Below are positions 1 to 64,000 of a stretch of 64,000 nucleotides of DNA, in pieces (the stretch's first letter is position 1; each line of letters starts with the position of its first letter). This DNA is from Tsukamurella conjunctivitidis. GTDB taxonomy: Bacteria > Actinomycetota > Actinomycetes > Mycobacteriales > Mycobacteriaceae. Below the pieces are notes generated by a model. The model was not told the DNA's origin, made no database searches, and saw only the letters and a program-made list of their open reading frames with translations. The position numbers and the translations under genes were made by a program. The stretch covers positions 1 to 64,000 of the forward strand of contig NZ_VIGX01000005.1 of NCBI RefSeq assembly GCF_007858475.1. Direction: 5' to 3'.

Positions 1-110
1 CGACCGAGGTCCGCGAGGGCTACGAATGCGGTCTGACGCTCTCGTACTCCGACATCAAGATCGGCGACGTCATCGAGACCTACGAACTGGTCGAGAAGCC
101 GCGCGACTGA
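1..110 (+). CDS. infB: Translation initiation factor IF-2, C-terminal end (partial)
   Basis: Only the last 35 residues are in the window (reading frame from base 3), ending in a TGA stop. The tail has the usual IF-2 C-terminal signature: an ECGLTL-like strand, then DIKIGDVIE and a short acidic/basic end (VEKPRD). IF-2 is the GTPase that places initiator fMet-tRNA on the 30S subunit; this part belongs to domain IV/C2, which contacts the tRNA. It is followed by DUF503 and rbfA, the order usual in actinobacteria. The start lies outside the window. Confidence 0.93.
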
Positions 111-121
111 GTTACCCCGGC

Positions 122-159
122 CGGGTGCGGCCGGCGCTATCCCGCGCCGGCCGCACCCG
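122..159. terminator. Strong GC-rich hairpin after infB
   Basis: A perfect 16-bp stem (122-137 with 144-159) closes a six-base loop, starting 11 bases after the infB stop. There is no T-tract. It could be a terminator of the actinobacterial type, or a processing or attenuation hairpin between infB and the genes downstream. Confidence 0.65.
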
Positions 160-192
160 CCCGCTTATCCCCGGGGCCGGGTGGCCCGACTG

Positions 193-483
193 ATGTTCAC
201 AGGTGTCATTGAGATAGATCTGCTCCTGGGCGACGTGCATTCGCTCAAGCACAAGCGTTCCGTCGTCCGGCCCATCCTGGCCGAGTTGCGGCGGTTCTCC
301 GTCAGCGCGGCCGAGGTGGGCCATCAGGATCTGCACCGCCGGGCGCTCGTCGGCGTCGGGCTCGTGGGCCCGGATGCGGGCCACGTCGGGGAGGTCCTCG
401 ATCATTGCGAACGTGCGGTCGCCGGCCACCCCGAGGTGGAACTGCTGTCGGTGCGGCGGCGTCTCTGGGGCCCGGAGGACTGA
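193..483 (+). CDS. DUF503 family protein
   Basis: This 96-residue protein belongs to the DUF503/YlxP-like family, found between infB and rbfA in many Gram-positive bacteria. Family features visible are the MF(T)GV start, the LLGDVHSLKHKR segment, a KRSVVRP basic patch and a C-terminal LLSVRRRLWGPED tail. The length is normal. No enzymatic role is established; the genomic position suggests a link to ribosome maturation or RNA. I prefer the ATG at 193 because the family begins there. An in-frame GTG at 181 would add four residues. Confidence 0.85.
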   Translation: MFTGVIEIDLLLGDVHSLKHKRSVVRPILAELRRFSVSAAEVGHQDLHRRALVGVGLVGPDAGHVGEVLDHCERAVAGHPEVELLSVRRRLWGPED

Positions 484-607
484 ACGTTGAGTGTGGTCGA
501 CGCAGGTGCCGACGCCGCGGTGCCGCACCGGGATATGCTCGCTGTTCCATCGGTTGAAAACACCGTTCCACCGATTGATCGTTCGACGTGTAAGGGAGGG
601 AATGGCC

Positions 608-1075
608 ATGGCTGACCCGGCACGGGCCGCTCGGCTCGCGAAACGGATCGGGACCATCGTCGCGACCGCGATCGAGCACGACATCAAGGATCCGCGGCTC
701 GACTACGTGACGGTCACCGACACCAGGGTGACCAACGATCTGCACGACGCGACGGTCTTCTACACGGTCATGGGCCCGACGCTCGACGTCGAGCCCGACT
801 ACGAGGCGGCCGCGGCCGGCCTGGAGAAGGCCCGCGGCCAGCTCCGGAGCAAGGTCGGCGCCGGTACCGGCGTGCGCTTCACGCCGACGCTCCGGTTCGA
901 GCTGGACGGGGTGCCCGCCGCCGTCGCGAACATGGAGGCGCTGCTCGCCAAGGCGCGCGAGCAGGACGAGCGGGTCGCCGCCGTCGCCGCCACCGCGAAG
1001 CCCGCCGGCGAGGCGGACCCCTACAAGCACGACGACGAGGACGCCGACGACGAACCGGACAGGGACGAGCGGTGA
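608..1075 (+). CDS. rbfA: 30S ribosome-binding factor A
   Basis: RbfA is a small KH-fold protein that binds the 30S subunit and helps mature the 5' end of 16S rRNA, especially in the cold. The 155-residue product starts [13 protein letters not shown] and carries the family core [18 protein letters not shown] and the later TPTLRFELD strand. The C-terminus is a charged Asp/Glu-rich tail ([13 protein letters not shown]). The ATG at 608 lies eight bases after a GGGAGG ribosome-binding site; the ATG at 602 is too close to it. The stop overlaps the next gene's GTG by four bases, so the two are probably translationally coupled. Confidence 0.93.
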
Positions 1076-2016
1076 CGGACGCCGCAGCGGCCGCCGCGGC
1101 GGCGCTGGACGGTGCGCGCAGCGTGGCGATCTACTGCCACGTGCGCCCCGACGCCGACACCCTCGGTTCGGGACTCGGCCTCGCGCGAGTACTGCGCGCG
1201 GGCGGAGCCGAGGTCACCGTCAGCCACCCGGGCCCGGACCTGCCGTCCGGGATCGGCCTGCTGCCCGGCGTCGACGGCTTCACCGCGCCGCGCGCGGATG
1301 CGGAGGTCGGCGTCGCCGTCGACTGCGCGAGCTCGGAGCGTCTCGCGGGCCTAGAGGAGTCGTTCCACGCGCACCCGGTACGGGTGGTCATCGACCACCA
1401 CGCCACGAACCCCGGGTTCGGCACCGTCGACCTCATCGACGCGAGCGCGAACTGCACCACCGAGCTCGTCCTCGCGGTCGTCGACGCGCTCGGCGCGGAG
1501 CTCGACCCCGGGACGGCCGACTGCCTGTACGCCGGGCTGATCACGGACACCGGCTCGTTCCGGTGGGCGACGCCCGCGGGACACGTCATGGCGAGCCGGC
1601 TGCTCGCCGCCGGCGCCCGCGGCCGCGAGCTGTCGCGCGACCTGCTCGACAGCCATCCGCGCGACTGGTTCGCGATGGTCGCCTCGGTACTCGGATCCGC
1701 CACGGCGGTTCCCCAGGCCTTCGGCGGCCGGGGCGCCGTGTACGCCGTGTGCCGCGCGGAGGATCGCGGGCCGCTCGGCTGGGACGCCGCGGAGTCGCTC
1801 ATCGACCTCCTGCGCACCGCCGAGGACTGCGAGGTCGCGGCCCTGTTCAAGGAGAGCGACAGCGGCGAGTGGTCCGCCTCGCTCCGGGCGCGGACCGACC
1901 TCGACGTCTCCGAACTCGCGCGGGGCTTCGGCGGTGGCGGTCACCGTCTGGCCGCGGGCTATTCCGCCACCGGCTCCGGCGACGACGTCGTCGCCGCCTT
2001 CCTCGCCCGGGTCTGA
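1072..2016 (+). CDS. DHH/DHHA1 phosphodiesterase (NrnA / CnpB type)
   Basis: This 314-residue protein has the two-domain DHH phosphoesterase architecture. The metal-binding motifs are visible: HVRPDAD near residue 23, the VDCAS segment near residue 83, the signature IDHHA near residue 105, and the DHHA1 glycine loop GFGGGGH near residue 285. Enzymes of this class degrade nanoRNAs and 3'-phosphoadenosine phosphate. The mycobacterial orthologue at the same position (Rv2837c, CnpB) also hydrolyses c-di-AMP or its linear product pApA. The GTG start overlaps the rbfA stop (GTGA). The substrate here is inferred from family and synteny. Confidence 0.9.
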
Positions 2017-2037
2017 TCCGCGCATGACGGGATACGC

Positions 2038-3396
2038 GTGAGCGAGACCGCCGTCGTGCCCGCCGGACTCGGCAGGCGCATCATCGGGCAGGCCCTGCCC
2101 GCGCTCGGGGTCCTCGCCGCCGAGCCGCTGTACCTGTTGTGGGACACCGCCGTCATCGGCCGGTCGGGCGCGCTGCCCCTGGCCGGCCTCGCCGTGGGCG
2201 GGCTCATCCTCGCGACCGTCTCGACCCAGCTGACCTTCCTCTCGTACGGCACCACCTCGCGGTCGGCTCGGCGCTACGGCGCGGGCGACCCCGGCGGCGC
2301 GGTCGTCGAGGGCGTGCAGGCGACGTGGATCGCGCTGGCCGTCGGCGGCGTGCTGCTGGCGCTGGTGCAGGGCTTCGCGGGCCCTGTGACGCGGGCCGTC
2401 GCGGGGCGGCCGGAGATCGCCGAGGCCGCCGAGTCGTGGCTTCGGGTGGCCGCGTTCGGCATCCCGCTGATCCTCGTCACCATGGCCGGCAACGGCTGGC
2501 TCCGCGGGGTGCAACGCCCACGCGCGCCGCTGGTCTTCGTCCTCGTGGGGCTGGGCCTGTCGACGGTGCTGTGTCCCGTGCTGGTCTTCGGCTGGGGTGG
2601 TGCACCGGAACTGGGGCTCGTCGGCTCCGCGTGGGCCAACCTCGCGGGACAGATCGTGAGCGGCCTGCTCTTCCTCGGGGCGGTCGTGCGCGCGGCGAGC
2701 GTGAGCGCGGGCGCGGGTGGGGTCGCGGCGCTGCGGCCGCGGCCCGACCTGGTGCGCGCGCAACTGGTGCTGGGGCGCGACCTGATCGTGCGCAGCCTCT
2801 CCTTCCAGATCTGCTTCGTCTCCGCCGGCGCCGTGGCCGCGCGGGCGGGCGCGCAGTACGTGGGTGCCCACCAGATCGCGATGCAGCTGTGGAACTTCGT
2901 GGCGCTCGTGCTCGACTCGCTGGCCATCGCGGCGCAGACACTGGTGGGCGCTGCCCTCGGCGCGGGGAACACCGGCGCGGCCCGTTCCCTCGGGAGGCGC
3001 GTCACCGCGTGGTCCACGGCCTTCGCCGTGGGGATCGCCGCAGCGCTCGCCGCGGTGCACGGCGTCCTGCCGCGCCTCTTCACCACCGATGCCGCGGTCC
3101 TCGACGCCCTCCGCGTGCCGTGGTGGTTCCTCGTCGGGATGATCCCGATCGCGGGCGTGGTCTTCGCGCTCGACGGGGTACTGCTCGGCGCGTCCGACGC
3201 CGCGTTCCTCCGGTCGGCGACGATGGCCGCCGCCCTCGTCGGCTTCCTCCCGCTGATCTGGTTGTCCTACGCCTTCGGCTGGGGGCTCGCCGGCATCTGG
3301 TCCGGCCTCGCGACGTTCATGGTGCTGCGCTGCGCCGCCGTGGTCGCGCGCTTCCTGGGCCACCGGTGGGAGCGGGTGGGCACCGCGCCGGTGTGA
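2038..3396 (+). CDS. MATE-family efflux transporter (DinF-like)
   Basis: This 452-residue integral membrane protein has about twelve hydrophobic segments in two similar halves, as expected for the MATE/DinF fold. It starts with an RRIIGQALPALGVLAAEPL-like first helix with the conserved Pro/Glu, and has WDTAVIGR at the end of helix 1 and a matching QLW..VALVLDSLAIA segment in the second half. MATE proteins export cationic compounds in exchange for H+ or Na+. It follows the DHH gene by 21 bases, the order seen around mycobacterial dinF (Rv2836c). The substrate is unknown. Confidence 0.88.
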   Translation: MSETAVVPAGLGRRIIGQALPALGVLAAEPLYLLWDTAVIGRSGALPLAGLAVGGLILATVSTQLTFLSYGTTSRSARRYGAGDPGGAVVEGVQATWIALAVGGVLLALVQGFAGPVTRAVAGRPEIAEAAESWLRVAAFGIPLILVTMAGNGWLRGVQRPRAPLVFVLVGLGLSTVLCPVLVFGWGGAPELGLVGSAWANLAGQIVSGLLFLGAVVRAASVSAGAGGVAALRPRPDLVRAQLVLGRDLIVRSLSFQICFVSAGAVAARAGAQYVGAHQIAMQLWNFVALVLDSLAIAAQTLVGAALGAGNTGAARSLGRRVTAWSTAFAVGIAAALAAVHGVLPRLFTTDAAVLDALRVPWWFLVGMIPIAGVVFALDGVLLGASDAAFLRSATMAAALVGFLPLIWLSYAFGWGLAGIWSGLATFMVLRCAAVVARFLGHRWERVGTAPV

Positions 3397-3427
3397 CGGC
3401 TTGCATTGCGGCCCTGAATACGGTCCT

Positions 3428-3871
3428 ATGTTGCACATGGCATTCACTGTGATTACGACCACGGCCGCGTTCCGTAGGACCCTCGCCGGTGCGGCGGTCG
3501 TCGCGGCGTGCGGTGCGGCTGTCGCCTGCGCCCCGTCGGACCCCGAGTCGGTGCCCTCGTTCACCGTGAATCCGTCGGCGGCGCAGAGTGCGCCGACGAG
3601 CTCGTCGTCCGCGCCGGCCACGTCCTCCGCCGCGGCGTCGGCGACCACCACACCCGCCCCCGCTCCGACGGTCACGCAGGAGCAGCCCGCGGGCGGTGGC
3701 GCGCAGTACACGCCGCCGACCACGACCTACCCGACCGCGGAGACCACCACGGCCGCGCCGACCACGACGCAGGCGTACCCGACCACCGTGGTGATCCCGC
3801 CGGCGATCCAGCTGCCCCCGGGGGCTCCCCGCACCATCACCATTCCACCGGGGCTGCCGATCCCGCACTGA
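3428..3871 (+). CDS. Putative Thr/Pro/Ala-rich lipoprotein or secreted protein
   Basis: The product is about 147 residues. A short N-terminus with an Arg is followed by a hydrophobic stretch and a lipobox-like VAAC (a second Cys follows in AVACA), suggesting lipid anchoring. The rest is low-complexity: Ser/Thr/Ala-rich, then runs of PTTT, TTAAPTTT and a proline-rich end (IPPAIQLPPGAP). Such linkers are common in actinobacterial cell-wall proteins and may be O-mannosylated. No catalytic domain is visible. ATGs at 3428 and 3437 are both possible starts. I do not recognise a specific family. Confidence 0.6.
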   Translation: MLHMAFTVITTTAAFRRTLAGAAVVAACGAAVACAPSDPESVPSFTVNPSAAQSAPTSSSSAPATSSAAASATTTPAPAPTVTQEQPAGGGAQYTPPTTTYPTAETTTAAPTTTQAYPTTVVIPPAIQLPPGAPRTITIPPGLPIPH

Positions 3872-3881
3872 CGGTCGCGCC

Positions 3882-3925
3882 CGGATCCGCGCACGTCGCG
3901 GCCCCGGGGCGCGGCGTGCGGATCC
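3882..3925. terminator. Imperfect hairpin between convergent genes
   Basis: Two arms each containing CGGATCCG can fold back on each other through GGCCCC/GGGGC at the tip, with small bulges. It lies between the convergent lipoprotein and formamidase genes and could terminate both. Confidence 0.45.
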
Positions 3926-3958
3926 GCCGCCACCGCGCCTCCGGGGCCGGGCGCGAGG

Positions 3959-5215
3959 TCAGCGCGCGGCGCGCGGCGCCCCCTGGCCCGGGTCGATCCG
4001 CGCCGGGCCGTCCTTGCCGGGTGTGACGTCGAAATCGAAGATCGACGTCGGGATGTACACCGTGGCACAGGAGTTCGGGATGTCGACGACGCCCGACAGG
4101 CGGCCCTCGATCGGCGCCGCACCGAGCAGCAGGTAGGCCTGCTCCGGGCTGTAGCCGAACTTCGTGAGGTAGTCGATCGCGTGCAGGCAGGCGCGCTGGT
4201 ACGCGAGATGGCTGTCGAGATAGCGCTGTTCGCCGTCCAGGGTCACCGACGTGCCCGAGAAGGCGAGGAACTGCTCGTACCGCGGGCCCACGTCGCCGCC
4301 GGGCAGGAAGATCGCGTTCTCGCTGACGCCGTAGGTCTCCATGCCGCCGGAGATGATGTCGACGTGCAGGTCGATGAAGCCGCCCATCTCGATGGCGCCG
4401 CAGAAGGTGATCTCGCCGTCGCCCTGGCTGAAATGCAGGTCGCCCACCGAGAGGTTCGCCCCGTCCACGAAGACCGGGTAGAAGACGCGGGTGCCGCGGG
4501 TCAGGTTCTTGATGTCCTGATTGCCGCCGTTCTCGCGCGGCGGCGCGGTGCGGGCGGCCTCCGCGGCGGCCGCGGTGAAGGCGTCGCCGGTGAGGGTGCC
4601 GAGGATCGCGTCGTTCGGCTCGGGCGGCAGCGCGAGCGGCGGCACGCGGTCGGGATCGGTCGCGATGAGCGCGGCCTCGCGGGCGTTCCACCGCGCCAGC
4701 AGGTCCTTCGACGGCGCCGTGCCCATCAGGCCCGGGTGGATGATGCCGGTGAAGCTGACGTGCGGCACGTGCCGCGACGTCGCCGTGTGGCCGGTGAAGT
4801 CCCAGATCGCCTTGTAGGCGTCCGGGAACTGGTCGGTGAGGAAGCCGCCGCCGTTCTCCTTGGCGAAGATGCCCGTGTACCCCCAGCCCTGGCCGGCCAG
4901 CGGCCCGCTGTCCTCCTGCGGGATCGGGCCCACGTCCACGATGTCGACGATGAGCAGGTCGCCCGGCTTGGCACCCTCCACCGCGATCGGCCCCGACAGC
5001 GTGTGCACCGTCGTCAGCGGGGCGTTGAGGATGTCCTCCGCCGAGTCGTCGTTGTGAATGGCACCGTCGAACCACTCCCGGCAGTGCACGCGGAAGGTGT
5101 CGCCGGGCTTGACCGTGACCGCCGGCGGGATGGCGTAGTGCCACCGGTTGTGGCCGATCTTCTCCTGGTCGGTGAACTTCTTACTGGAATCGAGCGGAAA
5201 GACGACTTCGGGCAT
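3959..5215 (-). CDS. fmdA: Formamidase / acetamidase
   Basis: This 418-residue protein is a full-length member of the FmdA_AmdA family, which hydrolyses formamide or acetamide to the acid plus ammonia. Family hallmarks include EWFDGAIHND, GPLAGQGWGYTGIF, the FTGIIHPGLMGTAPS segment, SVGDLHFSQGDGEI, FCGAIEMGGF and the C-terminal DIPNSCATVYIP. Sequence style is closest to formamidases rather than short-chain amidases, but substrate choice is inferred. It lies 36 bases after the FmdB-like zinc-ribbon gene, and an AAAGG site precedes the ATG. A nearby NCS1 permease may supply a nitrogen-containing substrate. Confidence 0.92.
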   Translation of the reverse strand: MPEVVFPLDSSKKFTDQEKIGHNRWHYAIPPAVTVKPGDTFRVHCREWFDGAIHNDDSAEDILNAPLTTVHTLSGPIAVEGAKPGDLLIVDIVDVGPIPQEDSGPLAGQGWGYTGIFAKENGGGFLTDQFPDAYKAIWDFTGHTATSRHVPHVSFTGIIHPGLMGTAPSKDLLARWNAREAALIATDPDRVPPLALPPEPNDAILGTLTGDAFTAAAAEAARTAPPRENGGNQDIKNLTRGTRVFYPVFVDGANLSVGDLHFSQGDGEITFCGAIEMGGFIDLHVDIISGGMETYGVSENAIFLPGGDVGPRYEQFLAFSGTSVTLDGEQRYLDSHLAYQRACLHAIDYLTKFGYSPEQAYLLLGAAPIEGRLSGVVDIPNSCATVYIPTSIFDFDVTPGKDGPARIDPGQGAPRAAR

Positions 5216-5251
5216 GGAGCGGGCCTTTCTTGACGTTCGGTTTTCCTGGGT

Positions 5252-5554
5252 TCAGGGTCGGGGGAGGCGTGCGTGCAGGGGGTTCGACGGTCCCCGGCTG
5301 GGCCGGGGCGCGCCGCCGCTCCCCGTCAGTGAGCCGCCGGCAGGCGCGGCGACCACCGCCGGCCGCTCCGCGGTCGCCTTGGTGGCGTCGAGCAGCTTCA
5401 TCGCGCCGGAAGCGCCACTGCCGAGCCGGGGCGCGGTGATGCCGCGACGCGCCGAAGCGCCGCAGTCACATGCCGTGGTCGCGGGGACCTCGCGCATGCT
5501 GAAGACGGCGTCGAAGGGTCCGCAACTGCTGCAGCGGAATTCATAGGTGGGCAT
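5252..5554 (-). CDS. FmdB-type zinc-ribbon protein
   Basis: This 100-residue protein has the typical FmdB start MPTYEFRCSSCG and a second Cys pair in the CDCG region, together forming a CxxC/CxC zinc ribbon in the first 40 residues. The rest is an Ala/Gly/Pro-rich tail without a clear fold. FmdB proteins are co-transcribed with formamidase and are thought to regulate amidase expression, though the mechanism is not established. Here the gene is first in the operon, upstream of fmdA. The second metal pair is CDCG rather than the common CxxCG. Confidence 0.82.
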   Translation of the reverse strand: MPTYEFRCSSCGPFDAVFSMREVPATTACDCGASARRGITAPRLGSGASGAMKLLDATKATAERPAVVAAPAGGSLTGSGGAPRPSRGPSNPLHARLPRP

Positions 5555-5595
5555 GAGTGGACCGTATTCCTTTCGTCCGGTTCCCGAGGGGAAAC

Positions 5596-5608
5596 TACCG
5601 AATCGGTA
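5596..5608. promoter_or_regulatory. 13-bp palindrome between the fmd operon and the HNH gene
   Basis: TACCGA-A-TCGGTA is a perfect inverted repeat in the 80-bp divergent intergenic region. It is well placed to be an operator for the leftward fmd operon, the rightward HNH gene, or both. The binding protein is unknown. Confidence 0.4.
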
Positions 5609-5622
5609 TCGTCTTGCGTGAG

Positions 5623-5628
5623 TACGGT
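5623..5628 (+). promoter_or_regulatory. -10 element for leaderless HNH gene
   Basis: TACGGT lies six bases before the GTG at 5635, with no ribosome-binding site between. This is the leaderless pattern seen repeatedly in this window and it decides the start. Confidence 0.5.
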
Positions 5629-5634
5629 GTGTCC

Positions 5635-6045
5635 GTGCCCCCGAAGTCGACGCCGCCGCGCGCGCGGACCCGCAAGGCCAGGATCGCCCGCCGTCGCGCG
5701 AACCGCGTGGCCGCCGCCGACAACGACCTGACCGGTGCCCAGTGGGCCGAGCTGCTCGAGCTGTGGGGCGTGTGCGCCTACTGCGGGGGTGAGGGCCCGT
5801 TCCAGAAGGACTGCGTCCTCCCGATCTCGCGCGGCGGCCGCTACACCCAGCAGAACGTGGTGCCCGCGTGCCGCTCCTGCAACGCGAGCAAGTGCAACTC
5901 CGAGGTCACGGGGTGGATGCGGCGCAAGAAGCTCGACGAGCGGGCCTTCCTGCAGGGGCACGCCGAGATCCTCCTGCACCTGCGGGAGCGGAACGACGAC
6001 GACGGCGCACCGACCGGGGAGGTCGGCGCACCGTCGGCGATGTGA
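5635..6045 (+). CDS. HNH-endonuclease-like protein with a substituted first His
   Basis: The product is 136 residues. A very basic N-terminus (RARTRKARIARRRANR) precedes an HNH-like zinc module: CAYCGG near residue 45, DCVLPISRGGRYT, then NVVPACRSCNASKC. In canonical HNH nucleases the residue after the first Asp is the catalytic His (DH); here it is Cys (DC). The second half (GGRYTQQN...CRSCNASK) is intact. The protein may bind DNA or zinc without normal cleavage, or use a variant active site. The GTG start is chosen from the leaderless promoter. It is divergent from the formamidase operon. Confidence 0.7.
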   Translation: MPPKSTPPRARTRKARIARRRANRVAAADNDLTGAQWAELLELWGVCAYCGGEGPFQKDCVLPISRGGRYTQQNVVPACRSCNASKCNSEVTGWMRRKKLDERAFLQGHAEILLHLRERNDDDGAPTGEVGAPSAM

Positions 6046-6061
6046 GCAGGGCCGGACGGCG

Positions 6062-7783
6062 CTACGTCACCGGCGGATCGGCGGGGAGCACGTGCGTGCC
6101 CGACTTGTCCGTCGACAGCGCCAGCGAGCTGATGTACTGCTTCTCGCCGCCGGGGCCGGGAACCGCGGAGGCCAGCATGTCGGGCCGCTCGAACTCGATC
6201 CCGGTCACGCAGCACAGGAGCTTCTCGCCCGACGGGTTGCCGTCCTCGTCGAACATCGGCAGGTCGATGCCGTCGTCGCCGCGGCGCAGGTAGTACTTGC
6301 CGCGGGTCGCGACCGCCAGCACGGGCGGCAGGACGAGCGCCAGGACCAGGGCGACGAGCGGCGAGTAGGGCTGGATGCCCGAACCCAACAGCCCGAAGAA
6401 CGCGGCGATGGACAGCCCGCCGGCCACGACGACGGAGACGAAGCCGACGGGGTTGACGCTGTAGAGCATGCCCCGGCGGAACTCCGGATCCTTCGGCGAG
6501 ATCTTCAGCAGGTACTTGTTGATCGCGATGTCGCTGGCGACGGCCACGATCCACGCGATGCCGCAGTTGGCGTAGAAGCCGAGGATCGAGTTGAGGAAGC
6601 TGAACATGTCGGCCTCCATGAGCACCAGCGCGATCGCCACGTTCAGGACCACGAAGACGAGACGGCCCGGGTAGGTCTTGGTGACGCGGGTGAAGCTGTT
6701 CGTCCACGCCAACGAGCCCGAGTAGGCGTTGGTGACGTTGATCTTGATCTGGCTGATCACCACGAGGATCACGGCCAGGGTGACGGCGAGCCAGCCCGGC
6801 AGGAAGTCCTTGTAGATCTCCACGAACTGGTGCACGGGCTCGTTGGCGATGCCGGCGTTGTCCGCGGTCTGCGCGATCAGATAGACGGCGAGGAAGAGGC
6901 CCACGACCTGCTTGGCGGCGCCGAAGACGACCCAGCCGGGCCCGGCGGTGAGCATGGCGGTCCACCAGGCGCGGCGGTTCTCGGCGGTCTTGGGCGGCAT
7001 GAAGCGCAGGTAGTCGATCTGCTCCGCGATCTGCGCGATGAGCGACAGGCACACGCCCGCGGCGAGCATGGTGCCGGCGAGGCTCACGCCGTGCCCGGCC
7101 GGGGTCGCGGACAGGACGTTCCCGGCGCCGTCGCGCACGATGTCGGTGCCCGAGTAGGCGAAGAAGTCACCGATGGCCTCCGGGTGGCGCAGGAGCAGGT
7201 AGGCGAACGGCAGCACCATCATCACGAGCCAGATGGGGGTGGTCCACACCTGCAGCTTCGCGAGGGTGTTCATACCGTAGATCACCAGCGGGATCACGAG
7301 AACGGAACTCACCAGGTAGCCCACGGGCAGCGGGATCCCCAGGCCGAGCTTGAGTCCCTGCGCCATGATCGCGCCCTCGAGCGCGAAGAAGATGAACGTG
7401 AACGAGGCGAAGATGACGTTCGTGAGGACCGAGCCGTAGTAGCCGAAGCCGCTGCCGCGGGTGATGAGGTCGAGGTCGATGTTGTACCGCGCCGCGTAGT
7501 AGGACAGCGGCAGTCCCGTTGCCATGATGACGATCGCGAAGAAGCCGATGCCCAGGAGCGCATTGCCGGTGCCGCCGGCGATGCCGATGTTCGCGCCGAT
7601 CGCGAAGTCGGCGAGGTAGGCGATGCCGCCCAGCGCCGACGTGGCGACCACGGCGGGCCCCCATTTGCGGTAGCTGCGCGGCGCGAAGCGCAGGGTGTAG
7701 TCCTCGAGCGTCTCGCGCGCGGCGGCGTCGCGGAGCGCGGACGACGGTGCGCCCTCGGCCTCCGCGGGTTGCAGTGCGGTCAC
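6062..7783 (-). CDS. NCS1-family purine/cytosine permease-like transporter
   Basis: This 573-residue membrane protein has about twelve transmembrane segments after an N-terminal EDYTLRFAPRSYRKW motif. Helix 1 has the ALGGIAYLADFAIGANIGIAGG-type glycine-rich sequence of NCS1 cytosine/purine/allantoin transporters. The last 80 residues form a hydrophilic tail (YYLRRGDDGIDLP...GEKLLCCVTGIEFERPD), longer than in classical CodB. The GTG start has a GGAAGGGA site just upstream. The family imports nucleobases, hydantoins or related nitrogen compounds by cation symport. Being near formamidase suggests a nitrogen-scavenging role; the actual substrate cannot be told. Confidence 0.8.
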   Translation of the reverse strand: MTALQPAEAEGAPSSALRDAAARETLEDYTLRFAPRSYRKWGPAVVATSALGGIAYLADFAIGANIGIAGGTGNALLGIGFFAIVIMATGLPLSYYAARYNIDLDLITRGSGFGYYGSVLTNVIFASFTFIFFALEGAIMAQGLKLGLGIPLPVGYLVSSVLVIPLVIYGMNTLAKLQVWTTPIWLVMMVLPFAYLLLRHPEAIGDFFAYSGTDIVRDGAGNVLSATPAGHGVSLAGTMLAAGVCLSLIAQIAEQIDYLRFMPPKTAENRRAWWTAMLTAGPGWVVFGAAKQVVGLFLAVYLIAQTADNAGIANEPVHQFVEIYKDFLPGWLAVTLAVILVVISQIKINVTNAYSGSLAWTNSFTRVTKTYPGRLVFVVLNVAIALVLMEADMFSFLNSILGFYANCGIAWIVAVASDIAINKYLLKISPKDPEFRRGMLYSVNPVGFVSVVVAGGLSIAAFFGLLGSGIQPYSPLVALVLALVLPPVLAVATRGKYYLRRGDDGIDLPMFDEDGNPSGEKLLCCVTGIEFERPDMLASAVPGPGGEKQYISSLALSTDKSGTHVLPADPPVT

Positions 7784-7878
7784 GGTTGTCCCTTCCGGCC
7801 CGCACCGCCCGGTGCGGGGTTGGGAGAAATCGTGCTGCCGCGGCGTTCGGCGGGGGTGACTGCGCCGTAACGGATCGG

Positions 7879-8691
7879 TTACGGGGCCGGGCGCGGTGTG
7901 ACGGAGGTGTTTCCCGGTCGCGCCCGCGTCTCCGCATCCTCCTTGCGTTTGACCGAGTCCCGGATCTGGTCGATGTTCTCCCGCAGCATGTCGGCCACCA
8001 GTTCGTCGGTCCGCTCGTCGGCGAGCACCTGCAGGACCATGCGGAAGGTGGTGTCGACGATGAGCTGGATGATCTCGTCGTGGAACGGGATGTACTTGAC
8101 GCGCTTGGTCTGCGGATCGTTCTTGATGGTCTCCAGGATCATGCCGCTCATCTCGGCCTTGTTCTCCTCGAGCGCGGCCGCGATGTTCTTGGTGTAGTGG
8201 CCGGACTTGAGCACCTCCGCGACCTCGTCGAGCACGGCCACCGTGATCGGGCGCTTGACGGCGTCCACCACGGTGTCGGTCGCCCGGTTCACGACCGCCG
8301 CGGTGATCCGGTCGCCGTAGAGCCGGTCGATCGCCCGTGCGAGGCGGGCCAGAGCGACGGCGATGCGGATCAGCCGGAACAGGCGCGGTGCGGGGTTCGG
8401 GACGAGCAGCGCCGGGATCATGCCGAGGATCTCGTACCAGTTGACCAGGAGGAAGCGGTGGTGCCAGCCGACCTGCCGCCAGCGCCACAGGAACTCGGCT
8501 GCGAAGATCGCGCAGATCACCGCGTCGACGATCAGTACCGTCCGCAGGGTCGTGGGGGAGACATCGAAGAAGGTGATCCAGACGATCAGGCCGACCGAGA
8601 CGAAGGCCAGGGCGACCATGGCCCAGTCCGTCCACAGGACGGGTGGTTTCCGCGGATAGGGCGCGAGTCGTGCGTCGGTCGAGGCGTTCAT
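7879..8691 (-). CDS. Membrane protein with a voltage-sensor-like S1-S4 domain and no pore
   Basis: The 270-residue product has about four transmembrane segments in its first 130 residues. Helix 3 has acidic and Arg residues (AAEFLWRWRQ). The fourth segment, near residues 104-125, carries Arg at i, i+3 and i+6 and again further on (RLFRLIRIAV, ALARLARAI), which resembles a voltage-sensor S4 helix. No S5-pore-S6 selectivity sequence follows. The remaining 140 residues are soluble, helical and charged. It therefore resembles the annotated 'ion transporter' proteins that consist of a sensor domain alone. Function is unknown. It may be transcribed ahead of the NCS1 permease, 95 bases downstream. 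Confidence 0.6.
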   Translation of the reverse strand: MNASTDARLAPYPRKPPVLWTDWAMVALAFVSVGLIVWITFFDVSPTTLRTVLIVDAVICAIFAAEFLWRWRQVGWHHRFLLVNWYEILGMIPALLVPNPAPRLFRLIRIAVALARLARAIDRLYGDRITAAVVNRATDTVVDAVKRPITVAVLDEVAEVLKSGHYTKNIAAALEENKAEMSGMILETIKNDPQTKRVKYIPFHDEIIQLIVDTTFRMVLQVLADERTDELVADMLRENIDQIRDSVKRKEDAETRARPGNTSVTPRPAP

Positions 8692-8761
8692 CGCGTCCGA
8701 GACTACTGAGCGGCGAGCGCGGGGGAGGGCGGTCCGTGCGGACCACCCCGCTGCGCGCGGG

Positions 8762-9700
8762 TCAGGCCCTCGGTGTCACGAGCCGCTGCACGTCGTCGAT
8801 GATGCGCCCGGCGCCGAGCACGCCGATGCCGACCATCCACGTCTCGTCCTCGACCGCGAAGGCCCGATGCGCGGCGACCGCCGGCAGTGCGCCCCAGCGG
8901 CCGGTGACGGCTGCCGTGGTCGCCGCGGCGTTGGCGCCCTGCGTGTAGAAGACCGTGTCGCCGTCGATCTCGGCGAAGTTCTCCAGCGAGGTCTCGATCA
9001 TCGAGTACTCGCCCCAGGTCTTCTGCGGCAGGGAGAAGCCCATCGCCGCGATCACGCTGCCGGAGAAGGTCTCGGGGCCGTAGAGGCGGAAGCCGTTGGC
9101 GCGGAATCGGACGATCGACAGGGTGGTGCCGGAGGCGCCGACCTGCCTCCCGACAGCGGCGGCGCGCGCGTCGAGCTCGGCGAGCCGGGTCGTCATCTCC
9201 GCCGTGCGGTTCACGGCGTCCGCGGTGATGTTCGCCTGTTCCTTCCAGTTGGTGCCCGTCTCGACGGAGAAGACCGTCGGGGCGATGCCGGACAGCTGGG
9301 CGTACATCTTCTCGTGGCGCACCGTGGATCCGATGATCAGGTCGGGCCGGAGTGCGGCGATCTGCTCGACGTTCGGCGTCGTGGTGGATCCCACCGAGGT
9401 GGTGCCGCCGAGCCTGTCCCGCAGGTAGCCGGGGAAGCCGTCGTTCGCGGCGGAGACGGTGGCGCCGACCGGCGCGATGCCCAGCGCCACCAGGGCGTCC
9501 AGGTGCGGCGAGTCGATGACGACGACCCGCTTCGGCGCGACGGGGACGGTCGTTTCGCCCATCGCGTGCCGCACGACGCGGGTGGCCGCCGCACCGTCGT
9601 CGGAGGTGGTCGATCCGCAGCCCACCAGCGCGGCGGCGGTCGCCGCGGCGAGGGCGGCGGTGAGGAAGCGGCGGCGGTTCGGTCCCGATGCGATCGTCAT
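8762..9700 (-). CDS. Iron-siderophore ABC transporter substrate-binding lipoprotein
   Basis: This 312-residue protein is of the FecB/FepB (PBP type III) class. The N-terminus has RRRFLTAA, a possible twin-arginine feature, and a lipobox LVGC near residue 28. Typical signatures are APKRVVVIDSPHLDALVALGI, the IAALRPDLIIGS segment and the GFSLPQ region of the second lobe. It would capture ferric siderophores outside the membrane for an ABC importer. No permease or ATPase gene is next to it, so it must work with a complex encoded elsewhere. An IdeR-type box and a TATCTT -10 lie upstream, with six bases between the -10 and the ATG (leaderless). Confidence 0.88.
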   Translation of the reverse strand: MTIASGPNRRRFLTAALAAATAAALVGCGSTTSDDGAAATRVVRHAMGETTVPVAPKRVVVIDSPHLDALVALGIAPVGATVSAANDGFPGYLRDRLGGTTSVGSTTTPNVEQIAALRPDLIIGSTVRHEKMYAQLSGIAPTVFSVETGTNWKEQANITADAVNRTAEMTTRLAELDARAAAVGRQVGASGTTLSIVRFRANGFRLYGPETFSGSVIAAMGFSLPQKTWGEYSMIETSLENFAEIDGDTVFYTQGANAAATTAAVTGRWGALPAVAAHRAFAVEDETWMVGIGVLGAGRIIDDVQRLVTPRA

Positions 9701-9706
9701 GCCGGA

Positions 9707-9712
9707 AAGATA
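9707..9712 (-). promoter_or_regulatory. -10 element of the iron-binding lipoprotein gene
   Basis: On the minus strand TATCTT is followed by six bases and then the ATG at 9700, a leaderless arrangement. The IdeR-like box lies just upstream, over the -35 region. Confidence 0.5.
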
Positions 9713-9720
9713 ACATTTGG

Positions 9721-9739
9721 TTAGGCTTGCCTAGGCAAA
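9721..9739. promoter_or_regulatory. IdeR/DtxR-type iron box
   Basis: TTAGGCTTGCCTAGGCAAA matches the 19-bp IdeR consensus (TTAGGTTAGSCTAACCTAA) at about 13 to 14 positions, including the TTAGG half-site. Its position over the -35 region of the lipoprotein promoter suggests repression when iron is plentiful. Confidence 0.6.
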
Positions 9740-9804
9740 TGGCGGACAGTCGCTGGCAGACCGTTGGGGCGCGACGCCGGACGGACGTCGCCCGGTGCTC
9801 CCGG

Positions 9805-9810
9805 TAGCGT
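9805..9810 (+). promoter_or_regulatory. -10 element for leaderless pptH
   Basis: TAGCGT lies six bases before the GTG start codon at 9817. The intervening GAGGG is too close to the start to act as a normal ribosome-binding site. Confidence 0.5.
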
Positions 9811-9816
9811 GGAGGG

Positions 9817-10830
9817 GTGGCGAAGCTCTGGGCGATCAGTGACCTGCACGTGGGGCACCGCGGCAACGAGGGGATCGTCGACAGGATCCGGCCCGCATCG
9901 TCCGACGACTGGCTGATCCTGGCCGGCGACCTGTGTGAACGCACCGACCAGCTCGACGAGGTGCTCGCCGCGCTCGTGCCGCGGTTCGCGAAGCTGATCT
10001 GGGTACCGGGCAACCACGAGCTGTACACCACCTCGAAGGACCCGATGCAGGTCTTCGGCGGGGCGCGGTACGACCATCTCGTGGAGATCTGCCGGCATCA
10101 CGGCGTGCTCACCCCGGAGGACCCGTTCCCCGTCTTCGACGACCCCGACGCGGGACCGGTCACGATCGTGCCGATGTTCCTGCTCTACGACTACACCTTC
10201 CGCGACGAGGGGCTCACCACGCTGCAGGCCCTGGCCCGCGCGAAGGACAAGAGCGTCGTCGCCACCGACGAGTTCCTCCTCTCGCCCGAGCCCTACGCGA
10301 CCCGCGACGCCTGGTGTCGGGCCCGGATCGAGTACACCCGGCGCCGCCTCGCTGCACTGCCCGCCGGCACCCGCACCGTGCTCGTGAACCACTGGCCGCT
10401 GCGCCGCGAGCCCACCGAGGTGCTGTTCTACCCGGACTTCGCGCTGTGGTGCGGCACGACCGCGACCCGGGACTGGCACACGCGCTACAACGCCGAGGCG
10501 GTCGTGTACGGCCACCTGCACATCCCGCGCACCACCTGGTACGACGACGTGCGGTTCGAGGAGGTCTCCGTGGGGTACCCGCGGGAGTGGCAGGAGCGGG
10601 GCCTGCCCGAGCCCCTGCTGCGCCGGATCCTGCCGGCCCCGGAGTACACCGAGGAGTCGCTCGGTCACTACGGCGTGCACTTCGAGGTGGACCCGAAGTA
10701 CCGCGACGACCCGGAGAAGTTCGCCGCCGAACGCGCGGCGGCACAGGAGCGGCTGAGCGACCGCCGCGTCGCCGCCCGGGAGCGGATCGCCGAGCGCCGG
10801 GCGGCGCGGGCGAAGGAGGGGGAGAAGTGA
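9817..10830 (+). CDS. pptH: Metallophosphoesterase, phosphopantetheinyl hydrolase PptH type
   Basis: This 337-residue calcineurin-like metallophosphoesterase has ISDLHVGH near residue 6, GDLCER near residue 42, GNHELY near residue 66, VNHWPL and GHLHIPR. All metal ligands of the fold are present. The mycobacterial orthologue at this locus (Rv2795c, PptH) removes 4'-phosphopantetheine from carrier proteins, opposing PptT. Here the gene overlaps pptT by four bases (GTGA), so the two antagonists are translationally coupled. The C-terminus is a long charged helix rich in Arg, Glu and Ala. Activity is inferred from orthology and context. Confidence 0.85.
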   Translation: MAKLWAISDLHVGHRGNEGIVDRIRPASSDDWLILAGDLCERTDQLDEVLAALVPRFAKLIWVPGNHELYTTSKDPMQVFGGARYDHLVEICRHHGVLTPEDPFPVFDDPDAGPVTIVPMFLLYDYTFRDEGLTTLQALARAKDKSVVATDEFLLSPEPYATRDAWCRARIEYTRRRLAALPAGTRTVLVNHWPLRREPTEVLFYPDFALWCGTTATRDWHTRYNAEAVVYGHLHIPRTTWYDDVRFEEVSVGYPREWQERGLPEPLLRRILPAPEYTEESLGHYGVHFEVDPKYRDDPEKFAAERAAAQERLSDRRVAARERIAERRAARAKEGEK

Positions 10831-11501
10831 TCCTGCAGTCCATGCTCCCGCGCGGCGTCGTCGCGCGGGAGGCACACGGCGACGTCGATGCGCCGCTGCA
10901 CCCGCGCGAGGCGGCGCAGATCGCCAGAGCCGTGCCCAAGCGGCAGGCCGAGTACGCGACGGTGCGCCACCTCGCCCGGGAGGCCCTGGGCGAGTTGGGT
11001 ATCGGCGATGCCGTTCTCGTCAAGGGAGACGGCGGCGGCGTGGACTGGCCGCGCAACGTGGTCGGTGCGCTCACGCACTGCGACGGCTACCGCGGCGCGG
11101 TCGTGGGTTACCGGATGGGGGTGCGCACCGTCGGGATCGACGCCGAGCCGCACCTCGCGCTCCCGGACAAGGTGCTCCCCACGGTCTCGCTCGAGTCCGA
11201 GCGGGAGGTGCTCGCGGCGCGCCCCGACGACGGGCTGCACTGGGACCGGCTCCTGTTCTGCGCCAAGGAGGCGACGTACAAGGCGTGGAACCCGATCACC
11301 GGGCGCTGGCTGGGATTCGAGGACGCCGAGATCACCTTCGACCTCACCGACCGCACGGACGACGGCACCGCGGCGGGCACGTTCACCTCCCGCATCCTCA
11401 TCGACGGGCGGACGACCGACGGCGGGGCTCCCCTCGCCGTGCTCGACGGCCGGTGGCGGATCACCGACGGCCTCATCGTGACCTCGATCGCGGTGGTGTG
11501 A
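10827..11501 (+). CDS. pptT: 4'-phosphopantetheinyl transferase, PptT type
   Basis: The 224-residue enzyme transfers phosphopantetheine from CoA to carrier proteins of fatty-acid, polyketide and NRPS systems. Family motifs are clear: SLTHC-like ALTHCDGYRGAVVG near residues 75-85, the metal-binding GIDAEPH near residue 107, and WDRLLFCAKEATYKAW near residue 140, followed by WLGFEDAEITF. The match to mycobacterial PptT is strong along the whole length. The GTG at 10827 is seven bases after a GGAGGGGG site; an internal ATG at 10842 would also be possible. It follows pptH with a four-base overlap and is one base before truB. Confidence 0.93.
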   Translation: MILQSMLPRGVVAREAHGDVDAPLHPREAAQIARAVPKRQAEYATVRHLAREALGELGIGDAVLVKGDGGGVDWPRNVVGALTHCDGYRGAVVGYRMGVRTVGIDAEPHLALPDKVLPTVSLESEREVLAARPDDGLHWDRLLFCAKEATYKAWNPITGRWLGFEDAEITFDLTDRTDDGTAAGTFTSRILIDGRTTDGGAPLAVLDGRWRITDGLIVTSIAVV

Positions 11502-11502
11502 G

Positions 11503-12408
11503 ATGGCATCCAGCAGAGGCTTTCTCGAACCCGCCGGCGCGGGGCTCGTCATCGTCGACAAGCCCTCGGGCCTGACCAGCCACGACGTCGTCGCGCGCTG
11601 CCGTCGCGCCATGAGTACCCGCAAGGTCGGGCACGCCGGCACCCTCGACCCCATGGCCACCGGTGTCCTCGTCATCGGCATCGAACGCGCCACCAAGCTC
11701 CTGGGCCACTTGGCGCTGACCACCAAGGCCTACTCGGCCACCGTCCGGCTCGGCGCCGCCACCACGACCGACGACGCCGAGGGGGAGATCACGGGCGGCG
11801 CGTCCGCCGCGGCGCTCGCCGAGGACGCCGTGCGGTCCGCGATGGCACCCCTCACCGGCGGGATCGAGCAGGTCCCGTCGACCGTGAGCGCCATCAAGGT
11901 GGACGGCAAGCGCGCCCACCAGTTGGCCCGCGAGGGCGCCGACGTGCAGCTCAAGGCCCGGCCCGTCACCGTCGACGAGTTCGCGGCGCACGCCTTCCGC
12001 CGCGAGGGCGAGTTCCTCGACGTGGACGTGACCGTCGAGTGCTCGTCCGGCACGTACGTGCGCGCTCTTGCCCGCGACCTGGGGACCGCGCTCGGCGTGG
12101 GCGGCCACCTCACCGCCCTGCGCCGCACCCGCGTCGGTCCGTACGGGCTCGATCACGCGATCACCCTCGACGAGCTCTTCGAGACGCCGCGCCTCTCGTA
12201 CGGCATCGACGAGGCGATCGCCGCGGGCTTCGCGACGCGGGAGATCACCGAGGAGCAGGCCGTCGACCTGGCTCTCGGCCGGTGGCTCGACCCCGTCGGG
12301 ATGCCCGGCGTGTACGCGGCGGTCACCCACGACGGTCGGGCCTTCGCCCTACTCCAGGAGAGCGGTAAGCGCGCGAGCTCCGTTTTCGTCGTGCGGCCAT
12401 CCGCCTGA
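11503..12408 (+). CDS. truB: tRNA pseudouridine(55) synthase
   Basis: TruB converts U55 of the tRNA T-loop to pseudouridine. The 301-residue product has the family start IVDKPSGLTSHDVV, the catalytic-Asp motif GHAGTLDPMATG near residues 45-56, the KAYSATVRLG strand, the TVSAIKVDGKRAHQLAREG segment and SSGTYVRALARDLG. The C-terminal part resembles the actinobacterial TruB_C domain. The ATG follows the pptT stop after one base, so it is likely part of the pptH-pptT operon. It ends six bases before a convergent acetyltransferase gene. Confidence 0.95.
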   Translation: MASSRGFLEPAGAGLVIVDKPSGLTSHDVVARCRRAMSTRKVGHAGTLDPMATGVLVIGIERATKLLGHLALTTKAYSATVRLGAATTTDDAEGEITGGASAAALAEDAVRSAMAPLTGGIEQVPSTVSAIKVDGKRAHQLAREGADVQLKARPVTVDEFAAHAFRREGEFLDVDVTVECSSGTYVRALARDLGTALGVGGHLTALRRTRVGPYGLDHAITLDELFETPRLSYGIDEAIAAGFATREITEEQAVDLALGRWLDPVGMPGVYAAVTHDGRAFALLQESGKRASSVFVVRPSA

Positions 12409-12413
12409 CGCGG

Positions 12414-13535
12414 CTACCCGTCGTCGCGGAGGCGGGTCCAGCTCTCCCGCGGTGAGCCCTCGTCGCCGATCGTCGGCAATGTCGGCCCCTCGGAGGAGAA
12501 TCCGACCGCGGTGAGGGCGTCGTGTGCGAGGGCGTGCCGGTCGGCCAGCGCGATCGTGAGGCGCCGGGTGTCCTGGTGCTCCGCCAGGGCGCGGCAGGCC
12601 GCGACAAGGACCGCCGTCGCGATCGTCGCCTGTGCATCCGTGCGCAGCCAGTCGATGATCGTGGTCGTCGAGCTGCCCCCGTCGACGTGTACCTGCAGCG
12701 CACCGATCGGCGCCCCGTCGACGGTGACCGGGTAGCGGCCGCCGTGGGGCGCACCGAACCCGATGTCGAGTCCGTCGTCGGTGTGCAGCAGCGCGGGGAG
12801 CGCCCTCGTCTGCGCGGTCGGGCCCGCGGCGCGCCGTGCGCGCAAGCGCCGGACGGAGATCCGCGCCAGGTCCACCGCGGCGCGGGCAGGCGGGCGCGGC
12901 GCGCGACTGGCCGGCATCGGCTGCGGGTCGACGGAGGCGACGATAGCCTGAAGATCGCGGCGGGTCTCCGGGGTGTTGTACCGGACGTAGATGGTGTGAT
13001 CGGCGGGTTCGCCCTTGTAGTCGCGCAGCGATCGCGCGGTCTGCAGGTAGGTGAAGCCCAGCGCCTTTGCCAGCGCGAGCGAGCCGCGGTTCTCGACGGG
13101 CTGCACGGCGAGCAACGCCGTGACCCGGGGGTCCGCGAACGTGTCGAGAACGTTCACCGCCGACAACCACAGCGTGATCGCCTTCGAATCGGGCAGGCCT
13201 GCGACCCAGGTGAGCGATTCGGCGTGGCCGGAGCGCGGGTCGGGGCCGCGCATCGACTGCTGGCCGACCACCCGTTGTCCGGTTTCGTCGTCGACGGTCA
13301 GTACGCGCGAGACGAGGACGTCCGCGGCGGCGCGGGCGTCCCACCACTCCTCCGCCCAGGCGGTGGCGGAATGGCGGTCCTCCCAGGACACGTGGGGGTC
13401 GTGGAAGGCATCGTGCAGTCGCTTCTCGTGCTCGAGATTGGTCCGCCGCCACGACGCGGCGTCGGCGAGCCGAAGGGACCGCAACTCGACCACGTGATCG
13501 CCGATTCGGTACCGTCCGGCATTCGTCCTCATCAT
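12414..13535 (-). CDS. GNAT-type acetyltransferase, probably with two GNAT-like domains
   Basis: The product is 373 residues. The N-terminal 180 residues look like a RimJ/RimL-style GNAT domain: ELRSLRLADAASW at the start and VENRGSLALAKALGF, the acetyl-CoA-site helix, near residue 145. A linker rich in Pro, Arg and Ala (residues 200-245) precedes a second region with IGALQVHVDGG and a helix resembling ALAEHQ..RRLTIAL, which may be a divergent second GNAT fold. The substrate is unknown; RimJ-type enzymes acetylate protein N-termini or small molecules. An ATGAC/GTCAT inverted repeat overlaps the start codon. ATGs at 13535 and 13532 cannot be told apart. Confidence 0.65.
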   Translation of the reverse strand: MMRTNAGRYRIGDHVVELRSLRLADAASWRRTNLEHEKRLHDAFHDPHVSWEDRHSATAWAEEWWDARAAADVLVSRVLTVDDETGQRVVGQQSMRGPDPRSGHAESLTWVAGLPDSKAITLWLSAVNVLDTFADPRVTALLAVQPVENRGSLALAKALGFTYLQTARSLRDYKGEPADHTIYVRYNTPETRRDLQAIVASVDPQPMPASRAPRPPARAAVDLARISVRRLRARRAAGPTAQTRALPALLHTDDGLDIGFGAPHGGRYPVTVDGAPIGALQVHVDGGSSTTTIIDWLRTDAQATIATAVLVAACRALAEHQDTRRLTIALADRHALAHDALTAVGFSSEGPTLPTIGDEGSPRESWTRLRDDG

Positions 13536-13603
13536 GACGTTATGTCATTGCAACGACCTGGAAGGTGCTCAACCTCGGGGCCGGTTTCGGCGGAACGTCG
13601 CGT

Positions 13604-14746
13604 TCAGGCCGCAGGGACGGGGAGCGGGCCGGTGTACCGGGCCGAGGGGCGGATGATCTTGCCCTGACGCACCTGCTCGAGCACGTTCGCCGTCCAGCCG
13701 ACGACGCGGGCGACGCCGAAGGTGGGCGTGAACATCGACGGCGGCAGACCGACCTCGCCCATCACCACGCCGGCGTAGTACTCGACGTTCGCGTAGAGCC
13801 GCCGGCCCGGCTTGAGCTCGTTGATGGCGGTCTCGATCTCCGTCTCCACCCGCAGGGCCTGGCGGACCAGGGGTGAGTCGTACCGACGGGCGACGCCCTT
13901 GAGCAGCTCTGATCGCGGATCGTGCGTGCGGTAGACGGCGTGCCCGAAACCCATGATGCGCTCGTCGCGCCCGATCTTGCCGCGGACCCACTCGCGGGTG
14001 TTCGACGGGTCGCCGATCTCGTCGAGCGCCGCCAGCGCACGGCTCGGCGCACCGCCGTGCAGCGGGCCGAGGAAGGCGCCCAGTGCGCCGAGTAGGCAGG
14101 ACGTCATGTCCGAGCCGGTCGAGGCGATCACTCGGCCGGCGAAGGTCGAGGCGTTGAAGCCGTGGTCGATGGTCGCGACGAGGTAGGTCTGCAGCGCCGC
14201 GGCGTCGGCGGGATCGGTGTTCCCCGTGGCCATCCGGAGGTAGTCGGCCGCGTGCCCGGCGTCCGGGTCGGCTTCCGCGGGTTCCTCGCCCCGGGCCAGC
14301 CGGTGCGCCGCCGCGAGGATCGTCGGCGTCACGGCCGCGGATCGCAGCGCCGCCGCCGTCCGCTCGTCCTCCGGCAGGTCCATGAGGGGCCGGTCGCCGA
14401 GCCCGAGGGCGGCGAGCGCCACGCGCAGCGCGTGCATGGGCTCGGTCCCGGAGTCGACGGTCGCGCGCAGCAGGTCGACGGTGCGCCCGTCGAGGGGGCG
14501 GAGCGCGCCCACCTGCTTGCGGAAGGTGTCGTCGGCAATGCCGCTGTCGGCGTCTCCGGCCCCCTCGGGCACGGTGCCGAACAGCATGAGGTGCCACGCG
14601 TCCTCGAAGGAGACGGTCCGTGCGAGTGCGGTCGCATCGTGGCCGCGGTAGTGGAAGAAGCCCTCCTCACCTCGGACGTCGCCGAGTTCGGTGTCGGTCA
14701 CGATGACGTTCTTGAGCCCCGCCGGGGCGATGAGCGGTGTGGTCAT
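13604..14746 (-). CDS. Citrate synthase (type 2 / methylcitrate synthase-like)
   Basis: This 380-residue enzyme condenses an acyl-CoA with oxaloacetate. It begins with AGLKNVIVTDTELGDVRGEEGFFHYRG, typical of the short bacterial citrate/2-methylcitrate synthases. The two catalytic His motifs are present (GPLHGGAP near residue 227 and GFGHAVYRTHDPR near residue 268). The third catalytic position, usually Asp in NVDFY, is Glu here (NVEYYAG near residue 321). The ATG at 14746 fits the family; longer readings would run through the divergent promoter region. It faces a second, HTH-containing citrate synthase 54 bases away. Confidence 0.88.
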   Translation of the reverse strand: MTTPLIAPAGLKNVIVTDTELGDVRGEEGFFHYRGHDATALARTVSFEDAWHLMLFGTVPEGAGDADSGIADDTFRKQVGALRPLDGRTVDLLRATVDSGTEPMHALRVALAALGLGDRPLMDLPEDERTAAALRSAAVTPTILAAAHRLARGEEPAEADPDAGHAADYLRMATGNTDPADAAALQTYLVATIDHGFNASTFAGRVIASTGSDMTSCLLGALGAFLGPLHGGAPSRALAALDEIGDPSNTREWVRGKIGRDERIMGFGHAVYRTHDPRSELLKGVARRYDSPLVRQALRVETEIETAINELKPGRRLYANVEYYAGVVMGEVGLPPSMFTPTFGVARVVGWTANVLEQVRQGKIIRPSARYTGPLPVPAA

Positions 14747-14763
14747 GGCACGAGTGTGAGCGA

Positions 14764-14775
14764 TGTTGATCAACA
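14764..14775. promoter_or_regulatory. Palindrome 1 between the citrate synthase genes
   Basis: TGTTGATCAACA is a perfect 12-bp palindrome, 17 bases upstream of the leftward citrate synthase ATG. It shares the GTTGAT/ATCAAC half-sites with palindrome 2, and their centres are about 21 to 22 bp apart, two helical turns. This arrangement suits cooperative binding of a dimeric repressor. Confidence 0.6.
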
Positions 14776-14783
14776 CTTGCAAT

Positions 14784-14798
14784 GTTGATTGAATCAAC
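14784..14798. promoter_or_regulatory. Palindrome 2 overlapping the HTH-citrate synthase promoter
   Basis: GTTGATT-G-AATCAAC is a perfect 7-1-7 inverted repeat. A TTGAAT hexamer inside it (14789-14794) is six bases before the GTG at 14801, so the site overlaps the likely leaderless -10 of the HTH-citrate synthase gene and could mediate autoregulation. Confidence 0.6.
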
Positions 14799-14800
14799 CC

Positions 14801-15874
14801 GTGGACAGGTGGATCACGACCTCCGAGGCGGCGGAACGCCTCGGGGTCAAGCGCGGGACGCTGTACTCCTACGTCAGCCGCGGTGTGCTGCATTCACGGC
14901 GCATGCCGGGACAGGCGGAGTCGCTCTTCGACCGCACGCAGGTGGATTCGTTGGCGGCGGCCAAGCACGACGGCCGGCGGGAGGCCGACCGGCTACTGCG
15001 GTTCCGCGCCGTGACCACGCGCGTCTCCGCCCTGCGGGGTGACTCACTGCGCCTGCGCGGCCGGCCGATCGCCCGCGTGTGCGCGGAGATGGGCTTCGCT
15101 GCGGCGGCGCGCTTCGTCCTCGAGGCCGACGCTGCGGTGCCCCCGCCCGTCGTCGATCTCGCGGCCGCGCGGGCGGTCGTGCTCGAGCGCCGTATCCCGC
15201 TGGCGGTGGCGCTGCTCGCGGCGCACGATCCGCTGCGCGCGGATCGGTCCGCGGTCGCCGAGCGCACGCTCGGCCTGCTACCGGTGCTCGCCGAGCTGGT
15301 GCCCGAGGTGCGCCTGGAACACCCGTGGGTGCAGGCCCAGTCGACGTGCCTCATCGACAACGGGCTCGCCGCGTCGACCACGGCGGCGCGCGTCGCGGCC
15401 TCCTCGCGGGCCGGTCTGTACGACGCCCTCCTCGCCGGCTACGGCGCGATGGCGGGCGTGCTCCACGGCGGGGCCCCCGCCGCCGCGTACGCCATGCTCG
15501 GGCGGGTGCTCGAGGGCGGCGATGTGGACGCGGCGATCGCGGACGCGTCGTGGGGCGGCCACCTCGCAGGTTTCGGCCACATCGTCTACACGGGGGAGGA
15601 TCCGCGGGCCACCGTCGTGCTCGGGATGATGCGCGCCGAACTGCCGGACGCGCCCGCCCTGCAGGCGGTCTCGGTACTCGCCGAGCGGGTCGGCCGGGCG
15701 GTGAACATCGACCTGGCGGGCGCGGCCGTCGCGCACGCGCTGGGGCTGCCCGCGCGCGCCACCGAGGTGCTCTTCCAGTACGGGCGCACGGTCGGGATGG
15801 CGGCGCACATCGCCGAGGAGTACGAGGAGTCGCCCCTGCGTTGGCGCGGCGCGAACAGCGGCGGCGTGCGCTGA
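14801..15874 (+). CDS. Citrate synthase domain fused to an N-terminal helix-turn-helix
   Basis: The product is about 357 residues. Residues 4-50 form a MerR/excisionase-like winged HTH: ITTSEAAERLGVKRGTLYSYVSRG, then a wing with RRMPGQAESLFDR. After a short linker a citrate synthase fold begins. It keeps all three catalytic residues: LHGGAP near residue 221, GFGHIVY near residue 257 and Asp in NIDLAG near residue 303. It could be an enzyme that regulates transcription, or a sensor built from an enzyme. I chose GTG 14801 because it gives a leaderless start. A TTG at 14789 would add four residues and put palindrome 2 inside the gene. Confidence 0.8.
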   Translation: MDRWITTSEAAERLGVKRGTLYSYVSRGVLHSRRMPGQAESLFDRTQVDSLAAAKHDGRREADRLLRFRAVTTRVSALRGDSLRLRGRPIARVCAEMGFAAAARFVLEADAAVPPPVVDLAAARAVVLERRIPLAVALLAAHDPLRADRSAVAERTLGLLPVLAELVPEVRLEHPWVQAQSTCLIDNGLAASTTAARVAASSRAGLYDALLAGYGAMAGVLHGGAPAAAYAMLGRVLEGGDVDAAIADASWGGHLAGFGHIVYTGEDPRATVVLGMMRAELPDAPALQAVSVLAERVGRAVNIDLAGAAVAHALGLPARATEVLFQYGRTVGMAAHIAEEYEESPLRWRGANSGGVR

Positions 15875-15887
15875 GGGTTGTGGTTCA

Positions 15888-15906
15888 CTAGGTTAGCCGA
15901 ACCTTA
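15888..15906. promoter_or_regulatory. IdeR/DtxR-type iron box
   Basis: CTAGGTTAGCCGAACCTTA matches the IdeR consensus at about 16 of 19 positions. It starts 14 bases after the preceding stop and ends 11 bases before the ATG of the binding lipoprotein, so it could block transcription or early elongation under iron-replete conditions. Confidence 0.75.
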
Positions 15907-15917
15907 GGAGCTGTCGT

Positions 15918-16940
15918 ATGCCCATCGTCCTTCCGACGGTCCGCCCGACCAGCCGCCGCGACCTCTTCCGCGGGGCCGGCCTGCTCGGCGCCGCAGCCCT
16001 CGCCGCCGCGTGCGGGACGGAGGGGAACGCCCCCGAGTCGGGGCGGCGCACCGTCGAACACGTGCGGGGGAGCACGGTCGTCCCCGACGATCCGCAGCGC
16101 ATCGTCACCGTCGGCTTCAGCGACCAGGACCCCGTGCTCGCGCTCGGCGGGCGCCTCGTCGGCGTCACGGACTGGTACGGGGACTACGAGTACGCGACGT
16201 GGCCGTGGGCGCAGATGGCGCTGGGCGATCAGAAACCCACCGTATTGAACAAGGGGAAGTTCACCGGCACACCCGATTACAAGTACGAGGAGATCGCGGC
16301 GCTGAAGCCCGACCTGATCCTCGGGTTGTACACGAAGATGAGCCCGGACCAGTTCGAGCAACTCTCGCGGATCGCGCCGACGGTGGGCCCGCCGGCCGGG
16401 CACAAGGAGTTCACGGCGCCCTGGGACGTGGCGACCCGGCTCACCGGCGACGCGCTGGGGCGGCGCGACGCCGCCGACCGGGCGATCGCCGCGGTGAACG
16501 AGAAGATCGCGCAGGCCCGCGCCGCACATCCGGAGTTCGCCGGGCGCACGGCCCTCGTCGTGGAGCGGTTCAAGCAGGGATCGAGCTTCGTGCGCTCGCC
16601 GGGCGACCCGCGGTCGCGACTGCTCGCCGCGCTCGGCTTCACGGTGCCGGAGGTCGCGGGCAGCGCGGGCAGCGGTAACGACGGCGTGGATCTCGCGGAC
16701 GAGCGGATGGCCGAGCTCGACCAGGACGTGCTGGTGTGGAACGTGGGGAGCGCGCCCTCGCGGAAGGCGGAGGTCGAGGCCCTGCCGATCTACCGGACGG
16801 TGCCCGCGGTGCAGGCGGGACGGTCGGTGTTCGTCGACGACCCGCTGGTGTCCGGGGCGTGGACCTGGGGAACCGTGCTGAGCATCCCGACGGTGGTGGA
16901 CGCACTCGCGAGTAGCATCGCGCCCGTGATGAAGCGATGA
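15918..16940 (+). CDS. Iron-siderophore ABC transporter substrate-binding lipoprotein
   Basis: This 340-residue FecB/FepB-type protein has an N-terminal SRRDLFRGAG twin-arginine-like segment and a lipobox LAAAC near residue 32. Other family features are PQRIVTVGFSDQDPVLALGG, the WYGDYEYATWPWA insert typical of actinobacterial siderophore receptors, IAALKPDLILGLY and a second-lobe LGFTVPE. It should bind ferric hydroxamate- or catecholate-type siderophores. No ABC permease is adjacent. An AGGAG site lies eight bases before the ATG. The stop overlaps the AlkD-like gene (ATGA), an unexpected operon partner. Confidence 0.9.
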   Translation: MPIVLPTVRPTSRRDLFRGAGLLGAAALAAACGTEGNAPESGRRTVEHVRGSTVVPDDPQRIVTVGFSDQDPVLALGGRLVGVTDWYGDYEYATWPWAQMALGDQKPTVLNKGKFTGTPDYKYEEIAALKPDLILGLYTKMSPDQFEQLSRIAPTVGPPAGHKEFTAPWDVATRLTGDALGRRDAADRAIAAVNEKIAQARAAHPEFAGRTALVVERFKQGSSFVRSPGDPRSRLLAALGFTVPEVAGSAGSGNDGVDLADERMAELDQDVLVWNVGSAPSRKAEVEALPIYRTVPAVQAGRSVFVDDPLVSGAWTWGTVLSIPTVVDALASSIAPVMKR

Positions 16941-17608
16941 CGGACCTCGCCGCGGCGATCCGTGCCGAGTTGCGGGCCGCGGCGGACCCCGAGCGCGCGC
17001 CGAAGATGCAGGCCTACATGAAGTCCGAGATGCCCTTCCTCGGCGTGCCGGCCCCGGCGGCGCGGTCGATCGCGGCGGCCGCGCGGCGTGCTCATCCCCC
17101 TGCGGGCAGGGACGACCTGGTGGCCACCGTCCGCGACCTCTGGGACGGCGCCGAATACCGCGAGGAGCGCTACGCCGCGCAGCACCTGCTGCGGGGCAGG
17201 CTCACCAAGGGGCGGCTCGAGCTGCTGCCGCTGCACGAGCACATCGCCGTCACCGGCGCCTGGTGGGACCACGTCGACGAGACCGCCCGCCACATCGCCG
17301 ATCTCCACGACACGCATCCCGATGAGGCGGCGGCGGTGGTCCGCGCCTGGAGCCGCGGCGAGAACCTCTGGCTGCGCCGCCTCGCGATCATCTCCCAGCT
17401 CGGCCGGAAAGACCGGCTCGACACCGAGCTCCTGACGGAGGTGATCGAGCCGGCCCTTCCCGAATCGGAGTTCTTCCTGCGCAAGGCCATCGGCTGGGCG
17501 CTGCGCGAGCACGGCAAGACCGATCCGGACTGGGTCCGCGCCTACGTCGCGGCGCACGAGACCGAACTCAGCGGGCTCTCCCGGCGCGAGGCGCTCAAGC
17601 ACCTGTGA
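16937..17608 (+). CDS. DNA alkylation repair protein (AlkD-like HEAT repeat)
   Basis: The 223-residue product matches the AlkD/AlkC-type family of HEAT-like glycosylases that remove alkylated bases. Visible features are MKSEMPFLGVPAP near residue 30, WDGAEYREERYAAQHLL, the WWDHVDETARHI segment, and the core SRGENLWLRRLAIISQL with LRKAIGWALREHGKTDPDWV. These Trp and Asp residues line the DNA-facing groove in AlkD. It is translationally coupled to the upstream iron-binding lipoprotein (ATGA), so it may also respond to iron. Its 3' end overlaps the convergent MFS gene by 14 bases. Confidence 0.88.
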   Translation: MTDLAAAIRAELRAAADPERAPKMQAYMKSEMPFLGVPAPAARSIAAAARRAHPPAGRDDLVATVRDLWDGAEYREERYAAQHLLRGRLTKGRLELLPLHEHIAVTGAWWDHVDETARHIADLHDTHPDEAAAVVRAWSRGENLWLRRLAIISQLGRKDRLDTELLTEVIEPALPESEFFLRKAIGWALREHGKTDPDWVRAYVAAHETELSGLSRREALKHL

Positions 17609-18788
17609 GGCACTCCCGTGGGCGCTCGTCGACGGTGCGGCGCGCGGCGCGGGCCGACGCGGAGTCGGCGATCGCGAGCCCGGCCGCGACCACGGCCAGC
17701 GCGGCGCCGGCGAGGGGCAGCGCACGGTAGGAGGCGCCCAGGTCGAGTAGCGTCCCGCCGAGCCACGGCCCGACGGCTATTCCCGCGTTGAAGGCCGCCA
17801 CCGTGAACGCCGGCGCGAGCGTCGGCGCACCCGGTGCGAGGGCGAAGACCCGCGAGTTCAGCGCCGGATTGGTGACGAATCCCGCCGCGCCGAGCAGTGT
17901 CGCTGACAGCGCGGCGAGCGCCGGATGGGTGAGCGTCGCCGCGAGGGCCGCCGAGGCGAGGGCGAGTGCCACGGTGCCGCCGACGAGGACGGACTCGGGT
18001 CGGCGGTCCGCGAGACGACCTCCGGCCGCGATCCCCGCGACCGCGCCCACCCCGTAGAGGGCCAGCACGATCGGGACCGTTGCCGGAGCGGCGTGCGCGG
18101 TCTCGAGCAGCATCGCCCCGAGATAGCCGAAGGAGATCAGCAGCGCGGCGATCGAGAACGCGGTGATCGCGTACGACAGCCATAGTCGACCGGTGCGCAG
18201 CGCCCGGATCTCCTCCCGGGGAAGCGCGGTTGCCGAGGGCGCGACCTCCGCGGGCACCGTCGCCGCGATCGCGATCCCCGCCACGGCCGTCGCGATCGCC
18301 ACCGCGACGAAGGTCGCGCGCCAGCCCGCGTGCTGGCCGAGCAGGGTCCCCAGCGGGAGTCCGATCACGGTCGCCAGAGTGAGCCCGCCGGCGACGACGC
18401 TCATCGCCCGTCCGCGCCGGTCCGCCGGAACCAGCGCGATCGCCGTCGTCGCGGCGACCGACCAGAAGCCCGCGTACACGAAGGCCCCGACGAAGCGGGT
18501 CGCGAGCAGGACCGCGAAGGAATCCGTGGCCGCCGCGAGCAGGTGCGTGAGGGCGAAGACGGCGGTGAAGACCAGGAGCGCACGGCGTTTCGGCCAGCGC
18601 AGCGTGGCGAGGGCCAACACGGGCGCGCCCACCATCATCCCCAGGGCGAAGCCCGAGATCAGCAGGCCGGCCTGGGGTACGGAGACGTGCAGGTCTGCGG
18701 AGAGCTCGGGGATCAGGCCCGCGAGCATGAGCTCCGAGGTGCCCTGGGCGAAGATCCCGAACCCGAGGACGACGATCGCGAGCGGCAT
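17595..18788 (-). CDS. MFS transporter, drug-efflux type (Cmx/CmlR-like)
   Basis: This 397-residue protein has twelve hydrophobic segments. Helix 1 reads AIVVLGFGIFAQGTSELMLAGL and is followed by LIPELSADLHVSVPQAG, the start of the DHA1 drug-efflux family. RFVGAFVYAGFWSVA and the DRRGRAMSVVAGG loop (motif A-like) also fit chloramphenicol and arabinose-type exporters. The ATG at 18788 overlaps the SDR stop by one base, so the two form an operon. The pair probably belongs to the divergent TetR regulator, implying induction by an unknown small molecule. Confidence 0.85.
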   Translation of the reverse strand: MPLAIVVLGFGIFAQGTSELMLAGLIPELSADLHVSVPQAGLLISGFALGMMVGAPVLALATLRWPKRRALLVFTAVFALTHLLAAATDSFAVLLATRFVGAFVYAGFWSVAATTAIALVPADRRGRAMSVVAGGLTLATVIGLPLGTLLGQHAGWRATFVAVAIATAVAGIAIAATVPAEVAPSATALPREEIRALRTGRLWLSYAITAFSIAALLISFGYLGAMLLETAHAAPATVPIVLALYGVGAVAGIAAGGRLADRRPESVLVGGTVALALASAALAATLTHPALAALSATLLGAAGFVTNPALNSRVFALAPGAPTLAPAFTVAAFNAGIAVGPWLGGTLLDLGASYRALPLAGAALAVVAAGLAIADSASARAARRTVDERPRECLTGA

Positions 18789-19543
18789 CACAGCAGCGAC
18801 CCGCCGCTCGCGTCGATCCACTGCCCCGTGACCCACCCGGCGGCCTCTGAGACGAGGAAGCCGACCACGCCCGCGACGTCGGCGGGCTGTCCGATCCGCC
18901 CGAGCGGGGAGTCCGCGGCCATCGCGGCGCGACCCTCCTCGGTCGCGAGCCGGGCCGCGTTCATCTCGGTGGCGGTCCCGCCCGGGCCGACCGCGTTGAC
19001 GGTGATCCCGCGCGGCGCGAGCTCCTTGGCCAGGGCGAAGGTCAGCGCGTCGATCGCGGCCTTGGACATCGAATAGGGGAGCAGCGCCGGATTGTAGGAG
19101 CCGTGGGTGAACCTCGTGGAGACGTTGACCACCCGCCCGCCGTCCGCGAGCCGGGACAGGCCGTGCTGGAGCACGAAGAACGGGGCGCGGGTGTTGACCG
19201 CCAGCACCCGGTCGTAAGTCTCGGGAGTGACATCCGCGAACGGTGTCCTCCCGCCGAGGATCCCGGCGTTGTTGACGACGATGTCCGCGCGCGGGGCGTG
19301 CCGGTCGTACTCCTGCCAGAGCGCCGCGGCGGCGCCGTCGGCGGCGAGGTCCGTACCGATCGCGAACGCCCTGCCGCCGTGCTCCGAGATTGCGCGCACC
19401 GTCGCCTCCGCCGCGCTCTCGTCTGCGCCGTAGTGGACCGCGACGGTCGCCCCGCGACGCGCCAGATCGTCTGCGATGGCGCGCCCGATGCCGCGGCTCG
19501 CGCCCGTGACCAGTGCGTACTTGCCCGTCAAGTCATCGTGCAC
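18788..19543 (-). CDS. Short-chain dehydrogenase/reductase
   Basis: This 251-residue SDR has the Rossmann glycine motif TGASRGIGRA near residue 14, NNAG near residue 90, a catalytic Ser in NVST, the YSMSK pair near residue 155 and the GPGGTATEMN segment after it. It is of the 3-oxoacyl-ACP reductase-like classical group and probably uses NADPH, since an Ala/His/Tyr stretch rather than an acidic residue follows strand 2. The GTG start at 19543 is six bases after a GAGGAGG site. Its substrate is unknown; the operon with an efflux pump under a TetR regulator suggests detoxification. Confidence 0.88.
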   Translation of the reverse strand: MHDDLTGKYALVTGASRGIGRAIADDLARRGATVAVHYGADESAAEATVRAISEHGGRAFAIGTDLAADGAAAALWQEYDRHAPRADIVVNNAGILGGRTPFADVTPETYDRVLAVNTRAPFFVLQHGLSRLADGGRVVNVSTRFTHGSYNPALLPYSMSKAAIDALTFALAKELAPRGITVNAVGPGGTATEMNAARLATEEGRAAMAADSPLGRIGQPADVAGVVGFLVSEAAGWVTGQWIDASGGSLL

Positions 19544-19561
19544 AGTGGACCTCCTCAATTA

Positions 19562-19577
19562 CGTAGTGAACGCTACG
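19562..19577. promoter_or_regulatory. TetR operator half of the SDR/TetR intergenic region (site 1)
   Basis: CGTAG-TGAACG-CTACG is an inverted repeat. A near copy (CGTAGTGATCGCTATAG) lies 35 bases to the right. Both are likely operators for the adjacent TetR regulator. Confidence 0.6.
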
Positions 19578-19589
19578 GAAAACCGTAGC
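19572..19589. repeat. Inverted repeat linking the two operator copies
   Basis: GCTACGG-AAAA-CCGTAGC is a perfect 7-4-7 inverted repeat that partly overlaps site 1. It places four GTAG/CTAC half-sites in a 52-bp region. Confidence 0.5.
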
Positions 19590-19596
19590 AGCAATT

Positions 19597-19613
19597 CGTA
19601 GTGATCGCTATAG
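19597..19613. promoter_or_regulatory. TetR operator site 2 overlapping the tetR -10
   Basis: CGTAGTGATCGCTATAG repeats the pattern of site 1 with small changes. It overlaps the TAGAAT hexamer at 19611-19616, which is six bases before the tetR GTG, so autorepression is plausible. Confidence 0.55.
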
Positions 19614-19622
19614 AATGAGGTC

Positions 19623-20222
19623 GTGGCGACGACGACCCGTGGCAGGCCCCGCTCCTTCGATCGGGAGGCGGCCCTCGATGCCGCGGCACGGATCTTCTGG
19701 GAGAAGGGCTTCGAGGCGACGTCCATTCGTGACCTCACTGAGCGACTCGGGGTCGAGGCGCCCAGCCTCTACCGCGCCTTCGGTGACAAGCGGACGCTCT
19801 TCGAGGAGGCCGTGGCCGTCTACGACCGCACCTACGGCGGCTTCATCGATCGCGCCTTCGCGGAGGAGGTCACGTCGCGCGCCGTCGCGCTCCGGCTGCT
19901 GGCGGAGGGGCCGCAACGGTACACCCGCGACGGGCTGCCGCGCGGCTGCCTCGTGGTGAGCGGCGACGCCGGAACGGACGACGCCGAGGTCGCGGGTCAC
20001 ATGATCGCGATGCGCGGCGCCAACGTCGGGAGGTTGGCCGATCTCATCGCGCGCGACGTGGAGTCGGGCGTGCTTCCCGAGTCGGTCGACCCGCTCGCGC
20101 TGGCCCGCTTCACCTTCGCCGTCCTGAACGGCCTCGCCGAGGCGGCCAGGGAGGGGGTGCCGGTCGGCGAGTTGGAGGCGGTGGCGGCCGTCGCCGCGGC
20201 CGCCTGGCCGGTCAGCTCCTGA
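19623..20222 (+). CDS. TetR-family transcriptional regulator
   Basis: The 199-residue regulator begins RGRPRSFDREAALDAAARIFWEKGFEATSIRDL, followed by the recognition helix region LGVEAPSLYRAFGDKRTLFEEAV, a classical TetR HTH. The C-terminal helical ligand domain resembles the AcrR/YcdC-type group, with GLPRGCLVV near residue 108. It is divergent from the SDR-MFS pair, and matching inverted repeats fill the intergenic region, so it probably represses both transcripts until it binds a ligand. The GTG start is leaderless. Its last 11 bases overlap the convergent MntR-like gene. Confidence 0.9.
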   Translation: MATTTRGRPRSFDREAALDAAARIFWEKGFEATSIRDLTERLGVEAPSLYRAFGDKRTLFEEAVAVYDRTYGGFIDRAFAEEVTSRAVALRLLAEGPQRYTRDGLPRGCLVVSGDAGTDDAEVAGHMIAMRGANVGRLADLIARDVESGVLPESVDPLALARFTFAVLNGLAEAAREGVPVGELEAVAAVAAAAWPVSS

Positions 20223-20910
20223 CCCAGATGGCCTGCGCCGCCACGTCTCCCAGATCCAGCGGAGCGCCGTCGTCGACGGTGACCGCGATGGTCCCGAGGA
20301 ACTTGCGCAGTTCCACCACCGCGATCCGCGCGTCGGGAGCGATGCCGACCTCCTGGAAGTAGCGCAGCATCTCGGGGTCGGAGTCGGAGATCCGGGCGAC
20401 GGTGCCGGTCTGGCCGGCGGCGAGCTCGGAGAGGAGGCAGGCGTCGGGCGTGGGGACGGTGCCGTCGGGCTGCGGGATCGGATCGCCGTGGGGGTCGCGA
20501 TCGGGGTAGCCGAGGCGCTCGTCGAGGCGGGCCAGGAAGCGTTCGGAGACGGCGTGCTCGAGCACCTCCGCCTCGTCGTGCACCTCGTCCCAGCCGTATC
20601 CGAGCTCCGAGACGAGGAAGGTCTCGAGGAGCCGGTGCCGGCGCACCATCGCGGTGGCGGCGGTGCGGCCGTCATCGGTGAGCGTGACCGCGCCGTACTT
20701 CTCGTGGTCGACCAGCCCCTGGTCGGCGAGCTTGCGGATGGCCTCGGACGCGGTCGAGGCGGAGACACCGAGCGCATCGGCGAGCGACTTGGTGGTGACC
20801 TTCACGTCGGACCACTCCTGGGCGGTCCAGATCTGCTTGAGGTAGTCCTGCGTGACCGCGGACAGGTCGCCGACGGGGCGCGGCGAATCGGGCAGGGGAG
20901 GCTTGGGCAC
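20212..20910 (-). CDS. DtxR-family metal-dependent regulator (SirR/MntR-like)
   Basis: The 232-residue protein has an N-terminal HTH (TQDYLKQIWTAQEW, then LADALGVSASTASEAIRKLADQGLV), a metal-binding dimerisation domain (RHRLLETFLVSELGYGWDEVHDEAEVLEH, with the His/Glu ligands of the family) and a C-terminal FeoA/SH3-like domain (LLSELAAGQTGTVARI). The orthologue at this position in mycobacteria is SirR (Rv2788). Such proteins repress metal uptake, often manganese, when the metal is bound. It is divergent from ribF with only 34 bp between starts. GTG 20910 is leaderless, six bases from a TATGGT hexamer. Confidence 0.88.
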   Translation of the reverse strand: MPKPPLPDSPRPVGDLSAVTQDYLKQIWTAQEWSDVKVTTKSLADALGVSASTASEAIRKLADQGLVDHEKYGAVTLTDDGRTAATAMVRRHRLLETFLVSELGYGWDEVHDEAEVLEHAVSERFLARLDERLGYPDRDPHGDPIPQPDGTVPTPDACLLSELAAGQTGTVARISDSDPEMLRYFQEVGIAPDARIAVVELRKFLGTIAVTVDDGAPLDLGDVAAQAIWVRS

Positions 20911-20916
20911 GCACCC

Positions 20917-20922
20917 ACCATA
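20917..20922 (-). promoter_or_regulatory. -10 element for the leaderless MntR-like gene
   Basis: TATGGT on the minus strand is six bases before the GTG at 20910. It lies within 11 bp of the opposing ribF -10. Confidence 0.5.
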
Positions 20923-20932
20923 GGCCGTCCGA

Positions 20933-20938
20933 TAGGGT
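20933..20938 (+). promoter_or_regulatory. -10 element for leaderless ribF
   Basis: TAGGGT is six bases before the GTG at 20945. This selects that GTG over the one at 20941. Confidence 0.5.
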
Positions 20939-20944
20939 GAGTGC

Positions 20945-21907
20945 GTGCTTCGCTGGCGAGGGCTCGATGACGTTCCCGCGGACTGGGGACGCTGTGTTGT
21001 GACGATCGGCGTGTTCGACGGTGTACACCGCGGACACGCCCAGTTGATCGCACGAGCGACCGCGGAGGCCCACGAACGTGGCCTCCCCGCGGTCCTCATG
21101 ACGTTCGACCCGCATCCGGCGGAGGTGGTGCGGCCCGGATCGCATCCGCCGCAGCTCACGACGTTGACGCGGCGGGCGGAGCTCGCCGAGGAGCTGGGCA
21201 TCGACGTCTTCTGCGTCATGCCCTTCACCGCCACGGTCATGGCGCAGCCGGCCGAGGACTTCGTGCACTCCGTGTTGGTCGAGCGGTTGCATGCCGCCGC
21301 CGTCGTGGTGGGCGACAACTTCACCTTCGGCTACCGCGCACTCGGCAACGTCGAGATGCTCGGACGGCTCGGCCACAAGTTCGGGTTCTCCGTGGACGCG
21401 GTGCCGCTCCTCACGGAGCATTCGGTGACCTACTCCTCGACGTACATCCGCTCCTGCGTCGACGCGGGCGACGTCAAGGCCGCCGCCGAGGCGCTCGGGC
21501 GTCCGCACCGCGTCGAGGGCGTCGTCGTGCGCGGCGACGGGCGCGGCCGCGAGCTCGGTTTCCCGACGGCGAACGTGGCCCCGCCGATGTTCGCGGCGAT
21601 TCCGGCCGACGGCGTCTACGCGGCCTGGTTCACCGTCCTCGGGCCCGGCCCGGTGGTCGGGCAGGTCACCCCGGGTGAGCGGTATCCCGCCGCGGTCTCC
21701 GTCGGCAGCAACCCGACCTTCTCGGGGCGCACCCGCACCGTCGAGGCCTTCGTGCTCGATACCTCCGCCGATCTCTACGGCCAGCACGTCGCCGTGGACT
21801 TCGTGGACCGCGTACGGGGAATGGAGCGCTTCGAGTCGGTGGAGGCGCTGCTCGACGCCATGGGCGGCGACGTGGACAAGACCCGCGCGATTCTGGGAAT
21901 CTCCTGA
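20945..21907 (+). CDS. ribF: Bifunctional riboflavin kinase / FAD synthetase
   Basis: This 320-residue enzyme phosphorylates riboflavin to FMN and adenylates FMN to FAD. The N-terminal nucleotidyltransferase half has TIGVFDGVHRGHAQLI near residue 20, TFDPHPAEV near residue 58, VVGDNFTFGYRALGN and SSTYIRS. The C-terminal kinase half has GRGRELGFPTANV near residue 200, ADGVYAAW and the NPTF segment. The length is typical. It lies 89 bases upstream of rpsO, a linkage conserved in actinobacteria. Confidence 0.95.
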   Translation: MLRWRGLDDVPADWGRCVVTIGVFDGVHRGHAQLIARATAEAHERGLPAVLMTFDPHPAEVVRPGSHPPQLTTLTRRAELAEELGIDVFCVMPFTATVMAQPAEDFVHSVLVERLHAAAVVVGDNFTFGYRALGNVEMLGRLGHKFGFSVDAVPLLTEHSVTYSSTYIRSCVDAGDVKAAAEALGRPHRVEGVVVRGDGRGRELGFPTANVAPPMFAAIPADGVYAAWFTVLGPGPVVGQVTPGERYPAAVSVGSNPTFSGRTRTVEAFVLDTSADLYGQHVAVDFVDRVRGMERFESVEALLDAMGGDVDKTRAILGIS

Positions 21908-21996
21908 CTCCTGGTATCGTGGCTACTCGTGCCTGCTGCAGTTCGCGGTGGCGGCACGGATCCATGTCGACGCGATACTGAAACAAGGAGCAATCC

Positions 21997-22266
21997 ATGT
22001 CGCTCACCACTGAGCAGAAGAAGTCGATCCTGGCCGAGTACGGCCTGCACGAGACCGACACCGGTTCCCCCGAGGCGCAGGTCGCGATGCTGACCAAGCG
22101 CATCACCGATCTCACCGAGCACCTCAAGCAGCACAAGCACGATCACCACAGCCGCCGCGGCCTGCTGCTGCTGGTCGGCCGTCGTCGCCGCCTGCTGAAG
22201 TACGTCGCCTCGGTCGACATCAACCGCTACCGTTCGCTCATCGAGCGCCTCGGCCTGCGTCGCTGA
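21997..22266 (+). CDS. rpsO: 30S ribosomal protein S15
   Basis: S15 binds the central domain of 16S rRNA early in 30S assembly. The 89-residue protein is full length and highly conserved: [27 protein letters not shown], then [22 protein letters not shown] and the end [14 protein letters not shown] clear AAGGAG site lies seven bases before the ATG. A strong hairpin follows the stop. Confidence 0.98.
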
Positions 22267-22278
22267 GAGTCTTCTCCG

Positions 22279-22314
22279 AACGGCCCGTTCCCGGACTTCC
22301 GGGGGCGGGCCGTT
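22279..22314 (+). terminator. rpsO terminator hairpin
   Basis: AACGGCCCG (22279-22287) pairs perfectly with CGGGCCGTT (22306-22314). An inner CCCGG/CCGGG stem closes over ACTT. It starts 12 bases after the rpsO stop and ends in a T-containing stretch. Confidence 0.8.
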
Positions 22315-22465
22315 CTGCGTTTCCGGGGCGCGGCGGCGCGCGGCGACGGACGCAGAGTAACGCTGCCGAACCGTGGGCGATATTCACACTGACCGCATCG
22401 GCATCGCCGCCGGTGCACCGGTCCAGTCCTCGGCCGCGGAACACCGACCTACGAAACGAGTGATC

Positions 22466-22945
22466 ATGAACCGTCGCACGCCCGTCGTCACCGCAACCCT
22501 CGCCGTCACGGGAGCCCTCGCCGCGAGCCTCACCTTCGGCGCCGGGGCCGCCCAGGCCGCACCCCTCGCAGTCCAGCAGATCCCCGCCGTCGGCACCGGC
22601 ATCAGCGGACTGGTGGTACCCGTGAAGGTCGAATCGCGCGTCGTCGCGCAGAGCACCGCCGACCCCATGAGCGTGCGCTTCTCGGCGCCGAACGGGCCGT
22701 CGCAGTGCGCGACCACCTTCAACAAGGCGCTCGTCCGCATCGACTGGCGCAATCCGGCGACCGGCCGGTTCGGCACCGTCACCATCAAGCCCTGCCCGGT
22801 CGGATACAACCCGGGCTTCGGCACCGACGCCTCCGTGGTCACCGGTCCCGGCCGGATCACGTTCACGCAGGTGATCACCGGCAGCCCCGAGAGCGCGACG
22901 GCCGGCCTTCCGGCGACCCCGGGCAGCGGCACCGTGCTGCGCTGA
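22466..22945 (+). CDS. Secreted protein of unknown function
   Basis: The 159-residue product has a clear signal peptide: MNRR, a hydrophobic Ala/Leu/Thr core and an AQAAP cleavage site near residue 31. The mature part has two Cys residues (SQCATT and IKPCPVG) that could form a disulfide and is rich in small and beta-prone residues, so a compact beta fold is likely. It matches no family I recognise. It occupies the interval between rpsO and pnp where mycobacteria carry lppU, but I cannot show homology. The ATG at 22466 fits the signal peptide. Confidence 0.7.
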   Translation: MNRRTPVVTATLAVTGALAASLTFGAGAAQAAPLAVQQIPAVGTGISGLVVPVKVESRVVAQSTADPMSVRFSAPNGPSQCATTFNKALVRIDWRNPATGRFGTVTIKPCPVGYNPGFGTDASVVTGPGRITFTQVITGSPESATAGLPATPGSGTVLR

Positions 22946-23036
22946 TCGCCGCATTCACTGCGGGTTCACATCGACGGGGCGCGGGCGACACCTCGCTGTG
23001 AGGGGTGCGTCACGTCGCTTCGGTAGACGAGTACCC

Positions 23037-24650
23037 ATGTCGGACCACTCAGCCCGTTTCCGCCTTCTGCCCGACCGCACCGTGATCGCGGGGACGTCCC
23101 GCCGCCGGTTCCTGACGTGGATGGGCGTGGTCGGCGGGGTCGCCGCGACGCCCCAGCTGCTGCGCCCGGCGTTCGCCGACGCGGAGCCGTCGACGGGCGA
23201 TCCGTTCACCCTCGGCGTCGCCTCCGGCGACCCGCTTCCCGACTCGGTGGTGCTGTGGACCCGGTTGGCGCGCAGCCCGCTCCGGCCCGGCGGCGGGATG
23301 CCGAACGCCCCGGTGCCGGTGCAGTGGGAGATCGCGGCGGACCGCGGCTTCCGTTCCGTCGTGCAGCGGGGGAGCTCCGCGGCCGTCCCGCAGGACGGCC
23401 ACAGCGTGCACGTCGACGTGCGCGGGCTGCGCCCCGCGACCGACTACTTCTACCGCTTCCGGTGCGGCGGTGATCTCTCGCCGATCGGCCGCACGCGCAC
23501 CGCTCCCGCTGTGGGCGCGCGTGTCGCGGAACTGACCTTCGCCGCGGTCTCCTGCCAGGCCTGGACCGACGGCTACTTCAACGCCCTCGCCGATCTCGCC
23601 GCCCACGGGCCCGACGTGGTTTTCCACCTGGGCGACTACGTCTACGAGTACGAGATCAAGCCGGCCACCGTCCGGCGGCCCACGGCGGAGGTGCCCGCGT
23701 CGGCGTGGCGGGAGATGACGACCCTCGCCGACTACCGGGACCGGTACGCGTTGTACAAGCTGGACCCGGACCTGCAGGCCGCGCACCACGCGGCGCCCTT
23801 CATCTGCGCCTACGACGATCACGAGGTCGAGAACAACTGGGCCGCCGGCATCCCGGAGAAGGGGCAGTCGCCCGAGGAGTTCATCGTGCGCCGCGCTGCG
23901 GCGTTCAAGGCGTGGTGGGAGAACATGCCGGTCCGGGCCGCGTTGCGGCCCAACGGTCCCGACCTGCGGATGTACCGCCGGTTCGAGTTCGGCGATCTGG
24001 CCCGGTTCAGCGTCCTCGACACCCGGCAGTACCGCAGCGATCAGGCCAACGACGACAAGGACAGCCCGCAGGACGCCACCACCGCCGATGCCGCCCGCAC
24101 GATCACCGGTGCCGCGCAGGAGAAGTGGATCCTCGACGGGCTCGCCGCGGTCGGTGCCCGGTGGAACGTGCTGGCGCACCAGACCACGATCGCCGACCTC
24201 GCGCGTTCCAAGGACGGTGAGCGCACCGTCTCGATGGACGGCTGGAGCGGGTACGAGGCCTCCCGCGCGCGGATCCTCGACGGTGCCGCCCAGCGCCGCG
24301 TGCCGAACCTGGTGTCCGTCGTCGGCGACATCCACCGCAATGTGGTCTCCGAGCTGAAGTCCACCTACACCCGCGACGCCCCCACCGTCGGTGTCGAGCT
24401 CGCGGGCACCTCGATCGCGTCCGGTAAGGACGGCCAGGACAGCGACGCCGCCGACCGGGCCATCAAAGCGGCTTCCCCGCACGTGAAGTTCGGCAACGCG
24501 CAGCGCGGGTACATGCTCAACCGGGTCACCCCCGGGGAGTGGCGCGCCGAGTTCCGCGTCGCCGATTCCATCGCCAGCCGCGGGCTCGGCCTGCACCGGC
24601 GCGCCGTCGTCACGATTCCCGCCGGCCGTCCCGAGATCCATGTCGACTGA
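23037..24650 (+). CDS. PhoD-like alkaline phosphatase / phosphodiesterase, Tat-exported
   Basis: This 537-residue protein has a twin-arginine signal (TSRRRFLTWMG near residue 22) and then the PhoD architecture. The N-terminal fibronectin-like domain shows FTLGVASGDPLPDSVVLWTRL; the metallophosphatase core shows FHLGDYVYEYE near residue 200, YDDHEVENNW near residue 260, LDTRQYRSDQ and VVGDIHRNV near residue 425. These supply the Ca2+/Fe3+ ligands of PhoD. The enzyme releases phosphate from phosphodiesters such as teichoic or phospholipid head groups outside the cell. The ATG at 23037 is preferred over an upstream GTG at 22998. No Pho box was recognised. Confidence 0.9.
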   Translation: MSDHSARFRLLPDRTVIAGTSRRRFLTWMGVVGGVAATPQLLRPAFADAEPSTGDPFTLGVASGDPLPDSVVLWTRLARSPLRPGGGMPNAPVPVQWEIAADRGFRSVVQRGSSAAVPQDGHSVHVDVRGLRPATDYFYRFRCGGDLSPIGRTRTAPAVGARVAELTFAAVSCQAWTDGYFNALADLAAHGPDVVFHLGDYVYEYEIKPATVRRPTAEVPASAWREMTTLADYRDRYALYKLDPDLQAAHHAAPFICAYDDHEVENNWAAGIPEKGQSPEEFIVRRAAAFKAWWENMPVRAALRPNGPDLRMYRRFEFGDLARFSVLDTRQYRSDQANDDKDSPQDATTADAARTITGAAQEKWILDGLAAVGARWNVLAHQTTIADLARSKDGERTVSMDGWSGYEASRARILDGAAQRRVPNLVSVVGDIHRNVVSELKSTYTRDAPTVGVELAGTSIASGKDGQDSDAADRAIKAASPHVKFGNAQRGYMLNRVTPGEWRAEFRVADSIASRGLGLHRRAVVTIPAGRPEIHVD

Positions 24651-24731
24651 CGGCCGGCCGGGCGACGATACCGAGCTCGCAGACCACGCTGATCGGATCG
24701 GATCCCGGGCCTCATGGCGCTCCTGCCCCTG

Positions 24732-24751
24732 CATAGCGGTGCCCCGCTATG
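24732..24751. terminator. Inverted repeat between convergent phoD-like and lysX genes
   Basis: CATAGCGG-TGCC-CCGCTATG is a perfect 8-4-8 hairpin, about 80 bases from each stop codon. It probably terminates one or both transcripts. The rest of the 177-bp gap shows nothing else I can assign. Confidence 0.6.
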
Positions 24752-24827
24752 AGGGGTGAGAACGATGGCGGGACGCTGCGCCCGCGTCGTTCCCGCTTCG
24801 TGCCGGCGTCCGCGGCGCTCGCGGCGC

Positions 24828-27800
24828 TCAGCGGTCCTGGGGCTTGACGAAGGGGAAGGCGAGCGTGGCGCGGATGTTCACGCCCGCGAGGAGCATGACG
24901 ATGCGGTCCACGCCGATGCCGAGGCCGCCGGTCGGCGGCATCGCGTAGGAGAGCGCGTCCAGGAAGGACTCATCCAATTCCATCGCCTCCGGGTCGCCCG
25001 CGGCGGCGGCCATGGACTGCTTCGTGAGTCGCTCGCGCTGATCGATCGGGTCAGTGAGCTCCGTGTAGGCGGTGCCGAGTTCGGCGCCGAAGCCGACCAG
25101 GTCCCACTGCTCGGTCAGGCGCGGGTCGTCACGGTGCTTGCGGGCCAGCGGCGAGACCTCGATGGGGAAGTCGCAGTAGAAGGTCGGGAAATCGGTCTGC
25201 TTCTCGACCAGCGCTTCGTACAGCTCCATCACGAGCTTGCCCGCGGTCGCCCCGCGCGGTACGGCCACGTGATGGCGAGCGCACACCGCGGCCACCTCGT
25301 CGAGTGGGGAGGCCGACGTCAGCTCGGTCCCCGTCGCCTTCGAGACCGCGGAATGTACCGTCACGACGGGCCACTCGGCGGTCAGGTCCACCTCGCGGGT
25401 ACCTCCGGCGCCGTCGGGCCGCACGGCCACCGGGCGGCCGTTCACCGCCAGCGCCGCGGCCAGGATCACCTCGCGCGTGAGCGTCCGCATCGTCGTGTAA
25501 TCGCCGTACGCCTCGTAGGCCTCGAGCGCGGTGAACTCCGGGTTGTGCGTCGCATCGGCGCCCTCGTTGCGGAAGTTGCGGTTCAGCTCGAAGATCCGCC
25601 CCATCCCGCCGACCGCCAGCCGCTTGAGGTAGAGCTCCGGCGCGATCCGCAGGTACAGCCCCATGTCGTAGGCGTTGATGTGCGTGGTGAACGGGCGCGC
25701 CGCGGCGCCGCCGTGCACCGACTGCAACATCGGCGTCTCGACCTCGGTGTAGCCGCGACCCACGAACACCCCGCGCATCGCCGCGACGGCGCGGGACCGG
25801 CGGTACAGCAGGTCGACGGCGCCGTCGTCGGTGATCAGCTCCAGCGGGCGGTTGCGCGCCCGGGTCTCATCACCGAGTCGCGCCCGGGTCTTCGGCACGG
25901 GCGAGAGGCACTTGCCGGCCATCGCCCACGAGGTGAGGAGCACCGACAGCTCGCCGGTGCGGGAGTGCGTCACCTCGCCGGTCACGGAGACGAGGTCGCC
26001 CATGTCGATGGCGGTGCGCCACAGGGCTCGTGCGTCGTCCGGGGTCCGGGAACGCTCCGCGATCACCTGCAGGTGCGAGCCGTCCTCGTGCAGGTCGACG
26101 AAGGTCACGCCGCCGTAGTCGCGCACCGCCCGGACACGGCCGGTGACGGAGACGACGCTGCCCGGCGCACCGTCGGCGCGGACGGCCTCGAGCGACGTGG
26201 TCCGCGGGACCGACGGGGGATAGCCCGGCATCCCGGCGTCCTCGAGGGCCTGCAGCTTGCGGCGCCGCACGCGCTGCTGCTCCGACAGGCGCACGGGCGG
26301 GGCCTCTCGGCGCAGCAGTCGCTCCTCCTCGGCGAGCAGCCGGTCGACGAACTCCGGGTCGCGCGGGAACTCGTCGGGGATCGACGGTCCCGCGAGGAAC
26401 TTCGGCCCGATCTGCGGGAGGAAGCCCTCGGCGGTTCCGACCGCGATGCCGGCGCGGACCGCGGTGAGCGAGGGGTCGTAGCAGAGGATGCGGGGCACCC
26501 ATTCGGGCCGGTACTTGTCGTTCGAGCGGTACAGCGATTCCAGCTGGTAGAACTTCGATGCCAGGCTCAGGACGGAGTCGACCATGCGCGTGATCGGGCC
26601 GGCGCCCACCCGGTCGGCCTCGGAGAAGACGGAGCGGAAGACCGCGAAGTTCAAGGAGATCCGGCGGATCCCGAGTTCGCCGCACTGCTCGATGAGGGTG
26701 GCGACCATGTACTCGTTGAGGCCGTTCTCCGCATCGCGGTCGCGCCGCATCAGGTCGAGCGAGAGCCCGCGCGTGCCCCACGGTACGAAGCTCAGGAGGC
26801 CGCGGACGGTGCCCTCGGCGTCGTGCGCGGAAACGAGCACGCAGCGCCCGTCCACGGGATCGCCGATGCGGTTGAGCGCCATGGAGAAGCCGCGCTCGGT
26901 CTCCTCGCCGCGCCACGCCTCGGCGAGCTCGGCGACCTCGGCGAGCTCGGCCGCGGAGAGATCCGCGTGCCTGCGCACCTTGAGTCTGTATCCGGCCGCG
27001 CTCACGCGGGTCACGGCCTGCCGCACCGCGCGCATGTCGCGGCCCTTCAGGGTGAAGTCATCGACGTGGATGATCGCCTCGTCGCCGATCGTGAGCGTGC
27101 GCAGCCCCGCGGCCTCGTAGACCTCCGCGCCCGCGGCGCTGGCCGCGAGGACGGCGGGGTAGAGGCTGTGGCTTCGGCAGTCCTCGATCCAGGCTCCGAC
27201 GGCGGCGGGCCAGGCGTCGGGATGCCCGATCGGGTCGGCGCTCGCCATGGACACCGGGCCGACGGCGCGGCAGGTGACGACGGCACGCCTGTCCGGCGCG
27301 GCGATCACCGCCTTGTCGCGCCGTGTGGCGAAGTAGCCGAGCGAGTCCTCCTCGCCGTACTCGAGCAGGAGGCGCCGGACCTCGAGCTCCTCGGGCTCGG
27401 TCATCAGCTCGTCGCCGCGACCGGCCCGCCAGAAGGCCATGAGGGCGAGGATCAGGACCGAGGCCGAGAGAACGCCGGCCAGCGAGTAGATCCATACGGG
27501 ACCGCTGTGGCCGTTGAGGGCCACGTCGATCTGACGGGGCACCGCGACGCCGAAGGTCGTCCGCAGCGACCACACGAGCACCTCGACGCTGCCGTCGAGC
27601 CGGTTCGGCCCCCGTCCCGGGAACGTGTAGGCGAGGGCGACGACCACCAGGTACACGCCGACGAAGCCGCCGACCAGTACACCGATCGCGGTGCGCCGCG
27701 AGCCGCGGGCCAGCTTGGCGGGGAACCGCGGACGGGCCGCGATCACGAGGGCGAGGCAGACGGCGCTGATGAGCGCCGTGAGCGCGGCGCCCGGCAGCGA

Positions 27801-28175
27801 GAAGCGCACGGAGACGTAGGCCTGCAGGTACGCGGGGAGGTGCCTGGCCTCGTCGGGATCGAGCTGGTCGGTCGCGACGATCACCAGCGTCGCGATGTTC
27901 ACCAGGACCTGCAGTGACATCATGATGACGGCGACGGTGTGCGCGGCCCGGAGTCGGCGGCGGAGGGCGCCGCTGAGCACGGTGAGCGCGGCCACCAGCA
28001 ACAGGCTCGGGTGCGACGGTATGCCGACGATGCCCAGGAGGTCCGCCACGAAGGGCAGCGCGCGGTCGCCGCGGATGATCGCGCTCAACAGCGAGACCAC
28101 CGCCGCGACCAGAGTCATCCGCGCTATCCAGACCGCGGTCGCCTCCTGGGTGCGCTCCCGGCTGGTCTGCGACAC
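24828..28175 (-). CDS. lysX: Bifunctional lysyl-tRNA synthetase / lysylphosphatidylglycerol synthetase
   Basis: This 1115-residue protein fuses three parts. Residues 15-270 hold about six or seven transmembrane segments; 280-590 are a DUF2156/MprF-type lysyl transferase domain (e.g. [32 protein letters not shown]); about 615-1115 are an OB-fold and class II LysRS core ([17 protein letters not shown]; motif 2 with [14 protein letters not shown]; motif 3 GLGIGVDR). It charges tRNA with lysine and transfers lysine to phosphatidylglycerol, which reduces membrane charge and protects against cationic peptides. GTG 28175 is seven bases after a GAGGAGG site. In M. tuberculosis lysX lies elsewhere. 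Confidence 0.95.
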
Positions 28176-28505
28176 GACGATTCCTCCTCGGGTGCGCGCA
28201 CGGCGTGTGCGACTCACGTGGAAAAGACTCCCGATGATAGCCTTGATGCAGGTCCGTCCGACGTCGGTGCCGGTAGATCCGGCCCCCGACTTCTGCGGTG
28301 CGCCATCTCGGTGTCACTCCCCGCGGGGTGGTCCTCGGTAGTGGTTGCCGGAAACCTCGTCCGTACGGACGGGCGGGTCCGGCGGCTTCGATCGATGACC
28401 GCGCCAGGGCGCCCCGCCGCCGTGTCGAACGACTTCGGCCGCGCGCAGCATGCGCGCCGCCCAGGTGGGGACGGTCCGCGCGAAGAGAGGTTTCTTCCCC
28501 ACAAC
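28176..28505. other. 330-bp divergent control region of lysX and pnp
   Basis: No protein-coding gene is supported here. It contains the lysX ribosome-binding site (28183-28189), a perfect 14-bp palindrome CGTCCGTACGGACG (28358-28371), and a hairpin at 28441-28457. The pnp transcript probably has a long leader. I found no tRNA or recognised riboswitch. Confidence 0.5.
28441..28457 (+). promoter_or_regulatory. Hairpin in the pnp leader
   Basis: GCGCGCA-GCA-TGCGCGC forms a 7-bp perfect stem 48 bases before the pnp start. In E. coli an RNase III-cleaved leader hairpin lets Pnp repress its own mRNA; a similar role here is only inferred. Confidence 0.35.
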
Positions 28506-30746
28506 ATGTCAGACAACACTCAGGTCGAGTTCGACGACGACATCACCGAAGCGGTCGCCGTCATCGACAACGGTTCTTTCGGCACCCGCACCATCCGGTT
28601 CGAGACCGGCCGGTTCGCGCAGCAGGCCGCCGGCTCCGTCGCCGCCTACCTCGACGACGAGACGATGCTGCTGTCGGCCACGTCGCACAGCAAGCACCCC
28701 AAGGAGCACTTCGACTTCTTCCCCCTCACGGTGGACGTCGAGGAGCGCATGTACGCCGCCGGCCGCATCCCCGGCTCGTTCTTCCGCCGCGAGGGCCGCC
28801 CGTCGACCGACGCGATCCTCACCTGCCGCCTGATCGACCGGCCGCTGCGCCCGTCCTTCGTCGACGGCCTCCGCAACGAGATCCAGGTCGTCGTGACCGT
28901 CATGTCGCTCGATCCGAAGGATCTGTACGACGTCGTCGCGATCAACGCCGCCTCGGCGTCGACCCAGATCGCGGGCCTTCCCTTCTCGGGTCCCGTCGGC
29001 GGCGTGCGCGTCGCGCTCATCGGCGGCCAGTGGGTCGCCTTCCCGACCGTCGAGCAGCTCGAGGGCGCGGTCTTCGACATGGTCGTCGCCGGCCGCATCG
29101 TCTCGGGCTCCGGCAAGGACGCCGACGTCGCGATCATGATGGTCGAGGCCGAGGCCACCGAGAACGTCATCGAGCTCATCGAGGGCGGCGCTACCGCGCC
29201 CACCGAGGCGGTCGTGGCCGAGGGCCTCGAGGCCGCCAAGCCCTTCATCGCCGTGCTCTGCGAGGCGCAGAAGCAGCTCGCCGCCGGTGCCGCGAAGCCG
29301 ACCGGCGAGTTCCCGCTGTTCCCGGCCTACCAGGACGACGTCTTCGCCGCCGTCGAGGCCGCGGGTGCCGCCGGCCTCAACGATGCGCTGTCGATCGCCG
29401 GCAAGCAGGAGCGCGACGCCGCCACCGACGTCGTCAAGGCGCAGGTGCTCGAGTCCGTGGGTCCGCAGTTCGAGGGCCGCGAGGGCGAGATCGGCGCTGC
29501 CTTCCGCTCGCTGACCAAGAAGCTGGTGCGCAAGCGGATCCTCACCGACCACTTCCGCATCGACGGCCGTGGCATCACCGACATCCGCTCGCTCAGCGCC
29601 GAGATCGCCGTGATCCCGCGCGCCCACGGCAGCGCGCTGTTCGAGCGCGGCGAGACCCAGATCCTGGGCGTCACCACGCTGGACATGGTGAAGATGGCGC
29701 AGCAGATCGACTCGCTGGGACCCGAGACCAGCAAGCGGTACATGCACCACTACAACTTCCCGCCGTACTCGACCGGTGAGACCGGCCGCGTCGGCTCGCC
29801 GAAGCGCCGCGAGATCGGCCACGGCGCGCTCGCCGAGCGCGCCCTCGTGCCGGTGCTGCCGTCGGTGGAGGAGTTCCCCTACGCCATCCGTCAGGTCTCG
29901 GAGGCGCTGAGCTCCAACGGTTCCACGTCGATGGGCTCCGTCTGCGCGTCGACCATGTCGCTGCTCAACGCCGGCGTGCCGCTCAAGGCGCCCGTCGCAG
30001 GCATCGCCATGGGCCTGGTGTCCGACGAGGTCGACGGCCAGGCCCGTTACGTGGCGCTGACCGACATCCTCGGAGCCGAGGACGCCTTCGGCGACATGGA
30101 CTTCAAGGTCGCCGGTACCAGCGATTTCGTCACCGCCCTGCAGCTGGACACCAAGCTCGACGGCATCCCGTCGCAGGTGCTGGCCGGCGCGCTGGGCCAG
30201 GCGAAGGACGCCCGCACCACGATCCTCGAGGTCATGGCCGAGGCGATCGACGCCCCCGACGAGATGAGCCCGTACGCCCCGCGGATCACCACGATCAAGG
30301 TCCCGATCGACAAGATCGGCGAGGTCATCGGACCCAAGGGCAAGACGATCAACTCCATCACCGAGGAGACCGGCGCCAACATCTCGATCGAGGATGACGG
30401 CACGGTGTTCGTCGGTGCCGCCGACGGCCCGTCGGCGCAGGCGGCGATCGATCGGATCAACGCCATCGCGAACCCGCAGCTCCCGAAGGTGGGCGAGCGC
30501 TTCCTGGGCACCGTGGTCAAGACCACGGCGTTCGGCGCCTTCGTCTCGCTGGTCCCCGGCCGCGACGGCCTGGTGCACATCAGCAAGCTCGGCAGCGGCA
30601 AGCGTGTGAACAAGGTCGAGGACGTGGTCAACGTCGGCAGCAAGCTGCAGGTGGAGATCGCCGACATCGACGAGCGCGGCAAGATCAGCCTGATCCCCGT
30701 GGTGGAGGAGAAGGCCGACGAGACCGCTCCCGCTGGCGAGGAGTAG
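28506..30746 (+). CDS. pnp: Polyribonucleotide nucleotidyltransferase (GpsI)
   Basis: PNPase degrades RNA 3' to 5' with phosphate and can also add tails. The 746-residue protein has two RNase PH-like domains (first: [37 protein letters not shown]; second: [38 protein letters not shown] and the catalytic-region [10 protein letters not shown]), then a KH domain ([16 protein letters not shown] near residue 615) and an S1 domain ([28 protein letters not shown] near residue 675). The length is normal. The stop TAG is separated by one sense codon from the probable start of the M16 peptidase gene, in the same frame. Confidence 0.97.
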
Positions 30747-30749
30747 GAA

Positions 30750-32081
30750 CTGAGCAGCCTGAAAACGACGGCTGCGCGGACGGGGGCATCCGGATCGGGT
30801 GCCCCCGTTCGTCGTAGCGTCCTGCCCGGCGGCCTGCGGGTGGTCACGGAGACGGTGCCGGGGTCCCGGTCCGCCGCCGTCGGCCTGTGGGTCGCGGTGG
30901 GCTCGCGCGACGAGCACCCCGCCTCGGCCGGATCCGCGCACTTCCTGGAGCACCTGCTGTTCAAGGCGACGCCCCATCGCGACGCGGCCTCCCTGGCCGC
31001 CGAGGTGGACGCCGTCGGCGGCGAGATCAACGCGTTCACGTCGAAGGAGCACACCTGCTACTACGCGCACGTGCTCGACAGTGACCTCGAGCTGGCGGTC
31101 GACGTGGTGACCGACGTCGTCCTCGGCGGCCTGTGCCGGCCCGCGGACGTCGAGGTGGAGCGCGAGGTGGTGCTCGAGGAGCTCGCCATGCGCGACGACG
31201 ACCCGGAGGACCTGGTCAACGAGGCCGCGACCTCCGCCCTGTTCGGCGATCACCCCCTGGCCCGGCCGGTGCTCGGCACCGAGGAGTCGGTCGCGGCGAT
31301 GACCGCCGCGCGCCTGCGCGGCTTCCATCGCCGGCGGTACACGCCCGAGCGGATGGTGCTGGCGGTCGCCGGCAACGTCACCCACGCCCAGGTCGTCAAG
31401 CTGGCGCGCGGGGCGTTCGCGGGCCGCCTCGACGGTGCCGCCGACTCCGCCCCCGTGCGGACGGGCGTCCGGCGTCGCCCCGGCGGACCGACGCTCGAGG
31501 TGGTCAACCGGGACGGGGAGCAGTCGCACCTCGTCGCGGGCACCCGCGCCTACGGCCGCTTCCACCCGGACCGGTGGGCGCTGTCGGTGCTGAACACCGC
31601 GATCGGCGGGGGCCTGAGTTCGCGCCTGTTCCAGGAGATCCGGGAGCAGCGCGGCCTGGCGTACACGGTGTACTCGGCCGTGGACACCTACGCCGACACG
31701 GGGCTGTTCTCGGTGTACGCCGGATGTTCCCCGGAGCGGCTCGGCGAGGTGGCGACGGTGGCGCGCACGGTCCTCGAGGCCGTCCGCGACGACGGACTCA
31801 CCGCAGAGGAGCTCGCGCGGGCCAAGGGTTCGCTCCGCGGCGGCCTCGTTCTGGGCCTGGAGGACGCGCAGTCCCGCATGCACCGCATCGGTCGCAGCGA
31901 GATCAACTACCAGAACCAGCGAACCGTCGCGCGGACGTTGTCGGCGATCGACAAGGTCTCGGCCTCGGATGTGAACCGGGTCGCGCGGGATCTGCTCTCG
32001 CAGCCCTTCGGCGGCGCCGTCCTCGGGCCGCACCGGGGCAAGCGGGGAGTGCCCGCGTCCGTCCGGAACTGGTTGGGATGA
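30750..32081 (+). CDS. M16-family zinc metallopeptidase (PepR-like), probable CTG start
   Basis: The protein has about 443 residues. The zinc motif HFLEH is near residue 64 and the third ligand lies in the EREVVLEELAMRDDDPED segment. The second half has the RGLAYTVYSAVDTYADTGLF-type region of processing peptidases. The conserved first strand (RRSVLPGGLRVVTE) is encoded upstream of the first GTG (30840), and no ATG, GTG or TTG occurs in that stretch. A CTG at 30750 lies after a GAGGAG site formed by the last pnp codons, so I annotate that start. The gene is in frame with pnp, so rare stop readthrough is possible. Orthologue at this locus: Rv2782c. Confidence 0.85.
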   Translation: MSSLKTTAARTGASGSGAPVRRSVLPGGLRVVTETVPGSRSAAVGLWVAVGSRDEHPASAGSAHFLEHLLFKATPHRDAASLAAEVDAVGGEINAFTSKEHTCYYAHVLDSDLELAVDVVTDVVLGGLCRPADVEVEREVVLEELAMRDDDPEDLVNEAATSALFGDHPLARPVLGTEESVAAMTAARLRGFHRRRYTPERMVLAVAGNVTHAQVVKLARGAFAGRLDGAADSAPVRTGVRRRPGGPTLEVVNRDGEQSHLVAGTRAYGRFHPDRWALSVLNTAIGGGLSSRLFQEIREQRGLAYTVYSAVDTYADTGLFSVYAGCSPERLGEVATVARTVLEAVRDDGLTAEELARAKGSLRGGLVLGLEDAQSRMHRIGRSEINYQNQRTVARTLSAIDKVSASDVNRVARDLLSQPFGGAVLGPHRGKRGVPASVRNWLG

Positions 32082-32083
32082 AC

Positions 32084-32124
32084 CCGGCGGACCGGGCGGC
32101 CTAGGTCGTTCCCGGTCCGCCGGG
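32084..32124. terminator. Bidirectional terminator between the M16 peptidase and TetR genes
   Basis: CCCGGCGGACCGGG (32084-32097) pairs perfectly with CCCGGTCCGCCGGG (32111-32124) around a 13-base loop. It starts just after the peptidase stop. Its right arm lies inside the last codons of the convergent tetR gene. Confidence 0.75.
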
Positions 32125-32742
32125 CGCCGCGTCGGCGCCGCTCCCGGCTCGCGCCGCGGACGCGGCGACGACCCGTCGAACGTGCTCGCGCAGCGCGGAT
32201 CCCGCCGCAAGGAGGGGGTCCGGGCTGCGCAGCGACCGGGCGAGCACGAATGCTCCCTCGAGTGAGCTCAGCACCGCCAGTGTCAGTTCCCGCGCGGCGT
32301 CGTCGGCGAGGCCGCGCGCGGCGAAGTAGGCGGTGCCGCCGGCGATCCAGTCCGCGAAGACCTCCGCCGCCGCGGCGGCCACCTCGGGCTCGGAGTCGGC
32401 GACCTCGCCCGCGACGGTTCCGACAGGGCACATCGTGATCCAGCCCGCCTCGGCGATGTGCTCGGCGGCCAGCGCGAAGGCCCCCGGGATCGCATCGTCG
32501 AGGTCCGGCGCACCGTCGAGCAGGGTGGGGATCAGCGCCAGGTACGCGGCTCCGGAGGACCGCAGCGCCGCTGCGGCGACCTCGGGTTTCCCGCCGGGGA
32601 AGTGGTGGTAGAGCGAGCCCATCGTGGCGCCCGCGACCTCCGTGAGCTGCTTGACGGTGGTGGCGCCGTAGCCCTGGCGGCGCAGGAGTTCGCCCATCGC
32701 CACGACGAGGCGCTCGCGGGTGGGCATTGACCGGTCGACCAT
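32101..32742 (-). CDS. TetR-family regulator (YxaF/LmrA-like)
   Basis: The 213-residue product has an N-terminal HTH: PTRERLVVAMGELLRRQGYGATTVKQL and then VAGATMGSLYHHFPGGKPEVAAAAL, the last part typical of the LmrA/YxaF subgroup. The ligand domain is Ala-rich and contains TMCPVGTVAGEVAD near residue 103, a motif common in that subgroup. It is divergent from an alpha/beta hydrolase gene, and a perfect 7-6-7 inverted repeat sits between them. A short GTG-ATG pair allows starts at 32745 or 32742. The C-terminal tail is rich in Gly, Ala and Pro and overlaps the terminator stem. Confidence 0.88.
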   Translation of the reverse strand: MVDRSMPTRERLVVAMGELLRRQGYGATTVKQLTEVAGATMGSLYHHFPGGKPEVAAAALRSSGAAYLALIPTLLDGAPDLDDAIPGAFALAAEHIAEAGWITMCPVGTVAGEVADSEPEVAAAAAEVFADWIAGGTAYFAARGLADDAARELTLAVLSSLEGAFVLARSLRSPDPLLAAGSALREHVRRVVAASAARAGSGADAAPGGPGTT

Positions 32743-32754
32743 CACGCCCTAGAT

Positions 32755-32774
32755 TCTAGAGTACCCGCTCTAGA
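32755..32774. promoter_or_regulatory. Perfect TetR operator, TCTAGAG-N6-CTCTAGA
   Basis: The 7-6-7 inverted repeat lies 12 bases from the tetR start and 27 bases from the hydrolase start, so one dimer could control both genes. Confidence 0.7.
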
Positions 32775-32801
32775 GTGAACGCTCCAATGGAGGTGATGGG
32801 A

Positions 32802-33647
32802 ATGCCGGAGGTGTCCGTCCCTGCGGGCCGGGTTCACTACGAGGAGTTCGGCGCCGGTCCGCCGGTCGTCCTGCTGCACGGCCTGCTCATGGATCACACG
32901 GTGTGGCACGACGTGTTGCCGCTGCTCCCGGACGGGCATCGCTATGTCCTGCCCGACCTGCCGCTGGGCGCCCACCCCGTGCCGCTGAACGCGGACGCCG
33001 ACCTGTCCAACGACGGCATCGCACACATCATCGCGGACTTCCTGGACGCGCTCGACCTCCGCTCGGTCACCCTCGTCCACAGTGACTGGGGCGGTGGCCT
33101 GCTCCTCACGGCGCTCGGCCGCGACGAACGGGTCGGCCGCCTCGTGATCCTGCCGAGCACCGCGTTCGACAACTTCCCGCCGGGCCTGCCGGGCAGGGCC
33201 GCGACGGTGGCCGCCCGGCTCCCCGGCCTGCGTCTCGGCCTGCGCGCCATGCGGATCGGCGCCGTGCGACGTCTGCCGATCCTCTTCGGGCGTATGGCGC
33301 GCGACATTCCGGACGCGACGATGCGCGCGTGGACCCGCCCCGCGATCGACGACCCGCTGATCCGGCGCGACCTGCTCAAACACGCACGGGCTCCATTCGA
33401 CCGCGCCGACCTCACCCGCCGGACCGAGGCATTGCGCCGCTTCCCCGGCGACGCCCTCGTGCTCTGGATCGCGGACGGCACCGTCATGCCGCGGGAGCAC
33501 GGTCGTCGGCTCGCGGACCTCTTGCGGCGCGGCCGCCTGGTCGAACTGGACGACTGCTACGTGCTGGCGATGCTCGATCAGCCCGAGCGCGTCGCGGCGG
33601 AGCTCGCCGCCTTCCTCGCGGAGACGACCCCGGCGCGCCGGGACTGA
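32802..33647 (+). CDS. Alpha/beta hydrolase with Asp at the nucleophile position
   Basis: This 281-residue protein has the alpha/beta-hydrolase oxyanion motif VLLHGLLMD near residue 22 and a nucleophile elbow reading HSDWGGG near residue 93. The nucleophile position is Asp, as in haloalkane dehalogenases and epoxide hydrolases, not Ser. The expected catalytic His near the C-terminus is not obvious: the stretch before DQPERVAAEL reads DDCYVLAML. It may be an altered enzyme or a binding protein. The ATG at 32802 is eight bases after GGAGG. It is divergent from, and probably repressed by, the TetR regulator. Confidence 0.75.
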   Translation: MPEVSVPAGRVHYEEFGAGPPVVLLHGLLMDHTVWHDVLPLLPDGHRYVLPDLPLGAHPVPLNADADLSNDGIAHIIADFLDALDLRSVTLVHSDWGGGLLLTALGRDERVGRLVILPSTAFDNFPPGLPGRAATVAARLPGLRLGLRAMRIGAVRRLPILFGRMARDIPDATMRAWTRPAIDDPLIRRDLLKHARAPFDRADLTRRTEALRRFPGDALVLWIADGTVMPREHGRRLADLLRRGRLVELDDCYVLAMLDQPERVAAELAAFLAETTPARRD

Positions 33648-33657
33648 CGGGTCCGGG

Positions 33658-34662
33658 CTACTTCGTGAATGCGCGGGGGAGCGGCTTGCCCGCCGCGGCC
33701 AGGACTCCGCGCAGGCGCGTCGGGTAGTCGGTAATGATGCCGTCGACGCCGAGGGCCAGCTGCGCGCGCATGTCCGCTGCCTCGTTCACCGTCCACGGGA
33801 CGACGGTGAGGCCAGCGGCGTGCGCCGCGGTCACCGTCTTCGCGTCGGAGAGCTCGAAGTCGGGCGACAGCACGTCGAAGCCGGCGGCCTTCGCGGCCCG
33901 GACCACGTCACCGCCGTACTCCTCGTACCTGACGGGGCCGAGCCACGCCGACCCCTTCTTCCACGTCGTCGCGTCGTAGAGTGCGACCAACGGCACCGAC
34001 GGCGCCTGCGCGCGCACCAGTGGCAGCGAACGCCAGTCGAAGCTCTGGATCTCGATCCGATCGAGTACCCCGGCGCGACGCGCGGCACCGAGGATCTGCG
34101 CGACGAACGCAGCCGGCTCCGCCGACTTCGAGCGCTCCTCGGCCTCGATCTTGGTCTCGATGTTGAACCGCACGGTGTTGCCCTCGTACTGCGCGACCAG
34201 GTCGAAAAGCTGTGGTAACGCGGCGATCCGGTTGCCCTCCACGACCCTCGCCGCGGGGAACTTCGCCAATTTCTTCGCGCACACCAGCGTCCGCACCTGG
34301 GCGTAGGTGAGGTCGTGGATCGTCTTGCCCACGTAGGGGAACTGCGGGTCGCCGGGCGTCGCGGGCGCGGTGTCGGCGCACTTGTCGGCCTGCACCGTCG
34401 GGTCGTGCCAGATCAGCGGAACCTCGTCCTTCGTCAGGACGATGTCCAGCTCCAACGTCGTCACGCCGAGCTCGAGGGACCGGGCGAACCCGTACAGGGA
34501 CTCCTCGGTGTGCTCACCCCGCCCGCCGCGATGCGACTGCAGGTCGAACGGGGCCGACGGTGCCGCCTGGACGGGGGCGGCGAGCGCGGCACCACCGAGT
34601 GCGACGACGACCGCCGCCGCGAGTGCGGCCGCACGGGAGCGGAGACGGAAGCGGGGGATCAT
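33658..34662 (-). CDS. Secreted glycerophosphodiester phosphodiesterase
   Basis: This 334-residue protein has a signal peptide (MIPRFRLRSR, Ala/Val-rich core, VQAAPSAP cleavage area near residue 33). The GDPD TIM-barrel motifs follow: QSHRGGRGEHTEES with the catalytic His, LELDIVLTKDEVPLIWHDPT, FNIETKIE, SFDWRSL and GVDGIITDYPTRL. It hydrolyses glycerophosphodiesters to glycerol-3-phosphate and an alcohol outside the cytoplasmic membrane, recycling phospholipid head groups or wall polymers. It resembles GlpQ1-type actinobacterial enzymes. Its start is set by the signal peptide; a much longer frame upstream is an artefact of high GC. Confidence 0.9.
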   Translation of the reverse strand: MIPRFRLRSRAAALAAAVVVALGGAALAAPVQAAPSAPFDLQSHRGGRGEHTEESLYGFARSLELGVTTLELDIVLTKDEVPLIWHDPTVQADKCADTAPATPGDPQFPYVGKTIHDLTYAQVRTLVCAKKLAKFPAARVVEGNRIAALPQLFDLVAQYEGNTVRFNIETKIEAEERSKSAEPAAFVAQILGAARRAGVLDRIEIQSFDWRSLPLVRAQAPSVPLVALYDATTWKKGSAWLGPVRYEEYGGDVVRAAKAAGFDVLSPDFELSDAKTVTAAHAAGLTVVPWTVNEAADMRAQLALGVDGIITDYPTRLRGVLAAAGKPLPRAFTK

Positions 34663-34742
34663 GGCGGCAACGTAACCGCACCCGGTGAATCCCGGGTGAA
34701 CGGCGCGGGGCGTCCGCGCCGTCCCGGAACGGGTGGTGCCGG

Positions 34743-34997
34743 TCAGGCGAGCGGCGGCACCGGTGCGCCCAGCGGGGGCTGAGCGGGCGCTGGTGCGCCG
34801 GGCGCGCCGAGAGAGGGTGCCCCGGGGGCGCCGTGCGCCGGCGGTGCGGGCTCGCCGGGCGCGGCTCCGGCCGGGGGAACGACGGTGCTCGGGCCCGCCG
34901 GTGCGGCCTGCGCCGCCGCGGCGAGCGGGACGCCCAGCGCCGCGGTGGCGACGGCGGCGAGGATCAGGCGGCGGCCGCCGGTGATGAGAATCGACAC
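34743..34997 (-). CDS. Small secreted Pro/Ala/Gly-rich protein
   Basis: The 84-residue product has a signal peptide (basic GGRR, then an Ala/Leu core and AQAAP near residue 32). The remaining 50 residues are almost only Pro, Ala and Gly with GAPGAP-like repeats. A GGAG site precedes the GTG. It lies upstream of the GDPD gene in the same orientation. No family assignment is possible; the composition suggests a wall-associated or linker-like peptide. Confidence 0.5.
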   Translation of the reverse strand: MSILITGGRRLILAAVATAALGVPLAAAAQAAPAGPSTVVPPAGAAPGEPAPPAHGAPGAPSLGAPGAPAPAQPPLGAPVPPLA

Positions 34998-35123
34998 GGT
35001 TCACTCCTTCGTTGACCGGCCGCCGCGCCCGGTGCGGGCGGCCGGTGTCGACGCTAGGGGCGCAGCGTCCCCGGCGGATCGGCGTCCGGTCGCAGCAGTG
35101 TCCCGTCCCGGTCCCGGAGACGA

Positions 35124-35155
35124 CGGACGCCCGCCGGCGAGCCGGCGGGCGTCCG
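35124..35155. terminator. Terminator hairpin downstream of the amino-acid permease
   Basis: A perfect 15-bp stem (35124-35138 with 35141-35155) has a minimal loop and lies 12 bases past the leftward permease stop at 35167. It ends the permease transcript before the small secreted-protein gene. Confidence 0.8.
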
Positions 35156-35166
35156 AGGAGCGGAGC

Positions 35167-36678
35167 CTACTTCTCGGCGGAGTCCTTGAGCGACCAGCTG
35201 GGCGAGAGGTCGCCGCCGGTGTGCTCGAGCACCTTCGGCTTCACGGCGATCCAGCCGATGGCCAGGATCGCGACGAAGGCGGGGATGCCCAGGATGACGA
35301 CGATGAGGTTCGTCTTGTCCCAGAAGCCGCCGTCGGACTTGTAGCCCGAGTAGGCCATGCCGACGAGGACGAGGAACAGGAAGACCAGGCCGACGTAGCT
35401 CATGAACGGGGCCAGTGGGGCACGGAACGGGCTCTTGGTCACGATCCCGGCGTCCGACAGCTTCCGGTACCGGATGTGGCACAGGAAGATCAGGCTCCAC
35501 ACGCCGACGACCGCGATGGCCGAGGCCTCGAGGGCGATGTCGAAGGCGTGACCGGGGACGAGTGCGTTGAGCACGGCGCCGAGCACGTAGAAGATCGACG
35601 TCACGATGATGCCGGTGGCGGGGACGCCCGACTTGCTCATCTTCATGAACATGCTGGGGGCCTCACGACTGGCGGCGAGGCTGCGCAGCATGCGTCCGGT
35701 GGTGTAGAGACCCGCGTTGAGCGAGCTCATCGCGGCGACGATGAGCACGCCGTTGATGAGGGTCGCCATCCAGCTGATGCCCATGCGCTCGAAGACCGTG
35801 ACGAACGGCGACTCCAGGTCGCCCTCGGCGTTGCGGGTGCCGTACTGGCTGGTCGGCAGGATGCACACGAGAAGGAAGATCGAGCCGCAGTAGAAGACCG
35901 CGATACGGAGGATCACCGAGTTGACGGCCTTGGGGACCTCGCGCTGCGGGTTCTGCATCTCGCCCGCCGCGATGCCCACCATCTCGATGGCCGCATAGGC
36001 GAAGACCACGCCCGACATCACGACGATCGGCGCGATCCAGCCGAAGGTGTCGCTGTGCGGCCAGAAGCCGCCCGGGTTGGACCACAGGTTGGAGATGCCG
36101 GCCTTGTGGGCCTGCTCGCCGCTGCCCACCGTGATCTGGCCGACCACGATGACGAGGCCGACGACGAGGAAGATGACGATCGCGGCGACCTTGAGCACCG
36201 ATGCCCAGAACTCGAACTCCCCGAAGGCGCGCGCCGAGAGCAGGTTGATCACCAGGACCACCGCGAGCGCGATGATCACCGAGACCCAGTTGGGCAGCTC
36301 CCACCACTTCCTGACGTACACCGCCACGGCCGAGAGCTCGGCGACGCCGGTGAGCGCCCAGAAGATCCAGTACAGCCATCCCGCCGCGTAGGCCGCGGCC
36401 TCGCCGAAGAACTCGCGGGCGTACGAGACGAAGGCGCCGGAGCTCTGGCGGTACAGCACCAGCTCGCCCAGGGCGCGCATGAGGAAGAAGGCGATCACGC
36501 CGACGAAGGCGTAACTGAACAGCAGGGCGGGACCCGTGCTGTTGAGGCGGCTTGCGGAGCCCAGGAACAGGCCCGTGCCGATGGCGCCGCCGATGGCGAT
36601 CATCTGCACGTGTCGCCGACCGAGGGTCTGCTTGTAGCCCTCCTGCTCGGCCGCGAACTTATCGACGGATTGCGTCAT
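35167..36678 (-). CDS. ansP: Amino acid permease, L-asparagine permease-like
   Basis: This 503-residue protein belongs to the amino acid-polyamine-organocation family, AAT group. The N-terminus EQEGYKQTLGRRHVQMIAIGGAIGTGLFLGS, MRALGELVLYRQSSGAFVSYAREFFGE, the FAYAAIEMVGIAAGEMQNP loop and twelve hydrophobic segments fit AnsP/GabP-type proton symporters. The closest impression is AnsP, but substrate selectivity cannot be read reliably. It is monocistronic with its own terminator and is divergent from a cNMP/CBS/nucleotidyltransferase gene over a 142-bp region. Confidence 0.85.
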   Translation of the reverse strand: MTQSVDKFAAEQEGYKQTLGRRHVQMIAIGGAIGTGLFLGSASRLNSTGPALLFSYAFVGVIAFFLMRALGELVLYRQSSGAFVSYAREFFGEAAAYAAGWLYWIFWALTGVAELSAVAVYVRKWWELPNWVSVIIALAVVLVINLLSARAFGEFEFWASVLKVAAIVIFLVVGLVIVVGQITVGSGEQAHKAGISNLWSNPGGFWPHSDTFGWIAPIVVMSGVVFAYAAIEMVGIAAGEMQNPQREVPKAVNSVILRIAVFYCGSIFLLVCILPTSQYGTRNAEGDLESPFVTVFERMGISWMATLINGVLIVAAMSSLNAGLYTTGRMLRSLAASREAPSMFMKMSKSGVPATGIIVTSIFYVLGAVLNALVPGHAFDIALEASAIAVVGVWSLIFLCHIRYRKLSDAGIVTKSPFRAPLAPFMSYVGLVFLFLVLVGMAYSGYKSDGGFWDKTNLIVVILGIPAFVAILAIGWIAVKPKVLEHTGGDLSPSWSLKDSAEK

Positions 36679-36820
36679 GGATGAGTCTTTCTCCTCGACG
36701 TATCTGTGCGCATGGGGTTGTGCGCTGGATGGGAATGTAGACCTCGCAACGCTTCCGCGGACGCGTTACCGAGAGATGACTTCGGGATGTCGATCGGTGC
36801 GGGCGTGTAAACATAGGTCC

Positions 36821-38701
36821 ATGACCGACTTCTCGGACCTCGGGGAGCTGTTCGCCTTCCTCTCCGGACACGCCCCCTTCGACGGGCTGCCCGACGACGT
36901 TCGCGCACGTCTCGCGGCCGAATCGGCGATCAGCGAGTTCCCCGAGGGCGCGACGATCCTCGACGGTTTGTCCGCTTCGCCCGATCACGCCTTCGTGGTG
37001 CTCGACGGCCGGGTCGGAGTGTGGAACTTCCCGTCCGCGTCGCCGACCGAGGTGGGCGACGTCGACGAGGTGGTCGGGCCCGGTGGGGTCTTCGGGTACG
37101 TGGTCATCCTGGTGGGCGCGAGAGGCGGCCCCCGTGCGGTCGCGCTCTCCGACGTCACGCTGCTCCGTCTGCCCGCTTGGGCGGTGGGCGACATGTTCTC
37201 GACGCCGGCCGGTGCCGCATTCCTCGCCACCGAGCTCGCCAGGCCCACCACGGCCGTCTCCGCAGAGGAGGTCCGCGAACGGACCGCGGGCGAGATCGTG
37301 CGGCGCGCGCCCGTCATCTGCCCGCCCACGGTCACGGTGCAGGAGGCCGCCACCGCGATGACGGCGGCGAAGTCGGGCTACATCGTGGTGGAGAACGCGG
37401 CCCGCGAGCCGCTGGGCATCGTCACCGACCACGATCTGCGTGCCCGGGTGATCTCGGTGGGGCGCCCGGTGACCGATCCGGTGACCGCGGTGATGACCGC
37501 GCCGCTGGCCGCCGTCCCGGAGTCCGCGCTCTCGTCGGACGTGCTCATCGAGATGCTCGACCGCAAGCTGCACTACATGGCGGTCCTCGACGAGCACGCG
37601 GCGGTGCGGGGCGTCGTCCAGGACGTCGACTTCCTGACGGTGCCGACCACCTCGACCTTCGCGCTGCAGCGCCGGATCGAACGCGCGGGCGCGGCCGAGC
37701 TGCCGGAGATCGGCGCCACGATCCGGGAGATCTTCCCAGTGCTGTGGGGGCAGCAGGCGCCGGTACGCCACATCTCCGGCGTCGCGGCCGTCGCGATCGA
37801 GGCCATGGTCCGCCGCTGCATCGAGCTCGAGCTGCCCGTGCACCCCGAACTGCGCGAGGGCGACTTCACGTGGCTCTCGTTGGGCAGCGTGTCGCGCCGC
37901 GAGGTGGTTCCCAGTTCGGACGTCGACAGCGCGATCATTCTCAAGGACGTTCCCGGCGCGACCGCCGAGGAGATCGAGGTGCGGCGTGCGGCCGCGCTGG
38001 CGCTGGCCGCCGCGGTGCACGGGCGGCTGGAGGAGTGCGGCATACCTTCGGACACCAACGGCGCGGTCGCCGCGCAGACCCGCTTCTGCCGCACCGAGTC
38101 CGAGTGGCTGTACGCGGCCGGAGAGTGGATCGAGGCGCCGCTGTCCAACAACGCCATGATGATGGCGTCGCTGCTCGTCGACGGCCGCCCCGTCTGGGGC
38201 GACCTCACCCTGCAGCCGGTGGCCGGTGTCTACCAGCATCTCTCGGAACATCCCAGGGCCTTCATCCTGATGTTGCGGGAAGCGCTCACGGCCAAGGCGC
38301 GACTGCGCTCCGTGCGCGATGTGATCTCGTTGCGGGGCGGCACGTTCGATATCAAGGCGCACGCCCTGGTGCCGGTGGTGAACATCGCCCGCTGGGCGGC
38401 GTTGAGCCGGGGCTCGACCAAGCTGCAGACCCGCAACCGGCTGGCGGCGGGCGCCGATTCGCCCGTGCTGCCCGACGATTCCGCGGAGGTGCTGCGCGAG
38501 GCCTTCTCGATCCTCGAGCGTCTCCGGATGGAACACCAGGTCGAGCAGATGGCGGCGGGGCGCCCGCCCGGCGATGTGCTCTCGATCCGCCGGATGCCGT
38601 CCCTGGACCGGGGGCTCCTCGAACAGTGCGTGCGCGAGGTGGCGGCGGTGCAGCGCCGCATGGCCAACCTCGCGCAGTACCTCGACGCCGGCGAATGGTG
38701 A
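36821..38701 (+). CDS. cNMP-binding, CBS-pair and DUF294 nucleotidyltransferase protein
   Basis: The 626-residue protein combines four parts. Residues 1-130 look like a cyclic-nucleotide-binding beta roll; 155-285 are two CBS repeats (ICPPTVTVQEAATAMT, PLGIVTDHDLRARV, then VMTAPLAAVPESA and VVQDVDFLT); 300-460 are a DUF294 nucleotidyltransferase domain with GSVSRREVVPSSDVDSAI, the GS...D.D catalytic signature; the rest is the DUF294_C helical domain. The architecture resembles GlnD-like signalling proteins, where nucleotide binding controls protein nucleotidylation. The partner protein is unknown. The ATG at 36821 gives the usual start. Confidence 0.88.
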   Translation: MTDFSDLGELFAFLSGHAPFDGLPDDVRARLAAESAISEFPEGATILDGLSASPDHAFVVLDGRVGVWNFPSASPTEVGDVDEVVGPGGVFGYVVILVGARGGPRAVALSDVTLLRLPAWAVGDMFSTPAGAAFLATELARPTTAVSAEEVRERTAGEIVRRAPVICPPTVTVQEAATAMTAAKSGYIVVENAAREPLGIVTDHDLRARVISVGRPVTDPVTAVMTAPLAAVPESALSSDVLIEMLDRKLHYMAVLDEHAAVRGVVQDVDFLTVPTTSTFALQRRIERAGAAELPEIGATIREIFPVLWGQQAPVRHISGVAAVAIEAMVRRCIELELPVHPELREGDFTWLSLGSVSRREVVPSSDVDSAIILKDVPGATAEEIEVRRAAALALAAAVHGRLEECGIPSDTNGAVAAQTRFCRTESEWLYAAGEWIEAPLSNNAMMMASLLVDGRPVWGDLTLQPVAGVYQHLSEHPRAFILMLREALTAKARLRSVRDVISLRGGTFDIKAHALVPVVNIARWAALSRGSTKLQTRNRLAAGADSPVLPDDSAEVLREAFSILERLRMEHQVEQMAAGRPPGDVLSIRRMPSLDRGLLEQCVREVAAVQRRMANLAQYLDAGEW

Positions 38702-38702
38702 A

Positions 38703-38726
38703 CCGGCGCGGACGGTGCGGCGCCGG
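38703..38726. terminator. Short hairpin between convergent DUF294 and ald genes
   Basis: CCGGCGC pairs with GCGCCGG around a ten-base loop in the 27-bp gap between the two stop codons. Confidence 0.45.
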
Positions 38727-38728
38727 AC

Positions 38729-39844
38729 TCAGGCCAGCACGGCCTCGGGGGCCTTGGACTCGATGCCGAGGGCGGCGCCGACACCGGCGTTGAGGAGCAC
38801 CCCGTCGTGCGTGGACAGGCCTGCGGCGAGCGCGGCGTCCTCGGAGCACGCGGCCTTCCAGCCCTTGTCCGCGATCCGCAGCACGTAGGGCAGGGTGGCG
38901 CCGGTGAGGGCGAAGGTCGATGTGCGGGGCACCGCGCCGGGCATGTTCGCGACGCAGTAGAAGACGGTCTCGCCGACGGTGAAGGTCGGATCGTCGTGCG
39001 TCGTGGGGCGCGAGTCGGCGAAGCAGCCGCCCTGGTCGATCGCGATGTCGACGAGCACGGCGCCGGGGCGCATGCGGTGCACGAGCTCGGTCGAGACGAG
39101 CTTCGGTGCGGCGGCACCCGGGATCAGCACGGCGCCGATCACCAGGTCGGACTCGACGACGGCCTCCTCGAGCGCGAGCGAGGTCGAGTAGCTGGTGTGC
39201 ACGCGGCCGCCGAACTGGGCGTTGACGGCGCGCATCTTGCGCACGTCCAGATCGAAGACGGTGACGTCCGCGCCCATGCCCGCGGCGATCTGCGCGGCGT
39301 TGATGCCGGAGACGCCGCCGCCGAGCACGGTGACCCGCGCGGGCGCGGTGCCGGGGACGCCGCCCATGAGCACGCCGCGGCCGCCCTTGGACCGCATCAG
39401 GTGGTAGCTGCCGACCTGCGGCGCCAGCCGGCCGGCGACCTCGGACATCGGCGCGAGCAGCGGCAGCGAGCCGTCGGGCAGCTGCACCGTCTCGTAGGCG
39501 ATCGACGTGGTCCGCGAGGACAGCAGCGCGTCGGTGCAGGGCCGGGACGCGGCCAGGTGGAGGTACGTGAAGACGGTCTGGTCGGCCCGCATCCGGCCGT
39601 ACTCGGCCTCGATCGGCTCCTTGACCTTGAGCAGCAGGTCGGCCTCGCCCCAGACGTCGTCCGCCGTCGGTACGATCCGGGCGCCCGCCGCGACGAAGTG
39701 CTCGTTGTCGATCGCCGACCCCGCGCCCGCGCCGTCCTCGATCAGCACGTCGTGGCCGCGGCGGGTGAGCTCGGCGACGCCGCCCGGCGTGATCGCCACG
39801 CGGTACTCGTTGTTCTTGATCTCGGTGGGGATTCCGACGCGCAT
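38729..39844 (-). CDS. ald: Alanine dehydrogenase
   Basis: This 371-residue NAD-dependent enzyme interconverts L-alanine and pyruvate plus ammonia. Family features are MRVGIPTEIKNNEYRVAITPGGV, the substrate-binding Lys in LLLKVKEP near residue 74, the catalytic His in YLHLAAS near residue 95, the Rossmann motif LGGGVSGINAAQIAAGMGA near residue 175 and the RPGAVLVDIAIDQGGC segment with the second catalytic Asp. It is divergent from an Lrp-type regulator, as in mycobacteria where AldR controls ald. Ald supports alanine use and NAD+ recycling under low oxygen. Confidence 0.95.
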   Translation of the reverse strand: MRVGIPTEIKNNEYRVAITPGGVAELTRRGHDVLIEDGAGAGSAIDNEHFVAAGARIVPTADDVWGEADLLLKVKEPIEAEYGRMRADQTVFTYLHLAASRPCTDALLSSRTTSIAYETVQLPDGSLPLLAPMSEVAGRLAPQVGSYHLMRSKGGRGVLMGGVPGTAPARVTVLGGGVSGINAAQIAAGMGADVTVFDLDVRKMRAVNAQFGGRVHTSYSTSLALEEAVVESDLVIGAVLIPGAAAPKLVSTELVHRMRPGAVLVDIAIDQGGCFADSRPTTHDDPTFTVGETVFYCVANMPGAVPRTSTFALTGATLPYVLRIADKGWKAACSEDAALAAGLSTHDGVLLNAGVGAALGIESKAPEAVLA

Positions 39845-39942
39845 CGTGTGCTCCTGTCAGGCGGGGTGGCTTGTGTCACATAGTCTGAAGAAACATCGAT
39901 AACCGATCAAGAGATCAGAAGAAGATTCTGGAGATTCGTGAC

Positions 39943-40452
39943 ATGAGCGATGTCCATTCCGTCAGAACGGCATATCGGCCGCAGTCATCGAACGATCGTC
40001 GCCCGCTGCTCGACGACGCCGACCGACGCATCCTGCTCGTCCTGCAGCGCGACGGGCGCGTCTCGAACGCCGCGCTCGCCGACGAGGTGGGACTCGCGCC
40101 GTCCACCGTGCACACCCGGGTGCGTCGCCTCACCGACGCGGGGGTGATCCGCGGGTTCTTCGCCGACGTCGACCCGGCCGCCGTCGGCCGGCCGCTGCGC
40201 GCGATGATCGCCGTGACTCTGCGGTCCACCGCGCGCCACCGGATCCGCCAGTTCGTGGACTCGGTCATCGACCTGCCGCCGGTGATCGACGCCTACTTCC
40301 TCGCCGGCGGAGACGACTACCTGCTGCACATCGCCGCGGTCGACACCGACGACCTGCGGCACCTCGTCGAATACCTCAGCGCCCGCGAGGAGGTGGCGGG
40401 GACCAACACCTCCCTCGTCTTCGAGCACGTGCGCGGCTCCGCTCCGCTCTGA
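39943..40452 (+). CDS. aldR: Lrp/AsnC-family regulator of ald
   Basis: The 169-residue regulator has an N-terminal HTH (LDDADRRILLVLQRDGRVSNAAL, then VGLAPSTVHTRVRRLTDAGVI) and a C-terminal RAM ligand domain (PPVIDAYFLAGGDDYLLHIAAVDTDDL), the canonical AsnC architecture. It is divergent from ald across 98 bp, matching AldR (Rv2779c) next to ald in M. tuberculosis. AldR senses alanine or related amino acids and controls ald transcription. GATC-containing repeats in the intergenic region could be its sites, but I could not define an operator. ATG 39943 is the natural start. Confidence 0.88.
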   Translation: MSDVHSVRTAYRPQSSNDRRPLLDDADRRILLVLQRDGRVSNAALADEVGLAPSTVHTRVRRLTDAGVIRGFFADVDPAAVGRPLRAMIAVTLRSTARHRIRQFVDSVIDLPPVIDAYFLAGGDDYLLHIAAVDTDDLRHLVEYLSAREEVAGTNTSLVFEHVRGSAPL

Positions 40453-40542
40453 GCGGGCCGGTGCAACCCGCTGCAACGTTCGACGGGGCGTGCGGACGCA
40501 GCGACTGTGGGGTGGATCACACGCCACCACCGGAGGAATCCC

Positions 40543-41631
40543 ATGCGAGCAGCGCGCTACTACGACCGCAACGACGTCCGGATCGAGGACGTCCCCGCGC
40601 CCGCGACGACGGACGGGACCGTCGCCATCGACGTCGCGTGGTGCGGCATCTGCGGCACCGACCTGCACGAGTACGTCGACGGACCGATCTTCGTCCCGCC
40701 GCACGGCCATCCGAACCCGGTGAGCGGCGAGGCCGCGCCGCTCACCATCGGCCACGAGATGTCCGGCGTCGTCGCGGAGGTCGGCGCGGGCGTCGCCGAT
40801 CTGCAGGTGGGGGATCACGTCGTGGTCGAGCCGTACATCATCTCCGACGACGTGGACACCGGCCCGCAGAGCGAGGACTACCACCTCTCGCCGAACATGA
40901 ACTTCATCGGTCTCGGCGGCCGCGGGGGCGGGCTCTCCGAGCGGATCGTGGTGCAGCGCCGCTGGGTGCACCGGATCTCGAAGGACGTCCCGCTGGACCA
41001 GGCCGCGCTGATCGAACCGCTCGCCGTCGGTTACCACGCGGTGCAGCGCTCCGGCGCCGGCGAGGGCGCCTTCGCGCTCATCACGGGTGCGGGACCGATC
41101 GGCCTGCTCACCGCCGCCGTGTGCACGGCTCGCGGCATGACGGTGGCGATCAGCGAGCCCAGCTCGTTGCGCCGGGAGCGGGCGGCGGAGACCGGCGTCG
41201 CGGACCACGTCTTCGATCCCACGCAGGTCGACGTGGTCGAGGCCGTGCGCGAGCTCACCGGCGGGCGGGGTGCCGATGTCGGTTTCGAGTGCACCTCGGT
41301 CCAGCCCGCCCTCGACACCCTCTTCGACGCGCTGCGGCCCCGGGGCGTGCTGGTCGTCGTCTCGATCTGGGGGCACCCCGGCACCGTCGACATGCAGAAG
41401 CTGGTGCTCAAGGAGATCGATATGCGCGGCACCATCGCCTACGTCAACAACCACGCCGAGACGATCGCGCTGGTCGAGAGCGGCACGGTGGACCTGGCAC
41501 CGTTCATCACCGGCAGGATCGGCCTGGACGAGCTCGTCACCGTCGGCTACGACACCCTGCTGCACCACAACGAGACCGCCGTGAAGATCCTGGTGTCGCC
41601 GTCCGGAGCGGGGCTGCCCGCCGGAGTGTGA
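40543..41631 (+). CDS. Zinc-type medium-chain alcohol dehydrogenase (2,3-butanediol dehydrogenase-like)
   Basis: The 362-residue enzyme has the catalytic zinc ligands CGICGTDLHEY near residue 36 and GHEMSGVV near residue 70, and the nucleotide motif ITGAGPIGLLTAAV near residue 185. The insertion PPHGHPNPVSGEAAP and the GFIGL-like NFIGLGGRGGG segment match the butanediol dehydrogenase branch. The four structural-zinc Cys normally found near residues 90-110 are absent. A GGAGG site is about eight bases before the ATG. It is followed after 26 bases by a pirin-like gene. Confidence 0.85.
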   Translation: MRAARYYDRNDVRIEDVPAPATTDGTVAIDVAWCGICGTDLHEYVDGPIFVPPHGHPNPVSGEAAPLTIGHEMSGVVAEVGAGVADLQVGDHVVVEPYIISDDVDTGPQSEDYHLSPNMNFIGLGGRGGGLSERIVVQRRWVHRISKDVPLDQAALIEPLAVGYHAVQRSGAGEGAFALITGAGPIGLLTAAVCTARGMTVAISEPSSLRRERAAETGVADHVFDPTQVDVVEAVRELTGGRGADVGFECTSVQPALDTLFDALRPRGVLVVVSIWGHPGTVDMQKLVLKEIDMRGTIAYVNNHAETIALVESGTVDLAPFITGRIGLDELVTVGYDTLLHHNETAVKILVSPSGAGLPAGV

Positions 41632-41645
41632 CGGCGGTACCGGCC

Positions 41646-41651
41646 TACGCT
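41646..41651 (+). promoter_or_regulatory. -10 element for the leaderless pirin-like gene
   Basis: TACGCT lies six bases before the GTG at 41658, within the 26-bp gap after the alcohol dehydrogenase. It allows separate transcription of the pirin-like gene. Confidence 0.5.
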
Positions 41652-41657
41652 GTCGGG

Positions 41658-42380
41658 GTGAGCGAGAGAAGGATCGTCCCGGCCGCCGACCGGACACACT
41701 GGCGCGGCGAGGGGATCTACACGCGGCAGTCGATGCCCTTCACCGGCAACTTCGATCTCGGTGAGAACGCCCACGGGCAGCTGCTCGTGCACAACGACGA
41801 CCTCATCGACCCCGGCTCGGGGGTCGATCGGCACTTCCACCGCGACGCCGAGATCGTCACCTGGGTGATCGCGGGAGAAGTCCACCACGACGACTCGTCG
41901 GGCGAGACGGGCCTGGTCCGGGCCGGCCAGGTGCAGGCGATGAGCGCGGGCAGCGGGGTGAACCACCGCGAGCAGAACCCGCGCGCCACCGGGGTCGTGG
42001 CCCGGGTCATCCAGATGTGGCTGCCGCCGAACGAGCCCGGCGGCGAGCCCGAGTACCGCACCGCCGACGTCCCGCTCGACGGGCGCGGCCTGGTCCTCGT
42101 CGCCTCGGGGATGGCGGGCCGGGAACCGGCAGTGGTGATCGGCAACGACGCCGCCGCGCTGTACGCCGCCCGGCCGGCGGCGGGGGAGTCGGTCGTTCTC
42201 CCGCCCGCGCCTTACGGACACCTGTACGTGGTCTCGGGTGCGGTCGCCGTCGGCGACGACCGCCTCGGGGAGGGCGACGCACTGCGCACCGTCCACACCG
42301 GCGCGCTCACGGTGACCGCCTGCGAGCCCGCCGAGATCCTGTTCTGGGAGATGCACGCCCAGGCGGTCTCCGCGCGCTGA
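41658..42380 (+). CDS. Pirin-like bicupin protein
   Basis: This 240-residue protein resembles the YhhW/pirin group: FDLGENAHGQLLVHNDD, then VDRHFHRDAEIVTWVIAGEVHHDDSSGE, with the His-x-His...Glu metal ligands of the first cupin domain near residues 55-105, and AGSGVNHREQNP. Such proteins are quercetin 2,3-dioxygenases or metal-binding regulators; a specific role is not inferable. The second cupin half (residues 130-240) lacks obvious His ligands. The GTG start is assigned because a TACGCT hexamer is six bases upstream (leaderless). Confidence 0.82.
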   Translation: MSERRIVPAADRTHWRGEGIYTRQSMPFTGNFDLGENAHGQLLVHNDDLIDPGSGVDRHFHRDAEIVTWVIAGEVHHDDSSGETGLVRAGQVQAMSAGSGVNHREQNPRATGVVARVIQMWLPPNEPGGEPEYRTADVPLDGRGLVLVASGMAGREPAVVIGNDAAALYAARPAAGESVVLPPAPYGHLYVVSGAVAVGDDRLGEGDALRTVHTGALTVTACEPAEILFWEMHAQAVSAR

Positions 42381-42508
42381 CCGCTCACGATGTCGACTTC
42401 CGACAGGGCGCGGGTGCGCAGGAGCACGTGTACCCCCGCCGGACTCGAATTCGTGAGGCACCTCGGCGACCTCCTGCGGCGCGGCCCGCGGTGTAGGAGG
42501 ATTCTCCG

Positions 42509-45220
42509 GTGCAGAACGCCGAGTCCACCGCCGAACATCGCCGCCTCGCGGAGAGCCCGGGCCCGGACGGGCCGTGGCGCCTGTGGGGTCCGTACCTGGC
42601 CGGCCGTCAGTGGGGCACCGTCCGGGAGGACTACAGCAGCAGCGGCGACGCCTGGGCGAGTTTCGGCTTCGAGCAGGCCCATCGCCGCGCGTACCGCTGG
42701 GGAGAGGACGGGCTCGGCGGTATCTGCGACCGCTACGGCTTCCTGAACCTGGCGGTCGGCCTGTGGAACCACCACGACCCGATCCTCAAGGAGCGCCTGT
42801 TCGGCCTCACCAACGAGCAGGGCAACCACGGCGAGGACGTCAAGGAGTACTGGTGGCCCGTCGACGGGACGCCCACGCACAGCTGGATGCACTGGATGTA
42901 CCGGTACCCGCAGGCGGAGTACCCGTACCAGCAGCTCCGCGACGGCAACGCCGCTCGGGACCGCACGCAGCGCGAGTACGAGCTCGCCGACACCGGCGTC
43001 CTCGCCGACGATCGCTTCTTCGACGTGCACGTGCGCTACGCCAAGGCCGCGCCCGATGACATCTGCGTGGAGATCGAGGCCGTCAACCACGGCCCGTCGC
43101 CCGCGCCGCTCGACCTGTTGCCGCAGCTGTGGCTGCGCAACACCTGGGCCTGGGGCCACGACGAGCGCCGTGGCGAGATCGCGCACGTCGGGGCCCCCGA
43201 GGCCGGCGGTCTGGAAGCGGTGCGCGTCACGCACCAGTGGCTCGGCGAGTACCACCTCGCGGCCGAGGGTTCCCCGCAGGTGCTCTTCTGCGACAACGAG
43301 ACCGACGCCGTGGAACTGTTCGGCGCCGCGGCCAACGCCTCGCCCTACCCGAAGGACGCGATCACCAAGCGCGTGGTGCACGGAGACGAGAGCGCGGTGA
43401 ACCCGGAGCAGCGCGGCACGAAGGCCGCCCTCTGGTACCGGTTCGCCTCGGTGCCGGCGGGGGAGAGCGTCACGGTGCGGCTACGGCTCTCGCGCACGGC
43501 ACCGTCGCTCGACACCTTCGGTCCGGGCTTCGACGCGGTCGTCGCGGATCGCCGAGAGGAGGCGGACGAGTTCTACGGCACCGTCATCCACGAGGACGTG
43601 CAGGGTGAGGACCGTGCCGTCGCGCGCCGCGCCTACGCCGGGATGCTGTGGAACAAGCAGCTCTACCGGTACGACGTGGAGTCCTGGCTCGAGGGCGATC
43701 CCGCCGTGGATCCGTCGCCGCGCGAGCGGGCCGATCAGGGGCGCCGGAACACCACGTGGAAGCACTTCTCGCTGGCCGACGTGATCTCCATGCCCGACGA
43801 GTGGGAGTACCCGTGGTTCGCGGCATGGGACCTCGCCTTCCACTGCATCCCGCTGGCGCACGTCGACCCGGAGTTCGCCAAGGAGCAACTGGTCCTCATG
43901 TGCCGCGAGTGGGCCATGCATCCGAACGGCCAACTCCCGGCGTACGAATGGGAGTTCGGCGACGTCAACCCGCCGGTGCACGCGTGGGCGGCGTGGCACG
44001 TCTACCGCATCGATGGGTGGCGGGACCAGGACTTCCTCGTCCGCGTCTTCACCAAGCTGCTGCTCAACTTCTCCTGGTGGGTGAACCGCAAGGGCTCCGA
44101 CGACGCCGGTGTGTTCGAGGGCGGTTTCCTCGGGATGGACAACATCGGCTTCTTCAACCGGTCGGCGCCGCTGCCGCCCGGGTACCGACTCGAGCAGTCC
44201 GATGCCACCAGCTGGATGGCCTTCTACTGCCAGCAGATGTTCAAGATCGCCATCGAGCTGAGCCGGCACGACCCGGTGTGGCAGGACTGCGCGACCAAGT
44301 TCCTCGAGCACTTCCTGCAGATCTCCAAAGCCACCTACAACTTCGGCTCGCACAGCCTGTCGCTGTGGGACGAGGAGGACGGCTTCTTCTACGACGTCCT
44401 CGTCCGTCCGGACGGCAGCGCCCTGCCGATGCGGGTGCGTTCCATGGTGGGGCTGCTCCCGGTCCTGGGCACCACCGATGTCCCGGCGTGGGTGGCCCAG
44501 GAGTGCCCCGACGTGACGGCGCGCCTGAACTGGTTGCGCTCGCGGCGGCCGGAGCTCGTCGAACCGGTGCTCTCGAACGCCTCCGACGACGGCTCGGACG
44601 ACGGCCGGATGCTGCTCTCGCTGGTCAGCCCCGAACGGCTGCGGCGCGTGCTGGAGCGCATGTTCGACCCGGCGGAGTTCCTCGCGCCCTACGGCATCCG
44701 GTCGCTGTCCAAGGCGGAGCAACAGGTGACCGAGGACGTCGACGGCAACACGGTCTCCATCCAGTACGAGCCCGGCGAGTCCACCACCGGCATGTTCGGC
44801 GGCAACTCCAACTGGCGCGGCCCCGTGTGGTTCCCGGTGAACGTCCTGCTCGCCGACAAGCTGCGCACGTACGGCCGGCACTTCGGCGACGACTTCACCA
44901 TCGCCATTCCCACCGGCTCCGACAACCTCTGCACCCTCGAGGAGGCCGCCGACGTCATCGACGAGGGACTGGTCGGGCTCTTCCGGCCCGTCGCACGGGC
45001 CGACGGTGGCGGCACTCGCCGCCCCGCCGACGCCGGGCGGATCGAGGGCAGCGACAACCCGCTGTGGGCGCAGCACCCCACCTTCTACGAGTACTTCGAC
45101 GGCGACACGGGGGAGGGCCTCGGCGCGACGCACCAGACCGGCTGGACCGGCCTGGTCGCGCACCTGCACAACCCGCGTCTGCCGATGGAGCCGCCCGGCG
45201 TCACGCCACGCGAAGGATGA
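42509..45220 (+). CDS. GH63-like glucosidase (MGH1-type (alpha/alpha)6 barrel)
   Basis: This 903-residue protein starts with [32 protein letters not shown] and has the acid-rich repeats of bacterial GH63-like glucosidases. The barrel motifs include [22 protein letters not shown] with a likely catalytic acid Asp, [23 protein letters not shown] and the C-terminal [14 protein letters not shown]. Related proteins act on mannosylglycerate, glucosylglycerate or oligosaccharides. No signal peptide is seen, so it is cytoplasmic. GTG 42509 follows AGGAGG by eight bases. Its last 20 bases overlap the convergent DoxX gene. Substrate unknown. Confidence 0.82.
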
Positions 45221-45557
45221 AGTAGGTCATCGACGCCAGGGCGAGGACCAGGAAGGCGCCGGGGAAGGCGATGTTGTAGTACACCCCGGCGCGCACGTGG
45301 ACACCGACGGCGCCGAGGAAGAAGGCCACGAGGCCGATCCCCGCGGCGAGGCCCAGCCAGGGAGCGCCGAGCAGACCGATCGTCAACCCCGCGGCGCCCG
45401 CGAGTTTGAGCGTTGCGAGGTACGGCACGGCGCGGGCCGGGACGCGCACCTCCGCCGAGTTCTTCAGCACGAATGCGGCGGGAACGAAGTCGGCGATCGC
45501 GATCCCGGCGTTGGCGACGATGCAGGCGAGGGTTGCGATGAGCAGTGCTGTGATCAT
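45201..45557 (-). CDS. DoxX-family membrane protein
   Basis: The 118-residue protein has four hydrophobic segments: MITALLIATLACIVANAGIAIAD, the LATLKLAGAAGLTIGLL segment, GLAAGIGLVAFFLGAVGVHVRAG and a last [16 protein letters not shown] helix. This is the DoxX/DoxD-like four-helix fold. DoxX proteins are frequent partners of ECF41-type sigma factors, and the gene is divergent from such a sigma factor. A candidate ECF promoter (TGTCACC-N16-CGTC) precedes it. The ATG at 45557 is chosen because longer readings cross that promoter. Role unknown; redox or thiol stress is a common suggestion. Confidence 0.8.
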   Translation of the reverse strand: MITALLIATLACIVANAGIAIADFVPAAFVLKNSAEVRVPARAVPYLATLKLAGAAGLTIGLLGAPWLGLAAGIGLVAFFLGAVGVHVRAGVYYNIAFPGAFLVLALASMTYFILRVA

Positions 45558-45595
45558 GGTCGTGTGAATCCTTCCGAGTACGGTGTCGACCATCC

Positions 45596-45622
45596 GACGC
45601 CCCTGCTCGCGGAAAGGTGACA
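45596..45622 (-). promoter_or_regulatory. Candidate ECF41-type promoter of the doxX gene
   Basis: On the minus strand TGTCACC (45616-45622) and CGTC (45596-45599) are separated by 16 bases, close to the TGTCACA/CGTC consensus known for ECF41 sigma factors. It lies 38 bases before the DoxX ATG and overlaps the ribosome-binding site of the divergent sigma gene. Confidence 0.6.
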
Positions 45623-45624
45623 GT

Positions 45625-46458
45625 GTGATCGATGCCGGCGAATTCGAGGCTGCGCGGCCGAATCTCGTCGCGATCGGATTCCGCCTGCTCGGGTCGGTGC
45701 ACGACGCCGAGGACGCCGTCCAGACGGCGTGGCTGCGCGCCGACGGTGCCGTCGACGTACGGAATCCAGGGGCCTGGCTGACCACCGTCGTCACCCGGAT
45801 ATGCCTGGACCAGCTGCGCGCCCGCGCACGCAGGGGAGAGCTGCCGCTCCTCGCGGAGGACGTCCCGGCCGATGCCCTCACCGCGGACGAGCGGTACCTC
45901 CAGCGGGAGCAGATCTCGCGCGCGCTGCTCCTGGTTCTCGACGTGCTGACGCCCGATCAGCGCGTCGCCTACGTCCTGCACGAGGCCTTCGGCCTTCCCT
46001 TCCGCGAGATCGCGACGGTCCTGGGATGCACCGTTGACGCGGCGAAACAGCATGCGAGTCGCGCGCGACGGCGTGTGGCGGCCGCGACGCCCCCGGACAC
46101 GGGAGAGGCCGATCGGGCGGTGGTCGACGCCTTCCTCACAGCGGCCTCCGGCGGTGACGTCGCGGCGATGGTGGCTCTGATGGCCGACGACTGCGTGCGG
46201 TCGGCCGATCCGTCGCTCGTTCCGCCGGGAGTGCCGACGACGGTGCGCGGCGCCCGCTCGGTGGCCACCGAGACGGCCCGCTTCGTGGACCGGATCCGCG
46301 CCGCGGTGGAGGTCGTGGTCGGCGGACGCACCGTCCGGGTGATCGCCCCCGGCGGGCATCCCCTCGCCAGGCTGGAGGTCCGCGTGGAGGATGGCGTGGT
46401 CCATCGCATCGTCATCGCGCGACTGCAGTTGGAAACCATGGTTGACCTTGGATTTTGA
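45625..46458 (+). CDS. ECF sigma factor with C-terminal SnoaL-like domain (SigJ/ECF41-like)
   Basis: The 277-residue protein has sigma region 2 (RPNLVAIGFRLLGSVHDAEDAVQTAWLR, residues 10-40), region 4 (LTPDQRVAYVLHEAFGLPFREIATVLGCTVDAAKQHASRARRRV, residues 110-155) and a SnoaL-like extension (170-277). The architecture fits ECF41/SigJ, in which the extension acts as a built-in control domain. The DGGGK motif typical of ECF41 is missing; the equivalent stretch reads RSADPSLVPPG. It may belong to a related group. GTG 45625 follows GGAAAGG. The divergent doxX promoter overlaps this gene's start region. Confidence 0.85.
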   Translation: MIDAGEFEAARPNLVAIGFRLLGSVHDAEDAVQTAWLRADGAVDVRNPGAWLTTVVTRICLDQLRARARRGELPLLAEDVPADALTADERYLQREQISRALLLVLDVLTPDQRVAYVLHEAFGLPFREIATVLGCTVDAAKQHASRARRRVAAATPPDTGEADRAVVDAFLTAASGGDVAAMVALMADDCVRSADPSLVPPGVPTTVRGARSVATETARFVDRIRAAVEVVVGGRTVRVIAPGGHPLARLEVRVEDGVVHRIVIARLQLETMVDLGF

Positions 46459-46477
46459 AAACGGTGTACGGGATATT
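46448..46477 (+). promoter_or_regulatory. Possible promoter of the hydroxylase-acyltransferase-MmpL operon
   Basis: TTGGAT (46448-46453) and GATATT (46472-46477) are separated by 18 bases, a reasonable housekeeping sigma promoter. It overlaps the 3' end of the sigma gene. No IdeR-type box was recognised nearby. Confidence 0.35.
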
Positions 46478-46498
46478 TCCGGTAGTACGATCCGTCCA

Positions 46499-46520
46499 GG
46501 CGGGTGATCGACCACCCGCC
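46499..46520 (+). repeat. 8-6-8 inverted repeat upstream of the hydroxylase gene
   Basis: GGCGGGTG-ATCGAC-CACCCGCC is a perfect inverted repeat ending 22 bases before the ATG. As RNA it could fold ahead of the ribosome-binding site; as DNA it could be an operator. Confidence 0.5.
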
Positions 46521-46542
46521 CGAACCGGTGGGAAAGGGCGTG

Positions 46543-47823
46543 ATGCGGCAGCGGGAAGCGACGGACGACGGGAGTGTCGTCGACGTACTGGGAATCGGAT
46601 TCGGACCTGCGAACCTGGCGCTCGCGATCGCATTGGCGGAGCTGCCGGAGCGGCGGCCCACAGTGCGCTTCCTCGAACGACGGGAGTCCTTCGCCTGGCA
46701 TCCGGGGATGCTGCTTCCGGGCGCGTCGATGCAGATCAGCTTCCTCAAGGACCTGGTCACCCTGCGTAACCAGGCCAGCCCGTACTCCTTCGTGGCCTAC
46801 CTCGGTGCCCGGGATCGACTGGTGGAGTTCATCAACCGCTCGGTCTTCACACCCGAACGTGCGGAGTTCGCCGACTACCTCGCGTGGGCGGCGGAGCCCT
46901 TCGCCGAGATCGTGCGGTACGGCGAGGAGGTGACCGATCTCGTCCGGGATCCCGATGGCGCCCGCTTCGCCGTGAGACATCGGGGGATCGACGGTGTCGA
47001 GCGGGTCACCCGCGCGCACTCGGTCGTGGTGGCCCGAGGCCTGCGCCCGGTGCTGCCCGCCTGGACCACGGGCCTGGACGACGACCGCGTCTTCCACAAC
47101 ATAGAGCTGTTGCCGCGGCTCGAAGCGTGGGAACGCACGTCGACCGGCGGTCCTGGGGCCGCGCGATTCCTCGTGGTCGGCGGCGGCCAGTCCGCAGCCG
47201 AGGTGGCTTTGCACCTGCACGACACCGGCGCTCGCGTGGACCTGGTCTTCCACGGCTTCGGGCTCGCCGACGTGGACGAGAGCCCCTTCGTCAACCAGGT
47301 CTTCGATCCGGACGTGGTCGACGAGTTCGACGCGGCGTCACCGGAGGTGCGCGACAGGCTGCTCCAGCGGCACGGCAACACCAACTACGCCGCGGTGGAG
47401 CACGCGCTGACCCGCGAGCTGTACGACCGGTGGTACCGCGAGAACGTGACCGGCCCGCGGCGCCTGGGCGTGCACCGCACCAGCGAGGTCGTCGGCGCGC
47501 GGAGCACGGGAGACGGCCGGATCGAGGTGGACGTGCGCCGCGCGACGACGGGCGAGCGCTGGACCGCGACGTTCGACGCCGTGGTGTGCGCCACCGGATT
47601 CGAGCCGGGCGGACTGACGGGCCTGGCGGGGGTGGTCCCCGACGGCGCCGAGGTGCGCGTGGCGCGCTCGCACCGCGCCGTCATCGACGGGCGGGAGGTC
47701 CCCGGGCTGTACGTCCAGGGCGCGGATCTTCCCGGACACGGGCTCGGCACCACGCTGCTGTCGAACGTCGCCGTCCGCGCGGGCGAGATCGCCCGCGCGC
47801 TGTACCAGGAGGAGTCGCCATGA
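46543..47823 (+). CDS. FAD-dependent L-lysine/L-ornithine N-monooxygenase (MbtG/PvdA type)
   Basis: The 426-residue protein belongs to the IucD/PvdA/MbtG class that N-hydroxylates the side-chain amine of lysine, ornithine or a related diamine, the first step to hydroxamates. Seen: FAD motif GIGFGPANLALAIA near residue 17; WHPGMLLPGASMQISFLKDL with the conserved substrate region; NADPH motif VVGGGQSAAEVALHLH near residue 211; DESPFVNQVF; NTNYAAV; and ATGFEP near residue 350. ATG 46543 is five bases after GGAAAGG. The gene overlaps the next by four bases. No siderophore synthetase is nearby. Confidence 0.88.
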   Translation: MRQREATDDGSVVDVLGIGFGPANLALAIALAELPERRPTVRFLERRESFAWHPGMLLPGASMQISFLKDLVTLRNQASPYSFVAYLGARDRLVEFINRSVFTPERAEFADYLAWAAEPFAEIVRYGEEVTDLVRDPDGARFAVRHRGIDGVERVTRAHSVVVARGLRPVLPAWTTGLDDDRVFHNIELLPRLEAWERTSTGGPGAARFLVVGGGQSAAEVALHLHDTGARVDLVFHGFGLADVDESPFVNQVFDPDVVDEFDAASPEVRDRLLQRHGNTNYAAVEHALTRELYDRWYRENVTGPRRLGVHRTSEVVGARSTGDGRIEVDVRRATTGERWTATFDAVVCATGFEPGGLTGLAGVVPDGAEVRVARSHRAVIDGREVPGLYVQGADLPGHGLGTTLLSNVAVRAGEIARALYQEESP

Positions 47824-48656
47824 CCACGCGGACACCGGCGGGAACCGTGCTCTTCGCGGCCACGGAGCGCACCCCCTTCACGGTCTTCGTCGCGGAGGAC
47901 CCGCGCGACATCGAGCGCGCCCAGGCCCTGCGGTACGACGCCTTCTCCACCGAGCTCGGGGCACCGCTGCCCGGAGCGGTGATCAGCGAGCGGCTCGGCC
48001 GGCCGATCGACGTCGATCGGTTCGACGACTACAGCGCGCACCTGCTGGTGCGCCACGATCCGACCGACGAGATCGTCGGCTGCTACCGGATCATCCTGCC
48101 GGCGCCGCGCGGTGAGCGGGAGGTGTTCACCACCAGCATGTTCCGCCTGAGCCCGGCGTTCGATGCGATGGCCGACGACGTCGCGGAATGGGGGCGGGCC
48201 ACGATCGCCGCGTCGTACCGGGGCGGCGTCGTCTCGATCCTCCTGCGGATCGCGCTGCTGCTCTTCTACGAACGCTCCGGATTCCGGTACGCGATGGGCT
48301 GCATGTCGGTCCGGATGGAGGACGGCGTGCATCCCCGTGCCGCACTGGTGCGTGCCGCCCTCGGTTTCCTGGCCGACAACGACGCCCTCGCGGGCGGTGA
48401 GGTGCGGGTCGAACCGATCCGGCCGGTCGCCGTCGACGGCGTCCCGATCGAGGACCTCCCGCGACCCGAGGGGGCCGACGAGGACCTCGTGCCGCCGACC
48501 ATCCGCATCGCCGCCCGGTACGGCGGCGTCATCTGCGGCATGCCCTCGTACGACCCCGATTTCGAGATGGCCGACTTCCTCGTGCTCTTCGACGCAGAGC
48601 GGATGCGCCGGGTCGGCACGCTCGACGAGGTCCGCTCGTTCCTCGCGGCGCTGTGA
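47820..48656 (+). CDS. GNAT-type acyltransferase (OlsB/hemolysin-like, Acetyltransf_5)
   Basis: The 278-residue protein resembles the OlsB-like GNAT family that transfers acyl groups from acyl-ACP or CoA to amines. Seen are ERAQALRYDAFSTELGAPLPG near residue 35, DVDRFDDYSAHLLV near residue 60, EIVGCYRIILP near residue 82 and the WGRATIAASYRGG segment near residue 125. It lacks the MbtK/RhbD-type siderophore acetyltransferase look. It is translationally coupled on both sides (ATGA with the hydroxylase, GTGA with MmpL). Acylation of the hydroxylated amine to a hydroxamate is a natural inference; formation of an ornithine-lipid-like amide is an alternative. Confidence 0.8.
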   Translation: MTTRTPAGTVLFAATERTPFTVFVAEDPRDIERAQALRYDAFSTELGAPLPGAVISERLGRPIDVDRFDDYSAHLLVRHDPTDEIVGCYRIILPAPRGEREVFTTSMFRLSPAFDAMADDVAEWGRATIAASYRGGVVSILLRIALLLFYERSGFRYAMGCMSVRMEDGVHPRAALVRAALGFLADNDALAGGEVRVEPIRPVAVDGVPIEDLPRPEGADEDLVPPTIRIAARYGGVICGMPSYDPDFEMADFLVLFDAERMRRVGTLDEVRSFLAAL

Positions 48657-50857
48657 TCGCCGCGCTGACCCGGGCCGTCGCCGCTCGGCCACGGACGGTA
48701 CTGGCGGCGGCGCTGCTCGTCCTGATCGCGCTGGGGGTGCTCGGCACGGGCGTCGGCGGCGCACTCAAGAGCGGCGGAAGCACCGACCCGCGGGCGGAAT
48801 CGGCCCGCGCGCAGGAGGTCCTCGAACAGGACTTCCGGCGCGGCGGCTCGTCCCTCGTCCTCACCCTGCGCAGTGAGACCCCCGCTTCCGTCGCCGCAGC
48901 GGAGTACGGCCGCGCGATCACCGAGTCGCTCCGCCGCTCCCCGGTGGTCCAGTCCGCCTTGTCCGGCTGGACCGACCCCGCCGCCGCGCCCCGCCTGACC
49001 TCGACGGACGGCCGCACCGGCCTGGTGGTCGCGAGCCTGACCGGTGGCACGGGAGAGGCTCCGGACCACGCCCGCGAGATCGTCGACGGCCTCCCGCGCC
49101 CGCCCGACGGCGTGCGGCTCGAGGCCGGCGGCGAGGCGATGACCTACCTGCAGATCAACGAACAGTCGGGCAAGGACCTGCTGCGGGCGGAGCTCATCGC
49201 GCTGCCGCTCACCTTCCTCGTGCTGGTGTGGGCGTTCGGCGGGCTCGTCGCCGCCGCGGTGCCGGTCGTGGTCGGGATCGCGGCGATCATCGCCACCTCG
49301 GGTCTGCTCCGGCTCGTGGCCGAGGCCACCGACGTCTCGGTGTTCGCGCTCAACCTGATCACCGCGATGAGCCTTGCGCTGGCGATCGACTACACGCTGC
49401 TCGTGGTCAGCCGGTATCGCGAGGAGGTACCGGAACGGGGCCGCGACGATGCCCTCGTGGTCGCGATGTCGACGGCGGGGCGCACCGTTCTGTTCTCCGC
49501 CGTCACCGTCGGCCTCAGCCTGGCGGCGATGGTGCTCTTCCCCATGTACTTCCTGCGGTCCTTCGCCTACGCCGGCCTCGTCGTCGTCGCCTTCACGGCG
49601 CTCGCCACGCTCGTCGTGACCCCCGCGATCCTGGCCCTGCTCGGTGACCGCATCGACCGACTCCGCGTCGGGCGCGGCCCGCGGCCGGCCGACGAGTCCC
49701 GCTGGTATCGCATGGTGACCGCGGTGCAGGGACGCGCGATCCCGCTCGGCATCGCCGTCGTGGCGCTCCTCGTGGCGCTGGGCGCCCCCTTCCTCGGCGC
49801 CAAGCTCGGCTACCCCGACGACCGGGCGCTGCCGACCACCGCCTCGTCGCACCGGGTGGGCGACGAACTGCGAACGGCCTTCCAGCCGAACCCGGCGTCC
49901 GACGTCCTGATCCTGCTGCCCGAGGGCGCACCGTCGGGCACGGAGGACTACGCCCGGGAGCTCTCCCGGGTGGCGGGGACCGGCCCGGTGACCGGGCCCG
50001 ACGGGACGTGGCTGCGCGGCGGCCGCGTCGCCGACGGGGATCCGTCGGCGCGGGCCGGCTTCGCGCGACTGGTGACGGTGACGGGGGAGCACGACCCCCG
50101 CTCCGAGGCGGGGCGGGCGCAGCTCGACGCGCTGCGGGCGGTGCCGGCGCCCGCTCCGACGCTCTTCTCCGGTGCGGCGCAGGCGGACCGGGACGCGGTC
50201 GACTCTATCCTCGGAGCGGTGCCTCGCGTACTCATCACGATCGCGGTGACCACCTTCCTGCTGCTCTTCCTCCTCACGGGGAGCGTGCTCCTGCCGCTGA
50301 AGGCGCTGGTGCTCAACGTGCTCTCGCTCTCGGCGACCTTCGGTGCGATGGTGTGGATCTTCCAGGAGGGACACCTCGGCGGGCTCGGCACCACCGTCAC
50401 CGGGCACCTCATCGCCGACATGCCGGTCCTGATGTTCTGCATCGCCTTCGGCCTGTCGATGGATTACGAGGTCTTCCTGCTCTCGCGGATCCGGGAGGAG
50501 TGGCGGAGCCGCCCGGGGCGCGACCGGGCGGCCAACGACGAGGCCGTCGCACGGGGCATCGCGAGCACGGCGCGGGTGGTCACGGCCGCCGCCCTGTTGA
50601 TGGCGGTGGTCTTCGCCGCGATCGGCTTTTCCGAGGTCTCCTTCATGCGGATGCTCGGTGTGGGCCTGGCGATCGCCGTGCTGCTCGACGCGACCCTGGT
50701 ACGACTGGTCCTGCTGCCCGCCTTCATGCGGATCGCGGGCACGGCCAACTGGTGGCCGCGCGGGCACGCGTCAGGAGTTGAGGGACCAGACCGCGTAATT
50801 GAGCGCCGTGGCGAACAGGATCCAGCCGAGGTAGGGGAGCAGCAACACCGCGGCTGA
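48653..50857 (+). CDS. MmpL-type RND transporter
   Basis: This 734-residue exporter has the MmpL two-repeat layout: an N-terminal helix (RTVLAAALLVLIALGVLG), a periplasmic loop, six helices, a second loop (about residues 395-520) and six more helices. The proton-relay Asp-Tyr pairs are present in both halves: LAIDYTLLVVSRYREE near residue 240 and GLSMDYEVFLLSRIREEW near residue 600. MmpL proteins export lipids and siderophores. Its place as the third coupled gene of the hydroxylase/acyltransferase operon suggests it exports their product. The last 87 bases overlap the convergent tspO gene; the tail after NWWPRGH may be unusual. Confidence 0.88.
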   Translation: MIAALTRAVAARPRTVLAAALLVLIALGVLGTGVGGALKSGGSTDPRAESARAQEVLEQDFRRGGSSLVLTLRSETPASVAAAEYGRAITESLRRSPVVQSALSGWTDPAAAPRLTSTDGRTGLVVASLTGGTGEAPDHAREIVDGLPRPPDGVRLEAGGEAMTYLQINEQSGKDLLRAELIALPLTFLVLVWAFGGLVAAAVPVVVGIAAIIATSGLLRLVAEATDVSVFALNLITAMSLALAIDYTLLVVSRYREEVPERGRDDALVVAMSTAGRTVLFSAVTVGLSLAAMVLFPMYFLRSFAYAGLVVVAFTALATLVVTPAILALLGDRIDRLRVGRGPRPADESRWYRMVTAVQGRAIPLGIAVVALLVALGAPFLGAKLGYPDDRALPTTASSHRVGDELRTAFQPNPASDVLILLPEGAPSGTEDYARELSRVAGTGPVTGPDGTWLRGGRVADGDPSARAGFARLVTVTGEHDPRSEAGRAQLDALRAVPAPAPTLFSGAAQADRDAVDSILGAVPRVLITIAVTTFLLLFLLTGSVLLPLKALVLNVLSLSATFGAMVWIFQEGHLGGLGTTVTGHLIADMPVLMFCIAFGLSMDYEVFLLSRIREEWRSRPGRDRAANDEAVARGIASTARVVTAAALLMAVVFAAIGFSEVSFMRMLGVGLAIAVLLDATLVRLVLLPAFMRIAGTANWWPRGHASGVEGPDRVIERRGEQDPAEVGEQQHRG

Positions 50858-51262
50858 GCGGCGGACCCGCCAGAACAGCACGATCGTCACCACGACGAGG
50901 ACGTCGAGGAGCAGGATCACCGCGAGCGCGACGCCCCGCAGCTCCAGGCCGAAGAACAGCGGCGACCAGGACAGGTTCACGAGCAACTGCACCGCGTACA
51001 CCTGGATTGCCCGATTGCGCGGCGACGGATCGGCCCGCCACACCAGCCACGCCGCGACGGCCATGAGCAGGTACAACACGCCCCACGCGGGGCCGAAGAG
51101 CCAGCTCGGCGGTGCCCACGAGGGCTGCGCCAGCTTCGCGTAGTCGGCCGCGGCGTCCGCCGAGGCGAGCCCGCCGAGCAGCGCCACCACGGCGACCGCG
51201 GACAGCGAGACGAGCAGGGCGAGCGGGTGGAGGGACGGGCGTGAATCGGGCGATCCGGTCAT
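50771..51262 (-). CDS. tspO: TspO/MBR-family membrane protein
   Basis: The 163-residue protein has five hydrophobic segments and TspO hallmarks: WAPPSWLFGPAWGVLYLLMAVAAWLVW near residue 48, the QLLVNLSWSPLFFGL helix near residue 92 and LLLPYLGWILFATALNYAVWSLN at the end. TspO proteins bind tetrapyrroles and other hydrophobic ligands and act in stress responses. The ATG start is clear. Its 3' end overlaps mmpL by 87 bases in a tail-to-tail arrangement, so both transcripts could form antisense RNA. Confidence 0.92.
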   Translation of the reverse strand: MTGSPDSRPSLHPLALLVSLSAVAVVALLGGLASADAAADYAKLAQPSWAPPSWLFGPAWGVLYLLMAVAAWLVWRADPSPRNRAIQVYAVQLLVNLSWSPLFFGLELRGVALAVILLLDVLVVVTIVLFWRVRRSAAVLLLPYLGWILFATALNYAVWSLNS

Positions 51263-51305
51263 GCGAGGAGCTTAGGGGCACGACCTCCCCGCCGCCGGTC
51301 GAGCG

Positions 51306-52277
51306 TCAGAGCCAGCCGCGGCGCTTGAACGCGGCGTACAGGCCTCCGGCCAGGACGAGCATCATCACCACGCTGATCCAGAATCCCCACTCCTTGCCGA
51401 AGCCCGGGTAGGGCACGTTCTGGCCGAAGTAGCCGGTGATCGCGGTGGGCACTGCGATGATCGCGGCCCAGCTGGTCAGCTTCTTCATCACGGTGTTGAG
51501 CTGGTTGTCCACCAGCGCCAGGTTGGTCGAACGCACCGACTCGACCGCGTCGCGCAGCCCCTCGGTCCAGTCGGCCGCCCGCATCGTGTGGTCGTAGACG
51601 TCCTCGGCGTAGGGGAGCAGCTCGTGCAGGTCGGGCGCCGCGGACACCCGGCGCAGCACCGAACCCACCACGTCGCGCATCGGCAGCACGATGCGGCGCA
51701 GCTCGCCCACCTGCTTGTGCAGCTCGAAGGTGATCTGGGAGACGCGGTCGCTGGAGCGACCGTCGAACAGGATCGACTCCACGTCGTCGAGCCGCTCGTC
51801 GACCGTCGTCACGCGCGCGGTGTACCCGTCGACGACCGCGTCCAGCAGCATCAGCTCCAGGGACTTCGGGCCGTACTGCAGCAGATCCGCGTTGTCGGAG
51901 ATGTTCTCCGCCACGTCGTCGACGGGGAAGCCGCCGCCCAGGCGCACCGTCAGCACGCCGTGCTCGAACAGGAACAGCGAGAGCCGGCTCGTGGCACCGT
52001 CCTCGGCCACCGTGTACGCCGTGACGAACATGATGTCGCCGTAGCGCAGGGACTTCGGGCGTTCGTGGATAGTCAGGGCGTCCTCCACGGCCAGCTTGTC
52101 CAACCCCATCGTCGCCACGAACGGGGCGAACTCCTCCTCGGTCGGGTCGAGCACGTCCACCCAGATCAGGCCGGACGGTGCTGCCAGCGCCCGCGTGGCC
52201 GCGTCCGTCGCGGCGTGGTGGACCACGTCGAAGCAGGTGTCCGTGTCGCCGACGAAGGTCCGGATGGTCACGTCCAT
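51306..52277 (-). CDS. CorA-family divalent cation transporter, GQN variant
   Basis: This 323-residue protein has the CorA layout: a cytoplasmic alpha/beta domain, long helices (RLDDVESILFDG, FELHKQVGELRRIVLPMRDVV) and two C-terminal transmembrane segments (residues about 262-320). The pore-loop signature normally reads GMN; here it is YFGQNVPYPGF, a variant known in some CorA-like proteins. It probably moves Mg2+ or other divalent ions. The ATG at 52277 matches the family start; a longer frame upstream is not supported. It is followed by tspO and preceded by a YjbR-like gene, all leftward. Confidence 0.85.
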   Translation of the reverse strand: MDVTIRTFVGDTDTCFDVVHHAATDAATRALAAPSGLIWVDVLDPTEEEFAPFVATMGLDKLAVEDALTIHERPKSLRYGDIMFVTAYTVAEDGATSRLSLFLFEHGVLTVRLGGGFPVDDVAENISDNADLLQYGPKSLELMLLDAVVDGYTARVTTVDERLDDVESILFDGRSSDRVSQITFELHKQVGELRRIVLPMRDVVGSVLRRVSAAPDLHELLPYAEDVYDHTMRAADWTEGLRDAVESVRSTNLALVDNQLNTVMKKLTSWAAIIAVPTAITGYFGQNVPYPGFGKEWGFWISVVMMLVLAGGLYAAFKRRGWL

Positions 52278-52287
52278 GGCCGCAACC

Positions 52288-53910
<1,623 letters not shown>

Positions 53911-53911
<1 letters not shown>

Positions 53912-54363
53912 TGGCCGTGCTCCTCGTGATCCACCACACGCCGTCTCCGCACTGCCAGGAGATGTTCGAGGCCGTGATCGCGGGGGCCACCGACCCGGAG
54001 ATCGAGGGCGTCGAGGTGGTGCGGCGGGCCGCGCTCACTCTGTCTCCGGCCGACGTGCTTGCGGCCGACGGGTACGTGCTCGGCTCGCCCGCGAACCTCG
54101 GCTACATCTCAGGGGCGCTCAAGCACGCCTTCGACACGATCTACTACCCGTGCCTCGATTCGACCCGGGATCGCCCCTTCGGGCTGTACCTGCATGCGAA
54201 CGAGGGCGGCGAGGGGGCCGTGCGCGCGGTGGATTCGATCACCGCGGGGCTGGGCTGGGTGAAGGCGGCGGAGCACGTCGTGGTGTCCGGTAAGCCGACG
54301 CGTGAGAAGGTCGAGGAGTGCTGGAACCTCGGCGCGACCGTCGCCGCACAGCTCATGGAGTAG
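53911..54363 (+). CDS. Flavodoxin-like NAD(P)H-dependent FMN reductase
   Basis: The 150-residue protein has a flavodoxin fold: AVLLVIHHTPSPHCQEMFEAVIAG with a phosphate-binding loop, AADGYVLGSPANLGYISGALKHAFDTIYYP near residue 50, which contacts FMN, and a C-terminal helix. It matches Rv2771c, which follows dapB and a membrane protein in mycobacteria. The substrate is unknown. Start and stop overlaps suggest coupling to the upstream gene. Confidence 0.82.
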
Positions 54364-54397
54364 TGAGCACAGGGCATTCCAGGGTGCCGTCCCCCCG

Positions 54398-54751
54398 TCA
54401 GGCCGTCCTCGGGTCGGCGGCGGTCGATTCGACGGTGTCGCCCGGTGTGTAGAACATCTCCACGACGTTGTCGATGTCGAGGTGGCGGTGCCAGTGACCG
54501 CGCGGCACGATCGCGAACTGCCCGGGGCCCAGGCGGAGCCGTTCGCCGCCGGTCGTCGTGAGGATCTCCACGGTCACCTCACCGCTCAGAACCATCAGGA
54601 ATTCGTCGGTGTCGGGGTGTAGTTCCCAGTCGGATGCGTCCAGGTGGTCCCCGAAGTACATGTGCAGGGCGCCGTCGTTGAACGTCGCGATCTCGTGGAA
54701 GTCGAACGGGCCGAGTCCTTCCGCGATGGCAAGGGGATCGTGCTTAGACAT
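54398..54751 (-). CDS. Cupin-domain protein
   Basis: This 117-residue small protein is a single conserved barrel. The cupin motif 1 region has LHPDTDEFLMVLSGEVTVEI near residue 43 (the usual first His-x-His pair is partly replaced: HPDTDE), and motif 2 has GQFAIVPRGHWHRHLDI near residue 77. The remaining ligands support a possible metal site. Its start overlaps the alpha/beta hydrolase stop by eight bases, so it is the last gene of the AraC-hydrolase-cupin group. Function unknown. Confidence 0.75.
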   Translation of the reverse strand: MSKHDPLAIAEGLGPFDFHEIATFNDGALHMYFGDHLDASDWELHPDTDEFLMVLSGEVTVEILTTTGGERLRLGPGQFAIVPRGHWHRHLDIDNVVEMFYTPGDTVESTAADPRTA

Positions 54752-55751
54752 GGCGTTGGTTCCTTTCGGTCGAGGGATCGCCGGTTCCCGCGAGAAACGG
54801 GCGGACGAGGTCGGTGCAGTGCTCGAGATCGTCGAACCACGGGGCGTGTCCGCCCTCGGTGGCGACGATGTCCGCCCGTGGCATCGCCGACACTGCGGCG
54901 CGGACGAGGTCGTCAGGTGCCAGGAAGGCGTCGTGGCGCCCCCAGACGAACAGGATCGGGGTTTCGATCGTCGCGAGCTCGCCGGGACCGATGACGTTCT
55001 CCGGGCGTACGGACCGCCCTCGGATCAGTCGCCGCAGGAGCGCCCGGTAGGACGCTGCCCGCCCGGGGAGGCGCAGGGGGAGTCGGTGCAGATCGACGAT
55101 GTCCGCCGGGAGCGCGCGGGCGGTGTCACCTCCCACGGCTTCGGCCAGGGCCGCTCGGGCGACCGCTCGCGGTGTCGGACACCGCATCAGGGACTCGGCG
55201 AGGCGGCCCCGCACATCGGAGGCCGTTGCGCAGAACCCGGCCGTCGGCACGACGCCCGCGACGGCGGTTCCGGGCGCACCGAGCAGCGCCACCCGCGCGA
55301 TGCGGTCCGGGGCGTCCGCGGCCGCCCAGAGCGCGAACTGTCCGCCGAGCGAGGCCCCAACCACGTCGGCACGGTCGAGCCGCAGGCGGTCGAGTACACC
55401 TGTGACGATGTCGACCGCCAGCGCGCGAAGAGACGGGCGGTTCCACCGGGAAGGGGGCGCGAGCGAATGGCCCGGGAGGTCAACTAGGACGTGTCGGGCG
55501 CCGGGCATGCGGGCGGCCAACGACGAGAGACCCATCGCCGGACTGCCGATGCCGTTGATCCAGACGATCGGTGGTCCCGAGCTCGCCGTCGTGAGAACGC
55601 GTGCGCACACGTCGGGGGCGTGCACGGTCACGAACAGCTCCTCCAGGTCGAGGCTGTGCGCGGCGGCCACCCTTCTTTCGATCGTGCGGATTCGTCGTTC
55701 CAGACGGCCGCCGGGACCGCTTCGCCGGCGGGGTGATCCGTTGTCGTCCAT
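54744..55751 (-). CDS. Alpha/beta hydrolase
   Basis: This 335-residue enzyme has a Ser-His-Asp triad: nucleophile GASLGG near residue 145, Asp in WGRHDAFL near residue 275 and His in EGGHAPWFDD near residue 303. The oxyanion region is VWINGIGSPAMGL near residue 62, and LVDLPGHSLAPP follows. The first 45 residues are a charged extension. The ATG at 55751 is the first sensible start; longer readings enter the upstream intergenic DNA and AraC gene. It sits between AraC and cupin genes in one direction. Substrate unknown. Confidence 0.82.
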   Translation of the reverse strand: MDDNGSPRRRSGPGGRLERRIRTIERRVAAAHSLDLEELFVTVHAPDVCARVLTTASSGPPIVWINGIGSPAMGLSSLAARMPGARHVLVDLPGHSLAPPSRWNRPSLRALAVDIVTGVLDRLRLDRADVVGASLGGQFALWAAADAPDRIARVALLGAPGTAVAGVVPTAGFCATASDVRGRLAESLMRCPTPRAVARAALAEAVGGDTARALPADIVDLHRLPLRLPGRAASYRALLRRLIRGRSVRPENVIGPGELATIETPILFVWGRHDAFLAPDDLVRAAVSAMPRADIVATEGGHAPWFDDLEHCTDLVRPFLAGTGDPSTERNQRHV

Positions 55752-55816
55752 GCGGTCGACTCTCGTCGCGGGCGCGGCCTCCGTCTTGTACGAATCGGCT
55801 CGGTGCGACGCAGCCG

Positions 55817-56596
55817 TCACCGCCCGGACACCATCGCGGGCGTCGTGCCCGTGAAGGCGACCACGTCGCGATGGAGGTGCGGCTGGTCGACGTATCCGCA
55901 CGCGATCGCGGTCTCTGCCACCGGGGCACCGCCGACGAGCCGCTCGAAGGCGTGACGGAATCGCACGATCATCGCAGCGCGTTTCGGGCTCGTGCCGATC
56001 TGTCGGCCGAACCGGGTTCGGAGCCGTCTCGGACTCCAGCCGGTGAGCTCGGTCAGGTCGGCGACCGTTGCGCGCCCCGCGGTGTGGAGAATGTGGTTCC
56101 AACTCGCCACCACCTCGGGATCGGGACCCCGCGGCGCCGCCCGATCCAGCAGGAAGCCGTTCACGAGCGCGAAACGGGAAGCCCAGTCCGGTGCCTCAGC
56201 CAACTGATGTCGGAGCTGGAGCGCGTGCGGCCCCCAGACGACGTCTGTGTCGACCAGGCCGCCCGTCAGTTCGTGGGGCGGGATTCCGAGAACGGGGTAC
56301 GCCAGGAGAGGAGATATCCGGACCTCGACGCAGTCGACGCGATCGCACCGGACGGACTGGACGCCGGGGGCGATTCCCGCGATCAGGCCACCGGTATGGC
56401 CGCCGTCGACCTCGAAACATCCGTCGCCGGCCTGAAGGACGATCGACGCCGAGGGCATCGCGACGATCCGCATCGAGGTAGGCGGACCGCCGGTGTTGCG
56501 GAATCCGCGTGTCGCCAGGCCACCGACCGGATTCCCCGCAGCGGTCGCACACTCCCATTCGCTTCCGAGGTCGTCGTCCGACATGAGGGGGCGCAC
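55817..56596 (-). CDS. AraC-family transcriptional regulator
   Basis: The 259-residue product has an N-terminal cupin-like ligand domain (about 1-150) and a C-terminal double HTH: TVADLTELTGWSPRRLRTRFGRQIGTSPKRAAMIVRFRHAF and VAETAIACGYVDQPHLHRDVVAFTGTTPAMV, the AraC signature. It probably controls the hydrolase and cupin genes downstream. GTG 56596 is taken as a leaderless start (TACGCT seven bases upstream); ATG 56584 is an alternative. Confidence 0.85.
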   Translation of the reverse strand: MRPLMSDDDLGSEWECATAAGNPVGGLATRGFRNTGGPPTSMRIVAMPSASIVLQAGDGCFEVDGGHTGGLIAGIAPGVQSVRCDRVDCVEVRISPLLAYPVLGIPPHELTGGLVDTDVVWGPHALQLRHQLAEAPDWASRFALVNGFLLDRAAPRGPDPEVVASWNHILHTAGRATVADLTELTGWSPRRLRTRFGRQIGTSPKRAAMIVRFRHAFERLVGGAPVAETAIACGYVDQPHLHRDVVAFTGTTPAMVSGR

Positions 56597-56603
56597 ACCG
56601 TCG

Positions 56604-56609
56604 AGCGTA
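56604..56609 (-). promoter_or_regulatory. -10 element for the leaderless AraC gene
   Basis: TACGCT on the minus strand lies seven bases before GTG 56596. Confidence 0.4.
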
Positions 56610-56753
56610 GGAGCGGCCCTGCCGGGGTGGCAACGCCCGCTTGGGATCGCCCTAACCAGGGGCCTCCTCGAAGCGCCCCCGGTGGTGCGACCTCGGGAAC
56701 CAACTTATGTTCGAATCGTGTGAGACGATCGAAAACTTGTCAGTGAGTCCGAG

Positions 56754-56759
56754 TAGCGT
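56754..56759 (+). promoter_or_regulatory. -10 element for the DUF222-HNH gene
   Basis: TAGCGT is six bases before the ATG at 56766, the same leaderless pattern. Confidence 0.45.
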
Positions 56760-56765
56760 CTAGAT

Positions 56766-57989
56766 ATGGACGAAATCATTGCGGTAGAGGAAGACTCGCC
56801 TCCTGAGGGAAGGTCGATGGCCGAGCGGTTGCGTGCGAGTCATGTGCGGCGGTGTCGGCTGGTGTTCGAACAGTACGCACTCGCTGCCGACCTGTTGCGG
56901 GAGCGGGTGTGCGAGCGGATCGCGGCCGGGCTGGCGCAGGACCGGTGGCAGCAGGGTGTGGCCGCGGAGATCGGGCTGGCCCTGCACATGTCGCCGCACA
57001 CCGCCGCTCGGTTCCTGGCGCGGGCGGTGGAGCTGGAACGCAACATGCCCCAGCTACGGGCCCGGCTGCACGCCGGTGATCTGACGCCGGAAGCAATCCC
57101 GACCATCCTCGCCGGCTTGGCTCACCTGGACCCGTCGCAGCGCTGCGCGGCGGATGGCCTGCTGTGCGCCGACCCCGCCACGCTCGCAGGGTTGGGCCCC
57201 AAGCAGATCGCCGCCCGCGTCGAACAAGTCGCCTACCGCCTCGACAAGCAAGCCACGGTCGACCGCAACGCCGCCGCGGAAAAGGACCGCACCGTCACCA
57301 TCCGCCCGCTACCGGAGGGCATGGCGCGGGTGTCACTGCTGCTGCCAGTGGCGCAGGGCGTCGGCGTCTACGCGGCGTTGCGCAAGCACGCCGACACCCT
57401 CATCGGCATCGGCGAGGACATCCGCACGCGCGGGCAGATCATGGCCGACACCGCGTTCGCGCGTATCACCGGCCGTGAGGCCACTGCCGGGCAGCCGGTC
57501 GCGGTGAACCTGACCATCCCTGCGACGGTGCTGCTCGGGGATCAGGCGGAGACCGGGCACCTCGATGGTGGTGGCACGGTGCCGGCGGAGATCGCCCGCA
57601 ATCTGGTCGGCAGGGCCACCGCGGCGGGTCTCGCCTGGGTCAAACGGCTCTACATCGCCCCTGAGACAGGGGCAGTGGTGGCGATGGACTCGCGACAGCG
57701 GTGCTTCCCCGACGGGCTCGCGGAGATGATCCGGGCCCGGGACCGGTACTGCCGCACCCCGTACTGCGACGCACCGATCGCGCACACCGACCACGTCGTC
57801 CCGCACGCCGCGGGAGGTCCCACCGAGTTCGAGAACGGCCAGGGCCTGTGTGCGGCGTGCAACTACGCGAAGGAGGCGCCAGGCTGGAGGAGCGCAACCG
57901 TTGACGACGTGAGCGGGCGGCACACCGTCGAAACCCGAACGCCCACCGGGCATGTGCACCGGACCACAGCGCCGCCCCAGGCGGCGTAG
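56766..57989 (+). CDS. DUF222 domain HNH endonuclease (13E12-like)
   Basis: This 407-residue protein has a DUF222 domain (about residues 20-290; ALHMSPHTAARFLARAVELER near residue 72 and LTPEAIPTILAGLAHL near residue 105) and a C-terminal HNH nuclease (CRTPYCDAPIAHTDHVVPHAAGG near residue 330, then LCAACNYAKEAPGW). All HNH residues appear intact. It resembles REP13E12-family proteins, which occur in many dispersed copies in Mycobacteriales and are associated with phage integration sites. I see no flanking repeats, integrase or att-like duplication here. Confidence 0.88.
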   Translation: MDEIIAVEEDSPPEGRSMAERLRASHVRRCRLVFEQYALAADLLRERVCERIAAGLAQDRWQQGVAAEIGLALHMSPHTAARFLARAVELERNMPQLRARLHAGDLTPEAIPTILAGLAHLDPSQRCAADGLLCADPATLAGLGPKQIAARVEQVAYRLDKQATVDRNAAAEKDRTVTIRPLPEGMARVSLLLPVAQGVGVYAALRKHADTLIGIGEDIRTRGQIMADTAFARITGREATAGQPVAVNLTIPATVLLGDQAETGHLDGGGTVPAEIARNLVGRATAAGLAWVKRLYIAPETGAVVAMDSRQRCFPDGLAEMIRARDRYCRTPYCDAPIAHTDHVVPHAAGGPTEFENGQGLCAACNYAKEAPGWRSATVDDVSGRHTVETRTPTGHVHRTTAPPQAA

Positions 57990-58001
57990 GAGGCGAAGCA
58001 A

Positions 58002-58007
58002 TAGGGT
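58002..58007 (+). promoter_or_regulatory. -10 element for the leaderless DinB-like gene
   Basis: TAGGGT is six bases before the GTG at 58014. Confidence 0.45.
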
Positions 58008-58013
58008 TGCGGG

Positions 58014-58541
58014 GTGGCTGAAACGCGGCTCGATCTCCTGCGCTGGCAGTTCGACCTGACCTGGGCGCTCGGCGAGGTGCATCTCGCCGAACTGACGCCC
58101 GACGACTTCCGCTGGGAGCCGGCGGCGCTGTGCTGGACCCTGCGCCGCACTGATGACGGCGACTGGGTCGCCGACTGGGCCGAGACGGAGCCCGACCCGA
58201 TCCCGGTCCCGACGATGGCATGGCTGAGCTGGCACATCGGCTGGTGGTGGGGCACCACGATGGACCACCTGCTCGGTCGGCCGGTCCGGGAGCGCGAGTC
58301 CGTGCGCTGGCCGGGTCCCGACGGTGCCGTGGCCTGGCTCGCAGCACTGCGCGACGAGTGGCTGACCGTCCTCGACGGTCTCACCGAGGAACGCCTCGAC
58401 GAGGCGTCGTCGTATCCCTGGCCGGAGGACGCGGGGCTGACCGTCGGGCACCAGGTCGCCTGGGTCAATGCCGAGCTGATGAAGAACCTCGCAGAGATCG
58501 GCCAGCAGCGCCTCGCCCGCGCCGCACTGCAGGCCGGTTGA
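58014..58541 (+). CDS. DinB-family (YfiT-like) protein
   Basis: The 175-residue helical protein matches the DinB/YfiT four-helix fold: [31 protein letters not shown] at the start, [23 protein letters not shown] near residue 65 with the first His ligand, and [23 protein letters not shown] near residue 145 with further His/Asn residues. Such proteins are metal-dependent hydrolases or thiol transferases. The GTG start is leaderless. It sits between the DUF222-HNH gene and thyA without obvious coupling. Confidence 0.8.
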
Positions 58542-58607
58542 CCGGCACCGGAGTTGCGCCGGGTGCCGGTCCTCGCGCCGCGACCGCAGTTCGTCAGAGG
58601 GCGCCTC

Positions 58608-58613
58608 TAGACT
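58608..58613 (+). promoter_or_regulatory. -10 element for leaderless thyA
   Basis: TAGACT is seven bases before the GTG at 58621, with no ribosome-binding site. Confidence 0.5.
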
Positions 58614-58620
58614 GAGGGCT

Positions 58621-59418
58621 GTGATCGCGACGCCCTACGAAGATCTACTCCGCGACGTGCTGGAGAACGGCACGCACCGGCCGGACCGCACCGGCACCGG
58701 GACGCGCAGCGTCTTCGGTCGCCAGCTCCGGTACGACCTGTCCCAGGGATTCCCGCTCATCACCACCAAGCGGGTGCACATGAAGTCCATCGCGTACGAG
58801 CTGCTGTGGTTCCTCCGCGGGGACTCGAACGTGAAGTGGCTCCAGGACAACGGCGTCACGATCTGGGACGAATGGGCGGCACCGGACGGCGAGCTCGGAC
58901 CCGTCTACGGGGTGCAGTGGCGCAGCTGGCCCACCCCGAACGGGGAGCACATCGACCAGATCAGCAAGGCGATCGAGATGCTGCGCACGAACCCGTCGAG
59001 CCGGCGCAACATCGTCTCCGCCTGGAACGTCGCCGAGATCGAGAACATGGCACTGCCGCCGTGCCACGCCTTCTTCCAGTTCTACGCCGCCGACGGCAGG
59101 CTCAGTTGCCAGCTCTACCAGCGCAGCGCCGACCTGTTCCTCGGCGTCCCGTTCAACATCGCCAGCTACGCGCTGCTCACGCACATGGTGGCCGCGCAGG
59201 TCGGGCTCGAGCCGGGCGATTTCGTCTGGACCGGCGGCGACTGCCACATCTACGACAACCACGTCGAGCAGGTCACCGAGCAGCTCTCGCGCGAGCCGTA
59301 CCCGTACCCGCGGCTCGAGCTGACCGAGCGCCCGAGCATCTTCGACTACGAGTACGGCGACATCACGGTGCACGACTACCAGCACCACCCCGCCATCAAG
59401 GCCCCGGTGGCGGTGTAG
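58621..59418 (+). CDS. thyA: Thymidylate synthase
   Basis: ThyA methylates dUMP to dTMP using methylenetetrahydrofolate. The 265-residue enzyme is full length: [42 protein letters not shown], the catalytic-Cys motif [11 protein letters not shown] near residue 145, [20 protein letters not shown] and the end IKAPVAV. GTG 58621 is leaderless (TAGACT seven bases upstream). The dfrA ATG follows the stop immediately, so the two folate-linked genes are one operon. Confidence 0.97.
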
Positions 59419-59889
59419 ATGATCGGCCTCATCTGGGCGCAGGCCCGCGGGGGAGTGATCGGCGCCGACGGCGGGATCCCGTGGCACATCCCCGAGGACA
59501 TGAAGTTCTTCCGCGAGACCACCGCCGGCGCGACGGTGCTGATGGGCCGCCGCACCTGGGACTCGTTGCCGCCCCGATTCCGTCCGCTCCCGGGGCGCAC
59601 GAACATCGTCGTCACCCGGGACCGGTCGTGGCGGGCCGACGGCGCCGTCGTGCAGCACGATCTCACCCTGCCGGCGGGCGACCTCTGGGTCATGGGCGGC
59701 GGCGAGATCTACGCCGCGGCACTGCCCCACGCGGACCTGCTCGTGGTGACGGAGGTGGACGCCGACATCGACGGCGATACCCGCGCACCGTCGATCCCCG
59801 AGGGCTTCATCGCCGACGAGGACGCGGCCTGGCGCGAGTCCACGTCGGGCCTGCGCTATCGGCACCTGACCTACCGGCGCAACCGCTAG
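59419..59889 (+). CDS. dfrA: Dihydrofolate reductase
   Basis: DHFR regenerates tetrahydrofolate used by ThyA. The 156-residue enzyme has MIGLIWAQARGGVIGADGGIPWHIPEDMKFFRETT, with the catalytic Asp in the PEDMKFF segment near residue 29, GRRTWDSLP, NIVVTRD and VMGGGEIYAAAL near residue 93. It is of the mycobacterial DfrA type and is contiguous with thyA. Confidence 0.95.
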   Translation: MIGLIWAQARGGVIGADGGIPWHIPEDMKFFRETTAGATVLMGRRTWDSLPPRFRPLPGRTNIVVTRDRSWRADGAVVQHDLTLPAGDLWVMGGGEIYAAALPHADLLVVTEVDADIDGDTRAPSIPEGFIADEDAAWRESTSGLRYRHLTYRRNR

Positions 59890-59896
59890 CCAATAG

Positions 59897-60838
<942 letters not shown>

Positions 60839-60841
60839 ACA

Positions 60842-62800
60842 ATGACCGACGGTGCAGCAGGTGGAGCCCGACGGGGCCGTAAGGCCACCCGGCAGGCGGG
60901 ACCGCCTGCCGAGCCCAAGCCGGTGATCTCCACCTCGGCGGCGCGCGTCGTCGTGGAGGACAAGTCGCAGGCACCGGCCGCCGAGGCTCCCGCGGCGAAG
61001 GCGGACGCCCCGGCCTCGAAGGGAACGACGCAGCAGCCCCAGAAGGCCCAGTCGAAGGGCGGCGGACGCCGTGGCGGTGGCCGGCGCGGCAACGACCGCC
61101 AGAAGGCACCGTCGGCCGCGGTGGAACGGCTGGGCGCCCCGCCCAAGCTGCCCAAGGGCGGCATGCGCGTGGTCGCGCTCGGCGGCATCAAGGAGATCGG
61201 TCGCAATATGACCGTCTTCGAATACGACGGCAAGCTGCTCGTCGTCGACTGCGGCGTGCTCTTCCCCGAGGATCAGCAGCCCGGCGTCGACCTCATCCTC
61301 CCGGACTTCCGGTACATCGAGGACCGCATCAAGGACGTCGAGGCGATCGTGCTCACGCACGGCCACGAGGACCACATCGGCGCCGTGCCCTTCCTGCTGC
61401 GTCTGCGGCCCGACATCCCCGTCGTGGGCGCCAAGTTCACCCTCGCGCTGGTCAAGGCCAAGTGCGACGAGCACCGACTGCGCCCCAAGCTGGTCGAGGT
61501 CCGCGAGGGCGAGTCGACCAGCCACGGCCCGTTCGAGTGCGAGTACTTCGCGGTGAACCACTCCATCCCCGACGCGATCGCCGTGGCGATCCACGCCGGC
61601 GGCCAGGTGGCGCTCCACACCGGCGACATCAAGCTCGATCAGCTGCCGCTCGACGGTCGCCTCACCGATCTCGCGGGCTTCTCGCGGCTCGGCGATGCGG
61701 GTGTGGACCTGTTCCTCGTGGACTCGACCAACGCCGAGGTGCCGGGCTTCGTGACCCCCGAGCGGGAGATCGGCCCCGTGCTCGACAACGTGATCGGGCG
61801 GGCCAAGGGCCGCGTGATCGTGGCGTCCTTCGCTTCCCACGTGCACCGCATCCAGCAGATCGCCGAGGTCGCGATGGCCCACAACCGGCGGATCACCTTC
61901 GTCGGCCGCTCGATGGTGCGGAACATGGCGCTCGCGCAGGAACTCGGCTACATGCATCTGCCCGAGGGTGTCGAGGTCGACCTCGACACCGCGGCCTCGC
62001 TGCCCGACGACCGCGTCGTGCTCATCTCCACCGGATCGCAGGGTGAGCCCCTGGCCGCGCTCTCGCGGATGGCGCGTGGCGAGCACCGCAACATCACCAT
62101 CTCGCCGAACGACCTCGTCGTGCTGGCGAGTTCGCTCATCCCGGGCAACGAGAACTCCGTCTTCGCGGTGGTCAACGGCCTGTCGAAGCTGGGCGCGAAG
62201 GTGATCACGCAGCAGAGCGCGAAGGTCCACGTCTCCGGTCACGCCAGCGCGGGCGAGCTGTTATACCTCTACAACGCGGTGCGTCCACGCAACGCGATGC
62301 CCGTGCACGGCGAATGGCGCCACCTGCGCGCCAACGCGGCGCTGGCCGAGGCCACCGGCGTGCCGAAGGACCGGATCATGCTCGCCGAGGACGGCGTCGT
62401 GGTGGACCTGGTCGGCGGCGTCGCGAAGATCGTGGGGCAGGTGCCCGTCGGCCACGTTTACGTGGACGGCAGCTCCGTGGGTGACGTCGGCGAGTCGACG
62501 CTCTCGGATCGCCTCGTCCTGGGCGAGGGCGGCTTCATCGCGATCACGGTCGCGATCGACGAGGAGGGCAACGCCGTCAGTAAGCCCGAGGTCTCGGGCC
62601 GCGGCTTCTCCGACGACCCGACGGCTCTCAAGGAGGCGGAGCAGATCGTCGAGGACGTGATCGCCGACCTCGCGGCCGAGGGCGTCAAGGAGGCGCACCG
62701 CATCGCTCAGGGTGTTCGACGGGCCGTGGGCCGGTGGGTCGACAAGGCCTACCGTCGCCGCCCGATGATCGTCCCCACCGTGATCGTGGTGGGGGAGTAG
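60842..62800 (+). CDS. rnj: Ribonuclease J
   Basis: RNase J is an endo- and 5'-to-3' exoribonuclease in rRNA and mRNA processing. The 652-residue protein has an extra basic, Ala/Lys-rich N-terminal tail (about 95 residues, with GGGRRGGGRRGN), then the metallo-beta-lactamase core (VALGGIKEIGRNMTVFEYDG; HGHEDHIGAVPF near residue 173; HTGDIKLD), the beta-CASP domain (RVIVASFASHVHRIQQIAEVA; STGSQGEPLAALSRMA) and a C-terminal dimerisation domain. The start follows dapA closely. A strong hairpin follows the stop. Confidence 0.95.
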   Translation: MTDGAAGGARRGRKATRQAGPPAEPKPVISTSAARVVVEDKSQAPAAEAPAAKADAPASKGTTQQPQKAQSKGGGRRGGGRRGNDRQKAPSAAVERLGAPPKLPKGGMRVVALGGIKEIGRNMTVFEYDGKLLVVDCGVLFPEDQQPGVDLILPDFRYIEDRIKDVEAIVLTHGHEDHIGAVPFLLRLRPDIPVVGAKFTLALVKAKCDEHRLRPKLVEVREGESTSHGPFECEYFAVNHSIPDAIAVAIHAGGQVALHTGDIKLDQLPLDGRLTDLAGFSRLGDAGVDLFLVDSTNAEVPGFVTPEREIGPVLDNVIGRAKGRVIVASFASHVHRIQQIAEVAMAHNRRITFVGRSMVRNMALAQELGYMHLPEGVEVDLDTAASLPDDRVVLISTGSQGEPLAALSRMARGEHRNITISPNDLVVLASSLIPGNENSVFAVVNGLSKLGAKVITQQSAKVHVSGHASAGELLYLYNAVRPRNAMPVHGEWRHLRANAALAEATGVPKDRIMLAEDGVVVDLVGGVAKIVGQVPVGHVYVDGSSVGDVGESTLSDRLVLGEGGFIAITVAIDEEGNAVSKPEVSGRGFSDDPTALKEAEQIVEDVIADLAAEGVKEAHRIAQGVRRAVGRWVDKAYRRRPMIVPTVIVVGE

Positions 62801-62815
62801 GGAACATCTTCCGAA

Positions 62816-62853
62816 GCGTTCTGCGACGTTCCCTCGGGGGAGTCGCAGAACGC
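62816..62853. terminator. rnj terminator hairpin
   Basis: GCGTTCTGCGAC (62816-62827) pairs perfectly with GTCGCAGAACGC (62842-62853) around a 14-base loop. It lies between the convergent rnj and secreted-protein genes and may serve both. Confidence 0.8.
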
Positions 62854-62871
62854 CGGGGAAGGTGCTCGGAG

Positions 62872-63456
62872 CTACGGCTGGCGCTCGATCTTGCCGATCT
62901 GCGCGCGGAACAGCCGCCAGAAGGTGTCGTAGTCCGCCGGACGCGGGCTCGCGTCCACCACCACCTGCACGGTCACGCCGCGGACCTCGGCCCACCCGTT
63001 CAGTTCCTCGCCGCGCGACGCCGTGCCCGCGATCATGTGGTACCGGGTGAACTCCGGCGGCGTGGCGATCAGCAGCGGGAGATCGACGTTCGCGCTCGAC
63101 CGGCAGGCGTCCATCACCGTCCGGATGGGGGCGACGAGGGCACGATCGGTGAGCTCGACGGACGCGTAGGTCTTGTCCCGGAAGGCCATCGCCTCGGTCG
63201 ACCGCGACCCCGCCGCGGCGGCCATCATCCGTGCGCCGGCCGACTCGCACCCGTCGTCCGTGAGGCCGGATGCTCTGGTCGGCGCCCGGTTGACGGTGTG
63301 CGTGACCCGGTAGGACGACCCGGTGCCGATCGGGAACTCGGCCGCCGTCAGGATCGCTCGGGAGGGATCGACGGGTGCCGCGGAGCCGGCCGCCGGAACC
63401 GCAGCGGTCATGGCCAGCGTCAGCGCGCAGGCTGCGGCGGACCGTCGGATGATCAC
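62872..63456 (-). CDS. Secreted protein, paralogue A
   Basis: The 194-residue protein has a signal peptide (MIIRRSA, Ala/Leu core, AAPVD near residue 27). The mature part contains two Cys (DDGCESA and MDACRSS), a GVTVQVVVD strand and ends in WRLFRAQIGKIERQP. The tail matches the gene upstream on the same strand (WQVLRAQIAKVERQP), and the AEFP...S.YR.T.TVNR segment also corresponds, so the two are tandem paralogues. The family looks like the PknH_C/sensor-like secreted proteins of Mycobacteriales, but I cannot confirm that. The two genes overlap by four bases (ATGA). Confidence 0.72.
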   Translation of the reverse strand: MIIRRSAAACALTLAMTAAVPAAGSAAPVDPSRAILTAAEFPIGTGSSYRVTHTVNRAPTRASGLTDDGCESAGARMMAAAAGSRSTEAMAFRDKTYASVELTDRALVAPIRTVMDACRSSANVDLPLLIATPPEFTRYHMIAGTASRGEELNGWAEVRGVTVQVVVDASPRPADYDTFWRLFRAQIGKIERQP

Positions 63457-64000
63457 GGCTGGCGTTCCACCTTCGCGATCTGGGCGCGGAGGACCTGCCA
63501 GAAGCCGTCGAGATCGGCGGGGCCCCCGTCGCGGTTGGTAGTTCCGGCCAACACGGTCACGCCGCGGACATCAACCGCTCCTTGGTACATGGTCCCGCCG
63601 ACCCCGATGAGCATCGGACGGAGATGAGCAAGGTCGTTCGGCGTCGGTAGGGTCGTCATCCGCACACCGTCCTCGGCCAGGCAGACGCGCCAGTAGTCCG
63701 TGGTCTCCTTGGTGGTCGGTCGATCGGCGACTCCCGCGGCCAGGAAACCTCCCCCGCGCCGAACAACGGCCTGTGTCTGCCGCATTCCGGCGAGGCCGAG
63801 GTCCTGATCGAACGCGATCTTCGCGCACTGGGAGGGATCCGCCGGTGCAGAAGGACGGCTGACCGTCTGGGTCGACGTCCTGTAGGCGGTACTCCCCGCC
63901 GGGAATTCGTGCGCGGCGAGGACGGCCTTCGCCGGGACGACCGGGGCCGCGTGCGCGACCGCGGGCAGCCCGACGGCGGCGAGGACGGCCACCGTCGACC
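63453..64000 (-). CDS. Secreted protein, paralogue B (5' end outside window)
   Basis: At least 182 residues are visible and the reading frame runs off the end of the window. The visible N-terminus (VAVLAAVGLPAVAHAAP) is the core and cleavage site of a signal peptide, so only the first few residues are missing. The mature part parallels its downstream neighbour: AHEFPAGSTAYRTSTQTVSRPS, a Cys in PSQCAKI and another in RVCLAED, GVTVLAGT and the WQVLRAQIAKVERQP tail. The stop overlaps the next ATG, so the two paralogues are coupled. No catalytic site is seen. Confidence 0.7.
   Translation of the reverse strand, partial: STVAVLAAVGLPAVAHAAPVVPAKAVLAAHEFPAGSTAYRTSTQTVSRPSAPADPSQCAKIAFDQDLGLAGMRQTQAVVRRGGGFLAAGVADRPTTKETTDYWRVCLAEDGVRMTTLPTPNDLAHLRPMLIGVGGTMYQGAVDVRGVTVLAGTTNRDGGPADLDGFWQVLRAQIAKVERQP

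Follow-up and report, generated by a model that had tools for sequence, protein, structure and literature searches.

The window, a stretch of 64,000 nucleotides from Tsukamurella conjunctivitidis, carries a gene for a citrate synthase (CS) domain fused to a helix-turn-helix (HTH), which lies divergently to a gene for a plain CS. Comparison of this locus with its homologues leads us to think it likely that the fusion protein (referred to as HTH-CS) is an autoregulated one-component transcription factor that acts locally and has a CS-type effector domain. A sequence-only reading of the same DNA had proposed an enzyme acting as its own regulator. The regulator half of that proposal was strongly supported by the comparison, while the sensing of oxaloacetate or an acyl-CoA is what the conserved active-site residues suggest. 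The features of the locus are collected in the table.

Table. Features of the HTH-CS locus (positions in the window; residues numbered from the GTG at 14801)
Feature	Positions	Strand	Basis
Plain CS gene, divergent, Glu at the D362 position	13604..14746	-	Full-length Citrate_synt, 327.5 bits
Inferred partner promoter: TTGCAA 14777-14782, 18 bp, CACACT 14753-14758	14753..14782	-	By comparison with TTGAC-N17/18-.A...T at related loci
Upstream palindrome TGTTGATCAACA, a second site particular to the clade	14764..14775	.	Shuffle test; kept within the clade; lies within the putative promoter spacer of the facing gene
Conserved operator: TGCAA (a degenerate half-site) followed by GTTGAT-TGA-ATCAAC	14778..14798	.	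Genome-unique; conserved in the genus and beyond
Second palindrome GTTGATTGAATCAAC	14784..14798	.	Part of the widespread operator
HTH-CS fusion gene	14801..15874	+	ORF with GTG start, alternative TTG at 14789; HTH and CS domains above Pfam cut-offs
Excisionase/MerR-like HTH, recognition helix TLYSYVSRG	14810..14953	+	HTH_17 and TIGR01764 above cut-off
CS-type domain, probable effector (start approximate)	14996..15871	+	Citrate_synt 134.9 bits; AF2 model pLDDT 89.9
Asn187 replacing the oxaloacetate-binding His (E. coli H229)	15359..15361	+	Alignment of 154 HTH-CS
Catalytic His222 (E. coli GltA H264)	15464..15466	+	Kept in 153/154 aligned HTH-CS
Catalytic His260 (E. coli H305)	15578..15580	+	Kept in 151/154 aligned HTH-CS
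Catalytic Asp304 (E. coli D362)	15710..15712	+	Kept in 153/154 aligned HTH-CS

Profile searches placed an excisionase/MerR-like HTH ahead of the CS domain, as had been read from the letters, and both domains scored above their cut-offs. The HTH (residues 8-55 when numbered from the TTG at 14789) gave 31.5 bits with HTH_17 of Pfam (cut-off 27), 32.5 bits with TIGR01764 excise (cut-off 28.8) and 23.1 bits with the broader MerR_1 (cut-off 21.6); the cut-off of PF00376 MerR was missed in the profile search (19.4 vs 28.2 bits). For Citrate_synt (PF00285) the cut-off is 27 bits, and the best stretch of the match ran from residue 180 to 348, at profile positions 169-351 of 357. With the NCBIfam CS models, the fusion stayed far under the cut-offs (101.4 of 332 and 81 of 421 bits). 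The pLDDT of the AF2 model is a mean value, and the 50 best PDB matches to this model were all (methyl)citrate synthases, with TM of 0.48-0.65 by query length. The GTG at 14801 is the likelier start, its frame being seen throughout the genus in the same-genus loci; the alternative TTG falls within the second palindrome. The fusion was found at near-full length in 16 of 16 same-genus genomes searched, its own included, and T. tyrosinosolvens has the same neighbourhood as the window. In the own genome (5.07 Mb), CS-family places number five in all.

The starts of the fusion gene and of the facing CS gene are 54 bp apart. Both of the palindromes that had been noticed between the genes are there, with their centres 21.5 bp apart. 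When up to one mismatch was allowed, each matched once in the window, against 0.00 (first) and 0.01 (second) matches expected from 100 shuffles. In the whole genome of 5.07 Mb, TTGATNNNATCAA occurred a single time, at this locus, and its reversed control not at all. GTTGATCAAC also occurred a single time, but its reversed control occurred twice, so that the uniqueness of the first palindrome is of little weight alone. One mismatch being allowed, 13 places were obtained in the own genome (12 of them with a single mismatch) against 2 for the reversed control, and no wider regulon is claimed. Rfam gave no RNA element in 14500-16000.

The sequence-only reading had named the alignment of the palindromes over homologous loci as its own test, and the operator was found to be kept where the genes are divergent elsewhere. 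Only the second palindrome belongs to the widespread operator; the first was seen in the Tsukamurella, Gordonia and Intrasporangiaceae relatives. A genus-level sample consisted of 18 loci (L006-L023), one per genome, from 16 same-genus genomes and the distant G053 and G040. Exact GTTGATCAAC was present in 10 of these 18 and exact GTTGAT-N3-ATCAAC in 9; by eye, the rest had near copies of the second site, and L023 had no clear first site. A scan of named genomes yielded at least 522 relatives from at least 596 stretches. Among the best 80 of these relatives a CS gene faced the fusion divergently in 74, the other six being L072, L084, L085, L097 (same direction), L099 and L104.

In the named actinobacterial loci (Streptomyces, Kribbella, Amycolatopsis, Acidimicrobiales and others) the operator mostly reads approximately GTCAAyrTTGATTsAATCAAy. 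Facing CS and site could be scored in 126 of 130 actinobacterial loci. The three-half-site operator GTCAA-N2-TTGAT-N3-ATCAA, taken as core or palindrome, lay upstream in 105 of the 113 with a facing CS. It was still present in 9 of the 13 in which the DNA examined showed no facing CS, and the link between partner and operator is therefore loose. As 7 of the 13 cover only 0.9-1.5 kb upstream, they give a weak test of whether loss of the facing CS entails loss of the operator. L024, L123, L138 and L143 had neither site nor facing CS within the 0.9-1.5 kb upstream examined. It may be noted that in one actinobacterial family, f34, six loci (L130, L131, L134-L137) have an altered left half-site, GTAGATATATTGATT or similar, which is possibly a co-evolved operator.

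The enrichment was assessed for 155 non-identical HTH-CS loci, with the 300 bp upstream set against the rest of these loci (1.04 Mb) as background. The core TCAAYNTTGA was present in 115 of the 155 upstream regions (0.28 sites expected) and the palindrome TTGAT-N0-8-ATCAA in 112 (0.51 expected); one or the other occurred within 300 bp upstream of 140 HTH-CS genes, the locus counts not being independent because Streptomyces predominate in the sample. Neither was seen at 15 loci; at some of these, degenerate sites can be made out by eye. The strict pattern GTCAAYRTTGATN{2,8}ATCAAY was found in 16 of 197 genomes of the class, once in each, and the reversed control pattern had one match. Thirteen of the 16 matches lie 8-215 bp before the fusion gene. 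The remaining three (one in G243, and one homologous place in G155 and G110) lie inside ORFs, in genomes for which the DNA examined showed no HTH-CS gene, and are therefore probably due to chance. The own genome is missed by the strict pattern because the left half-site reads TGCAA there, and many other fusion genomes are missed as well.

HTH-CS genes were also found on plasmid records of Proteobacteria and Deinococcus. One query matched 252 named plasmid records and another, run at a stricter limit, 69; these counts include ordinary CS. From outside the Actinobacteria 25 loci were taken, picked for diversity, and core or palindrome preceded HTH-CS in 22; of the 18 that have a palindrome, 17 show it as TTGAT-N7-ATCAA. 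All 16 annotated divergent loci of this set had a site, and in 13 of them the facing gene was not a CS. A CS faced the fusion in Chelatococcus and two Agrobacterium, and a CoA transferase in two Azospirillum, Comamonas antarctica and Ewingella. An MFS or GudP transporter followed by a 2-hydroxyacid dehydrogenase was found in Caballeronia, two Thioclava (near-copies of each other) and Paraburkholderia. The facing gene was a 2-hydroxyacid dehydrogenase in two Comamonadaceae, DUF2332 in Roseomonas and Pseudoroseomonas, and a pyruvate carboxyltransferase in Deinococcus. Since the site persists when the facing gene changes, it follows the HTH protein and not the CS partner. Most of the facing genes with a recognisable function act, judged by name, on 2-oxo acids, 2-hydroxy acids or CoA esters, so that a 2-oxo acid or an acyl-CoA fits as ligand.

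No site was seen in three of the 25, namely two annotated codirectional loci (Burkholderia cenocepacia and Paraburkholderia sprentiae) and the unannotated L168. The Burkholderia/Paraburkholderia group L164, L168 and L200 is without the operator, the gene in L164 and L200 standing behind codirectional SDR-MFS-VOC genes; this group is perhaps a rewired or enzyme-only branch. A phage origin was considered and dropped: nine viral-contig stretches matched the peptide pattern and none encodes a relative, and the 10 listed of 17 phage records matched the CS part alone.

When read from the facing gene, the left half-site of the operator is TTGAC, a -35-like element. Of 94 actinobacterial sites, 65 had a.A...T hexamer after 18 bp and 23 had one after 17 bp; all remaining spacings between 13 and 23 bp together gave 7 (0-3 each). 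As Streptomyces predominate, these do not amount to so many independent cases. In 21 non-actinobacterial sites the spacing was 17 bp in 8, 18 bp in 3, 16 bp in 3, and 13, 14 and 20 bp in 1, 2 and 2, so that these promoters match the -10 spacing only partly. A consensus promoter scan of the locus called no promoter, for the fusion or for the partner, and the promoter claims are based on conserved spacing instead. The first reading had also placed a palindrome over the likely -10 of the fusion gene. A -10-like TTGAAT (14789-14794), which ends 6 bp before the GTG, does lie in the second palindrome, but that scan did not call it. For the partner, the analogy would place the transcription start near the ATG, and the message is perhaps leaderless.

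MerR operators sit inside the promoter spacer. A spacer mechanism of the MerR type was not adopted here, as the widespread operator overlaps the facing -35 and extends upstream from there instead of occupying a long spacer, and the inferred spacers are of 17-18 bp, compared with the 19-20 bp given for MerR family regulators (PMC8113463). The clade-specific palindrome at 14764-14775 is an exception and does sit inside the inferred spacer.

For residue counts, 154 non-identical HTH-CS were aligned to E. coli GltA (sequence from an annotated record), the active-site roles and the numbering of H264, H305, D362, R314, R387, R407 and H229 being assumed. The catalytic His, His and Asp that had been seen at the outset are retained in the window fusion, which also has the oxaloacetate-binding arginines as R269, R329 and R347. 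Among the 154, R314 is kept in all, and R387 and R407 in 153 each. L028 accounts for one miss at each of the five incomplete positions (gaps, and Pro at R407), and L139 and L142 are the other two at H305. The window fusion is without the full oxaloacetate-binding set, the H229-type His being replaced by Asn187, a change that the first reading had not mentioned. At this position there are 129 His, 20 Asn, 4 Gln and 1 gap, with Asn in the Tsukamurella/Gordonia loci and L022, and Gln in Caballeronia, Thioclava and two Paraburkholderia (L159, L169, L193, L202). It was observed that Gln coincides, where annotated, with the transporter and 2-hydroxyacid dehydrogenase neighbours; it may be a lead to a different ligand. 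The E. coli N232 position is Ala in 122 of the 154. The recognition helix is near-constant, TLYAYVSRG or close to it, with few variants such as YAYASRG and YANVSRG (42 aligned rows; 45 rows inspected). In a quick tree of 72 CS domains, 48 HTH-CS formed one clade against 24 other CS (SH-aLRT 99). As the HTH-CS group is a clade of its own, the partner CS is not a recent duplicate of the fusion.

The plain CS that had been said to face the fusion was borne out by its full-length Citrate_synt match; it also falls under the NCBIfam CS cut-offs, more narrowly (317 of 332 and 306 of 421 bits). At the D362 position, 122 partner rows have 120 Glu, 2 gaps and no Asp. The presence of Glu in place of the catalytic Asp raises the question of whether the facing protein is a full-rate citrate synthase. 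A CitA-like protein of the own genome (L004) likewise has Glu at this position.

These residues bear on a reading of the fusion as a working citrate or methylcitrate synthase that both catalyses and autoregulates, the HTH being a feedback device. The catalytic residues and the three arginines, retained in 151-154 of 154, are more than a pure sensor might need, and the fusion has the canonical Asp that is seen in none of the partner rows. The NCBIfam scores far under the cut-offs point the other way, as do the Ala at N232, the Asn or Gln in place of the oxaloacetate His in 24 of 154, and the non-CS facing genes of many Proteobacteria. We regard such a dual role as possible, if rather unlikely.

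For the fusion as a one-component transcription factor, the following mechanism may be proposed. The N-terminal HTHs, presumably paired through the CS dimer, would bind the operator of three half-sites in the region of the divergent promoters. This operator shares bases with the facing gene's -35 and, in Tsukamurella, also with the fusion gene's own start region. The HTH pair would read two of the three half-sites, and the facing -35 would be covered or left free according to which two are read. The CS domain, with its substrate pocket kept, is probably the effector domain. When it takes up oxaloacetate or a similar 2-oxo acid, an acyl-CoA, or ligands of both kinds, the HTHs may engage the half-sites differently. 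The signal would come from this pocket, which is kept except at H229, changed in certain clades, and at N232, where a change is common. In this way the protein would set its own expression and that of the facing gene (an auxiliary CS in most Actinobacteria seen), with one regulator, one or two sites and local control; the sign of control and the autoregulation are what we infer from the arrangement. A more far-reaching version, which we consider improbable, would have an ancient family of at least three phyla with a catalytically intact CS as sensor. Substrate closure of the dimer would shift the HTHs between overlapping pairs, TCAA-N2-TTGA covering the facing -35 and TTGAT-N3/7-ATCAA freeing it, and the clades would have retuned the ligand via H229 for different 2-oxo-acid/acyl-CoA operons.

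Regulator binding to what appears to be the same intergenic region has been reported in Streptomyces. In S. coelicolor, MtrA binds between sco5831/citA3 and sco5832/citA4, which are putative citrate synthases (PMC12323332); in S. albus, RspA1 binds between the facing slnwt_1427 and slnwt_1428, 194 bp apart, the latter being called distinctive (PMC7411085). By arrangement and predicted site, SCO5831/5832 are very likely the same pair as here, and slnwt_1427/1428, matched by description, very probably so. The palindromes might then be owned by another regulator (MtrA, GlnR or RspA1), with no role there for the HTH. The binding of MtrA and RspA1 was seen by EMSA, and GlnR controls citA4 in Saccharopolyspora (PMC10704036). 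The predicted S. coelicolor MtrA site, TTGACTTAACTGTCCA, differs, however, from the TTGAT-N3-ATCAA operator, which is found with HTH-CS in Proteobacteria and Deinococcus too, where the facing genes are different, and ownership by another regulator is thus very unlikely. Still more improbable is it that the fusion is a subunit of a mixed complex with the facing CS and its HTH a structural leftover, for although the divergent pairing is stable, the recognition helix is one of the least variable stretches and the facing gene is not a CS in most of the annotated divergent non-actinobacterial loci.

The passages on SCO5831/5832 and slnwt_1427/1428 in these reports make no mention of an HTH, an operator or autoregulation. 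The S. erythraea citrate synthases were reportedly treated by Liao et al. in 2014. Abundance or expression of SCO5831 appears in further reports (PMC9739823, PMC8981147, PMC7324645). Caulobacter CitA is described as a CS acting in cell-cycle control, and the terms 'helix-turn-helix' and 'HTH' are absent from the main text of that report (PMC7083601). We recognised no description of an HTH-CS regulator in the open-access literature, most subscription papers lying outside the search. Taken with the loci above, this points to an undescribed family of gene regulators with a borrowed metabolic enzyme as sensor, common to soil actinobacteria, proteobacteria and Deinococcus.

With the CS/2-methylcitrate synthase family (PF00285; M. 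tuberculosis CitA structures) the fusion shares fold and active-site residues, but it adds the N-terminal HTH, scores far below the NCBIfam CS cut-offs and forms a separate clade. With MerR/excisionase-type proteins it shares the HTH domain by three of the profiles, but it misses PF00376 and has a CS effector domain. MocR/PdxR/GabR proteins join a GntR HTH to an aminotransferase fold, and BirA and PutA are further enzyme-derived regulators; in these, the enzyme-derived domain senses substrate, and the gene is often divergent to its target. The fusion is likened to them by working principle, with another HTH and another enzyme fold, and no homology is claimed. If the proposal holds, the fold of a central enzyme would serve as the sensor of a transcription factor and tie expression directly to the oxaloacetate/acetyl-CoA node. 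Streptomyces, the source of many antibiotics, have the pair, which has so far been read there as additional citrate synthases. Because the operator is conserved, the idea of a regulator can readily be tested, and the varied facing genes offer a route to the ligands.

Beyond the fusion gene, an inverted repeat, TAGGTTAGCCGAACCTTAG, is present at 15889-15907, directly before a gene at 15918 (annotated in T. tyrosinosolvens as an iron-siderophore substrate-binding protein); it resembles an IdeR/DtxR iron box.
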